Positions 1-38,852 of a stretch of DNA of 38,852 nt are shown here, piece after piece. The DNA comes from Bacteroidaceae bacterium (lineage in GTDB: Bacteria > Bacteroidota > Bacteroidia > Bacteroidales > Bacteroidaceae). The notes under the pieces were generated by a model. That model was not told the origin of the DNA and ran no database searches. It saw only the letters and a list, made by a program, of their open reading frames with translations. The stretch lies in contig JAFZVY010000021.1 of the NCBI GenBank assembly GCA_017617575.1, forward strand, positions 1 to 38,852. Reading direction: 5' to 3'. The first letter of the stretch is position 1; each line of letters begins with the position of its first letter. The translations under genes and the position numbers were made by a program.

Positions 1-1
1 A

Positions 2-130
2 TTGTTGGCAGCGGCAGCTTACAACTTCAAAAGATCCATGAAAGTTCTTTTGTATCCATTTTTAGATTTGGTCAAAAAAGTGTTCGAGATGCTATTTTGC
101 AATAGCATCTCGATGAAATATACTTTTTAA
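2..130 (+). mobile_element. C-terminal fragment of an IS transposase (IS5/IS1182-like)
   Basis: The frame is open from the window edge and ends at TAA 128-130, giving 42 residues that start LLAAAAYNFKRSMKVLLY. The segment AAAAYNFKR followed by hydrophobic and basic residues is the usual C-terminus of Bacteroidetes DDE transposases of the IS5/IS1182 type, where it follows the last catalytic Glu. No catalytic residue lies inside the window, so the family call rests on this tail alone. The element continues to the left of the window. The stop lies only 16 bases before the start of the next gene. It could instead be a degenerate remnant. Confidence 0.6.
84..113. repeat. Perfect 13-bp inverted repeat at the end of the transposase frame
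   Basis: The arms TCGAGATGCTATT (84-96) and AATAGCATCTCGA (101-113) are exact complements around a TTGC loop. The hairpin lies inside the last codons of the transposase fragment. On the minus strand it is followed, a few bases on, by a run of T. It could stop transcription entering from the right, or block translation of read-through transcripts into the IS. No classical terminal inverted repeat could be defined without the other IS end. Confidence 0.6.
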
Positions 131-146
131 GGGATGACTAACTAAT

Positions 147-2300
147 ATGAAGAATAAAGTACTTGCCTTAGTTGCATCAGTAATCCTCCTATGCCCAATC
201 GGTTCTGTGGCTCAGAACAACGATTCCGATAACAAACAAATGATGGAAGTGGCGGCTGGAGTAAAGATTTATTATCCTGCTAAGATGGGATTTTCACAGA
301 ATGAGCCTGTGGAGAATGTAATCAACATGATTACAATGTATAATCAGCATTCGGATTTTACGCTTATGGTGAATGGAGAGAATTATCTCCAGAGCCGCGA
401 GTCGTTCCTTGCCCATACTCTTGTAGCGGACGTGGAACGTATAGAGATTATCACAGACCCAAGTATCTGTGGCAATAATATCGGCACGGATGGAAACATC
501 AACATCGTGCTTCGCAAGATAGAGGAAGGCACTCACGGATATGGTGGTCTTCAATATGACATGAACGATGATGATGATTTTATTTTTGAGAAGCTTTGCC
601 CTTTCTTCAGTTTTGCTAATAAGACGGGAAACTGGTCTGTATGGTTTGGGGGCTTGATGAACTATAAGGCAAACAGACATGAGTTTGTTGGTGTGAAGGA
701 TGGCTATTCATACCCATATATATCAAAGTTGAACTTTGATGTGATACGAACTGTCCAAAAAGACGAAATGGGTGTTGAGACAAAAATGTATTCTTTTGAT
801 GTAGGAACAAACTATAAAGATGCAACTGATGATGTTACGATACGTTTGTCATATTATAATTCTCCAGTCATAAGTTTTCAGTCTTTTTATCAGAAATACA
901 TTGGCTTCAAGCATATATTTGATATTGAAGATTGGCATAATGAGGAAGATTCATATTATTATGAACATAGGTTGACTGATACCGAATCAAAGATTTATCA
1001 CACAACAACTTCGTTTGATTGGAAGCATATCTTTAATGATAAACTGTCTCTTAACACAACTTTAGGACAGGAATGGTTTAGGCAGAATGATAATAACAGC
1101 TTCATCACTTTAATTGATAGGGGAGCGGATAAAACTCCGTCTTTGGAAGTTTTTAATGATGACCACTCTTATGCCCGTAATGCTCCTTCTACTAAGGTGT
1201 CATCTACCTTGTTTGATGTGTATGCAGATTACAAGCCAATGAGGGAACTGACCATTAGGGGCGGTGTTGCATCCAATTGGATAAATGTGAAGGGTGAAGA
1301 TAAACAGGTTGGTTTGTCATCAGATGAAAACAAAATTTCACAATATATGCCTTACCTCCTTGCGCAGTATTCTGTCGGACAGTTTACACTGAGTGCTGGC
1401 GAGCGTATTAGTTTCAACGACTTCAAGTATAAGGACTATAACTATGCCAACTATAACAGCACGATGACGGATGATAGCATAATCGTCAAGAATGTAGACA
1501 AGTCTTTCAATACTTCAATCACAAGTGCAAGTATTACTTGGATGCCAAATGCTAATCATAAAGTGATGGCAGCATGGAGACATCACAAGGACATGTCACA
1601 TTCGTTTGACAGAGGAAATTATCAGCAAAGTACGATGGAGGAAAGGTTGCATGATATATATTACTACTATTACGATGTGATAACTATTCAAAAGGAGAAG
1701 AGCCATGATGTTTTCGACCTCAGCTATGCTTATTGTGGCAAGAATATAAGTGCTGGCATCAACGCCAAGTATGTGAACAAGGATTATGAAGAAGGCTCTT
1801 ATGTGGAGCCATCCAAGGTGTTTAATCACACGGTATCATTAACTGACTACTATTCTGTGTCAGCCTCTGCCATGTACACCTATAGCATATTCAGCCTTGC
1901 TGCTGACGTTGATTACTACAAGAACAACTATGAGACACTTCCAACTTCGGGTGCTATTATAGAGAAAGGTAGTTCAAGGAATATGTGGGCGGTTCGTCTC
2001 ACTCCTATGGTCACTCTTCCATACGGATTCAATCTCTCAGCTTCTGCTGCTGTGTTGAGCACACGCCAGACGCACCCTCTCATTTCTGAGATTACTGGAC
2101 GTCGCAAGGATAAGTGGCTCACAGTCCGTGCATCCAAGCAATTCGGTGGTGCAGAGTTATATGTTAAATGGGAAAATGCCTTCGACAAGCGTGAGGAAGA
2201 TCATGTAAGGTACGATAAAGGTGAGACAGCATCTGAAGCTGCTACTTTGACAAACAACTATTCAAGCCGTTTTGTCATCGGTGGTAGTGTTAGGTTCTAA
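147..2300 (+). CDS. Outer membrane beta-barrel protein, TonB-receptor-like (OMP_b-brl_3 type)
   Basis: A 717-residue exported protein. Residues 1-22 form a signal peptide ending SVAQ. Residues of about 30-130 look like a reduced TonB-receptor plug: VERIEIITDPS followed by GTDGNINIVLRK matches the family pattern IERIEVITNPS...GTGGIINIVLKK. The rest alternates aromatic and polar residues in repeated amphipathic strands and ends SSRFVIGGSVRF with a terminal Phe, as outer-membrane barrels do. The N-terminal carboxypeptidase-regulatory-like domain common in this family is missing, and no SusD-like partner follows. Ligand unknown; small-molecule uptake or a structural or signalling role are all possible. 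The start is the first ATG before the signal peptide, 16 bases after an IS stop codon, so the native promoter may have been displaced. Confidence 0.8.
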   Translation: MKNKVLALVASVILLCPIGSVAQNNDSDNKQMMEVAAGVKIYYPAKMGFSQNEPVENVINMITMYNQHSDFTLMVNGENYLQSRESFLAHTLVADVERIEIITDPSICGNNIGTDGNINIVLRKIEEGTHGYGGLQYDMNDDDDFIFEKLCPFFSFANKTGNWSVWFGGLMNYKANRHEFVGVKDGYSYPYISKLNFDVIRTVQKDEMGVETKMYSFDVGTNYKDATDDVTIRLSYYNSPVISFQSFYQKYIGFKHIFDIEDWHNEEDSYYYEHRLTDTESKIYHTTTSFDWKHIFNDKLSLNTTLGQEWFRQNDNNSFITLIDRGADKTPSLEVFNDDHSYARNAPSTKVSSTLFDVYADYKPMRELTIRGGVASNWINVKGEDKQVGLSSDENKISQYMPYLLAQYSVGQFTLSAGERISFNDFKYKDYNYANYNSTMTDDSIIVKNVDKSFNTSITSASITWMPNANHKVMAAWRHHKDMSHSFDRGNYQQSTMEERLHDIYYYYYDVITIQKEKSHDVFDLSYAYCGKNISAGINAKYVNKDYEEGSYVEPSKVFNHTVSLTDYYSVSASAMYTYSIFSLAADVDYYKNNYETLPTSGAIIEKGSSRNMWAVRLTPMVTLPYGFNLSASAAVLSTRQTHPLISEITGRRKDKWLTVRASKQFGGAELYVKWENAFDKREEDHVRYDKGETASEAATLTNNYSSRFVIGGSVRF

Positions 2301-2325
2301 AGTTTAGTTATTCGTACAAATAACA

Positions 2326-2376
2326 GAAATGCTCAATGGCTTTGCGTATAGAAAGTCATTGAGCATTTCTTTGTTT
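2326..2376 (+). terminator. Intrinsic terminator after the outer membrane protein gene
   Basis: The 14-bp arms AGAAATGCTCAATG (2326-2339) and CATTGAGCATTTCT (2357-2370) are perfectly complementary and are followed by a T-rich stretch. It begins 26 bases after the stop codon. Confidence 0.85.
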
Positions 2377-2433
2377 TATGCCTGTAAAACGGTTGTTTAA
2401 TGTGTGTTAGGTAACAATTTATATTACAATTGC

Positions 2434-2473
2434 GTCCTACCGTATAACCTCAAAACCGAACAACCGTATAACC
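2434..2473. repeat. Five-unit degenerate 8-bp tandem array (NNNNNACC)
   Basis: Five consecutive octamers each end in ACC; examples are GTATAACC (twice) and TCAAAACC. The array ends three bases short of the transporter's stop codon, so it lies in its 3' untranslated region. The same octamers recur at 24482-24600, after etfB. Confidence 0.75.
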
Positions 2474-2476
2474 ATC

Positions 2477-3847
2477 CTAATAGAACATCATCGTTAGTGC
2501 GTAGCCCACGATGGTAGAGACGATGACGCTGATAAGTCCAGGCATCATGAAGGAGTGGTTGAGCAGGTATTTACCGATGACGGTTGTACCTGTACGGTCG
2601 AAGTTGACTGTGGCGATATCTGATGGATAGTTCGGAATGAAGAAATATCCATATACAGATGGGAGTACGCCAAGGAGTACTGGGCCAGGGATGCCAAGCT
2701 TGTAGGCAAGTGGAAGCATAGCCACAACTACCGCTCCTTGTGAATTGATGAGCACGGACACTATGAAGAATGCAAATGCTATTGTCCAAGGATATTCGCT
2801 GACAATCTCGGTGAGTCCTTCCTGCATCGTTCCAAGGTGGTTGGCAAAGTATGTATCGGCAAGCCATGCAATACCGTAGATAGCGACTACAGCCACCATA
2901 CCAGACTGCCATACGGCTCCACCCACGGCCTTCTTTGGTTGTGCCTTGCAGAAGATAATCATGAGGGCGGCTGCCGTGATAAGCACAATCTGGATGATGA
3001 TGTTCATGCCGAGTGGCTTGAGTACAGGTGAACCATCTTCAAGTGTTTTGCCTGTGTCAAATACTGGACGTATGTCATGGCCGGAGATCTGGAACACGGA
3101 GAACATCACAATGGCGAGAATGGCGAAACAGAATATCATTACCGCACGCTTTGCATCAGGTGATATCTCTTTATCAAGAGTGGTGCTTGTACCGTAAAGC
3201 TGAGCACGGAACTCCTTGTTCTCAAGCCTCTTCTGAAACTCAGGGTCCTTGTCGAGATCAAGACCACGGTGGTAGGATGCGAATGAAGCACATATCAATC
3301 CGCATAGACATGCTGGTATTGTAACGGCAATGACCTCGAGGTTGTTTACGTCAAATCCGTTGGCATTGGATATGACCACGAATGATGCCACAGCTGCTGC
3401 AATTGGTGAACATGTGATGCCCACCTGCGAAGCCACGCTTGCCACGGCACATGGTCGCTCTGGACGTATGCCTTTCTTTATGGCGATATCCACGATGATA
3501 GGCGTGAGTGTATAGACCACATGACCTGTACCCACGAGTACCGTGAGGGAGAACGTACATATAGGTGCAAGGAACGTGATGTGTTCTGGGTGTTTTCTCA
3601 ATAACTTCTCTGCCATCTGTATGAGCCAATCCATACCTCCTGCTGCCTGCATGATACCAGCACAGGTAACAGCAGCTATGATGATATAAATAACATCCGT
3701 AGGAGGATTACCCGGTTTTAGCCCAAAACCGAAGACGAGTATTGCAAGTCCGATGCCTGAAATTGCTCCTAAGGCAAGACTTCCGTAGCGTGAGCCTACA
3801 TAGAGGCAAATGAGAACTACCAAGAGTTCAAGTGTCATTAATAGCAT
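2477..3847 (-). CDS. dcuB: Anaerobic C4-dicarboxylate transporter (Dcu family)
   Basis: A 456-residue inner-membrane protein with about ten to twelve hydrophobic helices. The N-terminal motif VLICLYVGSRYGSLALGA, the stretch GTGHVVYTLTPIIVDIA and the block ASVASQVGITCSPIAAAV are hallmarks of DcuA/DcuB carriers, which exchange fumarate, malate or aspartate for succinate. In succinate-producing Bacteroidales this exports succinate and supports fumarate respiration. The length is normal for the family. DcuA versus DcuB cannot be separated with certainty by eye. Two starts are possible, 3847 and 3838 (three codons shorter). A TAnnTTTG box lies about 40 bases upstream. It appears to be monocistronic. 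Confidence 0.88.
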   Translation of the reverse strand: MLLMTLELLVVLICLYVGSRYGSLALGAISGIGLAILVFGFGLKPGNPPTDVIYIIIAAVTCAGIMQAAGGMDWLIQMAEKLLRKHPEHITFLAPICTFSLTVLVGTGHVVYTLTPIIVDIAIKKGIRPERPCAVASVASQVGITCSPIAAAVASFVVISNANGFDVNNLEVIAVTIPACLCGLICASFASYHRGLDLDKDPEFQKRLENKEFRAQLYGTSTTLDKEISPDAKRAVMIFCFAILAIVMFSVFQISGHDIRPVFDTGKTLEDGSPVLKPLGMNIIIQIVLITAAALMIIFCKAQPKKAVGGAVWQSGMVAVVAIYGIAWLADTYFANHLGTMQEGLTEIVSEYPWTIAFAFFIVSVLINSQGAVVVAMLPLAYKLGIPGPVLLGVLPSVYGYFFIPNYPSDIATVNFDRTGTTVIGKYLLNHSFMMPGLISVIVSTIVGYALTMMFY

Positions 3848-3884
3848 AGTTCTTAATTCTTTTTTAACATTTCACTTACATTGG

Positions 3885-3892
3885 CAAAAATA
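3885..3892 (-). promoter_or_regulatory. -7 box of the dcu promoter
   Basis: On the minus strand the sequence reads TATTTTTG, a match to the Bacteroidetes primary-sigma -7 element TAnnTTTG. No exact TTTG -33 box lies at the usual 19-21 base distance (CTTGG is nearest). It is 37 bases upstream of the start codon. Confidence 0.55.
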
Positions 3893-3945
3893 CGTTATTT
3901 TAATTAACTACACCAAGAAAAAGGACAAAAATTATTCATAAAGTA

Positions 3946-3991
3946 ATAAAAAAATCCCTCCTTGTGCCACAAATGGCAGGCAGGAGGGATT
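3946..3991 (-). terminator. Intrinsic terminator of the secreted nuclease-like gene
   Basis: The arms AATCCCTCCT (3953-3962) and AGGAGGGATT (3982-3991) pair perfectly. In the minus direction the hairpin is followed by seven T (A-run at 3946-3952 on the plus strand). It begins 20 bases after the stop codon of the 4012-6750 gene. Confidence 0.85.
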
Positions 3992-4011
3992 ACTATTCCT
4001 ATGAAATGTCC

Positions 4012-6750
4012 TTATTTCTTAATTTTCTTTGCTCCTTCTGTGGTGTGTATAATGTTGACACCTGTGCTGAGCGACTTTGTACGAGTACCATTGAGGTTGT
4101 AGATTTTGGCTTCCCCACTATTGTTGCTGTCTATGTCAGGAATGGCAGTAACGTTATTTATGCGTAGAGGTGCCTCGTAGTAGGTAGTGCCAAGATACTC
4201 TATCTGGAAGTTGTCAAAGCATGTCCAGCTTGAAGTCGTCTTTGTCGTCGTAGGCTTACCTATGGCTATGCGGAGTGTGCCGTCAGTCACGTTGAAGTCA
4301 AGCGTGTTGTTGTAGTAGCCAGCATTGAAGAATCCTGACGCATCCTCCATTCCGTCTGGTATGTAGTAGCCGTTATTGTCCGTATAGCCAGCACCTATAG
4401 GAGTGGTGCAATGTGCAGAGTACATACTTGCTATGCGTGTGCTAACCTGATTGCTGCCAGTACCTGCATAGAGGAGTGTGTGGATTGTACCCGGATTGTT
4501 CTGGTTCTTGTTGCCGTCGCGGTAGAATGCCTGACAAGTGACGCGATAATGTCCATTAGGCACGCCTGTTACTGTCTGACTAATCTCCCATGTAGTGGCG
4601 TACGTTGTCCAACCGCTGTATGAACTGATGTAAACCTCGGCACAAGGATTGCCGTTGTAGTCTTGGATAATTCCGTTGCATAAGTTATACGAAATCTTTG
4701 TTGCGTCAGGGCTTATGTTGTTGTTCCAGTGGCTGCGACCCTCTGTGTCGTTGCGGTCAAAGTTTGCACCCTTGAGAAGGTGTGTCACGTTCATTGGATT
4801 GCTTTCAGAAGCATCCTGCATGAGTGCAAGAAGATCATCGGCTCTGATGAACTCCCACTTCTGGAAAGTGTCGCTTGCGTTATACTGTGCACAAGTGACG
4901 TAGCGAGTGTTTGCTCCGTATGGGAACGTAGTTGGGTCGTTGCCTGTAAGAGCCATTGTAGTACCGTTGTCATTGTAAGTCAATGTGTAATAGTTACCAT
5001 CCTTTATGACGTTCCACTTCTGTTCGCTTGTTGCATCCATGTAAGGGTCACCCTGCGAAAGGTAGCCAATGTTTGACTGAATGACGTACTTGCCGTTTGA
5101 TAGGTTGAAGTTCATTGGTGAACCATATTTGCCCTGCACGGCATGAGTGCCCCACCATCCACCTTGCTTGAGGAATGCACCTGTGGCCACGTTACGGAGG
5201 TAATACTCACCTGTAATCTCGTCTTCTGGTTGAGGTGTTGGCACTGGCTCAGTTCGCTCTGAGTAGCTGAACTCTATCACACATGGCCAGTGGTCGGCAA
5301 GAGGCTCGCCCTCGTCGTTGATGAAACTGAGGTCTTGGAGGTATGTCTCTGCCTGAATCTGTATGTCGCTTTCGGTATTGTTGATGTAGAAAATCTTATC
5401 AACAACCTCACCCTTGCGGTAGCCCTCGTTGCTTGCCATTATGGAGTTGCCGCCATATACAGGATAGATGCCATCACGTGCATGCTCTATCCAAGCATCC
5501 TTGATGGTGAAACGGCTGTCGGCATTTATGCGGTCGATGAGGATTGTCTTTACTCGGTCACGTGTGTAGCGACAGTTGGTGTCACCTATGATAAGTATAG
5601 GATTGCCATTGTTTGAAGCCAAGATAGCATCTACGAGTTGGTTCATCTGTGACTCACGTGCAAGGTTGTCGCCTTCGCTGTCCTCTGCATCCATGTGGAG
5701 GGTATAGACGTCAATCTGTGTATTGTCCGTGAGTGTGATGGTGTAGAAACGGTAGCCTTTGTCTATGAGGCCGTCAGCTCCGTCGCTTGTGTAGCCGTAG
5801 TGTGAATTCCAGCGTACCCATCTCTCATTTGTTGCCGTTGCCTTGTCCTTGTTCCAGAAGAAGTTGAGGCCGTCAATGTTGAATACAGGCGATGTCTGTG
5901 AGATGATGCGTGAGTAGGCAGAAAGTGTAGCCTCTATCTTGCCACGGTGAGTACCTTGGTTATAGATGCTGCCAATCTCGTTCATTATCTCTGTGTTGTA
6001 GTTGAAATCTTCACTCACGCCAATGAAGTCGTAACCCATGTTCACGAGTTTCCTTCCTATGGCAGTTGCTCCTGCACTTTCCTTGGCATCAGGATTGAGC
6101 GTATAGTTGTACACTCCTGCTATGCGTATTGTCTTTGGCATACCATCCACGTTCATGGAAGCTGCCACGAAACGCTTCTTTGCCATGTGTTCCTGATATT
6201 CTGCTTCTGTGATAAAGAGCCATTCCGACTTGCTCTTGTTGAAGCCCTCGTTGAGGTTGGCAATCTCACAGGCAGTACCTGCCCCGAACATCAGAGCTTT
6301 GGTAGTTCCGTCAGAAGTGTATGTAAGGTAGTAGCCTCTGTCGTCCGATGTCGTGAGAGAGAATGGCTGAGGCGTGCGACTTGTATAGTTAGTGTCACTT
6401 GAGCCATAGTTAGCATCTACAAATGGCAAGCCGTCAGACACAAACACGTAGTTATTCACGTTTGCGTTGTAACTCTGAGACGAGAGACTGTAGTGAGTGT
6501 TTATTGTCCATGTACTTCCACTCTTGCTCATTGTGCAGAGCAAAGGCTTACTGTTGTCGAGGCTCACTTGAGTGCCCCAACTGTTACCATACGACATAAA
6601 CTTCTCTTGATAGAGGTTGTAAAGATAGTAGCTTTGACCATTAATAGGTGTAGTACCCGTCCAAGCCTTTACCTCTTGTACACATACCATACATGAGGTA
6701 ATGAGAGAAAGGAACAATCCCTTGCTCACCTTGTTGATAATTGATTTCAT
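4012..6750 (-). CDS. Secreted multidomain endonuclease/exonuclease/phosphatase-fold protein with sorting tail
   Basis: A 912-residue exported protein. Residues 1-29 are a signal peptide. Residues of about 36-180 form a lectin-like module (YYLYNLYQEKFMSYGNSWGT), repeated near 515-650 (EYYLRNVATGAFLKQGGWWG). Between them, about 193-496, is an endonuclease/exonuclease/phosphatase fold: SMNVDG, E247, LHMD (352-354), IGDTN (388-392), D451 and ADHWP (485-489) match its metal and catalytic motifs. A jelly-roll-like region follows (about 670-865). The last 35 residues (KIYNLNGTRTKSL...AKKIKK) resemble the type A sorting tail of type IX secretion. The fold acts on nucleic acids, sphingomyelin or inositol phosphates; the substrate here is unknown. 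It has its own promoter and terminator. Confidence 0.8.
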   Translation of the reverse strand: MKSIINKVSKGLFLSLITSCMVCVQEVKAWTGTTPINGQSYYLYNLYQEKFMSYGNSWGTQVSLDNSKPLLCTMSKSGSTWTINTHYSLSSQSYNANVNNYVFVSDGLPFVDANYGSSDTNYTSRTPQPFSLTTSDDRGYYLTYTSDGTTKALMFGAGTACEIANLNEGFNKSKSEWLFITEAEYQEHMAKKRFVAASMNVDGMPKTIRIAGVYNYTLNPDAKESAGATAIGRKLVNMGYDFIGVSEDFNYNTEIMNEIGSIYNQGTHRGKIEATLSAYSRIISQTSPVFNIDGLNFFWNKDKATATNERWVRWNSHYGYTSDGADGLIDKGYRFYTITLTDNTQIDVYTLHMDAEDSEGDNLARESQMNQLVDAILASNNGNPILIIGDTNCRYTRDRVKTILIDRINADSRFTIKDAWIEHARDGIYPVYGGNSIMASNEGYRKGEVVDKIFYINNTESDIQIQAETYLQDLSFINDEGEPLADHWPCVIEFSYSERTEPVPTPQPEDEITGEYYLRNVATGAFLKQGGWWGTHAVQGKYGSPMNFNLSNGKYVIQSNIGYLSQGDPYMDATSEQKWNVIKDGNYYTLTYNDNGTTMALTGNDPTTFPYGANTRYVTCAQYNASDTFQKWEFIRADDLLALMQDASESNPMNVTHLLKGANFDRNDTEGRSHWNNNISPDATKISYNLCNGIIQDYNGNPCAEVYISSYSGWTTYATTWEISQTVTGVPNGHYRVTCQAFYRDGNKNQNNPGTIHTLLYAGTGSNQVSTRIASMYSAHCTTPIGAGYTDNNGYYIPDGMEDASGFFNAGYYNNTLDFNVTDGTLRIAIGKPTTTKTTSSWTCFDNFQIEYLGTTYYEAPLRINNVTAIPDIDSNNSGEAKIYNLNGTRTKSLSTGVNIIHTTEGAKKIKK

Positions 6751-6831
6751 TTGATTGCAAATTTTTTGGTAGGTTAGTTATGTGTAAATTATCTCTGGTT
6801 AGTTGTTTGTGAATTGATTTGGATTCGGTGG

Positions 6832-6864
6832 CAAATATACTGTTTTTATCTTTAACTACGCAAA
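6832..6864 (-). promoter_or_regulatory. Promoter of the secreted nuclease-like gene
   Basis: On the minus strand TTTG (6861-6864) is followed after 21 bases by TATATTTG (6832-6839), fitting the Bacteroidetes consensus TTTG N19-21 TAnnTTTG. The predicted 5' untranslated leader is about 75 bases. Confidence 0.75.
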
Positions 6865-6966
6865 TTTTCATCAAAAATTCTACGTATGCTCGTTTTTGAG
6901 GGCTTCACTCGCATTTTCATTGTCCCTTTTGTACACAAAATCAGTTGAGGAAGAATTAGAGACCCA

Positions 6967-7137
6967 TTAAGGAGGGTTAACGAAGGGTGAGAAACTGTTG
7001 ATATGCCATATTAGGCTCAGTAATTGACTTGCGACAATTCTTGCAAATCGTGTTATGTGTACATTATGTTTCCCTTACTATCCTCTACAAATTCGTAGAG
7101 AAATGTAGAGAAAACTAAGGGAATTGTAGGGAAATGA
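6967..7137. repeat. Gene-free stretch with 11-bp-phased words
   Basis: The gap between the divergent genes at 6750 and 7330 holds two promoters and two short arrays. At 6967-6988 TTAAGGAGGGT is followed by TAACGAAGGGT. At 7083-7137 five 11-mers follow in register, including CGTAGAGAAAT and GTAGAGAAAAC, preceded by the near-inverse CTCTACAAATT. The GTAGAGA word recurs in the array at 13538-13581. No coding potential was seen. Confidence 0.6.
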
Positions 7138-7179
7138 GAAGAAACAAAACATGAAAAGAGCAATTTGTTATCCATTTAT

Positions 7180-7210
7180 TTTGCATTAATGTATATTCTT
7201 GGTATTTTTG
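7180..7210 (+). promoter_or_regulatory. Promoter of the lipocalin-like lipoprotein gene
   Basis: TTTG (7180-7183), 19 bases, then TATTTTTG (7203-7210) matches the Bacteroidetes consensus. The predicted leader before the ATG at 7330 is about 110 bases. Confidence 0.75.
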
Positions 7211-7329
7211 CGGTATGTAATATGTGTGCATCGTTTTTGTGTACAACAAATAATAATCTTATCCTTGTTGATACAGGCTCGCACTCAGATTTGTTTTGAA
7301 ATATTAATTAATCATAAAACTATCTTGAA

Positions 7330-7842
7330 ATGAAAAAGATTTATTCTCTCTTATGTATGATGCTTGTAATGGCATCTGCTTTTTTATTCGCATCTTGTGG
7401 CGATGATAATGATGATGAAGATAGCTTGAGAAAGGCTATTGTTGGAACTTGGAAATCTGATATGGAAAGTGAAGAGCAATTTTTTGAAAAAGCTTCAGAT
7501 ATTGTAATTTTCTATTCAAATGGAGAATTTGAGTCTCAAACTAAGTTTCCTGCTGGTTTCAGAGAGACTTTAAGTTCTTATGATGCAAAAAACATAGATA
7601 TAGATGATGACGGTTTCTTTTATAGGGATAAGGGGCATTGGAATCTTAAAGGCAATCAAATTATTAGTCGAGTTGAGCAAGAATATTGCTATGAAAATCA
7701 CAATGATTGGGAGTGGCATAATGTTAAAGAAGAGGCAGATACCGCTTGGGTCTCTGTTGAAGGAGATAAAATGACTATGACTGTTGTCTGGGATTCATCA
7801 ACTGGAGAACTGAAGACTGGAACTCTTACTCGTTTGAAGTAA
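7330..7842 (+). CDS. Small lipoprotein, lipocalin-like
   Basis: A 170-residue lipoprotein: N-terminal KK, a hydrophobic stretch and the lipobox LFASC with the lipidated Cys near residue 23, followed by an acidic stretch (GDDNDDEDS) of the kind linked to surface export of Bacteroidetes lipoproteins. The mature part opens KAIVGTWKSD and continues with predicted beta strands (VIFYSNGEFES, GHWNLKGNQIISRVEQ, DKMTMTVVWDSSTGELKTGTLTRLK), the pattern of Bacteroidetes lipocalin-like proteins. Ligand unknown. It is monocistronic, with its own promoter upstream and a strong terminator directly after. Confidence 0.75.
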   Translation: MKKIYSLLCMMLVMASAFLFASCGDDNDDEDSLRKAIVGTWKSDMESEEQFFEKASDIVIFYSNGEFESQTKFPAGFRETLSSYDAKNIDIDDDGFFYRDKGHWNLKGNQIISRVEQEYCYENHNDWEWHNVKEEADTAWVSVEGDKMTMTVVWDSSTGELKTGTLTRLK

Positions 7843-7846
7843 AACT

Positions 7847-7891
7847 AAAAAGTGAGCAATGGATTTTTTTCCGTTGCTCACTTTTTGTTTT
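7847..7891 (+). terminator. Intrinsic terminator after the lipoprotein gene
   Basis: The 13-bp arms AAAAAGTGAGCAA (7847-7859) and TTGCTCACTTTTT (7874-7886) are exact complements and are followed by GTTTTT. The arms start four bases after the stop codon. Confidence 0.9.
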
Positions 7892-7904
7892 TCTATATGT
7901 GAAT

Positions 7905-7991
7905 TGCGGTGCGGGCATAAAAATCCCCGATACTCCGCTTGGGCACCGCATAAAGTCAATTAGCCGTACGCTTGGGGAATTTCGGGGATTT
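7905..7991. repeat. Two interleaved inverted repeats (possible pseudoknot)
   Basis: Stem A pairs TGCGGTGC (7905-7912) with GCACCGCA (7943-7950). Stem B pairs AAATCCCCGA (7921-7930) with TCGGGGATTT (7982-7991). The order A-B-A'-B' cannot form two nested hairpins; it is either a pseudoknot or two alternative structures. It lies between a terminator and the next promoter, so no known transcript obviously covers it. The rest of the gap 7892-8133 shows nothing else I can name. Confidence 0.5.
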
Positions 7992-8133
7992 GTATTGGCT
8001 TTACACAAGACAAATGTTATCTTGATGTATGTTAAGTGTCTAACTTTGGTTTATTTATGGTGCAAATGTATGTAAAAAACTTTAAACAAAGAAATATATT
8101 AACTACTTTTAAGTCTTTACCAATAAAAATGTG

Positions 8134-8141
8134 TATATTTG
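8134..8141 (+). promoter_or_regulatory. -7 box upstream of the DUF4254 gene
   Basis: TATATTTG matches TAnnTTTG. It lies 18 bases before the ATG at 8160. No exact TTTG stands 19-21 bases upstream. Confidence 0.6.
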
Positions 8142-8159
8142 CAGAAAAATTAGATTAGT

Positions 8160-8768
8160 ATGACATTTACAGCTAAAGCAAACCCAATATTTGAGCAGGT
8201 AATCAGAGATTATCATCTTACTGATAATGTTGATACTCCAATCAATAATCCTTACAAGCCAGGTGAGATTGAGTATGACCTTTACGTAAAAAATTGGATT
8301 GATACGGTGCAGTGGCATCTTGAGGATATTATTCGTGATCCACAGATTGACCCTATTGAGGCTCTTCAGTTGAAGCGTCGCATAGACAAGAGCAATCAGG
8401 ACCGTACTGACCTCGTGGAGCGTATTGACTCTTATTTCTACTCACTCTATTCTGGGGTTAAAGTTCAGGATAACGCTACTATCAACACTGAGTCACCAGC
8501 ATGGGCAATCGACCGCTTGAGCATCCTTGCTCTCAAGATTTACCACATGCAGGAGCAGGTTGACCGTAAGGATGCTTCTGCTGAGCACATCAAGGCTTGC
8601 AAGGCTAAGCTCGACGTGCTTCTTGAGCAGAAGAAGGATCTTTCAAGTGCTATTGACGACCTCCTTGCAGACATCGAGGCAGGCAGAAAGTACATGAAGG
8701 TCTATAAGCAGATGAAGATGTACAACGACCCAAGCACCAATCCTATCCTCTACGGAAAGAAGAATTAG
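8160..8768 (+). CDS. DUF4254 domain-containing protein
   Basis: A 202-residue soluble, mainly helical protein with no signal peptide. The pattern YHLTDNVDTPINNPY, QWHLEDIIRDPQIDP, LKRRIDKSNQDRTDLVERID and the helical C-terminus fit the DUF4254 family, found in Bacteroidetes next to sugar-transfer genes. Its biochemical role is not known to me; its steady pairing with glycosyltransferases suggests it helps surface-glycan assembly. The next gene is a GT4 glycosyltransferase 93 bases downstream on the same strand, probably in the same transcript. A hairpin overlaps its stop codon and could attenuate the downstream gene. Confidence 0.85.
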   Translation: MTFTAKANPIFEQVIRDYHLTDNVDTPINNPYKPGEIEYDLYVKNWIDTVQWHLEDIIRDPQIDPIEALQLKRRIDKSNQDRTDLVERIDSYFYSLYSGVKVQDNATINTESPAWAIDRLSILALKIYHMQEQVDRKDASAEHIKACKAKLDVLLEQKKDLSSAIDDLLADIEAGRKYMKVYKQMKMYNDPSTNPILYGKKN

Positions 8769-8795
8769 AATTTAGCGAAACTGGATTCTAATTCT
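8761..8795 (+). other. Hairpin overlapping the DUF4254 stop codon
   Basis: The arms AGAATTAGAAT (8761-8771) and ATTCTAATTCT (8785-8795) are perfectly complementary over 11 bp. The left arm contains the TAG stop (8766-8768). No T-run follows, so it is more likely an mRNA end-stabiliser or partial attenuator than a terminator. Confidence 0.5.
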
Positions 8796-8861
8796 CAAAT
8801 CATAAGTCGATAAGTTGTGACAAGATACATCGATTATAAATTTGAAAATTAAATTCAAGTT

Positions 8862-10013
8862 ATGAACATCGGTTTTGACGCTAAACGTCTTTATAACAAC
8901 TTCACAGGTTTGGGCAACCATAGCCGAACTACAATAGACATTCTCACGGAATATTTCCCTGAGAATGCCTATTTTTTGTACACTCCCAAGGCACCTAAGA
9001 TGAATGATGCATCGGGCGTGGGAGCATACCTCAACAAGAGGTATTGCAGTACGGTTACTCCTAACGGATTGCTCAAAGGCTCTCTGTGGCGCACCTTTGG
9101 TATTCCTAAGAACCTGAAGCGTGACGGCATAGACCTGTTTCACGGTCTCAGCAACGAGTTGCCTGTGGGCATTCGCAAGAGTGGTGTGCCAAGCGTTGTG
9201 ACAATCCATGACGTGGCTTTCCGCACGTTCACGGACATGTACCATTGGCAAGACCGTAAGATATACGACCTCAAGTGGCGTCATGCCGTCAAGAATGCTG
9301 ACCGCATCATAGCTATAAGCGAATGTACGAAACAGGACATCCTGCGTTTCTACGATGTGGACGAGAGCAAGATTGATGTTGTCTATCAACCTGTGGCTCC
9401 ACGATTCTATGAGGAAAATGAGGAATGTGAGTCTTGCAAATCAGAACTCATAGCTCAAAACCCAGAACTCTTGGGAGGCTTCCTTCTGTATGTCGGTTCA
9501 ATCAACTCACGCAAGAACCTGTTGGGAGTGGTAAAGGCCATTGAGCTTTTGCCTAAGGACCTTCAGATTCCGCTGGTAGTGGTAGGTGGCGGACGTGAAT
9601 ACAAGGAAGAGGTGAAGCGTTACATTGCCGAGCATAATATGGAGCATCTTGTCATCTTCCCTAAGAAGAGGGTGGACGACGAAGAGTTGAGGCAACTCTA
9701 TGGCAAGGCAAAGGCTTTTGTCTATCCAAGTTTCTACGAGGGATTCGGATTGCCAGTAGTCGAGGCTCTTCTCAGCCATTGTCCTGTGGTGACAAGTAAC
9801 GTGAGCAGTCTTCCAGAGGCAGGAGGTCCTTATTCCTTGCAGGCAAATCCAGCGAGCGTAGAGGACATACGAGACAAGATAGCAACCGTACTTACAGATG
9901 ACATACTTTGTGGCAAGATGATTTCCGGAGGTTATGAGTATGCCATGAACACCTTCCATCCAAAGGTACTTGCAGAAAGACTCATGTCCGTTTATGAAAG
10001 AGTATGTAAGTGA
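8862..10013 (+). CDS. Glycosyltransferase family 4 (group 1)
   Basis: A 383-residue GT-B enzyme. The N-terminal half has NIGFDAKRLYNNFTGLGNHS and an acceptor-side TIHDVAF motif. The C-terminal nucleotide-sugar half has VGSINSRKNL, VVVGGG and the signature YPSFYEGFGLPVVEAL, whose Glu residues bind the donor. This arrangement is typical of mannosyl- or rhamnosyl-type GT4 enzymes of glycan assembly. It is cytosolic or peripheral to the inner membrane and uses a nucleotide sugar; the exact sugar is not predictable. It shares a likely transcript with DUF4254 and is followed at once by an octamer array instead of a clear terminator. Confidence 0.88.
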   Translation: MNIGFDAKRLYNNFTGLGNHSRTTIDILTEYFPENAYFLYTPKAPKMNDASGVGAYLNKRYCSTVTPNGLLKGSLWRTFGIPKNLKRDGIDLFHGLSNELPVGIRKSGVPSVVTIHDVAFRTFTDMYHWQDRKIYDLKWRHAVKNADRIIAISECTKQDILRFYDVDESKIDVVYQPVAPRFYEENEECESCKSELIAQNPELLGGFLLYVGSINSRKNLLGVVKAIELLPKDLQIPLVVVGGGREYKEEVKRYIAEHNMEHLVIFPKKRVDDEELRQLYGKAKAFVYPSFYEGFGLPVVEALLSHCPVVTSNVSSLPEAGGPYSLQANPASVEDIRDKIATVLTDDILCGKMISGGYEYAMNTFHPKVLAERLMSVYERVCK

Positions 10014-10016
10014 TGA

Positions 10017-10056
10017 GTTTTTGAGTTTGTCAGTTTTTAGGTTTTTAAGTTCTTGC
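10017..10056. repeat. Five-unit 8-bp array (GTTTTTRR type)
   Basis: Five octamers in register start three bases after the GT4 stop codon; GTTTTTGA, GTTTTTAG and GTTTTTAA are among them. The same words form longer arrays at 35497-35580 and 37298-37329. Unlike those, no inverted counterpart follows here. Confidence 0.7.
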
Positions 10057-10136
10057 GCATAAATGAAATGTAGAGTTCTAAAAACAGAGACATGGCGAAG
10101 ACTAACCGTATAGAGTTCAAATAAAAACCATTTTTA

Positions 10137-10168
10137 TTTGACTGTTTGCAATATTAGTTTTAACTTTG
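10137..10168 (+). promoter_or_regulatory. Promoter of the toxin-antitoxin operon
   Basis: TTTG (10137-10140), 20 bases, then TAACTTTG (10161-10168): an exact Bacteroidetes-type promoter 31 bases before the antitoxin start. Confidence 0.8.
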
Positions 10169-10199
10169 CCAACATAAAAAACATAAAACTTAAAGGATT

Positions 10200-10457
10200 A
10201 TGACAGCAGTACAGTTGAATGCGGAGGTACTCCGTGCCATTAACGACATATCAGATGACGAAACCTTGATGAACAAGGTGCTTAAATACATAAAGAAGCT
10301 TACAGCAAAGAAGGAAGATCCAACGTTGATGACAAAGGAAGAATTCTTTGCCAAGATAGAGCGTGCTGAGCAACAGTATGCCAGAGGTGAATATACAACA
10401 CAGTTACCTGGGGAATCCGTATCTGATATGCTAAAAAGATGTGGTTATGAAGTATGA
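10200..10457 (+). CDS. Type II antitoxin of a YoeB/Txe-like pair
   Basis: An 85-residue, highly charged helical protein with no signal peptide. It begins MTAVQLNAEVLRAINDIS and carries the stretch LMTKEEFFAKIERAEQQYARG, common in Bacteroidales antitoxins coupled to YoeB-like toxins. Its C-terminus (ESVSDMLKRCGYEV) is likely the toxin-binding tail. It overlaps the toxin start, the standard arrangement for translationally coupled modules. By family, antitoxin and complex should repress the promoter; no operator palindrome was obvious by eye. Confidence 0.8.
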   Translation: MTAVQLNAEVLRAINDISDDETLMNKVLKYIKKLTAKKEDPTLMTKEEFFAKIERAEQQYARGEYTTQLPGESVSDMLKRCGYEV

Positions 10458-10722
10458 AATAAGATATACTCCAGAAGCCAATATTGGATTGGCAAAATTG
10501 GAGAAGTACGAGCCTAAAGCTTTTGCCAAGGCTATGCGTTTCCTCGAAGAACTTCGTGAGCATCCCAAAACTGGCACAGGACACCCAGAGCCTTTGAAAG
10601 GGAAACCCGAAGGACGCTGGAGTCGTGAAATAACAAAGAAGCATCGCTTGGTGTACCGAATACATGACGAAGAGGTTATTGTCCTCGTTCTTACCGCCTA
10701 TGGACATTATGATGACAAATAG
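10447..10722 (+). CDS. YoeB/Txe-family mRNA interferase toxin
   Basis: A 91-residue protein of the RelE/YoeB ribosome-dependent mRNA endonuclease superfamily. HPEPLKG (E48), WSREITKKHRLVYRI (R60, R67) and the C-terminal GHYDDK (H87, Y88) line up with the catalytic Glu, Arg and terminal His-Tyr of E. coli YoeB. I chose the ATG at 10447, overlapping the antitoxin stop by 11 bases; a GTG two codons upstream at 10441 is the alternative. The length is normal, all key residues are present, and the toxin looks intact. A strong hairpin terminator follows. Confidence 0.88.
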   Translation: MKYEIRYTPEANIGLAKLEKYEPKAFAKAMRFLEELREHPKTGTGHPEPLKGKPEGRWSREITKKHRLVYRIHDEEVIVLVLTAYGHYDDK

Positions 10723-10744
10723 CACTAATTTATTAGGCAAACAT

Positions 10745-10781
10745 TAATCCCTCACAGCGTACAAAACGTTGTGAGGGATTA
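10745..10781. terminator. Hairpin terminator between convergent operons
   Basis: The 12-bp arms TAATCCCTCACA (10745-10756) and TGTGAGGGATTA (10770-10781) pair perfectly. It serves the toxin-antitoxin operon and lies 56 bases beyond the end of the convergent lipoprotein gene; T-tracts on either side are weak. Confidence 0.7.
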
Positions 10782-10836
10782 TTGTTGATGTTTTTGTCTT
10801 ACTATTAGTGACGTGCCTATCATTAGTTTTATTGGC

Positions 10837-11409
10837 TTATTGTCTCAATTTACCTTTATCTTCAAGATATTTAATGAACTTATTCCATTGGGCAGTACGT
10901 AGAATACGATTGTTTACTGTCAATTCTGCATCTGCAAATTGCTGTGGATAGCAGTCGAGCAGGAAGAAACCTACATCTGTCTTCTCATCACCTTCCAAAG
11001 TCCATTCGTAGTATAGAACAAGGTCGAAATAAGTACGTGAATCTGTTGGATTGACGAGATTGTCAACACAGAACAAAACTTCATCTCCCAGACGGAACTC
11101 GATACGGTCTAATGCGCTTAGTCGCTCGCTTATGACGTCAGATGAAATATTAAAACGAATCTCACGTGTGTTTACATTAAACCATTCTATTTCTTCTGAT
11201 GTAAGCACAGCTGTTTTTAAGTCAACAGAGCTTCTTGTCTCTGTTGTTACTGCATAAGCTGCAAGTTCGCCAAGGTTCTCCACTTGAGGTGTATTGTCAA
11301 TACCATCCTCCATAATACCATCTTCATTGTTGCAAGCTACAAAGAGCGTTGCAAGGCTGGTAATAGCTATCGCCATTAGCCAGATACTGTTCTTAATGTT
11401 CTTTTTCAT
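10837..11409 (-). CDS. Lipoprotein in the sigma-factor/barrel operon
   Basis: A 190-residue lipoprotein that I do not recognise as a named family. A basic N-terminus (MKKNIKN), a hydrophobic stretch and the lipobox LFVACN (Cys near residue 26) are followed by an acidic segment (NNEDGIMEDGIDN), as in surface-exported Bacteroidetes lipoproteins. The rest looks like a beta-rich globular domain. It is the last gene of the minus-strand operon, 68 bases after the sigma-region-4/barrel reading frame and without a promoter of its own that I can see. It could be a surface partner or ligand of the barrel, or simply a target gene. Confidence 0.7.
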   Translation of the reverse strand: MKKNIKNSIWLMAIAITSLATLFVACNNEDGIMEDGIDNTPQVENLGELAAYAVTTETRSSVDLKTAVLTSEEIEWFNVNTREIRFNISSDVISERLSALDRIEFRLGDEVLFCVDNLVNPTDSRTYFDLVLYYEWTLEGDEKTDVGFFLLDCYPQQFADAELTVNNRILRTAQWNKFIKYLEDKGKLRQ

Positions 11410-11477
11410 AACTACTCATACAATTTAATTGTGTCTTTACTCTATTAGTCTATAAAACATCAAAAAGACTGCATGTG

Positions 11478-12866
11478 TTACCACGTAAATCTTACACCCA
11501 GTGGTAGAGTTATTGTAAATGGATGTTCCGTGAAGTATGTCTCTATGCTACTATTTGTCGGAATGTTGTATTGCAGGTTTGGTTCTGCAAATATGCTTAT
11601 GTTTCGTGTGAAGTTGTATTGCACTCCCAGTCCTGTATTTACCGTCCATTGTAATGGCGTATGAATACTTGCCTTTTCTGTATCTGATAATTTATTATGT
11701 ATGTAATAATCCTTGTTGAGTGACGAATTAACAGGAATGTTCATAGTCACTCCCATGCTTCCATATATGCCCCATGTGTTTCGCTCGTACATATTGACGA
11801 AACCTTTCATTGGTATGCCAATGTAATGGATTCTCTGATGTTCTTGGATGATGTTGCCATCTGTTCCCAACTCGAAGTCTGAACATAAACGACTATAGTT
11901 CATTCCTGATTCCACACTAAATTGTTTACTTAGATTGTACTTCAATGCAAAAGACCATGTCGTTGGCATATAATGATGGCTTGCCCTTATAATCTTATCA
12001 TCTCCTGGTTGGTTTGCATTATTTAATGCAATCTTTACAACTACAATACGAGAACGCGAGCCTACATCCGTTGGTTGGTTTGCCAAATATATTGCATAAT
12101 CTCTCCAGTTGTCAAAAGAAACAGAAGATGGCTGCTCACCTGTTGGTGCTGTAGCTTGCTTTTCTGTTATGATATAAGGACGTTCTTGCCTTGTATCACC
12201 TAACCCTCCAGAATATGCAAGTCTAAGTGAGAGCCTATTCTTTTCATAATCGTTGAAAATGGCTTTTTGCTTAAACGATTCAGCAATGTTTTGTTTTGGA
12301 AGTTGAATCTTCTTTATTACATGAATCGTATTGAGTGACTCATTCTCACATGAGGAGTCTTGACTGATTGTGTCCGCTTCACTATTGTTGTTTATAGCGT
12401 TAACCGCAACTGTATCTTTTTCCTGCACAATTGCAGACCTTGAAGTACTTATTGTACTTGTCATGTACCTATGACTGTTTGGCCTCATCACTTGTAATTT
12501 GGAATGCTGTTCTTTGTGACTCTTTTCTTGTTTACTTGCAATTTTCTTCTTGTCCTTGGTGACTTCAGATTCTTTCTTAAGCAGAACAATTGTAAATGGA
12601 ACAAGTAGAATCAAGAGTATAGGGCTATACTTCATCATCATCTTTCGCAACATTTTCTTTGCTCTTGCGAGTTGGGATGATGACGAATGTGCTTCTATAC
12701 CTAATAAATTAGCGATTTCTTTGTGTGTCATGTCTTCAAAAACAGAAAGACGTAACACCTTACCATAGCCTTCGGGTAATTTCCCAATTAGTTTTATTAC
12801 CTCGCCAATTGGGATTCCCTTTATTTCTTTTTCATTGGATTCTTCTATCAAAGATTCTGCCACCAT
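11478..12866 (-). CDS. Sigma-70 region 4 fused to a membrane helix and an outer-membrane beta-barrel
   Basis: A 462-residue frame. Residues of about 18-76 are sigma-70 region 4: GEVIKLIGKLPEGYGKVL, then the helix-turn-helix MTHKEIANLLGIEAHSSSSQ and LARAKKMLRKM. Directly after comes one hydrophobic helix (about 81-96), then a Lys/Ser/Asn-rich, probably disordered linker (97-205). Residues of about 211-462 have alternating beta-strand pattern (LSLRLAYSGG, SVESGMNYSRL, WTVNTGLGVQYNF) and end TLPLGVRFTW, an outer-membrane barrel C-terminus. Region 2 lies just upstream in another frame, so this should be the second part of one sigma protein. The region-4 frame is open upstream to 12896, past the first ATG, which supports a frameshifted single gene. 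Predicted topology: DNA-binding part in the cytoplasm, linker in the periplasm, barrel in the outer membrane. Confidence 0.75.
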   Translation of the reverse strand: MVAESLIEESNEKEIKGIPIGEVIKLIGKLPEGYGKVLRLSVFEDMTHKEIANLLGIEAHSSSSQLARAKKMLRKMMMKYSPILLILLVPFTIVLLKKESEVTKDKKKIASKQEKSHKEQHSKLQVMRPNSHRYMTSTISTSRSAIVQEKDTVAVNAINNNSEADTISQDSSCENESLNTIHVIKKIQLPKQNIAESFKQKAIFNDYEKNRLSLRLAYSGGLGDTRQERPYIITEKQATAPTGEQPSSVSFDNWRDYAIYLANQPTDVGSRSRIVVVKIALNNANQPGDDKIIRASHHYMPTTWSFALKYNLSKQFSVESGMNYSRLCSDFELGTDGNIIQEHQRIHYIGIPMKGFVNMYERNTWGIYGSMGVTMNIPVNSSLNKDYYIHNKLSDTEKASIHTPLQWTVNTGLGVQYNFTRNISIFAEPNLQYNIPTNSSIETYFTEHPFTITLPLGVRFTW

Positions 12867-12874
12867 AGTTTCCT

Positions 12875-13156
12875 CTATGGAAGTGGCATGATGTTTTTAT
12901 GTTCTTCTTTATATTTATATGCGATATTCCTTGTTATGGACATCATCCATCCTTCAGCTTTGTCATTATCACGTAATTTGTCAAGGGAAGTGAAAATGAT
13001 GACAAAAGAATCATGTATTATGTCGTTTATGGCTTGCTCGTCGGAAATGTAACGTCGGCACACATTTCGCATCTTGCTTACGTTAGCATTATATAGTTCT
13101 CCGAGAGCATCAGCATCTCCTTGCCTACACCTTTCTATCAGTTCTGCTATCTCCAT
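12875..13156 (-). pseudogene. Sigma-70 (ECF) region 2, separated from region 4 by a frameshift
   Basis: A 93-residue frame beginning MEIAELIERCRQGDADALGEL, the classic ECF sigma start, followed by DEQAINDIIHDSFVIIFTSL and GWMMSITRNIAYKYKEEH, the core-binding and -10-recognition helices. It ends at TAG 12875-12877 just where region 4 should begin. Region 4 continues in the -1 frame. Between 12878 and 12896 both frames are open, and one extra base there (for example in the five-A run, 12894-12898) would join them into one protein of about 560 residues. It may be a true loss, a programmed frameshift or a sequencing indel. No TAnnTTTG box was seen in the roughly 100 bases upstream, so transcription may depend on another sigma factor or on itself. 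Confidence 0.75.
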
Positions 13157-13224
13157 CTTGATAATAATTGTTCTAATTATAGATGTACGATAATAACAAT
13201 AATGACTGCATGGGAAACGACATT

Positions 13225-13441
13225 ATTTTTGCAATCGTATGCAAAACTATACATTTACTCTCATGTACGCAAATATCTTGATGCGAAATATTGGAGAAAA
13301 AGGCATTGCCGAAGCGACACTCAAGTGTCTCCTCGCCGACTGTCGAATACCGTGTCTCAAACTAATGACAGTTTGTATAGCAGACTATTGATAGTCCGTT
13401 CGCAAACTATCGATAGTCTGAGCGACAAGAAACATGAATAG
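13225..13441. repeat. Long direct repeat, copy 1
   Basis: About 145 bases from 13225 recur from 14113 with only a few differences. Copy 1 then carries roughly 57 extra bases of palindromes, including CAAACT...AGTTTG, GACTAT-TG-ATAGTC and ACTATCGATAGT, before similarity resumes near the end. Within the shared part GACACT-CA-AGTGTC and CGAC-T-GTCG are also dyads. The plus strand has TATTTTTG (13224-13231), a possible -7 box, at its left edge. No open frame spans it. Confidence 0.75.
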
Positions 13442-13482
13442 GTTTTGTGTTAAGCGACGTACTTACCAAGAGCTAACGTCAT

Positions 13483-13867
13483 GACTTCGCTATGACACCG
13501 AAGTGACTCCAAAGTGACACCACTATGGCTCTACTATTATAGCGGAGAAATAGTAGAGAATTAGCAGAGAAATAGTAGAGACACGAAGAAATCACTACGA
13601 ATGAGCAACGGAACATGAACGAAATGCGACCTGTACAGTTGAAAAGGTTCTTTCAGTTCTTCTGACTTACGTGTTAAGTGCACCTTAGGTTTACCTTAGG
13701 TTCTCCTTCGTTTCCCTTACCAACTGAAGGGACACCTAAGGCACACCTAAGGGGAAGGTAAGGGAAAAGGGTTGAAAATACGTCGCGAACGTACTCGTAG
13801 TACGTGGCGAGCGTACAACCAGTACGCTGGTGACGTACTGAAAGTACGTTCCCCGACGTACTTACTA
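13483..13867. repeat. Gene-free array of 35 consecutive 11-bp words in one register
   Basis: The whole stretch can be cut into 35 words of 11 bp without slipping. Thirteen words (13483-13625) follow themes such as GACACCNAAGT and AATAGTAGAGA. Five weaker ones follow (13626-13680). Then 17 (13681-13867) move from NACCTTAGGTT through CTAAGGNNNAN to alternating ACGNNGNGANC and GTACNNNNAGT. Adjacent words often form dyads, for example CGTACT-CGT-AGTACG and GCGTAC-AACCA-GTACGC. There is no coding potential. Bases 13868-13947 show nothing I can name. Confidence 0.7.
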
Positions 13868-13947
13868 CAAACATCATGTTTTTTGAATCCATCTTCTGGC
13901 GAAGGCTAAATGTAACTGGAGCGTAAACGAAAAAAGGACAATAGTTA

Positions 13948-13979
13948 TTTCCCCATCATCATAAAATGTTGTAAATTTG
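13948..13979 (+). promoter_or_regulatory. Orphan promoter, duplicated from the LtaS-like gene
   Basis: TTTC (13948-13951), 20 bases, then TAAATTTG (13972-13979). The -7 box and the next 50 bases match the region before and into the LtaS-like gene (17708-17773). No long gene follows on the plus strand. Confidence 0.6.
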
Positions 13980-14040
13980 CAAAAAATATAGAACAAATGG
14001 CTGTAATTAAAAGTTTAAGGCTCTATACGTAATGAGTAAG
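13963..14040 (+). pseudogene. Truncated copy of the LtaS-like gene's leader and first codons
   Basis: The stretch resembles 17705-17773 with few changes: promoter box, leader and ATG (13997) followed by codons for MAVIKSLRLYT and a stop at 14030-14032, against MTVIKSSRLY at the intact gene. It breaks off within a dozen codons. It looks like a duplication scar, or a leader kept for its promoter. Confidence 0.7.
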
Positions 14041-14112
14041 AAAAACACTTGCACCATCTCTCTCACACTCTAAAAAACTGATTTCGCACGTAAAAACAAG
14101 TAAATAAAAACA

Positions 14113-14282
14113 ATTTTTGCAATCGTATGCAAAACTATACATTTACTCTCATGTACGCAAATATCTTGATGCGAAATATTGGAGAAAAAGGCATTGCCAA
14201 AGCGACACTCAAGTGTCTCCTCGCCGACTGTCGAATGCCGTGTCTCAACTAATGATAGTCCGAGAGACAAGATAACTGATGA
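14113..14282. repeat. Long direct repeat, copy 2
   Basis: Second copy of the 13225 repeat, 888 bases downstream. The first 144 bases are nearly identical (for example GCCAAAG for GCCGAAG). The block of extra palindromes in copy 1 is missing, and similarity resumes at a GATAGTCNGAG word. It ends next to the bidirectional terminator at 14283. Confidence 0.75.
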
Positions 14283-14322
14283 AAAAACAGGGAATGAACG
14301 CAATGGTTCATTCCCTGTTTTT
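14283..14322. terminator. Bidirectional terminator overlapping the gtrA stop
   Basis: The 17-bp arms (14283-14299 and 14306-14322) are exact complements around a 6-base loop, with an A-run on the left and a T-run on the right, so it works in both directions. The right arm contains the last codons and stop (14308-14310) of the minus-strand GtrA gene. On the plus strand it would end any transcript from the orphan promoter at 13972. Confidence 0.88.
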
Positions 14323-14703
14323 GAATACATATCTAAGTATTGTGAATTGCACGAGCATAGCCACTATCATCACGAGTGGTGGGGCAACAAGTCGATGGAT
14401 GCCCATCCACAAGAAGGCGTTGAAAAGCACTATGTGAAGTCCGAAGTTTATGCCATGACTGCAAGCAAATCCTAGGAACTTCTTGATTGTCGGAATGGTC
14501 CTGAACGTAAAATAAGACGTGAGGTAGAAATTGCCGACGAAGCTAATGAGGTATCCCGTGATGTAAGAGATGTTTTCCTCTGCCCAGAACAGCATCAGAT
14601 AGTATATGCCATAGTGGACGGCAGCGGCAATGGTTCCAATGATGCAGAAACGGATGAACTGCATTATCTTTTCGTTATTCTTTATCTCCTGTATTGTTAT
14701 CAT
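14308..14703 (-). CDS. gtrA: GtrA-family membrane protein
   Basis: A 131-residue protein with four hydrophobic helices. QFIRFCIIGTIAAAVHYGIY, SYITGYLISFVGNFYLTSYF, TFRT and the last helix before RYVFKNRE match the GtrA/DPMS3 family (PF04138), thought to help move polyprenyl-phosphate sugars across the inner membrane or to stabilise the partner transferase. It follows a GtrB-like transferase and a GT87 enzyme in the same operon, which fits that role. Its start codon shares one base with the stop of the GT87 gene (TAATG), indicating translational coupling. Its last five codons lie inside the terminator stem. Confidence 0.88.
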   Translation of the reverse strand: MITIQEIKNNEKIMQFIRFCIIGTIAAAVHYGIYYLMLFWAEENISYITGYLISFVGNFYLTSYFTFRTIPTIKKFLGFACSHGINFGLHIVLFNAFLWMGIHRLVAPPLVMIVAMLVQFTILRYVFKNRE

Positions 14704-15872
14704 TATTCTTTAGTGTCTTTGTAATCTTTTGTCATTATCTCGTAGCAGAGCTTGAACCATATTATTGCTACTGGTAGAGCCTTTAGGGCGTATGGTTGTA
14801 CCCATTCCTTGCGTATGTATGCTGGGAACAAGTCGGATGGCGAAAGGCTTGTCAGGATAAAGGCAAACACCATGAGTGCCACGTCTATCCTGCCTCTTTT
14901 CCAAGGGCTTGCCGTGAACCATATTGCCACTCCTGTGAGGGCTATGATGTAACCACTTGACTCTGTACCTGTGCTGAACAAGCAAATGAACATGAGTGCA
15001 GATGCAAGGATTGTCTGCTTGAATCCTTCGTTTGCGTATTGCTTAATCCTGAGATATGGGGTGGCGAAGAGTGCCATTCCCGGAAGGATTATAAACAAGT
15101 CCGAGAACTGCAAGCCAGATGTTCTGTGAACCAATCCAAGAAGCGAGATGTTCTGTGCTATGGAATCGCCATTTTCCGCATTCTTGCTTCCGAGGCATTC
15201 TATCCATTCCTTATATTGTGAAATCTGGTACTCAACTCCTGAATAGAGCATAGGAATGCAAGAGAGCACAACGAGCCATCCCATGAAAGACAAGACGTAT
15301 CTTACCTTATGCTTTGAGAAAAGGAAGAATGCAAGTCCCACTATTCCGTATAGCTTTACAAGGAAACCTATCACGATGAAGAATGTAGCCCATTGGTCTT
15401 GTTCTTTCTTTACAAAGTGGTAGCTGAGCAACATTATTCCAGCTATGGCTATGTTGAACTGTTGCATGAATAGTGCCGTGAGAAGTTCGTGGGCACAGAA
15501 CCATAGTATGAATATCTTCTGATAATCCGTGAAGGAAGACTTGCGTACCGTCCAGTACATGAACATGGATAGTGCCGCACACCATAAGACGAGACCGGGT
15601 ATCTCTGGCATCATGGCAAAAGGAGCTATGATGGCAGAGAAGAAAGGGCCGTAAACGTTATGGTCGAAATACTCCTCCGGATAATAGGCATAAAGAGATT
15701 TGCCTTGTAGCGAATGCCAAAAAACATTCCTGAAAATAGCAAAGTTGTTATGATGATTCAATTTTGCTATGGCAGAAATGACTCCTAACACAAGCCATAG
15801 TCCCAAAAGTGTGTGAGGACTTTTAAAGAATGGTTTATGAAAGAATGTTTGTATTTTATTTGTCAGTTCCAT
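14703..15872 (-). CDS. GT87-type polyprenol-phosphate-sugar transferase
   Basis: A 389-residue integral membrane protein with about ten helices. The first large loop carries NNFAIFRNVFWHSLQGKSLY and YFDHNVYGPFFSAIIAPFAM, the conserved segment of GT87 (former DUF2029) transferases, which use polyprenyl-phosphate sugars on the periplasmic face of the inner membrane. The lipid-linked donor would come from the GtrB-like gene just upstream. It overlaps that gene by 17 bases and touches gtrA downstream, so the three are co-translated. The transferred sugar and acceptor are unknown. Confidence 0.82.
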   Translation of the reverse strand: MELTNKIQTFFHKPFFKSPHTLLGLWLVLGVISAIAKLNHHNNFAIFRNVFWHSLQGKSLYAYYPEEYFDHNVYGPFFSAIIAPFAMMPEIPGLVLWCAALSMFMYWTVRKSSFTDYQKIFILWFCAHELLTALFMQQFNIAIAGIMLLSYHFVKKEQDQWATFFIVIGFLVKLYGIVGLAFFLFSKHKVRYVLSFMGWLVVLSCIPMLYSGVEYQISQYKEWIECLGSKNAENGDSIAQNISLLGLVHRTSGLQFSDLFIILPGMALFATPYLRIKQYANEGFKQTILASALMFICLFSTGTESSGYIIALTGVAIWFTASPWKRGRIDVALMVFAFILTSLSPSDLFPAYIRKEWVQPYALKALPVAIIWFKLCYEIMTKDYKDTKE

Positions 15873-16809
15873 TGATAGAGTCTCTCTTTCCGTTATAGCT
15901 GTTGATGAAATATCCTGGACGTCCTTTCACTTCGTTAAATACTCTTCCGAGGTATTCGCCTATTATTCCTAAACTTAATAGTTGCACACCTCCAAGGAAA
16001 AGTATTGTAACCATAATGGTTGGGTATCCTTGGACAGGTTCACCGAAAATGTTCGTTACAACTATTATGTATATGAGATAAATGAATGCAACAAATGAAA
16101 TGATTATTCCTGCAAATGAAGCAAAACGAAGTGGTGCAATAGTGTAAGACATTATACCATTGATTGCCAAATTAACAAGTGAAAGCAAGTTCCATTTCGT
16201 CTGCCCCTCTTGGCGTTCTAATTGTTTGTAGTAGATGCCTTTTTTGTGGAAACCAATCCATGAATACATTCCTTTTGTGTTTCGTTCTGCTTCACGCATC
16301 ATGCGAAGAGCTTTTATACAACTCTTGTCGAGCAGGCGAAAATCTCCAGTATTCTTTTGTATAGGAACTCTCGTGAGGCTTTGCAATAGTTTGTAGTACC
16401 ATTGTGATGTTTTGCGTTTTAGCCATCCTTCCTTTGAACTTTCTCGTTGAGCATAAACGTCATCATAGCCTTCTTCCCAATATTTTAGCATTTCTGGAAT
16501 GACGCTTATAGGATGTTGCATATCCGCATCCATGATAATCATTGCATCACTATCAATGTAATCAAATCCAGCCATCATCGCAATTTCCTTTCCATAGTTA
16601 CGTGATAGGTCAAGGTAACTGAAATGGGAATCTTCTTCATGCAGACGAATCATCTGTTGTAGTGTGTTGTCTGTACTTCCATCATTAACGAGTAGAAACT
16701 CCCATTCATAGTTAGGATTGGCTATGAGAACCTCATTCATACATTTTCGCAAGAGATTAAATGAGGCTTCCTCATTATATGCTGGAAGCAATATTGTTAT
16801 CTTTTTCAT
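15856..16809 (-). CDS. GtrB-like polyprenyl-phosphate glycosyltransferase (GT2)
   Basis: A 317-residue protein of the DPM1/GtrB group. The N-terminal GT-A domain has ILLPAYNEEAS, VNDGSTDNT and MDADMQHP (the DxD-type metal site), then QRESSKEGWLKRKTSQWYYK and GDFRLLDK. Two C-terminal helices (about 230-260 and 267-292) anchor it in the inner membrane, and the end GRVFNEVKGRPGYFI is typical. It is expected to make undecaprenyl-phosphate sugar on the cytosolic side, feeding the GT87 and GtrA partners. The start ATG overlaps the deacetylase stop by four bases. Confidence 0.88.
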   Translation of the reverse strand: MKKITILLPAYNEEASFNLLRKCMNEVLIANPNYEWEFLLVNDGSTDNTLQQMIRLHEEDSHFSYLDLSRNYGKEIAMMAGFDYIDSDAMIIMDADMQHPISVIPEMLKYWEEGYDDVYAQRESSKEGWLKRKTSQWYYKLLQSLTRVPIQKNTGDFRLLDKSCIKALRMMREAERNTKGMYSWIGFHKKGIYYKQLERQEGQTKWNLLSLVNLAINGIMSYTIAPLRFASFAGIIISFVAFIYLIYIIVVTNIFGEPVQGYPTIMVTILFLGGVQLLSLGIIGEYLGRVFNEVKGRPGYFINSYNGKRDSINGTDK

Positions 16810-17603
16810 TTTCCTTGATTATGTACGATGTGGTTGTTAGTGAATTCTGTAAATGTGATGAATTGCGCGCCTTCCTTCTTGAACATACGGATAAGTTCGC
16901 CAAGGCGTTGACACATACCTTCTCCTGCGTGATTCTTGATGATGAATGGCATCTTGAGTTCAGGATGCTCGCCAAGTGGGTAGAACTCCCATGGGTGGAA
17001 ATATGTGACGAACTGTCCGTCGTGGTTATGCGTCCATCTGCACCATGATTTGTAAAGCCACATAGGCAGGTTGTGCATGGCAAGCCAAAAGAGTGGGAAA
17101 CGAAATCCCGGTGTTACGCTTGCAGGAATCTCAAGAACATTGCCCCTCATGAAAGGGGTGCGTGACTCCGTGAGGTGCATGTAGCGACCTGGGATAAAAG
17201 CAGGATTAAGGGAAGAATTGTATGTGTAACCCTGACGTTCAATCTCCTCATCGCTTACTGGAAACATACGTGGCTGACGATAGCCGTGAATAGTTCTTCC
17301 CGTCACTTCTTCAAGTATGCGCTTGGAGTTGATTACATCCTCTGGCTTTGGGTTCCAGTGGTCGCATCCGTGAGCAGCTACTTCGTGCCCCTCGTTCATG
17401 ATGCGTGCCATTACCTCTGGAGCATGTTGTGCAAAGTTCGATGTGCAAAAGAATGTTGCCCTCACATTCTCTTTCTTTAGTACATCAAGTATCTTATTTG
17501 TTCCATATATGGAAACTTCCATTCCTTCTTTCAGGGTGTCGTATTGAACCCCATGTTCTCTTGGAACATCGAATTCCTCTGTATCAAAGCTTAATAAGAT
17601 CAT
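16806..17603 (-). CDS. Polysaccharide deacetylase (NodB-like)
   Basis: A 265-residue protein of carbohydrate esterase family 4 type. It begins ILLSFDTEEFD (catalytic Asp-Asp position written DTEE), followed by RATFFCTSNFA, HEVAAHGCDHWNP (the metal-binding HxxxH-type motif) and GYRQPRMFPVS (the R-Q-P motif). No signal peptide is seen, so it acts in the cytoplasm or on a lipid-linked sugar at the inner face. As first gene of the operon it may deacetylate the sugar handled by the GtrB/GT87/GtrA partners. A good promoter stands upstream. Confidence 0.87.
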   Translation of the reverse strand: MILLSFDTEEFDVPREHGVQYDTLKEGMEVSIYGTNKILDVLKKENVRATFFCTSNFAQHAPEVMARIMNEGHEVAAHGCDHWNPKPEDVINSKRILEEVTGRTIHGYRQPRMFPVSDEEIERQGYTYNSSLNPAFIPGRYMHLTESRTPFMRGNVLEIPASVTPGFRFPLFWLAMHNLPMWLYKSWCRWTHNHDGQFVTYFHPWEFYPLGEHPELKMPFIIKNHAGEGMCQRLGELIRMFKKEGAQFITFTEFTNNHIVHNQGK

Positions 17604-17621
17604 TTTTACCTAATGTTTATA

Positions 17622-17654
17622 CAAACGTATAGTTTTTCACATTTGTTCTGCAAA
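17622..17654 (-). promoter_or_regulatory. Promoter of the deacetylase-GtrB-GT87-GtrA operon
   Basis: On the minus strand TTTG (17651-17654) is followed after 21 bases by TACGTTTG (17622-17629), an exact Bacteroidetes-type promoter 19 bases before the start codon. It is divergent from the promoter at 17713. Confidence 0.75.
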
Positions 17655-17712
17655 GTTACTAATAAAAATTAAACTCTCAGTTGTGTTGGAATGGTTTGTC
17701 CGCAAAATGTTG

Positions 17713-17720
17713 TAAATTTG
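17713..17720 (+). promoter_or_regulatory. -7 box of the LtaS-like/glycosyltransferase operon
   Basis: TAAATTTG matches TAnnTTTG and lies 18 bases before the ATG at 17739. TTTG occurs at 17695-17698 but only 14 bases upstream, short of the usual spacing. The box lies inside a longer in-frame extension starting at 17691, which argues against that earlier start. The block was copied to 13963. Confidence 0.65.
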
Positions 17721-17738
17721 CAAAAAAATATAGAACAA

Positions 17739-19574
17739 ATGACTGTAATTAAAAGTTCAAGGCTCTACATATTGTTAAAACTCTTTCTTGTACTGATGCT
17801 CATATTTGTATTGCAGAAACCTGTGTTTATGCTATACAATTCATCAGTATGCGAAGGTCTGTCATTCTCTGATTACCTTGACGTCATGTGGCACGGATTG
17901 GCTCTTGACTCTACCATGAGCGGATATGTGCTCGTGATTCCATGGATTGTATTGTTCGTGAGCTTCTTCGTGAAGGTAAATCTACGCAAGTGGCTTGTGC
18001 CATATTTCTCGGTCATTTTACAGCTTCTTGCCATCATTTTCGTTGCAGATGTGGTAATGTATGGCTTCTGGCAATTTAAGCTCGACTCCACGGTATTCAT
18101 CTATACTGACAAGCCTGCCGATGCGATGGCAAGTGTGAGCGGATTGTTCGTATTCCTGACAATCGTTTCCATCATTGTTCTTACAGTTGCATATTGCGCT
18201 CTTGTGTATTATGTCTTGCCAGGCAGTGTCCTCAATGAGTCCTCAAAACCTCTTCATTCACTGGTCATGATTCCAGTACTCGGATTGATGTTCATCATGA
18301 TTCGTGGAGGAGTAGGTGAAGGTACTGCTAATGTCACAAGTGCATATTATTCCGAGAAGCAATTCCTGAATCATTCAGCCGTTAATAGCGCATTCAATAT
18401 GTTCTATTCCTTGTCTCATCAGCAGGACTTCGCAAGTGAGTTCCAATATTATGACGATGAAAAGGAACTGAACTCTCTGATGCAAGGAATATACAACACG
18501 GAAAGTATTGAACCTGATACTCTGTTCACTACCAAGCGTCCTAATGTCATTCTTGTGGTATGGGAAGGCTGTGGCGCAAGTATTGCAGGATGCGTAGGTG
18601 CAAAGGAAGATGCTACCCCTAATCTTGACAAGCTTGCCAGCGAGGGAATACTCTTCTCCAACTGTCAAGGTAATAGTTTCCGTACTGACCGTGGACTTGT
18701 TAGCATCAATAGCGGATGGCTTGGTTATCCTTCTGCCTCGCTCATGAAGATTCCAGAAAAGTGTGAGACCCTACCGGGCATTGCACGCTCATTGAAGGAT
18801 GCTGGCTACAACACGGAGTTCTGGTATGGTGGCGACATCAACTTCACCAACATGGGTGGCTTCATGCTTCAAAATGGATACGAGAAGACATATTCCGACA
18901 AGGATTTCTCCCGTAAGGAGAGGTCAACGGATTGGGGTGTTCCAGACGAACACTTGTTCGGAAAGGTTTCGGAATCCGTCCGTAATCTTGCAGAGCCATT
19001 CTTTGTAAGTATAATGACATTGTCTAGTCATGAGCCTTGGGATGTTCCATATAGACGACTCAAGAAGGACATAGAGAATAGTTTTGCCTATACGGACGAC
19101 TGTCTTGGAAAGTTTGTCAGCAAGTTGAAGGCTGAAGGCAAATGGGACAATACGGTTCTTATTGTAGTTCCTGACCATGGCGTGTCCGTGCAGGAAGGAA
19201 GAGGACGCTCAAGTCTTGATGTGATACACATCCCTCTTGTCATGGCAGGTGGTGCGGTCAAGGAACATCGCGTAATCAACACTCTGATGAATCAGTCGGA
19301 CTTGGCTGCTACACTTCTCGGACAGCTTGGCATCGACCACAAGGATTTCATCTTTAGTCGTGACGTATTGAGCAAGACTTACACCTACCCAACAGCCATA
19401 CACTGTTCAAGGGTAGAGTTCTCATTCTTCGATTCCACGGGAGTAAGCACCTACGACCTTGACGGTAACATGGTTGTGCAGAACGTGGACGAGATAGGCG
19501 ATAACAAGGAACAGAGAGTAAGAAAGGGCAAGGCAATACTCCAGACATTGTATAAGGATACTGCAAACAGATAA
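17739..19574 (+). CDS. LtaS-like phosphatidylglycerol-type phosphotransferase (sulfatase fold)
   Basis: A 611-residue inner-membrane protein. About five helices fill the first 215 residues, then from about 266 comes an alkaline-phosphatase/sulfatase-fold domain: RPNVILVVWEG (E276), FRTDRG with the probable nucleophile T316, SSHEPWDVP and VVPDHG (metal Asp and His). This is the layout of LtaS, OpgB and EptA-type enzymes, which transfer phosphoglycerol or phosphoethanolamine to surface glycans from the periplasmic side. In a Gram-negative it probably decorates a capsule or lipopolysaccharide. I prefer ATG 17739 over 17691 because the promoter box lies between them. Four glycosyltransferases follow on the same strand. 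Confidence 0.85.
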   Translation: MTVIKSSRLYILLKLFLVLMLIFVLQKPVFMLYNSSVCEGLSFSDYLDVMWHGLALDSTMSGYVLVIPWIVLFVSFFVKVNLRKWLVPYFSVILQLLAIIFVADVVMYGFWQFKLDSTVFIYTDKPADAMASVSGLFVFLTIVSIIVLTVAYCALVYYVLPGSVLNESSKPLHSLVMIPVLGLMFIMIRGGVGEGTANVTSAYYSEKQFLNHSAVNSAFNMFYSLSHQQDFASEFQYYDDEKELNSLMQGIYNTESIEPDTLFTTKRPNVILVVWEGCGASIAGCVGAKEDATPNLDKLASEGILFSNCQGNSFRTDRGLVSINSGWLGYPSASLMKIPEKCETLPGIARSLKDAGYNTEFWYGGDINFTNMGGFMLQNGYEKTYSDKDFSRKERSTDWGVPDEHLFGKVSESVRNLAEPFFVSIMTLSSHEPWDVPYRRLKKDIENSFAYTDDCLGKFVSKLKAEGKWDNTVLIVVPDHGVSVQEGRGRSSLDVIHIPLVMAGGAVKEHRVINTLMNQSDLAATLLGQLGIDHKDFIFSRDVLSKTYTYPTAIHCSRVEFSFFDSTGVSTYDLDGNMVVQNVDEIGDNKEQRVRKGKAILQTLYKDTANR

Positions 19575-19612
19575 GAACCACTATAAGTGTAACGTAAAAA
19601 GTATAAGAAACT

Positions 19613-20461
19613 ATGATATTTGTAAGGGATAAAGGTCAAATGTGCAATAACATATTGCAGTTTGCGCATGTATATGCTTGGGCAAAAGACAATGGACGCC
19701 AATGCATATCAATGCGCTTTGCTTACAAATACCAGTATTTCAATATTTGTACTGAATTCAGACATAATGTCTTTAGTTATTTGCTTGGCAAGTTCATGGC
19801 TTTTACAGGCATAATACCTGTAGTGGCTTATAATGACATAAACGAGGACAAGTCGGAGAAGGAGCAGTTTATCTTGTCCCATCGTTCAGTAATGGTTGAG
19901 GGATGGTGCGTAAGGTATTTTGACTTGTTCTATAAATACAAGGAGGACATCAAGACGTTGTTCCGCTTCAAGCCTTCCATTCAGGGGAAGATTGACGCAT
20001 ATATTAACGACACGTCTTTGAAGGACGAGGTAAAAATAGGAGTCCATATCCGTAGAGGTGACTATAAGACATGGTGCAATGGTGCTTTCTACTTTGAAGA
20101 CGAAGAATTCATTACCTATGTCAATCGCTTTATCGAATCGCTTGCCAATAAGACTTGTACGGTTTACATCTGCGGAAATGCGTCTGCACTTGACCATGAC
20201 AAGTTCAAGTCTTCCATAAAGAGTTCAAAAGTATATTTCCCTAATGGCAACCCAGGTGAGGACCTTTGTCTCCTTTCCCAGTGCGATTATGTCATGGGAC
20301 CTCCAAGCTCATTCTCCTTGGTTGCTTCAATGTATAGCAAGGCACAACTGTTCTGGTTGACGAGCCATGATGCGGACAATGCAGAGATAGACGTCCGAAG
20401 CTTTGACGAGCAACTGCCAAGGCTTGACTCTATATGGTGGGACACTTGTGTAAAGAAGTAG
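19613..20461 (+). CDS. GT11-like (alpha-1,2-fucosyltransferase family) glycosyltransferase
   Basis: A 282-residue soluble protein. The N-terminal GQMCNNILQFAHVYAWAKDNG corresponds to the GxLGNQ-like loop of GT11 enzymes, and VHIRRGDYKTW is their donor-binding HxRRGDY motif. VYICGNAS, FPNGNPGEDLCLLSQCDYV and GPPSSFSLVASMYS fit the remaining conserved blocks. Such enzymes add fucose, or sometimes galactose, to surface glycans, which in gut Bacteroidales can mimic host glycans. It starts 38 bases after the LtaS-like stop, with the next gene 3 bases after its own, so it is in the operon. The donor is an inference. Confidence 0.78.
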   Translation: MIFVRDKGQMCNNILQFAHVYAWAKDNGRQCISMRFAYKYQYFNICTEFRHNVFSYLLGKFMAFTGIIPVVAYNDINEDKSEKEQFILSHRSVMVEGWCVRYFDLFYKYKEDIKTLFRFKPSIQGKIDAYINDTSLKDEVKIGVHIRRGDYKTWCNGAFYFEDEEFITYVNRFIESLANKTCTVYICGNASALDHDKFKSSIKSSKVYFPNGNPGEDLCLLSQCDYVMGPPSSFSLVASMYSKAQLFWLTSHDADNAEIDVRSFDEQLPRLDSIWWDTCVKK

Positions 20462-20464
20462 CGT

Positions 20465-21634
20465 ATGGAAGGAAAGAAGAACATATTGGTGCTTGTGAGC
20501 CGTTTCCTTGACGGAGGAATAGATACCGTACTTGTGGAGTATCTTAACAATCTGTCACGCCTTACAGAGCATAAGGTGACGCTTGCCATCATGCTATGTA
20601 TGGACGAGCTTGAGGTTTATCGCCATAGGATTTCGCAGGATGTTGAGGTAAAGTACCTCGTTGATAGTCATTCCTTGACTTGGTACAAACAGAATGTTCA
20701 GAGGGGCAAGCGTAATGCTCTCTTTGGATTGTATGACGAAATGCTTCTCAATCCTATTCGCAGGAGACAAGCACAAAGGCGACTCGATGCTTTGGCTAAA
20801 GAGAATGATGTCGTCATCGACTTTGACAGCTGCTTTAGTTCCTTTGTACGCAAGGAATGGAAAGCAAGGAAGATAGCCTTTTTCCATTTCAGTTTCAAGA
20901 AAGAGCTTGAACGAAAGCCTCGGCGAATAAAGAGGTTTCGCAAGAGAATATCAAAATACGACCGAGTGGTCACAATATCGGATGCCATGCTTGAAGAGGG
21001 AAGGGAACTCTTCCCTGAGTATTCCGATAAGTTTGCAAGGATATACAACTCTGTCAATCCTGCCGAACTTGAAAGGAAGGCAGAGTGTGACATCAATGCC
21101 TCAAAGCCTTATCTCTTGGCTGTGGAACGTCTTGAGGAGAACCAGAAGGACATTTCCAATCTTATTGATGCGTATGCCATTCTTCGTGACAGAATGGGAG
21201 ATAACGCTCCTCTGCTCTATCTTATTGGCAAAGGTAAGGATGAACAGATGCTCAGGCATAAGGCTATGACGAAGGGCTTAGGTGAAAGCATTGTGTTCCT
21301 CGGTTTCCAATCCAACCCATATCCTTGGATAAAGAATGCCAACATCATTGTGCATAGTGCCAAGTTTGAAGGCCTTCCAACCGTTCTTATTGAGTCGTTG
21401 CTCCTTGGCAAGCTCATTATATCAACGGACTGTCCTACAGGGCCAAGTGAGATACTTAATCAGGGAAAGGCTGGTGTCCTTGTTCCAGTTGGAAATTCGG
21501 AGGCTTTTGCCGATGCAATGGGACGTGTGCTTTCCGACAAGGTTTTGCAAGGCGAATTACTTGCAGAAGGAAGGAAACACAGGGACTTATTCCTACCCGA
21601 AAACAACATAAGGCTATTGGAACGGCTATTTTGA
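20465..21634 (+). CDS. Glycosyltransferase family 4
   Basis: A 389-residue GT-B enzyme. It begins KNILVLVSRFLDGGIDTVL and has a basic middle segment (ELERKPRRIKRFRKRISKYDRVVTIS). The C-terminal donor half has LLAVERLEENQKD, LIGKGKDEQML and the signature SAKFEGLPTVLIESLLLG followed by DCPTGPSEIL. The acceptor and sugar are unknown; the DCPTGPSEIL segment is frequent in enzymes adding galactose or N-acetylgalactosamine in capsule and lipopolysaccharide loci. It begins 3 bases after the GT11-like stop. After it, 92 bases separate the next gene, with no terminator seen. Confidence 0.87.
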   Translation: MEGKKNILVLVSRFLDGGIDTVLVEYLNNLSRLTEHKVTLAIMLCMDELEVYRHRISQDVEVKYLVDSHSLTWYKQNVQRGKRNALFGLYDEMLLNPIRRRQAQRRLDALAKENDVVIDFDSCFSSFVRKEWKARKIAFFHFSFKKELERKPRRIKRFRKRISKYDRVVTISDAMLEEGRELFPEYSDKFARIYNSVNPAELERKAECDINASKPYLLAVERLEENQKDISNLIDAYAILRDRMGDNAPLLYLIGKGKDEQMLRHKAMTKGLGESIVFLGFQSNPYPWIKNANIIVHSAKFEGLPTVLIESLLLGKLIISTDCPTGPSEILNQGKAGVLVPVGNSEAFADAMGRVLSDKVLQGELLAEGRKHRDLFLPENNIRLLERLF

Positions 21635-21726
21635 TGTTCGGCTGAAGCTATTCCAAGCCACTATTTCCATTCACCGTGAACGGTGAATGCCACCAATTTC
21701 GAGAATCACGATAATAAGACTAAATA

Positions 21727-22479
21727 ATGATTTCTGTAGTCATAAATACATATAATGCGGAGAAGCATCTTGCAAAAGTGCTTGAATCGGTGAAGTCATT
21801 TGACGAGATAGTCATCTGCGACATGGAGAGTACGGATTCCACACTCGACATAGCACGTCAGTACGGTTGCAAGATTGTTACCTTCATCAAGGGCGACTGC
21901 AACATTGTAGAGCCTGCTCGTAACTTCGCCATTCAGAGTGCCAGCAATCCTTGGGTGCTTGTGGTGGATGCAGACGAAATGGTAACTCCAGAGCTTCGTT
22001 CATATCTGTATGACCTAATCAAACGTGAGGATTGCCCAGACGGAGTGTACATTCCTCGTCGCAACTATTTCATGGGACAGTTTATGCATGCCCTCTATCC
22101 TGATTATATCCTTCGCTTCTTCCGCAAGGATGTTACGGACTGGCCACCAATTATTCATGTACAGCCAACGGTGAAGGGTAAAGTCATACGTGCTCCAAAG
22201 AACCGTGGATTGGCTTTTGAACATCTTGCCAACGATAGCGTGTCTGAACGTCTTCGCAAGACGGACATCTATACACAGAACGAGATGGTGAAGAAGGCAC
22301 ATAAGCATTATGGAGCATGGGCATTCATTAGTCGTCCTACCCACCGATTTGTAAAGAGCTACTTTATCAAGGGTGGTTTTAGGGATGGTATTCCTGGTTT
22401 TATTTATGCTTGCCTTGAGTCCTTGTACCAAGTGATTATGATGGGTAAGATTGTTGAACAAAAAAACAAGAAGCTATGA
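21727..22479 (+). CDS. GT2 glycosyltransferase, lipopolysaccharide-core type (WaaE-like)
   Basis: A 250-residue GT-A enzyme. ISVVINTYNAEKHL, VICDMESTDST, EPARNFAIQSASNPWVLVVD and DADEMVTPEL form the nucleotide-sugar and DxD metal sites. RRNYFMGQFMH and the YILRFFRKD segment are typical of the WaaE/KdtX-like group, which adds glucose or a similar sugar to the inner core of lipopolysaccharide. The C-terminal part has a weakly hydrophobic helix, so it may sit on the membrane. Its stop overlaps the next start by four bases (ATGA). It belongs to the operon starting at 17739. Confidence 0.85.
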   Translation: MISVVINTYNAEKHLAKVLESVKSFDEIVICDMESTDSTLDIARQYGCKIVTFIKGDCNIVEPARNFAIQSASNPWVLVVDADEMVTPELRSYLYDLIKREDCPDGVYIPRRNYFMGQFMHALYPDYILRFFRKDVTDWPPIIHVQPTVKGKVIRAPKNRGLAFEHLANDSVSERLRKTDIYTQNEMVKKAHKHYGAWAFISRPTHRFVKSYFIKGGFRDGIPGFIYACLESLYQVIMMGKIVEQKNKKL

Positions 22480-23399
22480 GCCAGCCTTTAGTAAGTGTCA
22501 TAATGCCAAACTACAATCATTCGGCTTATCTTCCTGCACGTATAGAGAGCATATTAGGACAAACCTATCCAAACTTTGAAGTCATCCTCCTTGACGACTG
22601 CTCCACGGACAATAGTCGTGAGGTCATTGCCAAATATAGCTCCGACCCAAGAGTGACGAATGTTGTAATCAACGAGAAGAACTCTGGAAGCACTTTCGTA
22701 CAGTGGCAAAAAGGCTTTGACATTGCCAAGGGAGAGTTTATCTGGATAGCAGAGAGTGACGATATGGCAGACAAGAATCTGCTTACCAAGTTGGTTGGCA
22801 AGCTATGCTCTGTGGATAATGGTGTTCTTGCATTTGGGCATTCCATGATGATAGACCAAGACGGCAAGGAACTGCCTTATTCATGGGATGAACCAGAGAA
22901 CTATGATGGCAAGGGCATCTATGACGGAAAGTCATTTGCAAGGCACAGAATGGTTTATAAGAACATCCTATATAATGCAAGTATGATTGTGTTCCGCAAG
23001 TCATGCCTCTCAGGTGTCAATCCTTCCTACAGGGAATATCGCTATTGCGGCGACTGGTCTTTCTGGTTTGATATATGCTGTCAGGGAACGGTAGTAGAAG
23101 TACCAGAGAAACTTAACTATTTCCGTCAGCACACCAACAAGGTCTCTGCACGTTCCCGTCTTAATGGCGACGACTTCAAGGAACAAGCACGATGTCAGTT
23201 GAGAATAGCGGAGGTGCTCAATCTCTCAACATATCAGATGAAGTGCTTGCGCGGACGCTCCACCAAGAGAATAAGGAAGTCTTCAGTTCCAAACAAACAG
23301 GAGTTGATAGAGACATATCCTCTTTTGTATGACGGAACTAAAACAGACATTCTATTATATGAGATAGACAAGATAATAGGTCAGTCGGGTATGAAATAA
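22476..23399 (+). CDS. GT2 glycosyltransferase
   Basis: A 307-residue GT-A enzyme of family 2. VSVIMPNYNHSAYL, VILLDDCSTDNS and WIAESDDMAD give the nucleotide-binding and DxD-like metal motifs. Later, YCGDWSFWFDICCQG contains the acidic base position and FRQHTNKVSARS the end of the domain. This resembles family-2 enzymes of O-antigen and capsule clusters; the sugar cannot be predicted. It is the last gene of the operon; a hairpin overlapping its stop codon probably ends the transcript. Confidence 0.86.
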   Translation: MSQPLVSVIMPNYNHSAYLPARIESILGQTYPNFEVILLDDCSTDNSREVIAKYSSDPRVTNVVINEKNSGSTFVQWQKGFDIAKGEFIWIAESDDMADKNLLTKLVGKLCSVDNGVLAFGHSMMIDQDGKELPYSWDEPENYDGKGIYDGKSFARHRMVYKNILYNASMIVFRKSCLSGVNPSYREYRYCGDWSFWFDICCQGTVVEVPEKLNYFRQHTNKVSARSRLNGDDFKEQARCQLRIAEVLNLSTYQMKCLRGRSTKRIRKSSVPNKQELIETYPLLYDGTKTDILLYEIDKIIGQSGMK

Positions 23400-23413
23400 C
23401 CCGCTGACCTATT
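23375..23413 (+). terminator. Hairpin across the stop codon at the end of the glycosyltransferase operon
   Basis: AATAGGTCAG (23375-23384) pairs with CTGACCTATT (23404-23413), and CGGGT with ACCCG inside, leaving one bulged base. The TAA stop (23397-23399) is in the loop. A short T run follows. The rest of 23414-23589 shows only A/T-rich sequence. Confidence 0.6.
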
Positions 23414-23589
23414 TACGTAATGGTCGTAGCCGTAACGTAATTCTTCTTAGGATGATAGTCAGCATATAACTATTTTTAGTGCTCCATTAGAGTATGAGTT
23501 TTATCATTCTTTCCATGAAAAACACTCAAAAGGGGACTCTTTGGCGTGCTTTTTTGTTTTTTGAGTAAATAAAAACAACATAATGATTG

Positions 23590-23616
23590 TTTGCATAAAA
23601 AAAAGTTGTACTTTTG
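23590..23616 (+). promoter_or_regulatory. Promoter of the etfBA-acyl-CoA dehydrogenase operon
   Basis: TACTTTTG (23609-23616) is a good -7 box. A TTTG stands at 23590-23593, but with only 15 bases between, shorter than usual. The start codon is 55 bases downstream. Confidence 0.55.
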
Positions 23617-23671
23617 CCTTTGCTAATACAGTAAAACAAATAGCATATTAACCTAAACTAAATAAAATAAT

Positions 23672-24481
23672 ATGAGTTTGAAAATCATTGTTCTCGCAAA
23701 GCAGGTACCAGATACTCGTAACGTCGGTCCTGATGCGATGACTCCAGAAGGTACTGTGAACCGCGCTGCACTTCCAGCCGTGTTCAACCCTGAGGATCTG
23801 AATGCTCTTGAGCAGGCTCTACGTCTCAAGGATGCTAATCCAGGTTCTACAATCACTATGATTACTATGGGTCTGCCTAAGGCAGCTGATGTACTTCGTG
23901 AAGGAATATACCGTGGTGCTGATGAGGGAATCCTCGTTTCTGACCGTCCACTTGGTGGTGCAGACACGCTTGCTACAAGCTACACACTTGCGCAGGCAAT
24001 CAAGAAGGTGGGCGACTATGACATCATCCTTTGTGGTCGTCAGGCTATTGATGGTGATACTGCTCAGGTAGGTCCACAGGTGGCAGAGAAGCTCGGTCTC
24101 ACTCAGATTACCTACACAGAGGAAATCCTTTCAATTGACAAGGCAGCAAAGAAGATTGTTGCAAAGCGTCATATTGATGGTGGTGTGGAGACTGTTGAAG
24201 GTCCACTTCCAATCGTAGTTACAGTCAATGGTTCTGCTGCTCCTTGCCGCACACGTAACGTGAAGCGAGTATGGGCTAACAAGAACCGTGAGTTTGCTAC
24301 TTGGGGAGCTGCCGATATTGATGCTGACCCAATGCAGATTGGTAAGGCTGGTTCGCCAACTAACGTGAAGGCTGTCAAGAGCATTGTGTTCAAGGCAAAG
24401 GAAAACAAGACTCTCTCTTCAAGCGATGCTGACATCGAGGGTCTTATTGTTGAACTCATGGAATCTAATACAATTGGTTGA
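23672..24481 (+). CDS. etfB: Electron transfer flavoprotein, beta subunit
   Basis: A 269-residue protein. KIIVLAKQVPDT at the N-terminus, NPEDLNALEQALRLKD, ITMITMGLPKAADVLREGIYRGADEGIL and DIILCGRQAIDGDTAQVGPQVAE are the canonical EtfB/FixA blocks that bind the AMP or second FAD moiety and contact EtfA. The length is normal. It passes electrons between an acyl-CoA dehydrogenase and another carrier. In anaerobes, EtfBA with a butyryl-CoA-type dehydrogenase can act in flavin-based electron bifurcation; whether this pair does so is an inference. Order: etfB, etfA, dehydrogenase. Confidence 0.95.
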   Translation: MSLKIIVLAKQVPDTRNVGPDAMTPEGTVNRAALPAVFNPEDLNALEQALRLKDANPGSTITMITMGLPKAADVLREGIYRGADEGILVSDRPLGGADTLATSYTLAQAIKKVGDYDIILCGRQAIDGDTAQVGPQVAEKLGLTQITYTEEILSIDKAAKKIVAKRHIDGGVETVEGPLPIVVTVNGSAAPCRTRNVKRVWANKNREFATWGAADIDADPMQIGKAGSPTNVKAVKSIVFKAKENKTLSSSDADIEGLIVELMESNTIG

Positions 24482-24600
24482 TACGGTTATACGGTTGTCG
24501 GGGTATTCGGTTGTGCGGTTGCTTGATTCTTTGGTAGGTTTACCTAAGACATTAAAACCGTCAATCCTCAAAACCTTAAGACCGTCAGACCTCAAAAACC
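24482..24600. repeat. Inverted pair of 8-bp arrays between etfB and etfA
   Basis: Right after the etfB stop come seven octamers (24482-24537) of GGTT type, including TACGGTTA and TACGGTTG. They are followed by six of ACC type (24552-24600), including TCAAAACC and GTCAGACC. The two halves are roughly complementary and would form one large imperfect hairpin inside the etfBA message. Some words are the same as in the array at 2434-2473. Confidence 0.75.
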
Positions 24601-24610
24601 GCAAATAATT

Positions 24611-25651
24611 ATGAACAACGTATTTGTATATTGTGAACTTGAAGGCAACAAAGTTGCTGATGTAAGTTTGGAGCTTCTCACCAAGGGACGCAAGCTTGCC
24701 AACCAGCTTGGTGTTGAGCTCGAAGCACTCCTCGTAGGTTCTGGACTTGACGGTGTTGAAAGTCAGGTTATGCCTTATGGAGTAGATAAGGTGCACGTGT
24801 TTGATGCAGAGGGTCTTTTCCCTTATACATCACTTCCACATACTTCTGCTGTGGTAAACCTCTTCAAGGAGGAGCAGCCACAGATTTGTCTTCTCGGTGC
24901 AACAGTCATCGGTCGTGACCTCGGTCCTCGTGTCTCTTCTGCACTTCACTCTGGTCTTACAGCCGACTGTACTCAGCTTGAGATTGGCTCATTCGATATG
25001 AAGGTGAAGAATGAGGCAGGCGAGATGGTTGACAAGCACTATGAGAACCAGCTCTACCAGATTCGTCCAGCATTTGGTGGTTCTATCATTGCTACCATCG
25101 TAAATCCTGAGCATCGTCCACAGATGGCAACAGTACGTGACGGTGTGATGAAGAAGGAGATTGTTGATGCCAACTACAAGGGACAGGTCATCAAGCATGA
25201 TGTTGCAAAGTATGTTCCTACTACTGACTATGTGGTAAAGGTGCTTGACCGTCACGTTGAGGCTGCAAAGCATAACCTCAAGGGTGCTCCAATCGTAATC
25301 GCCGGTGGTTACGGTGTAGGTTCAAAGGAGGGCTTTGACCAGCTCTTTGAACTTGCAAAGGAACTTCATGCAGAGGTAGGTGCAAGCCGTGCAGCTGTAG
25401 ATGCAGGATGGATTGACCACGAACGTCAGATTGGTCAGACAGGTGTAACTGTTCGTCCAAAGGTTTACATTGCCTGCGGTATCTCAGGTGCCATCCAGCA
25501 CATTGCTGGTATGAAGGACTCTGGTATCATCATCTCTATCAATAACGACCCACAGGCTCCAATCAACCAGATTGCTGACTACATCATCAACGGAACAGTT
25601 GAAGAAGTGGTGCCAAAGTTGATAAAGTATTATAAGAAGAATAGCAAGTAA
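24611..25651 (+). CDS. etfA: Electron transfer flavoprotein, alpha subunit
   Basis: A 346-residue protein. The N-terminal half (NNVFVYCELEGNKVADVSLEL; LLGATVIGRDLGPRVSSAL; LTADCTQLEI) is the EtfA domain that packs on EtfB. The C-terminal half binds FAD: VIAGGYGVGSKEGFDQL, VGASRAAVDAGWIDHERQIGQTG, PKVYIACGISGAIQHIAGM and ISINNDPQAPINQIADY. All expected segments are present and the length is normal. It sits 129 bases after etfB, across an inverted octamer array, and 146 bases before the dehydrogenase, across a GC-rich inverted repeat. These are unusual gaps for a complex-forming operon. Confidence 0.95.
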   Translation: MNNVFVYCELEGNKVADVSLELLTKGRKLANQLGVELEALLVGSGLDGVESQVMPYGVDKVHVFDAEGLFPYTSLPHTSAVVNLFKEEQPQICLLGATVIGRDLGPRVSSALHSGLTADCTQLEIGSFDMKVKNEAGEMVDKHYENQLYQIRPAFGGSIIATIVNPEHRPQMATVRDGVMKKEIVDANYKGQVIKHDVAKYVPTTDYVVKVLDRHVEAAKHNLKGAPIVIAGGYGVGSKEGFDQLFELAKELHAEVGASRAAVDAGWIDHERQIGQTGVTVRPKVYIACGISGAIQHIAGMKDSGIIISINNDPQAPINQIADYIINGTVEEVVPKLIKYYKKNSK

Positions 25652-25652
25652 T

Positions 25653-25796
25653 GGCCCCCCGTCCCCCAAAGGGGGCGGCCTCCGGAACCAATATCCGGTC
25701 GGGCTAACGTGTTTTTTTGAAATTATTATCTAATAATTATATGGCTATCTACCCCCAACCGGATGGCCGCCCCCCTCGGGGGTCGGGGGGCAACAA
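25653..25796. repeat. GC-rich inverted repeat flanking the etfA-dehydrogenase junction
   Basis: The left arm starts at the etfA stop (GGCCCCCCGTCCCCC, then GGGGGCGGCC). The right arm ends just before the dehydrogenase start and is the reverse complement of the same consensus. Each arm has its own small C5/G5 dyad. The same consensus, including the flanking word TCTACCCCCAA-CCGGATGGCC, recurs as an inverted pair at 31571-31690 between murE and mraY. It looks like a mobile or copied intergenic palindromic element. Confidence 0.75.
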
Positions 25797-25797
25797 T

Positions 25798-27507
25798 ATG
25801 GCTAATTCCTATACAGACGTTCCGGAGATTAAGTTTCACATGGATCATCCATTGATGAGACGTATCGTTGAACTTAAGGAACGCAACTTTGCTGACTACG
25901 GTCAGTACGATTATGCTTGTAAGGATTATGAGGATGCTCTCGACAACTACGACAGACTCCTTGAGATTGCAGGCGATGTAAATGCCAACATCATTGGCGT
26001 TAATGCTGAGGCTGTGGATGCTGAAGGTCCTGGTTGCAAGGACGGACGCATGATTTATGCCTCAAAGACAGTGGAGAACATGGACGCTTGTATCAAGGCT
26101 GGACTTAACGGTCTCACTATGCCACGTCGATATGGCGGTCTTAACGTGCCTATGACAGTCTATTCTGCTGCCAACGAGATTGTCAGCGAGGGTGACGCAA
26201 GTTTCCAGAACATCTGGTCACTTCAGGACTGTATCGTCACACTCTATGAGTTCGGTGACGAGGAGCAGCGCAAGAAGTACATCCCACGTGTATGTGCTGG
26301 CGAGACAATGTCCATGGACCTCACAGAGCCAGATGCTGGTTCTGACCTCCAGTCTGTTACACTCAAGGCTACATTCGACGAGAAGGAGAACTGCTGGCGT
26401 CTTAATGGTGTGAAGCGATTCATCACTAATGGTGACTCTGACATTCACCTCGTGCTTGCTCGTTCAGTAGAAGGCACAAAGGACGGACGTGGACTCTCTA
26501 TGTTCATCTACGACAAGCGTAATGGTGGCGTTGATGTTCGCCGTATTGAGAACAAGCTTGGTATTCACGGTTCACCAACATGTGAGCTTGTGTATAAGAA
26601 TGCAAAGGCAGAGCTTTGTGGCTCAGAGAAGCTTGGTCTTATCAAGTACGTCATGGCACTTATGAATGGTGCGCGTCTTGGTATCGCAGCTCAGTCAACT
26701 GGACTTCAGCAGGCTGCATACGAGGAGGCACTTGCATACGCCAAGGACCGTAAGCAGTTCAGTAAGGAAATAATCAACTTCCCAGCTGTCTATGATATGA
26801 TTGCCACTATCAAGGCTAAGCTTGATGCTGGACGTTCTATGCTCTACATGACTTCACGCTATGTTGATATCTACAAGGCTCTTGATGATATCTCAAAGGA
26901 GCGCAAGCTCACTCCAGAGGAGCGTGACGAGTACAAGAAGTATTCACGTCTTGCTGATGCGTTCACTCCACTTGCCAAGGGTATGAACTCTGAGTTCGCT
27001 AACCAGTCAACATACGATGCCATTCAGGTACACGGTGGTTCTGGTTTCATGCTTGAGTACAAGTGTCAGCGCATCTATCGTGATGCTCGTATCACTTCCA
27101 TCTATGAGGGAACAACTCAGCTCCAGACTGTTGCTGCCATCCGTTATGTCACAAACGGATTCTACCAGACTGTCCTTGCCGACTATGAGGCAGAGCCAGT
27201 TGCACCTGAGTACAAGTGCTATGCAGAGCGTCTCGTTGCTATGCGTGAGAAGCTTGCCGAGGCAACAGAGAAGGCAAAGGCTCCGGGCAATCAGGATTTC
27301 CTCGACCTCTGTGCTCGTAAGCTCTATGAGATGTCAGCCCTCACAATCATGGGTCACCTCATCCTTCAGGATACACAGAAGGCACCAGAGATGTTTGGCA
27401 AGAGTCTCAAGGTATTCATGAACTATGCCGAGAGCGAAGTTGCAAAGCACTTCAACTACGTTAATGCACTCGATGAGTCACAGCTCGACGCTTATCGTCA
27501 GATTTAA
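25798..27507 (+). CDS. Acyl-CoA dehydrogenase
   Basis: A 569-residue flavoprotein. PRRYGGLNVPMTVYSAANE, SMDLTEPDAGSDLQSV, NGVKRFITNGDSD and NGARLGIAAQSTGLQQAAYEEA mark the N-terminal and middle acyl-CoA dehydrogenase domains. DAIQVHGGSGFMLEYKCQRIYRDARI-type sequence with IYEGTTQLQ marks the FAD-binding C-terminal domain. The region after about 480 corresponds to the extra C-terminal domain of longer members. It should oxidise or reduce acyl-CoA thioesters, with electrons passing through EtfAB. The start at 25798 (MANSYTDVPEIKF) is chosen because earlier in-frame ATGs (25717, 25741) lie in or before the intergenic repeat. Confidence 0.92.
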   Translation: MANSYTDVPEIKFHMDHPLMRRIVELKERNFADYGQYDYACKDYEDALDNYDRLLEIAGDVNANIIGVNAEAVDAEGPGCKDGRMIYASKTVENMDACIKAGLNGLTMPRRYGGLNVPMTVYSAANEIVSEGDASFQNIWSLQDCIVTLYEFGDEEQRKKYIPRVCAGETMSMDLTEPDAGSDLQSVTLKATFDEKENCWRLNGVKRFITNGDSDIHLVLARSVEGTKDGRGLSMFIYDKRNGGVDVRRIENKLGIHGSPTCELVYKNAKAELCGSEKLGLIKYVMALMNGARLGIAAQSTGLQQAAYEEALAYAKDRKQFSKEIINFPAVYDMIATIKAKLDAGRSMLYMTSRYVDIYKALDDISKERKLTPEERDEYKKYSRLADAFTPLAKGMNSEFANQSTYDAIQVHGGSGFMLEYKCQRIYRDARITSIYEGTTQLQTVAAIRYVTNGFYQTVLADYEAEPVAPEYKCYAERLVAMREKLAEATEKAKAPGNQDFLDLCARKLYEMSALTIMGHLILQDTQKAPEMFGKSLKVFMNYAESEVAKHFNYVNALDESQLDAYRQI

Positions 27508-27735
27508 GTGTAATGGTATAAACTTATACGATTAAAACTTGTATTGCTGTTTTTTGCCGCAAAGCGGCCAGTTGGAAAAACATGGCGAAAACCAAAGAAA
27601 ACAAAAGAAAACCTGTTTTTTCTTGTTTTTGTTCTGTTTACTTCCCGTTGGTCAGTGAGAGAGTTCTTGACTGTTTTTCTAATAGGCACATTGTGCAAAA
27701 ACATTATGCGTACAGGTTGAACCATATCATTCATG

Positions 27736-27774
27736 GGAGTTAGCGGACAGAACATAATATTGTCCGTTAACTCC
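27736..27774 (+). other. Hairpin directly upstream of the DUF3592-like gene
   Basis: GGAGTTAGCGGACA (27736-27749) pairs with TGTCCGTTAACTCC (27761-27774) with one G-T wobble. It ends 22 bases before the next start codon. A weaker A-rich/T-rich hairpin near 27598-27645 may end the dehydrogenase transcript. Nothing else was seen in 27508-27796. Confidence 0.55.
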
Positions 27775-27796
27775 TAATCTATTTTGAACAACAAAT

Positions 27797-28651
27797 ATGA
27801 GCGACAACGGAAAGAGAAGCAATACAGGCGTGTTTTTCCTGCTGATGGGAATTATCTCGGCAGTCATCCTGACATGGGTTCTTTATGCAAAGTATGACAG
27901 CGATGATTTCTTCTACATCACATCTTACGAGAATGGCATTAAGACGACGGAATACAGTCCGGGCTTCGTCATCGGCATGTTTGTATTCATGTATGTGTTT
28001 GCCGCCGCATTTATATGGCTTGGCATATACATGATTCGCAAAGGTCGTGAAACTATAGTCATGTCATTAGGCGAGGTTATGGTGATTGAAAAGGACCAAC
28101 GCAAGGACGAGCATGCCGTAGGTCACGCAACCGAACGCCCTGGTGACAATATACATTCAGCATCTTTTAGATATTCATCTGTCGTAAGTGGAGGGCAACG
28201 CACAATCATAGAGCATGGAAACAAGAATGTTGCCATCCTCATGTCACGCTTATTCACGTGTATTGGTGCACTTGTCATAGCCATTGGCATCACGATGCTG
28301 GTGTGGGACAGGACATCTCTGCAATCGCTCATAAAGACCGAGGCAGACGTGGTGAGCATATACACACACCGTGGTACCTACCAAAAACGTTCAAAAACTT
28401 ATTACGCCAAGATTAAGTACGACATAGACAGCAAACACTACGTTAGCCGTGTCACCGTATCTGCATTTTTCCACGACAGCCATGTCACCGTCTATTGTGA
28501 CCCGGACAATCCGCTCATCTGCCGCACCAATGACGAATATCTGTTCTGGTACATCATCCTGTTCCCAATTGGCATCGGCTTCGTTGTTATCAGTACGGTT
28601 TTCCGCTATGTCATAAGAAACAAAATCAACACAGAGACGAGCAGCGAATAG
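27797..28651 (+). CDS. DUF3592-like membrane protein
   Basis: A 284-residue inner-membrane protein with four hydrophobic helices in two pairs (about 12-29 and 57-81; 150-172 and 250-272). Between the last two lies a beta-rich domain: TEADVVSIYTHRGTYQKRSKTYYAKIKYDIDSKHY-like sequence and VTVYCDPDNPLICRT. The pattern of a V-V start, YY(A/P)xIxY and YxPxNP is that of DUF3592, a periplasmic or extracytoplasmic beta domain of unknown function. The protein seems to hold two related halves, the first with a degenerate domain. It has no obvious operon partner. Confidence 0.65.
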   Translation: MSDNGKRSNTGVFFLLMGIISAVILTWVLYAKYDSDDFFYITSYENGIKTTEYSPGFVIGMFVFMYVFAAAFIWLGIYMIRKGRETIVMSLGEVMVIEKDQRKDEHAVGHATERPGDNIHSASFRYSSVVSGGQRTIIEHGNKNVAILMSRLFTCIGALVIAIGITMLVWDRTSLQSLIKTEADVVSIYTHRGTYQKRSKTYYAKIKYDIDSKHYVSRVTVSAFFHDSHVTVYCDPDNPLICRTNDEYLFWYIILFPIGIGFVVISTVFRYVIRNKINTETSSE

Positions 28652-28890
28652 GTTAATGCCCGTTAAACACTCATTAAACAGTCGTTAAATAGGTGTAAAG
28701 GTCTGACATTAGAGCCTCAGAAATGTTACTGTGGAATAATCCCCTCGATATTCCGCAGTATTAATGTCTATACTGCGCAGTACGTTTTGGGACTGCCCAA
28801 AATGATGATTGCGCAACTTCGCATCAAAAGTTGAGAACTTCAGCTTCAAAGTCGAGAACCTTGGAATAAAAGTTGCGCAATCACGAATAA
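28651..28890. repeat. Gene-free palindrome-rich stretch with 11- and 21-bp periodicity
   Basis: From 28661 four 11-bp words follow, including CGTTAAACACT and CATTAAACAGT. Then come dyads: ACTGTGGAATA/TATTCCGCAGT (28728-28759), the perfect TACTGCGCAGTA (28771-28782), TTTTGGG/CCCAAAA (28785-28802), and a 14-bp pair TGATTGCGCAACTT/AAGTTGCGCAATCA (28806-28883). Inside the last pair three 21-bp units (28815-28877) each carry AACTT...AAGTT-like ends. The rest of the gap holds the promoter of the small peptide. Confidence 0.65.
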
Positions 28891-28990
28891 TGCAGGATGC
28901 ATGGACATTCGTAAAAAAGAACTCTATAAAATTGATTTATAACATATACTTCAGATTATTCTGTTTAACAGAATGCATTTTTGCGCATTT

Positions 28991-29022
28991 TTTGCAAATA
29001 AATCATATTATATCTATCTTTG
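28991..29022 (+). promoter_or_regulatory. Strong promoter of the small peptide gene
   Basis: TTTG (28991-28994), 20 bases, TATCTTTG (29015-29022): an exact consensus match. The roughly 90-base leader contains two dyads, AAAACGAC/GTCGTTTT around TC and TTGCAT/ATGCAA, possible regulatory or stability elements. Confidence 0.85.
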
Positions 29023-29117
29023 TCACATCCAAAAAAACGACTCGTCGTTTTAACATAATTTGCATTATGCAACGACTAAAACTAATTAACATTTTTAATT
29101 TCTAAATTTCATTTATC

Positions 29118-29246
29118 ATGAACAAAAAAGAATACAAAAATCCGACAACGAAGCTTGTCAAATTACGCCATCAATGTCACCTTTTGGCAGGTTCTGGTAG
29201 CGATTTGTATAATCAAGGTGAAGGACAGGGAGGTCACGAGGATTGA
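29118..29246 (+). CDS. Small 42-residue peptide with LLAGSG motif
   Basis: ATG at 29118 to TGA at 29244. The peptide starts MNKKEYKNPTTKLVKLRH and continues with CHLLAGSGSDLYNQGEG, ending in Gly, His and acidic residues. The shape (basic N-terminus with a KxPTxxLVKL-like stretch, then LLAGSG, then a short polar Gly/Asp-rich tail) matches a class of tiny Bacteroidetes proteins usually annotated as hypothetical. The break after LLAGS/G recalls a leader and core arrangement, but no modification or export enzyme lies nearby. It has its own strong promoter and a perfect terminator, which makes real expression likely. Function unknown. Confidence 0.8.
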   Translation: MNKKEYKNPTTKLVKLRHQCHLLAGSGSDLYNQGEGQGGHED

Positions 29247-29333
29247 TTAACACTATGTTTAATCGTTTGCCACTCGGCTTTCCCGAAGGGTAACTCTTGG
29301 CTTGCCCAAGAATCCTAAGGAATCCAGACATAA

Positions 29334-29383
29334 GGAGGGCAGCACTCCCCGCTACGGCGGACGGATGCTGCCCTCCATTTTTC
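29334..29383 (+). terminator. Intrinsic terminator after the small peptide
   Basis: The 11-bp arms GGAGGGCAGCA (29334-29344) and TGCTGCCCTCC (29366-29376) are exact complements, followed by ATTTTT. A smaller CTTGG/CCAAG hairpin lies between the stop codon and this terminator. Confidence 0.88.
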
Positions 29384-29489
29384 GTTTAGCCTAATACATA
29401 TTATGTACCGACTAAAACCATAGGAATTGTACATACTCTCACCATAAGGTGATAATATATTCAAGTTTCGCAAGTGCTCAACTTGTTAA

Positions 29490-29577
29490 GGTCATTAGGT
29501 TTAAGGTTATCGGGGCGCAACGCTTTTAGGTTTGAGTGTTCTAAACTACAAGTCTCAAACCTGATAACCTAACAACC
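29490..29577. repeat. Inverted pair of 8-bp arrays (GGTTNNNN / NNNNAACC)
   Basis: The left half holds octamers such as GGTTTAAG and GGTTATCG from 29490, then GGTTTGAG at 29529. The right half holds CTCAAACC (29554-29561), the exact complement of GGTTTGAG, followed by TGATAACC and TAACAACC. It would form a long imperfect hairpin in a region without genes. Confidence 0.65.
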
Positions 29578-29706
29578 TCTCAGATGAAGCTTGCGGAAGT
29601 TGAGTAATATATTACTCGACATTCCTGCATATTCTCTGAACATCATAAGAGTAAAAGGAGAATTTTTTTATGCTAAATTGTATAATCCGAAACTTGCCGT
29701 CAAAAC

Positions 29707-29838
29707 CATTGATGCGTATCGTCTAACTCATTGATGCGTTTCGTTTATGTCATTCATACGTATCGCTCAAATCATTTATACGTTTCATTCACATCATATA
29801 TACGTATAATTCAACTAATTCATCAGTATTACTTCAGA
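29707..29838. repeat. 22-bp tandem array (6 units, two 11-bp halves)
   Basis: Five units of exactly 22 bp (29707-29816) and a sixth degenerate one follow without slippage. Each begins with a half of the form CATTNATNCGT; the second half is of the form NTCNTTCANNT and is more variable. The core drifts from ATGCGTAT to the palindrome ATACGTAT. No gene covers it. Confidence 0.8.
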
Positions 29839-29882
29839 TAATAATGCTTATAAATTATATATTTATTGCATAATAATTCCTT

Positions 29883-29966
29883 ATACCGCCTCGTGGTCTA
29901 TATATACTACCTGGTGGTATATATATCCCACGGGGTGGTTTATATATACCACCTCGTGGGATAAAG
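29883..29966. repeat. 21-bp tandem array (4 units) with a CCAC-N3-GTGG dyad
   Basis: Four units of exactly 21 bp have the form ATACCACCTCGTGG plus TATAT. Most keep a short dyad (CCAC/GTGG or TACC/GGTA) though the bases differ between units. The array starts 45 bases after the 22-bp array. Bases 29967-30169 show nothing I can name. Confidence 0.8.
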
Positions 29967-30169
29967 AATTTATAGATAACAAACACAGAATTATTACTGA
30001 TGAATGTAAGAACTATTACCGATGAAACAGAAAAACAATTTAGAAGAAGCAAGTTGTTGATTTATTGAAAAGGAATGGTAATCATTAAGGAATGCCAATA
30101 GGGTAACCGTAATTGATATTCATTGATTATGTTTCCCTTCTTGCGGTATTTGCCACAAAAGAATAAGGG

Positions 30170-30221
30170 ATAAAAAGAATGTTCGGCGAATACACTTTGA
30201 TACAAAGTATATTCGCCGAAC
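30170..30221 (-). terminator. Intrinsic terminator of the dcw operon
   Basis: GTTCGGCGAATA (30181-30192) pairs with TATTCGCCGAAC (30210-30221), and inside it ACTTTG with CAAAGT, so the stem is about 19 bp with one mismatch. In the minus direction it is followed by TTCTTTTTA. It lies 88 bases after the mraY stop. Confidence 0.88.
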
Positions 30222-30239
30222 TTGTATTATTGCATATAG

Positions 30240-30309
30240 CTAATTAGAGGTAATTTATTACTCATTACTAATTAGCCACTACTCATTATTTATTCGTCAT
30301 TACTCATTA
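30240..30309. repeat. Ten-unit 7-bp array (NTCATTA type) touching the mraY stop
   Basis: Ten heptamers follow in perfect register and stop exactly at the base before the mraY stop codon. Typical units are CTCATTA (three times), CTAATTA and GTCATTA. It lies between the gene and its terminator, hence in the mRNA. Confidence 0.8.
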
Positions 30310-31569
30310 TTATCGAATCTTGAGTGTCAAGATTGTGATTGCAGCAAGAATGATTGTGACAATCCAGAAACGAGTGGTAATCATAGACTCAAAGAGAAGA
30401 CCGTCTGGCTTCTTGATGAGATACTTCACTCCTGGCTCCATCTTGTGACGATAGTGGTCGTGGAATGGAGCGCGCTTGAACACTCTCCACTTCTTGCCGA
30501 GCTTGTTGCCCTTCTTGGCATAATATACCTGAAGGATGACGCTGATACTCTCCATCAAGAAGATGCCACAAAGGATAGGAATCAAGAGCTCCTTGTGGAT
30601 GATGACTGCCGTAACGGCTATGACTCCACCAATGGCAAGGCTACCCGTGTCACCCATAAACACCTTGGCTGGATAAGCATTGTACCAAAGGAATCCGATG
30701 AGCGCACCAACGAATGCACACAGGAACACTACCACTTCCTCAGTACCCGGTATGTACATCACGTTGAGGTAACTTGCAAACTGGATATGACCTGACACGT
30801 ATGCAAGTATTCCAAGGGCAACGCCTATGATGGCTGAGTTGCCTGCACACATACCGTCCATACCGTCGTTAAGGTTTGCACCATTTGACACGGCTGTGAT
30901 GACAAACGTAGTGACAAGGATGAAGAGAATCCATCCACAGGCACGTCTTGTCGTTCCATTCTTTATCCAGCTGAAAGGAGCGTTGTAGTCAAGGTTGTTG
31001 TTCTTGATGAAAGGCACGGTAGTAACCGTTGACTTACGTGCCTCACTCTTGTGATAGACAACTTCTGCCTGTCCAATCTCGCGTGTTACGTTCTCACGTA
31101 CAACTGCCTGAGGACTCATCCAGAGCGTTATGCCCACGATAGTACCGAGCACGAGCTGTCCGAGCATCTTGTAACGTGGAGAGAGACCGTCCTTGTTTCC
31201 TCCGAGCTTAATCTTGTCATCAATGAATCCAAGCAATCCGAACCAGATGATGGTAATGAGCAGGAGGTTCGTATATACGTTTGTCAGCTTGCCAAAAAGC
31301 AAGACAGGAATGACAACGGCTGCAAGGATGACAACACCTCCCATTGATGGCACACCTTTCTTCTGTACGCCGTATGGGTCGATGGAAGCGTCGCGTGCCT
31401 CCTCAATATGCTTGCGACGACGCATATACTTGATGAAGTACTCACCTGCAACCATGGAGATGACAAGCGAAAGGATAAGTGTCATAAGTGAACGGAAAGA
31501 CACGTATCCAAGCATACCCATACCTGGGAAGTCTAATTCTTTGAGATATTGACTTAAATGATATAGCAT
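30310..31569 (-). CDS. mraY: Phospho-N-acetylmuramoyl-pentapeptide-transferase
   Basis: A 419-residue inner-membrane enzyme with about ten helices that moves phospho-MurNAc-pentapeptide from UDP to undecaprenyl phosphate, forming lipid I. KKGVPSMGGVVIL, the NDGMDGMCAG segment with catalytic Asp residues, MGDTGSLAIGG and the loop FKRAPFHDHYRHKMEPG with its His cluster are diagnostic. The family in Bacteroidetes has a longer insert after the third helix, seen here around GENVTREIG-like sequence near 170-215. I start at ATG 31569 (MLYHLSQYL); an earlier in-frame ATG at 31587 lies in the GC-rich repeat. It is the last gene of the dcw operon here; murD does not follow. Confidence 0.95.
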   Translation of the reverse strand: MLYHLSQYLKELDFPGMGMLGYVSFRSLMTLILSLVISMVAGEYFIKYMRRRKHIEEARDASIDPYGVQKKGVPSMGGVVILAAVVIPVLLFGKLTNVYTNLLLITIIWFGLLGFIDDKIKLGGNKDGLSPRYKMLGQLVLGTIVGITLWMSPQAVVRENVTREIGQAEVVYHKSEARKSTVTTVPFIKNNNLDYNAPFSWIKNGTTRRACGWILFILVTTFVITAVSNGANLNDGMDGMCAGNSAIIGVALGILAYVSGHIQFASYLNVMYIPGTEEVVVFLCAFVGALIGFLWYNAYPAKVFMGDTGSLAIGGVIAVTAVIIHKELLIPILCGIFLMESISVILQVYYAKKGNKLGKKWRVFKRAPFHDHYRHKMEPGVKYLIKKPDGLLFESMITTRFWIVTIILAAITILTLKIR

Positions 31570-31570
31570 A

Positions 31571-31690
31571 TTGCCCCCCGACCCCAAGAAGGGGCGGCCA
31601 TCCGGTTTGGGGGTAGATGGCTAAATAATGTTAACCCCGACTGCAATCATCCTTCTTGGGGATGGCTGCCCCCTTCGGGGGTTAGGGGGC
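31571..31690. repeat. GC-rich inverted repeat between murE and mraY
   Basis: The left arm at 31571 (TTGCCCCCCGACCCC, then GGGGCGGCCATCCGG) and the right arm ending at 31690 (CCCCCTTCGGGGG and flanks) are inverted copies of one consensus. The left arm plus its flank is about nine-tenths identical to the right arm at 25741-25795, in reverse orientation. Confidence 0.75.
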
Positions 31691-31693
31691 TGT

Positions 31694-33139
31694 TTAGAAG
31701 CATGCTCTCACTTCTTCCTTGTCGTCGAAGTGATGCTTCACACCTTTTATTATCTGATAGTCCTCGTGTCCCTTACCTGCGATAAGGATGACATCGCCTG
31801 GCTGTGCAAGCATACAAGCTGTCTTAATTGCCTGACGACGGTCCACGATAGTCACTGCCTTCTGCTTCTGCTCCTCGCTAAGGCCTGCCTCCATGTCACG
31901 GAGGATATCCTCAGGCTCTTCAAAGCGTGGGTTGTCACTTGTGAGGATAACCTTGTCACTCTGGCGTGCTGCTTCCTGTGCCATGAGCGGACGCTTACCC
32001 TTGTCACGATTACCACCAGCACCACATACGGTGATGACCTTACCCTTGCCGTTGAGCACTCCGTGGATGGCGTTGAGCACATTCTCAAGCGCGTCAGGTG
32101 TGTGGGCATAGTCAACGATAGCTGTGTATCCTGATGGAGAACGAAGTGCCTCAAAGCGTCCGTTGACTGGCTTCATGGCACTAAGTGCAACAAGCACGTC
32201 CTGTGGGTTCTTGCCAAGCATGACGGCTGCGCCATATACGGCAAGGAGATTGCTTACGTTGAACTTACCTATGAACTGTACACCCACTTCCTTTCCATTG
32301 ATGTCGAGGTACATTCCCTCGAAGTGGCACTCTATAATCTTAGCCTTGAAGTCAGCTGGGCTTTGTACTGAATAAGTCTTGACTGTAGCCTTTGTGTTCT
32401 GAACCATTACCATGCCGTTCTTGTCATCAGCATTAGTGATGGCAAAGGCGTCGGCTGGAAGGTTGTCGAAGAACTGCTTCTTAGCCTTGATGTAGTTCTC
32501 GAATGTCTTGTGGTAGTCGAGGTGGTCACGTGTGATATTAGTAAAGAGACCTCCCACGAAACGGAGTCCACCGATACGGTTCTGTACAACGGAGTGGCTA
32601 CTTACCTCCATGAATGCGTACTCACATCCTGCCTCCACCATACGTGCAAGGAGAGCATTGAGTGTAACAGGGTCAGGAGTAGTATGTTCTGTTGGCACAG
32701 CCTCTCCATCTATGTAGTTGCATACAGTAGAGAGGAGTCCTGCCTTGTGTCCCATATGGCGGAACATATCGTAAAGAACAGTAGCAATGGTAGTCTTACC
32801 ATTAGTGCCAGTCACACCGACAAGCTTGAGCTTGCTGGTAGGGTCGCCATAGAATGTTGTTGCAATCTGTCCAACCACCTGCTCTGAGTTCTCCACACGA
32901 ACAAAAACTGCCTTGTCTGCATATTCAGCAGGAACAGTTTCACACACAACAGCAACGGCACCAAGTTCGATGGCCTTACCTATGTAGTTGTGTCCATCTG
33001 CCTGTGTACCCTTTACTGCAATGAAGAGATGACCTTCACCGATAAGTCGTGAATCAATATTCACGCCCTTGATATCCTTGTCAAGGCTACCTACAACCTC
33101 AAGGACATTCAGTTTTGCTACAAGTTCCTTTAGTTTCAT
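31694..33139 (-). CDS. murE: UDP-N-acetylmuramoyl-tripeptide synthetase (meso-diaminopimelate-adding)
   Basis: A 481-residue cytosolic ligase that adds the third amino acid to UDP-MurNAc-dipeptide. [16 protein letters not shown] opens domain 1; [18 protein letters not shown] is the ATP-binding loop; [17 protein letters not shown] and [17 protein letters not shown] form the middle domain; [14 protein letters not shown] and [16 protein letters not shown] follow. The motif TSDNPR is the family's mark for meso-diaminopimelate as substrate. I start at 33139 (MKLKELV); the frame is open ten codons further up, but that part comes from intergenic sequence. It lies between ftsI and mraY, with 199 and 124 bases of repeat-containing spacer. 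Confidence 0.95.
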
Positions 33140-33292
33140 AATCTCAGCCCTCAACCCCGACCATCCCAAACAGGGAAGGAGAAGTTACCAGAGGGATATT
33201 TTTAATTGATAAATTACTACTATGTATGTTTTGCTTTTGAGCCTTCGGTTTATTCTAGAGCCTCTAGCCTTTCTAGAAAAACATCTCAACTC

Positions 33293-33327
33293 AACTTTTA
33301 ACTTTTAATTTTTAACTCTTAACTTCA
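33293..33327. repeat. Five-unit 7-bp array (AACTTTT type) before ftsI's end
   Basis: Five heptamers in register, for example AACTTTT (twice) and AACTCTT, lie between the ftsI stop and the murE start. The rest of this spacer has a partial copy of the GC-rich arm near 33145-33185. Confidence 0.7.
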
Positions 33328-33338
33328 CCCTTAGGTGA

Positions 33339-35483
33339 TTAATTGAGCCTGAGCGTAATTGTTTGTCCCTTAGTGAATGCGCTACCAGCAGACACGCTTT
33401 GGCTTGTCACCTTGCCCCTACCAGAGAGGCGCACCCTGAGTCCACGACTCTCAAGAGCATAGACCGCATCACGGGCACCCATGCCTATGACGTTTGGCAC
33501 GGACTTTTCGTACATGGTGCGTGAGGAGAGAGTGAGGCTACCGTGCTTAATCTTTGCATTACACCATTCGCCCACGTTATCCTCGTATGCCTTTACTCCG
33601 AGACTTCGGAGAACAGCCTTGGCAGATGCCGTATTACCGTTTTTCACGTTTGGCACGAGTTGAGTGTTGGAATCCACCGCACACACAAGTTCACGTGTCA
33701 CGTGCTTTGAGAGCACTCGCTGTGAAATCTTGGAGAATACCGTACCTGCCTGTCCACCACCACTCGAAATGAAGTAGTTGTGACGTATTGACACTATACA
33801 CGAATATTTTGGTTCCTCCGAAGGAAAATATCCACAGAAGCTAACGAGGTGCTCCGTTCCGTATCGTCCTCTGGCTGAAATCTGTGCCGTACCAGTCTTA
33901 CCTGACACATGGAACATAGGATTGCCTGCAGGCTTTCCAAGTCCGTCCTTGTCGCACACCACCCTCTGGAGCATCTCCTGTATGTTCTTCAGGGTGCTTG
34001 GCTTGCATATCTGCGACTTGATGACCTCCACAGGATAATGCTTGACCGTGTCGCCATTCTGCAAAAGACCAGAAACGAAGCGTGGCTTTACCATCTTACC
34101 GCCATTGGCTATGGCATTATAGAATGTCACGATGGATATAGGCGGTATCTGTGTCTCATAACCGATGGACATCCACGGAATGGTAGTGTGTGGCCAGTTA
34201 CTCCTATCCTTGGCTGGATAACGTATCTGCGGGTCAGCCGTACCTACGAAAGGAAGGTTGAGCGGAGTGCCTATACCAATCCTGCGAAGTCCTTCGACAA
34301 ACTTCTCTGGCTTCTTATGATAATACTTGTCAACAAGCTTTGCCGTACCAATGTTTGAAGATACCATAAGGACATGCGGAACGTCAATAACATGATAACC
34401 GCCCTTGTTCCAGTTGTGGTCCTTCATCTTGGCTCCATACATCATCTCAACTCCGTTGCCGGTATCCACAATGTCGCTCTTGTGCACATATCCGTCATCC
34501 ATAGCCACCATGAGGGATGCTGTCTTGAATGTTGAACCCGGCTCCATGAGTGCTGCAAGTGCATAGTTACGTCCCTCGTAGAAACGGTTTGTCTCTGGGT
34601 CACGCTGGAGATTGACTATAGCCTTGATATCTCCTGTGGCTACTTCCATGAGTACCACTACACCTATGTCGGCAGTCAGTTCTGCCATCTTCTCCCTCAA
34701 CGCATTCTCGCAGATGTCCTGCATATTCACGTCAAGAGTCGTAATGAGGTCGCATCCATCAATCGCTGGTTCGTCAATAATCTCAAGATATTTGGAAAGT
34801 ACCTTCTTACGGTGTGACAATCCCGGTTTACCACGGAGTACAGAGTCGTATGCAAGTTCAAGACCTGAACGTGCAGAGTCCTTGGCACCATAAAGGTCGC
34901 CGAGTGTACGCTGAGCCAACGAACCGAAAGGTTTCTTACGACCGTTACGTGTCTCCACCACAAGACCGCTGGTATATCGTGACTCCCTGAACACAGGAAG
35001 TTTTTTTATCTCGTTGTACTGAATATAGTTGAGCGTCTGTCCCGGACATATCTCATAGTGACGTGAACCCTTGTCAAGTCCCTTTAGAAGATGCACCTTA
35101 TATTCGAGTGGAGTCTTTGCAGGACAAATCTCTGCAAGTCCCTCACAGATGGAGTCGATATTCTCAGCAAAGAGTTCCTTCTTTTCAGCCACCTTCTTCT
35201 CGTAGGCTGTATCGCTCTTCTCTATACCCGAACGAAAGTCGATGTACAGCTTATAGTTAGGCAAGCTACTTGACATCAACTGACCATCCGCAGAGAGTAT
35301 ATTGCCTCTGGAAGCCTCAAGACGGATAGAGTCAACCTCTGTCACCTTGCCCACTTCCTGCCAGGCTTCACCCTCAACGAACATCACTTTTAGCATCGTG
35401 ACAAATATCCAAATGGCAAATGCACAGATGATAAAGTAGAAGGTAATGAACCTTGGAACTATTTGCTTCTTGTCAAAATCCAC
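33339..35483 (-). CDS. ftsI: Septal penicillin-binding transpeptidase with PASTA domains
   Basis: A 714-residue class B penicillin-binding protein. A short cytosolic N-terminus is followed by one helix (about 13-34) and a periplasmic dimerisation part (DSIRLEASRGNILSADG). The transpeptidase has the catalytic S317-TFK, S375-SN and K529-TG motifs, all intact. After about residue 600 come two PASTA repeats (LVPNVKNGNTASAKAVLRSLG; VPNVIGMGARDAVYALESRGL), ending in GQTITLRLN. PASTA domains on FtsI are common in Bacteroidetes and probably sense or bind the cell wall. It cross-links septal peptidoglycan with FtsW (outside this window). ftsL precedes it by 188 bases. Confidence 0.93.
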   Translation of the reverse strand: MDFDKKQIVPRFITFYFIICAFAIWIFVTMLKVMFVEGEAWQEVGKVTEVDSIRLEASRGNILSADGQLMSSSLPNYKLYIDFRSGIEKSDTAYEKKVAEKKELFAENIDSICEGLAEICPAKTPLEYKVHLLKGLDKGSRHYEICPGQTLNYIQYNEIKKLPVFRESRYTSGLVVETRNGRKKPFGSLAQRTLGDLYGAKDSARSGLELAYDSVLRGKPGLSHRKKVLSKYLEIIDEPAIDGCDLITTLDVNMQDICENALREKMAELTADIGVVVLMEVATGDIKAIVNLQRDPETNRFYEGRNYALAALMEPGSTFKTASLMVAMDDGYVHKSDIVDTGNGVEMMYGAKMKDHNWNKGGYHVIDVPHVLMVSSNIGTAKLVDKYYHKKPEKFVEGLRRIGIGTPLNLPFVGTADPQIRYPAKDRSNWPHTTIPWMSIGYETQIPPISIVTFYNAIANGGKMVKPRFVSGLLQNGDTVKHYPVEVIKSQICKPSTLKNIQEMLQRVVCDKDGLGKPAGNPMFHVSGKTGTAQISARGRYGTEHLVSFCGYFPSEEPKYSCIVSIRHNYFISSGGGQAGTVFSKISQRVLSKHVTRELVCAVDSNTQLVPNVKNGNTASAKAVLRSLGVKAYEDNVGEWCNAKIKHGSLTLSSRTMYEKSVPNVIGMGARDAVYALESRGLRVRLSGRGKVTSQSVSAGSAFTKGQTITLRLN

Positions 35484-35496
35484 TGTTTATTTGTAA

Positions 35497-35630
35497 GTTT
35501 ATTAGTTTTTGAGTTTTTAGGTTTTTGAGTTGTTGAGTGAGTTTTTAGGTTCTTAAGTTTTTAGGTTTTTGAGTTTTTGCGAATGCTTCTTTAGCTACAA
35601 CTATAGAACTTATAAACTCACAAAACTTAA
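35497..35630. repeat. Eleven-word 8-bp array with an inverted partner, between ftsL and ftsI
   Basis: From 35497 to 35580 octamers such as GTTTTTGA, GTTTTTAG and GTTCTTAA follow each other, with one half-unit (GTGA) breaking the register at 35537-35540. From 35599 octamers of the opposite type follow (AACTATAG, AACTTATA, AACTCACA). The two halves are partly complementary. Confidence 0.75.
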
Positions 35631-35671
35631 ACCAAGTAAAATCTATTTTTCACTCTTCACTTTTACTCAGA

Positions 35672-36226
35672 CTAGTTTCCATCCTCGTTCACATCATATT
35701 CGCCCATGTCCTCCACGTGGTGGCTGTTGGCTGGCGCGCTACCTTGGCGCAAGAGGAAAGGTGCTGTAACGCTCGTAGAAAGGATGCTGTCAGGTGTCTG
35801 CTTGATGACCTGCTCCACATTTGATTGTCGGAGGAAGTTCATCAACTCGCTCGACTGTGTGAGTACGTTATACTTCACGTCCTTCAGTTCCTTGCGAAGG
35901 GCATCCTCAAGCAAGGTGTCGTCCTGATACTCGTATCTGTTCCACGTATAGATGATGATGAGAAGAACGATGTACGTTATATATCCAATCTGGCTGATGA
36001 ACATACGACTCTTCAGAAAGTCACCACCAATGATAGTACGAAGAGAAAGTTCCACATCCTCATCATACCCCTCATCTATGGAGACCGTCTCCTCCGCTTC
36101 CCTGCGGAGTTCACGCTCCTTAGCCTCTGCCTCAAGTTCAGCCAACGTCTTGTTGTCATCATCTTCAGTCAGATTGCCAGAAGCCTTAGCCATCTCCTCT
36201 ATGTCATCATTAAGATTATAATCCAT
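35672..36226 (-). CDS. ftsL: FtsL-like cell-division protein
   Basis: A 184-residue bitopic protein. Residues 1-80 are a long acidic cytosolic tail rich in Asp and Glu, the helix ISQIGYITYIVLLIIIYTW (about 81-100) crosses the membrane, and the rest (about 103-150) is a periplasmic coiled-coil-like segment (DALRKELKDVKYNVLTQSSELM). Position between rsmH and ftsI and this topology are those of Bacteroidetes FtsL-like proteins, which link FtsB/FtsQ to FtsI/FtsW in the divisome. Sequence identity alone would be too weak; the call leans on context. The C-terminal tail (about 150-184) is probably disordered. Confidence 0.75.
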   Translation of the reverse strand: MDYNLNDDIEEMAKASGNLTEDDDNKTLAELEAEAKERELRREAEETVSIDEGYDEDVELSLRTIIGGDFLKSRMFISQIGYITYIVLLIIIYTWNRYEYQDDTLLEDALRKELKDVKYNVLTQSSELMNFLRQSNVEQVIKQTPDSILSTSVTAPFLLRQGSAPANSHHVEDMGEYDVNEDGN

Positions 36227-36245
36227 AACACTAAATGACCTTTTG

Positions 36246-36372
36246 ACCTTCCCCCAGCCCCTTCCTTTCAGGACGGGGAGAAGTTACTCTTTCGTTAAAC
36301 TATCAATTATAAATTATCAATTGTCAATTATCATTCCTCTCCCCGTCCTGAAATGAAGGGGTTGGGGAAGGT
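36246..36372. repeat. Long inverted repeat enclosing a heptamer array, between rsmH and ftsL
   Basis: About 38-base arms (36246-36285 and 36334-36372) are near-exact inverted copies of GACCTTCCCC...CTTTCAGGACGGGGAG-type sequence. Between them lie five heptamers in register (36298-36332), such as AATTATC (twice) and AATTGTC. Together they form a large cruciform-capable block in the operon. Confidence 0.75.
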
Positions 36373-37281
36373 CTAAATCTTCTCCGCAATTCTTAGTTTC
36401 GCACTCCTTGACCTTGGGTTTCGCTCCTGCTCATCAGCATCAGGCACTATGACCTTGTTGTTGACAAGCTTATATGGCGAGTTACTTCTTCCAAAGAAAT
36501 CCTTGTCTTCCTTACCCTCCACATTACCCGTTTTCATCAGGTTCTTGACTATGCGGTCCTCAAGGGAGTGATATGTGATTACCACGAGTCTTCCGCCTGG
36601 GCGAAGCAACTCCGTGGCAGAGTGAAGCATCTCCTTAAGGGCATCCATCTCATGGTTCACTTCTATGCGGAGAGCCTGAAACGCCTTGGCAAGCTCCTTC
36701 TTCTCATCCTTCTTGCCACAGAAAGGACGAACCACATTAAGGAAATCCTCTATCGTCTCTATCTTCTTCACTTTGCGAGCAGCCACGAGAGCACTTGCAA
36801 GCTTGCGTGAGTTCTTTATCTCGCCATATAGATAGAACACATCAGCAAGCTTGGCCTCCTCGTATATGTTCACCACATCGGCTGCAGTCATGCCAGCACG
36901 CTGGTTCATACGCATATCCAACTTACCATCAAAACGGAAAGAGAAGCCACGGTCGCTATCATCAAAGTGATGCGACGACACGCCAAGGTCAGCCAGCAAA
37001 CCGTCAATCTGCTCCACGCCATGATAGCGCATGAAGTTCTTGAGGTAGCGGAAGTTTGAGCGAACAAACGTGAACTTGTCATTAGGCTCCACATTCTTCT
37101 CTGCATCGGCATCCTGGTCAAAACTGTACAGATGGCCGTCCTTATCCAGTCGTGAAAGAATCTCACGACTATGACCACCACCACCAAAAGTGACATCGAC
37201 GAAGTTTCCTCCCTTGCCAATGTTCATGCCATCTACGCTCTCCTTGAGCAGTACAGGAACGTGGTAAACTATCTCTTGCAT
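36373..37281 (-). CDS. rsmH: 16S rRNA (cytosine-N4) methyltransferase RsmH
   Basis: A 302-residue methyltransferase that modifies C1402 of 16S rRNA. HVPVLLKESVDGM opens the protein; VDVTFGGGGHSREIL is the S-adenosylmethionine site; YSFDQDADA, LLADLGVSSHHFDDSDRGFSF and MDMRMNQ-like sequence near 135, and VITYHSLEDRIVKN are diagnostic of RsmH/MraW. It is the first gene of the dcw segment here; mraZ, usually just before it, is not present in the 611 bases upstream, where the next gene runs the other way. Confidence 0.96.
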   Translation of the reverse strand: MQEIVYHVPVLLKESVDGMNIGKGGNFVDVTFGGGGHSREILSRLDKDGHLYSFDQDADAEKNVEPNDKFTFVRSNFRYLKNFMRYHGVEQIDGLLADLGVSSHHFDDSDRGFSFRFDGKLDMRMNQRAGMTAADVVNIYEEAKLADVFYLYGEIKNSRKLASALVAARKVKKIETIEDFLNVVRPFCGKKDEKKELAKAFQALRIEVNHEMDALKEMLHSATELLRPGGRLVVITYHSLEDRIVKNLMKTGNVEGKEDKDFFGRSNSPYKLVNNKVIVPDADEQERNPRSRSAKLRIAEKI

Positions 37282-37289
37282 TTCCTTGA

Positions 37290-37434
37290 ATTTGTAAGTT
37301 TTTAGGTTCGTAAGTTTTTAAGTTTTCGTGACAACACGGGTCGTAAAGAAAGCAGAACCAAGGACGTGCGAACTCTTGAACTCACATCCGCAAGAACTAA
37401 CCAACTTAAAAACCTAAAAACTCAAAAACTTATT
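37290..37434. repeat. Inverted pair of 8-bp arrays upstream of rsmH
   Basis: Five octamers (37290-37329), including GTTTTTAG and GTTTTTAA, are matched by an opposite-strand set (37371-37434) including AACCTAAA and AACTCAAA. The middle (37330-37370) is unique. The array lies where the rsmH promoter should be, yet no TAnnTTTG box on the minus strand was obvious there. Confidence 0.7.
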
Positions 37435-37583
37435 TCTACAGTTTTGTACCGCAAATTTAGACATTTCCCCACATATCTCCACACTTTCCACCTTATTTTT
37501 TAAAAACTACCTTTATTTTATCCACATTCAAGCAAAAGGAAGCATCTTTTTGTGTATCATTTTGTCAAAGTGCAATCCACCGT

Positions 37584-37616
37584 CAATCCTTCGCTAACCC
37601 TTCGTTCTTCGTTCGT
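37584..37616. repeat. Three-unit 11-bp array (NNNCCCTTCGT type)
   Basis: Three 11-mers in register, the middle one TAACCCTTCGT. This is nearly the reverse complement of the word TAACGAAGGGT at 6978-6988. The rest of 37435-37845 is A/T-rich with one small TGTAAGT/ACTTACA dyad. Confidence 0.5.
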
Positions 37617-37845
37617 AATTTTCCAGTGAACTGCCAAGTAACAAAATGTAAGTTCCCCTTCGTGTGCTCACTTACAAAAAGTTCCTTCATCATGAATACG
37701 CTCTGCATCCGTTCTAACTTTACATTTTCTGTGTAATAGGTTCCAATGTGCACAAAAAATCATCTAAATTACTCCGTCTTAAATGAGATTCAATGTTTTT
37801 GTACAGATAATGTGTAAAACATGTGCATATATTGGCGAAAAAGTT

Positions 37846-37853
37846 TATTTTTG
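37846..37853 (+). promoter_or_regulatory. -7 box of the secreted-protein gene
   Basis: TATTTTTG matches TAnnTTTG and lies 39 bases before the ATG at 37893. No exact TTTG is at the -33 position. Confidence 0.55.
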
Positions 37854-37892
37854 TACTCGTAAAAACATTTATTCTAAAAATTCTAATAGGTT

Positions 37893-38852
37893 ATGAAAAA
37901 GAACTTTACTTTATTACTGTTCCTTCCTACCATGTTTGCACTTAATGCCAATGCGCAGGAAGACATTGAAGACCAACTTCCAAAGAGTCTTGTAGTGTTT
38001 CGCAATCCTAACGTCAAGGGTGTCCGTCTTGACAGTATCGTGACCAAAGTGTTGGACAATCAGCAAGCTCTGATTGACGAAGGTGTCCGTCTCGACCGTA
38101 TATCCGATTTTAGTGTATATGATTCAAAGGTTGTATTTGACTATCCTGAAGATGGAGGCGAGCCAACGAGACGACTTGTAAGTGGTACTACCGATTATTT
38201 TAACAACATTTCTGTTAAATACGACAAGGTAATCAATGGTATTAAACTTGCAAATAAAACGCGTAAAACCGTTAGTTACAAGAATGATGTTTGTCTTGGG
38301 GTTGTAGGCATAACAGAGATGTTAGGCGAGTTTCCAATTAAGGAAACCACCCTTGATAATGGTGTCGTAACAAGCGAGACAACATACGAGTACAACAACA
38401 AATTGGATATGACATTACGTCTTCGTTATGAATATGACGCAGAGGGTAATGTAACTGGTGGTGACAAGGTAACAGTTAACTACAAGGATGACTTCCGTAC
38501 AGAGGTAAACTATAAGTACGATACATCCAAGAAGGACTTTGTGGCAGCAAAGAAGACTGTGACTAAGTCCGACAAGTGGTATGGATGGATTACGGAAAAA
38601 TATATCTATGACGCTGATGCTGAAGGCAATTTTGGCGAATGTTCATATTCGTTAGTCATGAATGTTGAGAATGTTGACTTTGGCGAATTTGAAAATCTTG
38701 ACGTAAAAGGCGTTGTGACAACTGTTGAGGATGGCATAGTGAAATCATACAATATTTCTACAGATTACAAGTTCAGATTTTTTAGCGAAGATCTTAGATA
38801 CAATGATTATCTTGAATATTCTGTAACATACAAGTTGAATGATAAAGGTGAA
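37893..38852 (+). CDS. Secreted protein of unknown family (cut by the window end)
   Basis: The frame is open for 320 codons from ATG 37893 to the window edge. It begins MKKNFTLLLFLPTMFALNANAQ, a clear signal peptide, then EDIEDQLPKSLVVFRNPNVKG. The body is rich in Tyr, Asp and Lys and repeats strand-like segments such as YEYDAEGNV, YKYDTSKK and YIYDADAEGN, a little like the YD motifs of Rhs proteins but not in regular spacing. I do not recognise the family. It is probably periplasmic or outside the cell. Whether it ends in a type IX sorting tail cannot be seen because the 3' end is outside the window. Confidence 0.8.
   Translation, partial: MKKNFTLLLFLPTMFALNANAQEDIEDQLPKSLVVFRNPNVKGVRLDSIVTKVLDNQQALIDEGVRLDRISDFSVYDSKVVFDYPEDGGEPTRRLVSGTTDYFNNISVKYDKVINGIKLANKTRKTVSYKNDVCLGVVGITEMLGEFPIKETTLDNGVVTSETTYEYNNKLDMTLRLRYEYDAEGNVTGGDKVTVNYKDDFRTEVNYKYDTSKKDFVAAKKTVTKSDKWYGWITEKYIYDADAEGNFGECSYSLVMNVENVDFGEFENLDVKGVVTTVEDGIVKSYNISTDYKFRFFSEDLRYNDYLEYSVTYKLNDKGE

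Follow-up and report, generated by a model that had tools for sequence, protein, structure and literature searches.

Sigma factors joined to an outer-membrane barrel in the Bacteroidales: a Dma3-type family with a predicted local regulon

The Dma proteins are the closest described relatives of the system considered here. They consist of an anti-sigma domain, a membrane helix, a tether and an outer-membrane barrel, and the gene lies beside that of an ECF21 sigma factor (PMC13088901; the papers cited here were available in part, and our statements about them apply to those parts). Among the traits that characterise this family is the control, in cells, of vesicle formation as well as of a sigma factor. 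M0N98_03760-61, a two-gene relative in Phocaeicola vulgatus, responds to the envelope stress caused by an antibacterial toxin, and its sigma gene rises 33-fold; the same response includes the increase of three NigD orthologues and a longer O-antigen (PMC9308784). Dma3, from Bacteroides thetaiotaomicron, instead has a sigma domain of its own at the N-terminus. Very little is known about Dma3 so far, although dma1 and dma2 mutants show induction of its locus (bt_2778-2779; PMC13088901), and BT2778 is listed as a sigma-70 family factor (PMC10434189). IutY of Pseudomonas putida (ECF243), a fused sigma factor that is freed by Prc and RseP, is described as the only ECF sigma factor with such a fused regulator to have been studied experimentally (PMC8999054). 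ECF48, ECF52 and ECF53 of Actinobacteria also have a C-terminal membrane extension, but there it is an anti-sigma part of the zinc-finger type that has one or two helices, and the available part of the paper mentions no outer-membrane barrel (PMC8999054).

The gene studied here is found in a 38,852-nucleotide stretch of DNA from a Bacteroidaceae bacterium, referred to as the window, where it occupies positions 11478-13156 of the minus strand in two broken parts. ORF1 (12875..13156, minus strand), the first part, encodes 93 residues that include sigma region 2 (Sigma70_r2 at 12902-13096, minus strand; E 1.8e-9, over the Pfam cut-off) and stops at a TAG. ORF2 (11478..12866, minus strand), the second part, encodes 462 residues comprising region 4, a membrane helix, a linker and a barrel with the C-terminus RFTW; its frame is open for 472 codons, reaching 10 codons further upstream of the ORF2 start. 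Region 4 (Sigma70_r4_2; 12648..12803, minus strand) is matched with E 5e-11 and 46.9 bits versus a cut-off of 25.7. Directly after it comes a single membrane helix (12579..12635, minus strand; best 19-residue window, mean Kyte-Doolittle value 2.08), whose onset in the hydropathy profile is 12 residues past the SSSSQ motif of region 4. The periplasmic linker that follows (12237..12578, minus strand) is of low complexity and, judged from its composition, probably disordered. Its length is 114 residues if the barrel begins at RLSLRLAY, an onset placed by eye against the intact fusion L031; the barrel-start script found no start in window ORF2. The C-terminal outer-membrane beta-barrel region (11481..12236, minus strand) is assigned from OMP_b-brl and homology. 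The OMP_b-brl match in ORF2 (E 2.9e-5, 24.8 bits) is under the cut-off of 28.7, and in L031, a record from an uncultured Bacteroidales bacterium, two barrel families exceed the Pfam cut-off. Region 2, region 4, one helix, a linker of about 110 residues, a barrel ending in Trp and one frame break had been proposed in the sequence-only reading, and this observation is confirmed.

This order of parts is beyond chance, since the identical order is found as one open frame in many genomes. A profile made from alignment A1 of eight intact fusions, with four candidates scored per genome, gave at least 64 full-length, stop-free, one-frame matches in 58 of 301 genomes of the family. Full-length here means that the model was spanned from position 7 or before to position 560 or beyond with no stop, as counted from the match listing. 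At E <=1e-60, the profile had matches in 74 of the 301 genomes and in 16 of 30 genera. One-frame fusions were also found in the same genus by a search of 61 genomes with ORF2. Within this genus the distribution is patchy, because the gene is present in nine of 37 genomes by search and DNA reading, including the window's own genome and a broken copy in G021. Members occur in three further families of the order: among 393 order-level genomes, reading of the DNA gave intact fusions in G393, G257 (two), G401 and G413, a count outside the family that is a lower bound as three candidates were scored per genome. All eight intact fusions that were scanned match regions 2 and 4 as well as an outer-membrane barrel family in Pfam (E up to 0.01), and the fusion-sigma profile aligns to the solved chains of SigW, SigH and RpoE over positions 1-177 or less. 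Both regions that define an ECF sigma-70 factor, 2 and 4, are present in the intact fusions and in the two ORFs of the window. The C-terminus is Trp in 50 of 57 distinct fusion ORFs; these are 60 ORFs minus three truncated duplicates (L075, L078, L079), and they take in window ORF2, the broken G021 copy and two that are cut by contig ends. Thus, the intact homologues for which a search had been proposed do exist, and by their sequences sigma factor, helix, linker and barrel are joined in one protein. The objection that no relative carries sigma and barrel in one frame falls away, since the intact relatives are one protein. We also noted L123, L124 and L125, ORFs of 414-429 codons with a sigma part and a stretch holding a hydrophobic segment (by eye) but no barrel match; Pfam regions 2 and 4 are present in L123 and L124, and the three are sigma fusions of another type.

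The layout is real and widespread, and its kind is already known as Dma3. The sequence-only reading knew of no described system of this kind, but a description exists, because Dma3 has its own sigma domain (PMC13088901). In the fusions as in Dma3, a Dma-family protein has an N-terminal sigma domain and there is no separate sigma gene next to it, a likeness drawn from the available description of Dma3 and not from its sequence. A sigma domain and a Dma tail in one protein are found in the intact relatives, whereas the window copy differs from Dma3 in being broken. With the matches described above, the Dma3 layout gains a family that has at least 64 full-length members in one taxonomic family and extends to three others.

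The window copy has been recently broken or mis-assembled. Recent decay or an assembly error is indicated because the two parts are still close to the intact fusion L031: ORF1 is 67% identical to its region 2 over 88 aa, and ORF2 is 45% identical over 468 residues (blastp). The two ORFs are in different frames, and the switch is confined to the interval between the upstream stop in the ORF2 frame and the TAG of ORF1. We considered whether they could instead be two real, translationally coupled genes, which would make a split sigma factor from a region-2 protein and a region-4/helix/barrel protein. The start codon of ORF2 does lie 8 nt past the stop of ORF1 with AGGAA in between, and each ORF is open and conserved. 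Likewise, there is a single frame change located in a short overlap, as would be expected if the parts were joined by programmed ribosomal frameshifting. However, the at least 64 stop-free one-frame matches of the family search speak against both readings. Six other fusion copies are broken too, at scattered other places, as damage would give: G021 has an in-frame stop within region 2, the G568 and G571 copies are broken by stops, and those in G338, G095 and G494 have frame changes. Copies ending at contig ends (G645, G505, G497, G564) were left out of this count. None of the six is interrupted at the site of the window, which is a further point against frameshifting. With intact one-frame relatives and other copies damaged elsewhere, we reject both readings; a pair of split genes is highly improbable and frameshifting is barely conceivable. 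In the G571 copy (L161; G571:C16, minus strand), the in-frame stop comes after sigma region 4 but before the membrane helix and would yield a free sigma factor.

The fusions share the helix, the long tether, the C-terminal barrel and an ECF sigma factor with the pairs Dma1/Das1, Dma2/Das2 and M0N98_03760-61, but the pairs, as described in the available texts, consist of two proteins, and their anti-sigma factor starts with an anti-sigma domain. In a 150-residue scan, the helix was found 9-18 residues past the exact region-4 motif in 52 of the 57 distinct fusion ORFs, the exact motif being absent from the remaining five. With a looser motif and a scan restricted to 5-40 residues, it lies 9-20 residues past region 4 in 57 of 57. 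Because the helix comes immediately after region 4, there is no room for an anti-sigma domain in the fusions, and such a domain is probably absent between region 4 and the helix, judged by this spacing. In contrast to the fusions, the barrel proteins of the two-gene relatives have approximately 45-70 residues ahead of the helix, in which a W..L...M..Y...P..LW..I-like pattern is seen (both judged by eye); we take this N-terminal part to be the putative anti-sigma domain. Thus, of the features of the Dma family, the inner-membrane helix, disordered tether and C-terminal barrel are found in the fusions. The N-terminal anti-sigma domain is not, by spacing, and instead of a separate adjacent ECF21 sigma gene the relatives have the sigma factor as the N-terminal part of the same frame. 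Linkers measure 118.5 residues in the median, with 76% disorder-promoting residues, in the 52 of 57 rows with a script-found barrel start, which is plainly misplaced in at least two of them (L146, L177). For the fusions in general, the helix is called from hydropathy, disorder from composition, and the barrel from Pfam and homology. A short HYDIADLFPEK-like motif recurs just ahead of the barrel in otherwise disordered linkers (e.g., L139, L138, L114).

IutY resembles the fusions as an ECF sigma factor joined to a membrane-bound C-terminal regulator, but the fused part of IutY is an anti-sigma factor (PMC8999054, available part). By spacing, no such anti-sigma part is retained between the sigma factor and the helix of the fusions. 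IutY is not known to have a barrel within the same protein.

A promoter-like element is found upstream of the fusion genes. In the window, the predicted own promoter, TGCAGTCATT...CGTA (13186..13210, minus strand), lies 54 nt ahead of the start codon. The general layout is TGCAGTCTTT, about 12 variable bases and then GGAC, GTAC or ATC, mostly 53 nt before the start codon. TGCAGTC is present in 44 of 53 unique upstream stretches, compared with a mean of 0.13 after base shuffling and 0 after reversal; this set is without L162 and L163 (contig ends) and two stretches with repeated upstream DNA. A relaxed TGCAGTC-type element is found upstream of 62 of 68 fusion genes (reversed control 0), and the element as written is absent upstream in the other six. 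The 68 are the fusion ORFs with downstream DNA, two of which, in the window and in G021, are broken upstream of the frame. The element looks ancestral, since a related one, TGCA[AG][CT] plus a CATC-like second part, is found in 12 of 23 two-gene relatives (0.095 on average after shuffling, 0 after reversal), although this pattern was written after those sequences had been seen. We infer that the fused sigma factor reads the TGCAGTC-type element. Our first promoter pattern was discarded: it missed the second site in the window, and it gave 3 matches versus 3 in the reversed control in G000 and 3 versus 6 in G004.

That second site, TGCAGTCTTT...TAGAC (11448..11473, minus strand), lies just behind the fusion gene and ahead of a predicted lipoprotein gene of 190 aa (10837..11409, minus strand), a likely member of the regulon by its blastp relatives. 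In blastp, the lipoprotein matches 12 of the 13 other 140-215 aa proteins that are encoded after an element of this kind downstream of a fusion gene (E 8e-43 to 9e-26), whereas neither Pfam nor NCBIfam gives it a match, even at E up to 1. TGCAGTC.TT occurs within 110 nt past the stop in 43 of 68 fusions. Within 2 kb downstream it occurs in 50 of 68, at 57 sites, against 0 in the reversed control and 2 on the opposite strand, and the other 18 have no downstream element in that range. A start codon opening at least 120 codons follows 54-64 nt after 37 of the 57 sites. The gene that comes next usually encodes a lipoprotein, a radical SAM/SPASM enzyme or a methyltransferase. By short motifs, and within the limits set by the length of DNA at hand, radical SAM genes lie downstream of 31 of 68 fusions, methyltransferase genes of 17 and genes for LTD-motif proteins of 8, in addition to small lipoproteins. 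Pfam confirms the radical SAM with SPASM, methyltransferase, Gfo/Idh oxidoreductase and LTD/CotH assignments, with one or two examples of each scanned; the Gfo/Idh gene stands outside the motif census, where its motif matched nothing. At L249 and L250, the order is fusion, lipoprotein, radical SAM and Gfo/Idh-type oxidoreductase, and the element is present three times. A radical SAM partner was sought in the window's own genome, which is 86% complete, and one weak match of 26% was found.

These predicted downstream targets bear on whether the fusion could be mainly an autoregulated outer-membrane protein, with the sigma factor merely setting the dose of barrel. It is true that the most constant predicted target is the fusion gene itself (62 of 68). 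However, 50 of 68 fusions have a further element no more than 2 kb downstream, and enzyme genes recur behind the fusions; both points argue against this explanation, which we regard as improbable.

Genome-wide searches suggest that the predicted regulon is mostly local, because matches elsewhere are at the level of the control or mostly inside ORFs. The strict GGAC form has nine matches, in nine of 14 genomes; each of them is at a fusion gene, and the control has none. The relaxed GAC form has 36 matches in 17 genomes, 25 of them at the fusion locus and 11 elsewhere versus 11 in the control; the 10 of these distal matches that have a locus all sit inside ORFs. The ATC form has 24 matches in 12 of 15 genomes, 10 at the fusion locus and 14 elsewhere versus 3 in the control. 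Of the 14, 10 are inside ORFs of at least 150 codons, one is at a truncated fusion copy, and three remain (G439:C1, G566:C1:61571 and G655:C3). A wide regulon is thus rejected, and by these matches there may be a small distal one with few members. At L248 and L193 (G436:C34, near position 2083 of the contig), the element is followed by only the first 40 or so residues of the fusion gene; this copy is the third in its genome and is truncated.

We propose that the fusions are tethered, self-amplifying envelope-stress sigma factors with a local regulon, a reading to which we give a probability of about 0.7 and in which the signal and the proteolytic release are its inferred parts. The C-terminus of the sigma factor itself would anchor it in the inner membrane of cells with an intact copy, and the disordered tether would link the anchored sigma factor to the outer-membrane barrel. 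Such tethering presumably keeps the sigma factor idle. Damage to the outer membrane, or failed assembly of the barrel, would then probably lead to cleavage of the tether and helix and free the sigma domain. We base cleavage and release on the two-gene Dma systems and IutY. The free sigma factor would read TGCAGTC-type promoters, mostly at its own locus: the promoter before its own gene, giving positive feedback, and promoters ahead of the genes that follow, for instance the gene for the lipoprotein, radical SAM/SPASM or methyltransferase enzyme.

Alternatively, the sigma factor could be active while tethered, recruiting RNA polymerase to the membrane in the manner of the membrane-bound activators CadC and ToxR, with the barrel tuning its activity and no cleavage. 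In the intact relatives, both sigma regions (2 and 4) are complete, the helix is a direct continuation of the end of region 4, and promoter-like sites lie near the gene, all of which would suit activity at the membrane. However, a disordered tether of about 118 residues would fit a cleavable link, and IutY is activated by proteolysis (PMC8999054). We therefore consider activity in the tethered state unlikely.

A more specific form of the preferred, release-based reading can be put forward tentatively. In it, an envelope switch made of one protein would work with no anti-sigma domain at all. If the anchor and the barrel at the far end alone restrain the sigma factor, the state of the barrel would itself be the signal. 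Once freed, the sigma factor would fire two or three private promoters, one for its own gene and the others for the genes that follow, and the whole would be an autonomous, patchily distributed cassette for envelope modification. The likely rule of control is a tether lacking an anti-sigma domain, and the predicted output is concrete, namely a promoter-like element that is conserved and target genes in the immediate neighbourhood. With the family, the likely rule and the predicted output in hand, the crossing of both membranes by a signal in one protein becomes directly testable with a reporter. This implied rule and the local output seem to be what is new here. In the literature searched, the missing anti-sigma domain, the element and the local regulon are unreported, and a search with the element motif returned no Bacteroides paper among the matches listed. 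The founding Dma paper, reportedly that of Pardue et al. (PNAS, 2024), may contain some of this for Dma3.

Regarding descent, a tree of 53 fusion sigma parts and 23 two-gene sigma factors places 52 of the 53 fusions in one group (SH-aLRT 100), and the fusion sigma of G034 is placed among the sigma factors of the pairs. The window, L162, L163 and L008 were omitted from this tree, and the 23 two-gene relatives are 25 pairs minus L090 and L153, which are broken fusions. A single clade of fused sigmas is not rejected by the AU test (p 0.53). In the barrel tree, the last 210 residues of window ORF2 belong to a set of 33 rows, all fusions, with SH-aLRT 99; the fusions as a whole are not one group there, and the fusion label takes three changes. 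Given these changes and the position of the G034 sigma among the pairs, we do not regard a single origin of the fusions as proven. The sigma and barrel parts of the L003/L132 group are placed differently in the two trees, which suggests swapping of modules.

The surroundings of the gene in the window contain repeats and a toxin gene. Upstream of the fusion gene there is a 136-nt direct repeat (13225-13360 and 14113-14248; 99% identical). An inverted repeat at 13787-13851 has 30-nt arms that are 80% complementary and spaced by 5 nt. On the plus strand, positions 10200-10722 hold a YoeB-type toxin gene (PF06769, E 2.7e-15), and the small gene preceding it is probably that of the antitoxin.
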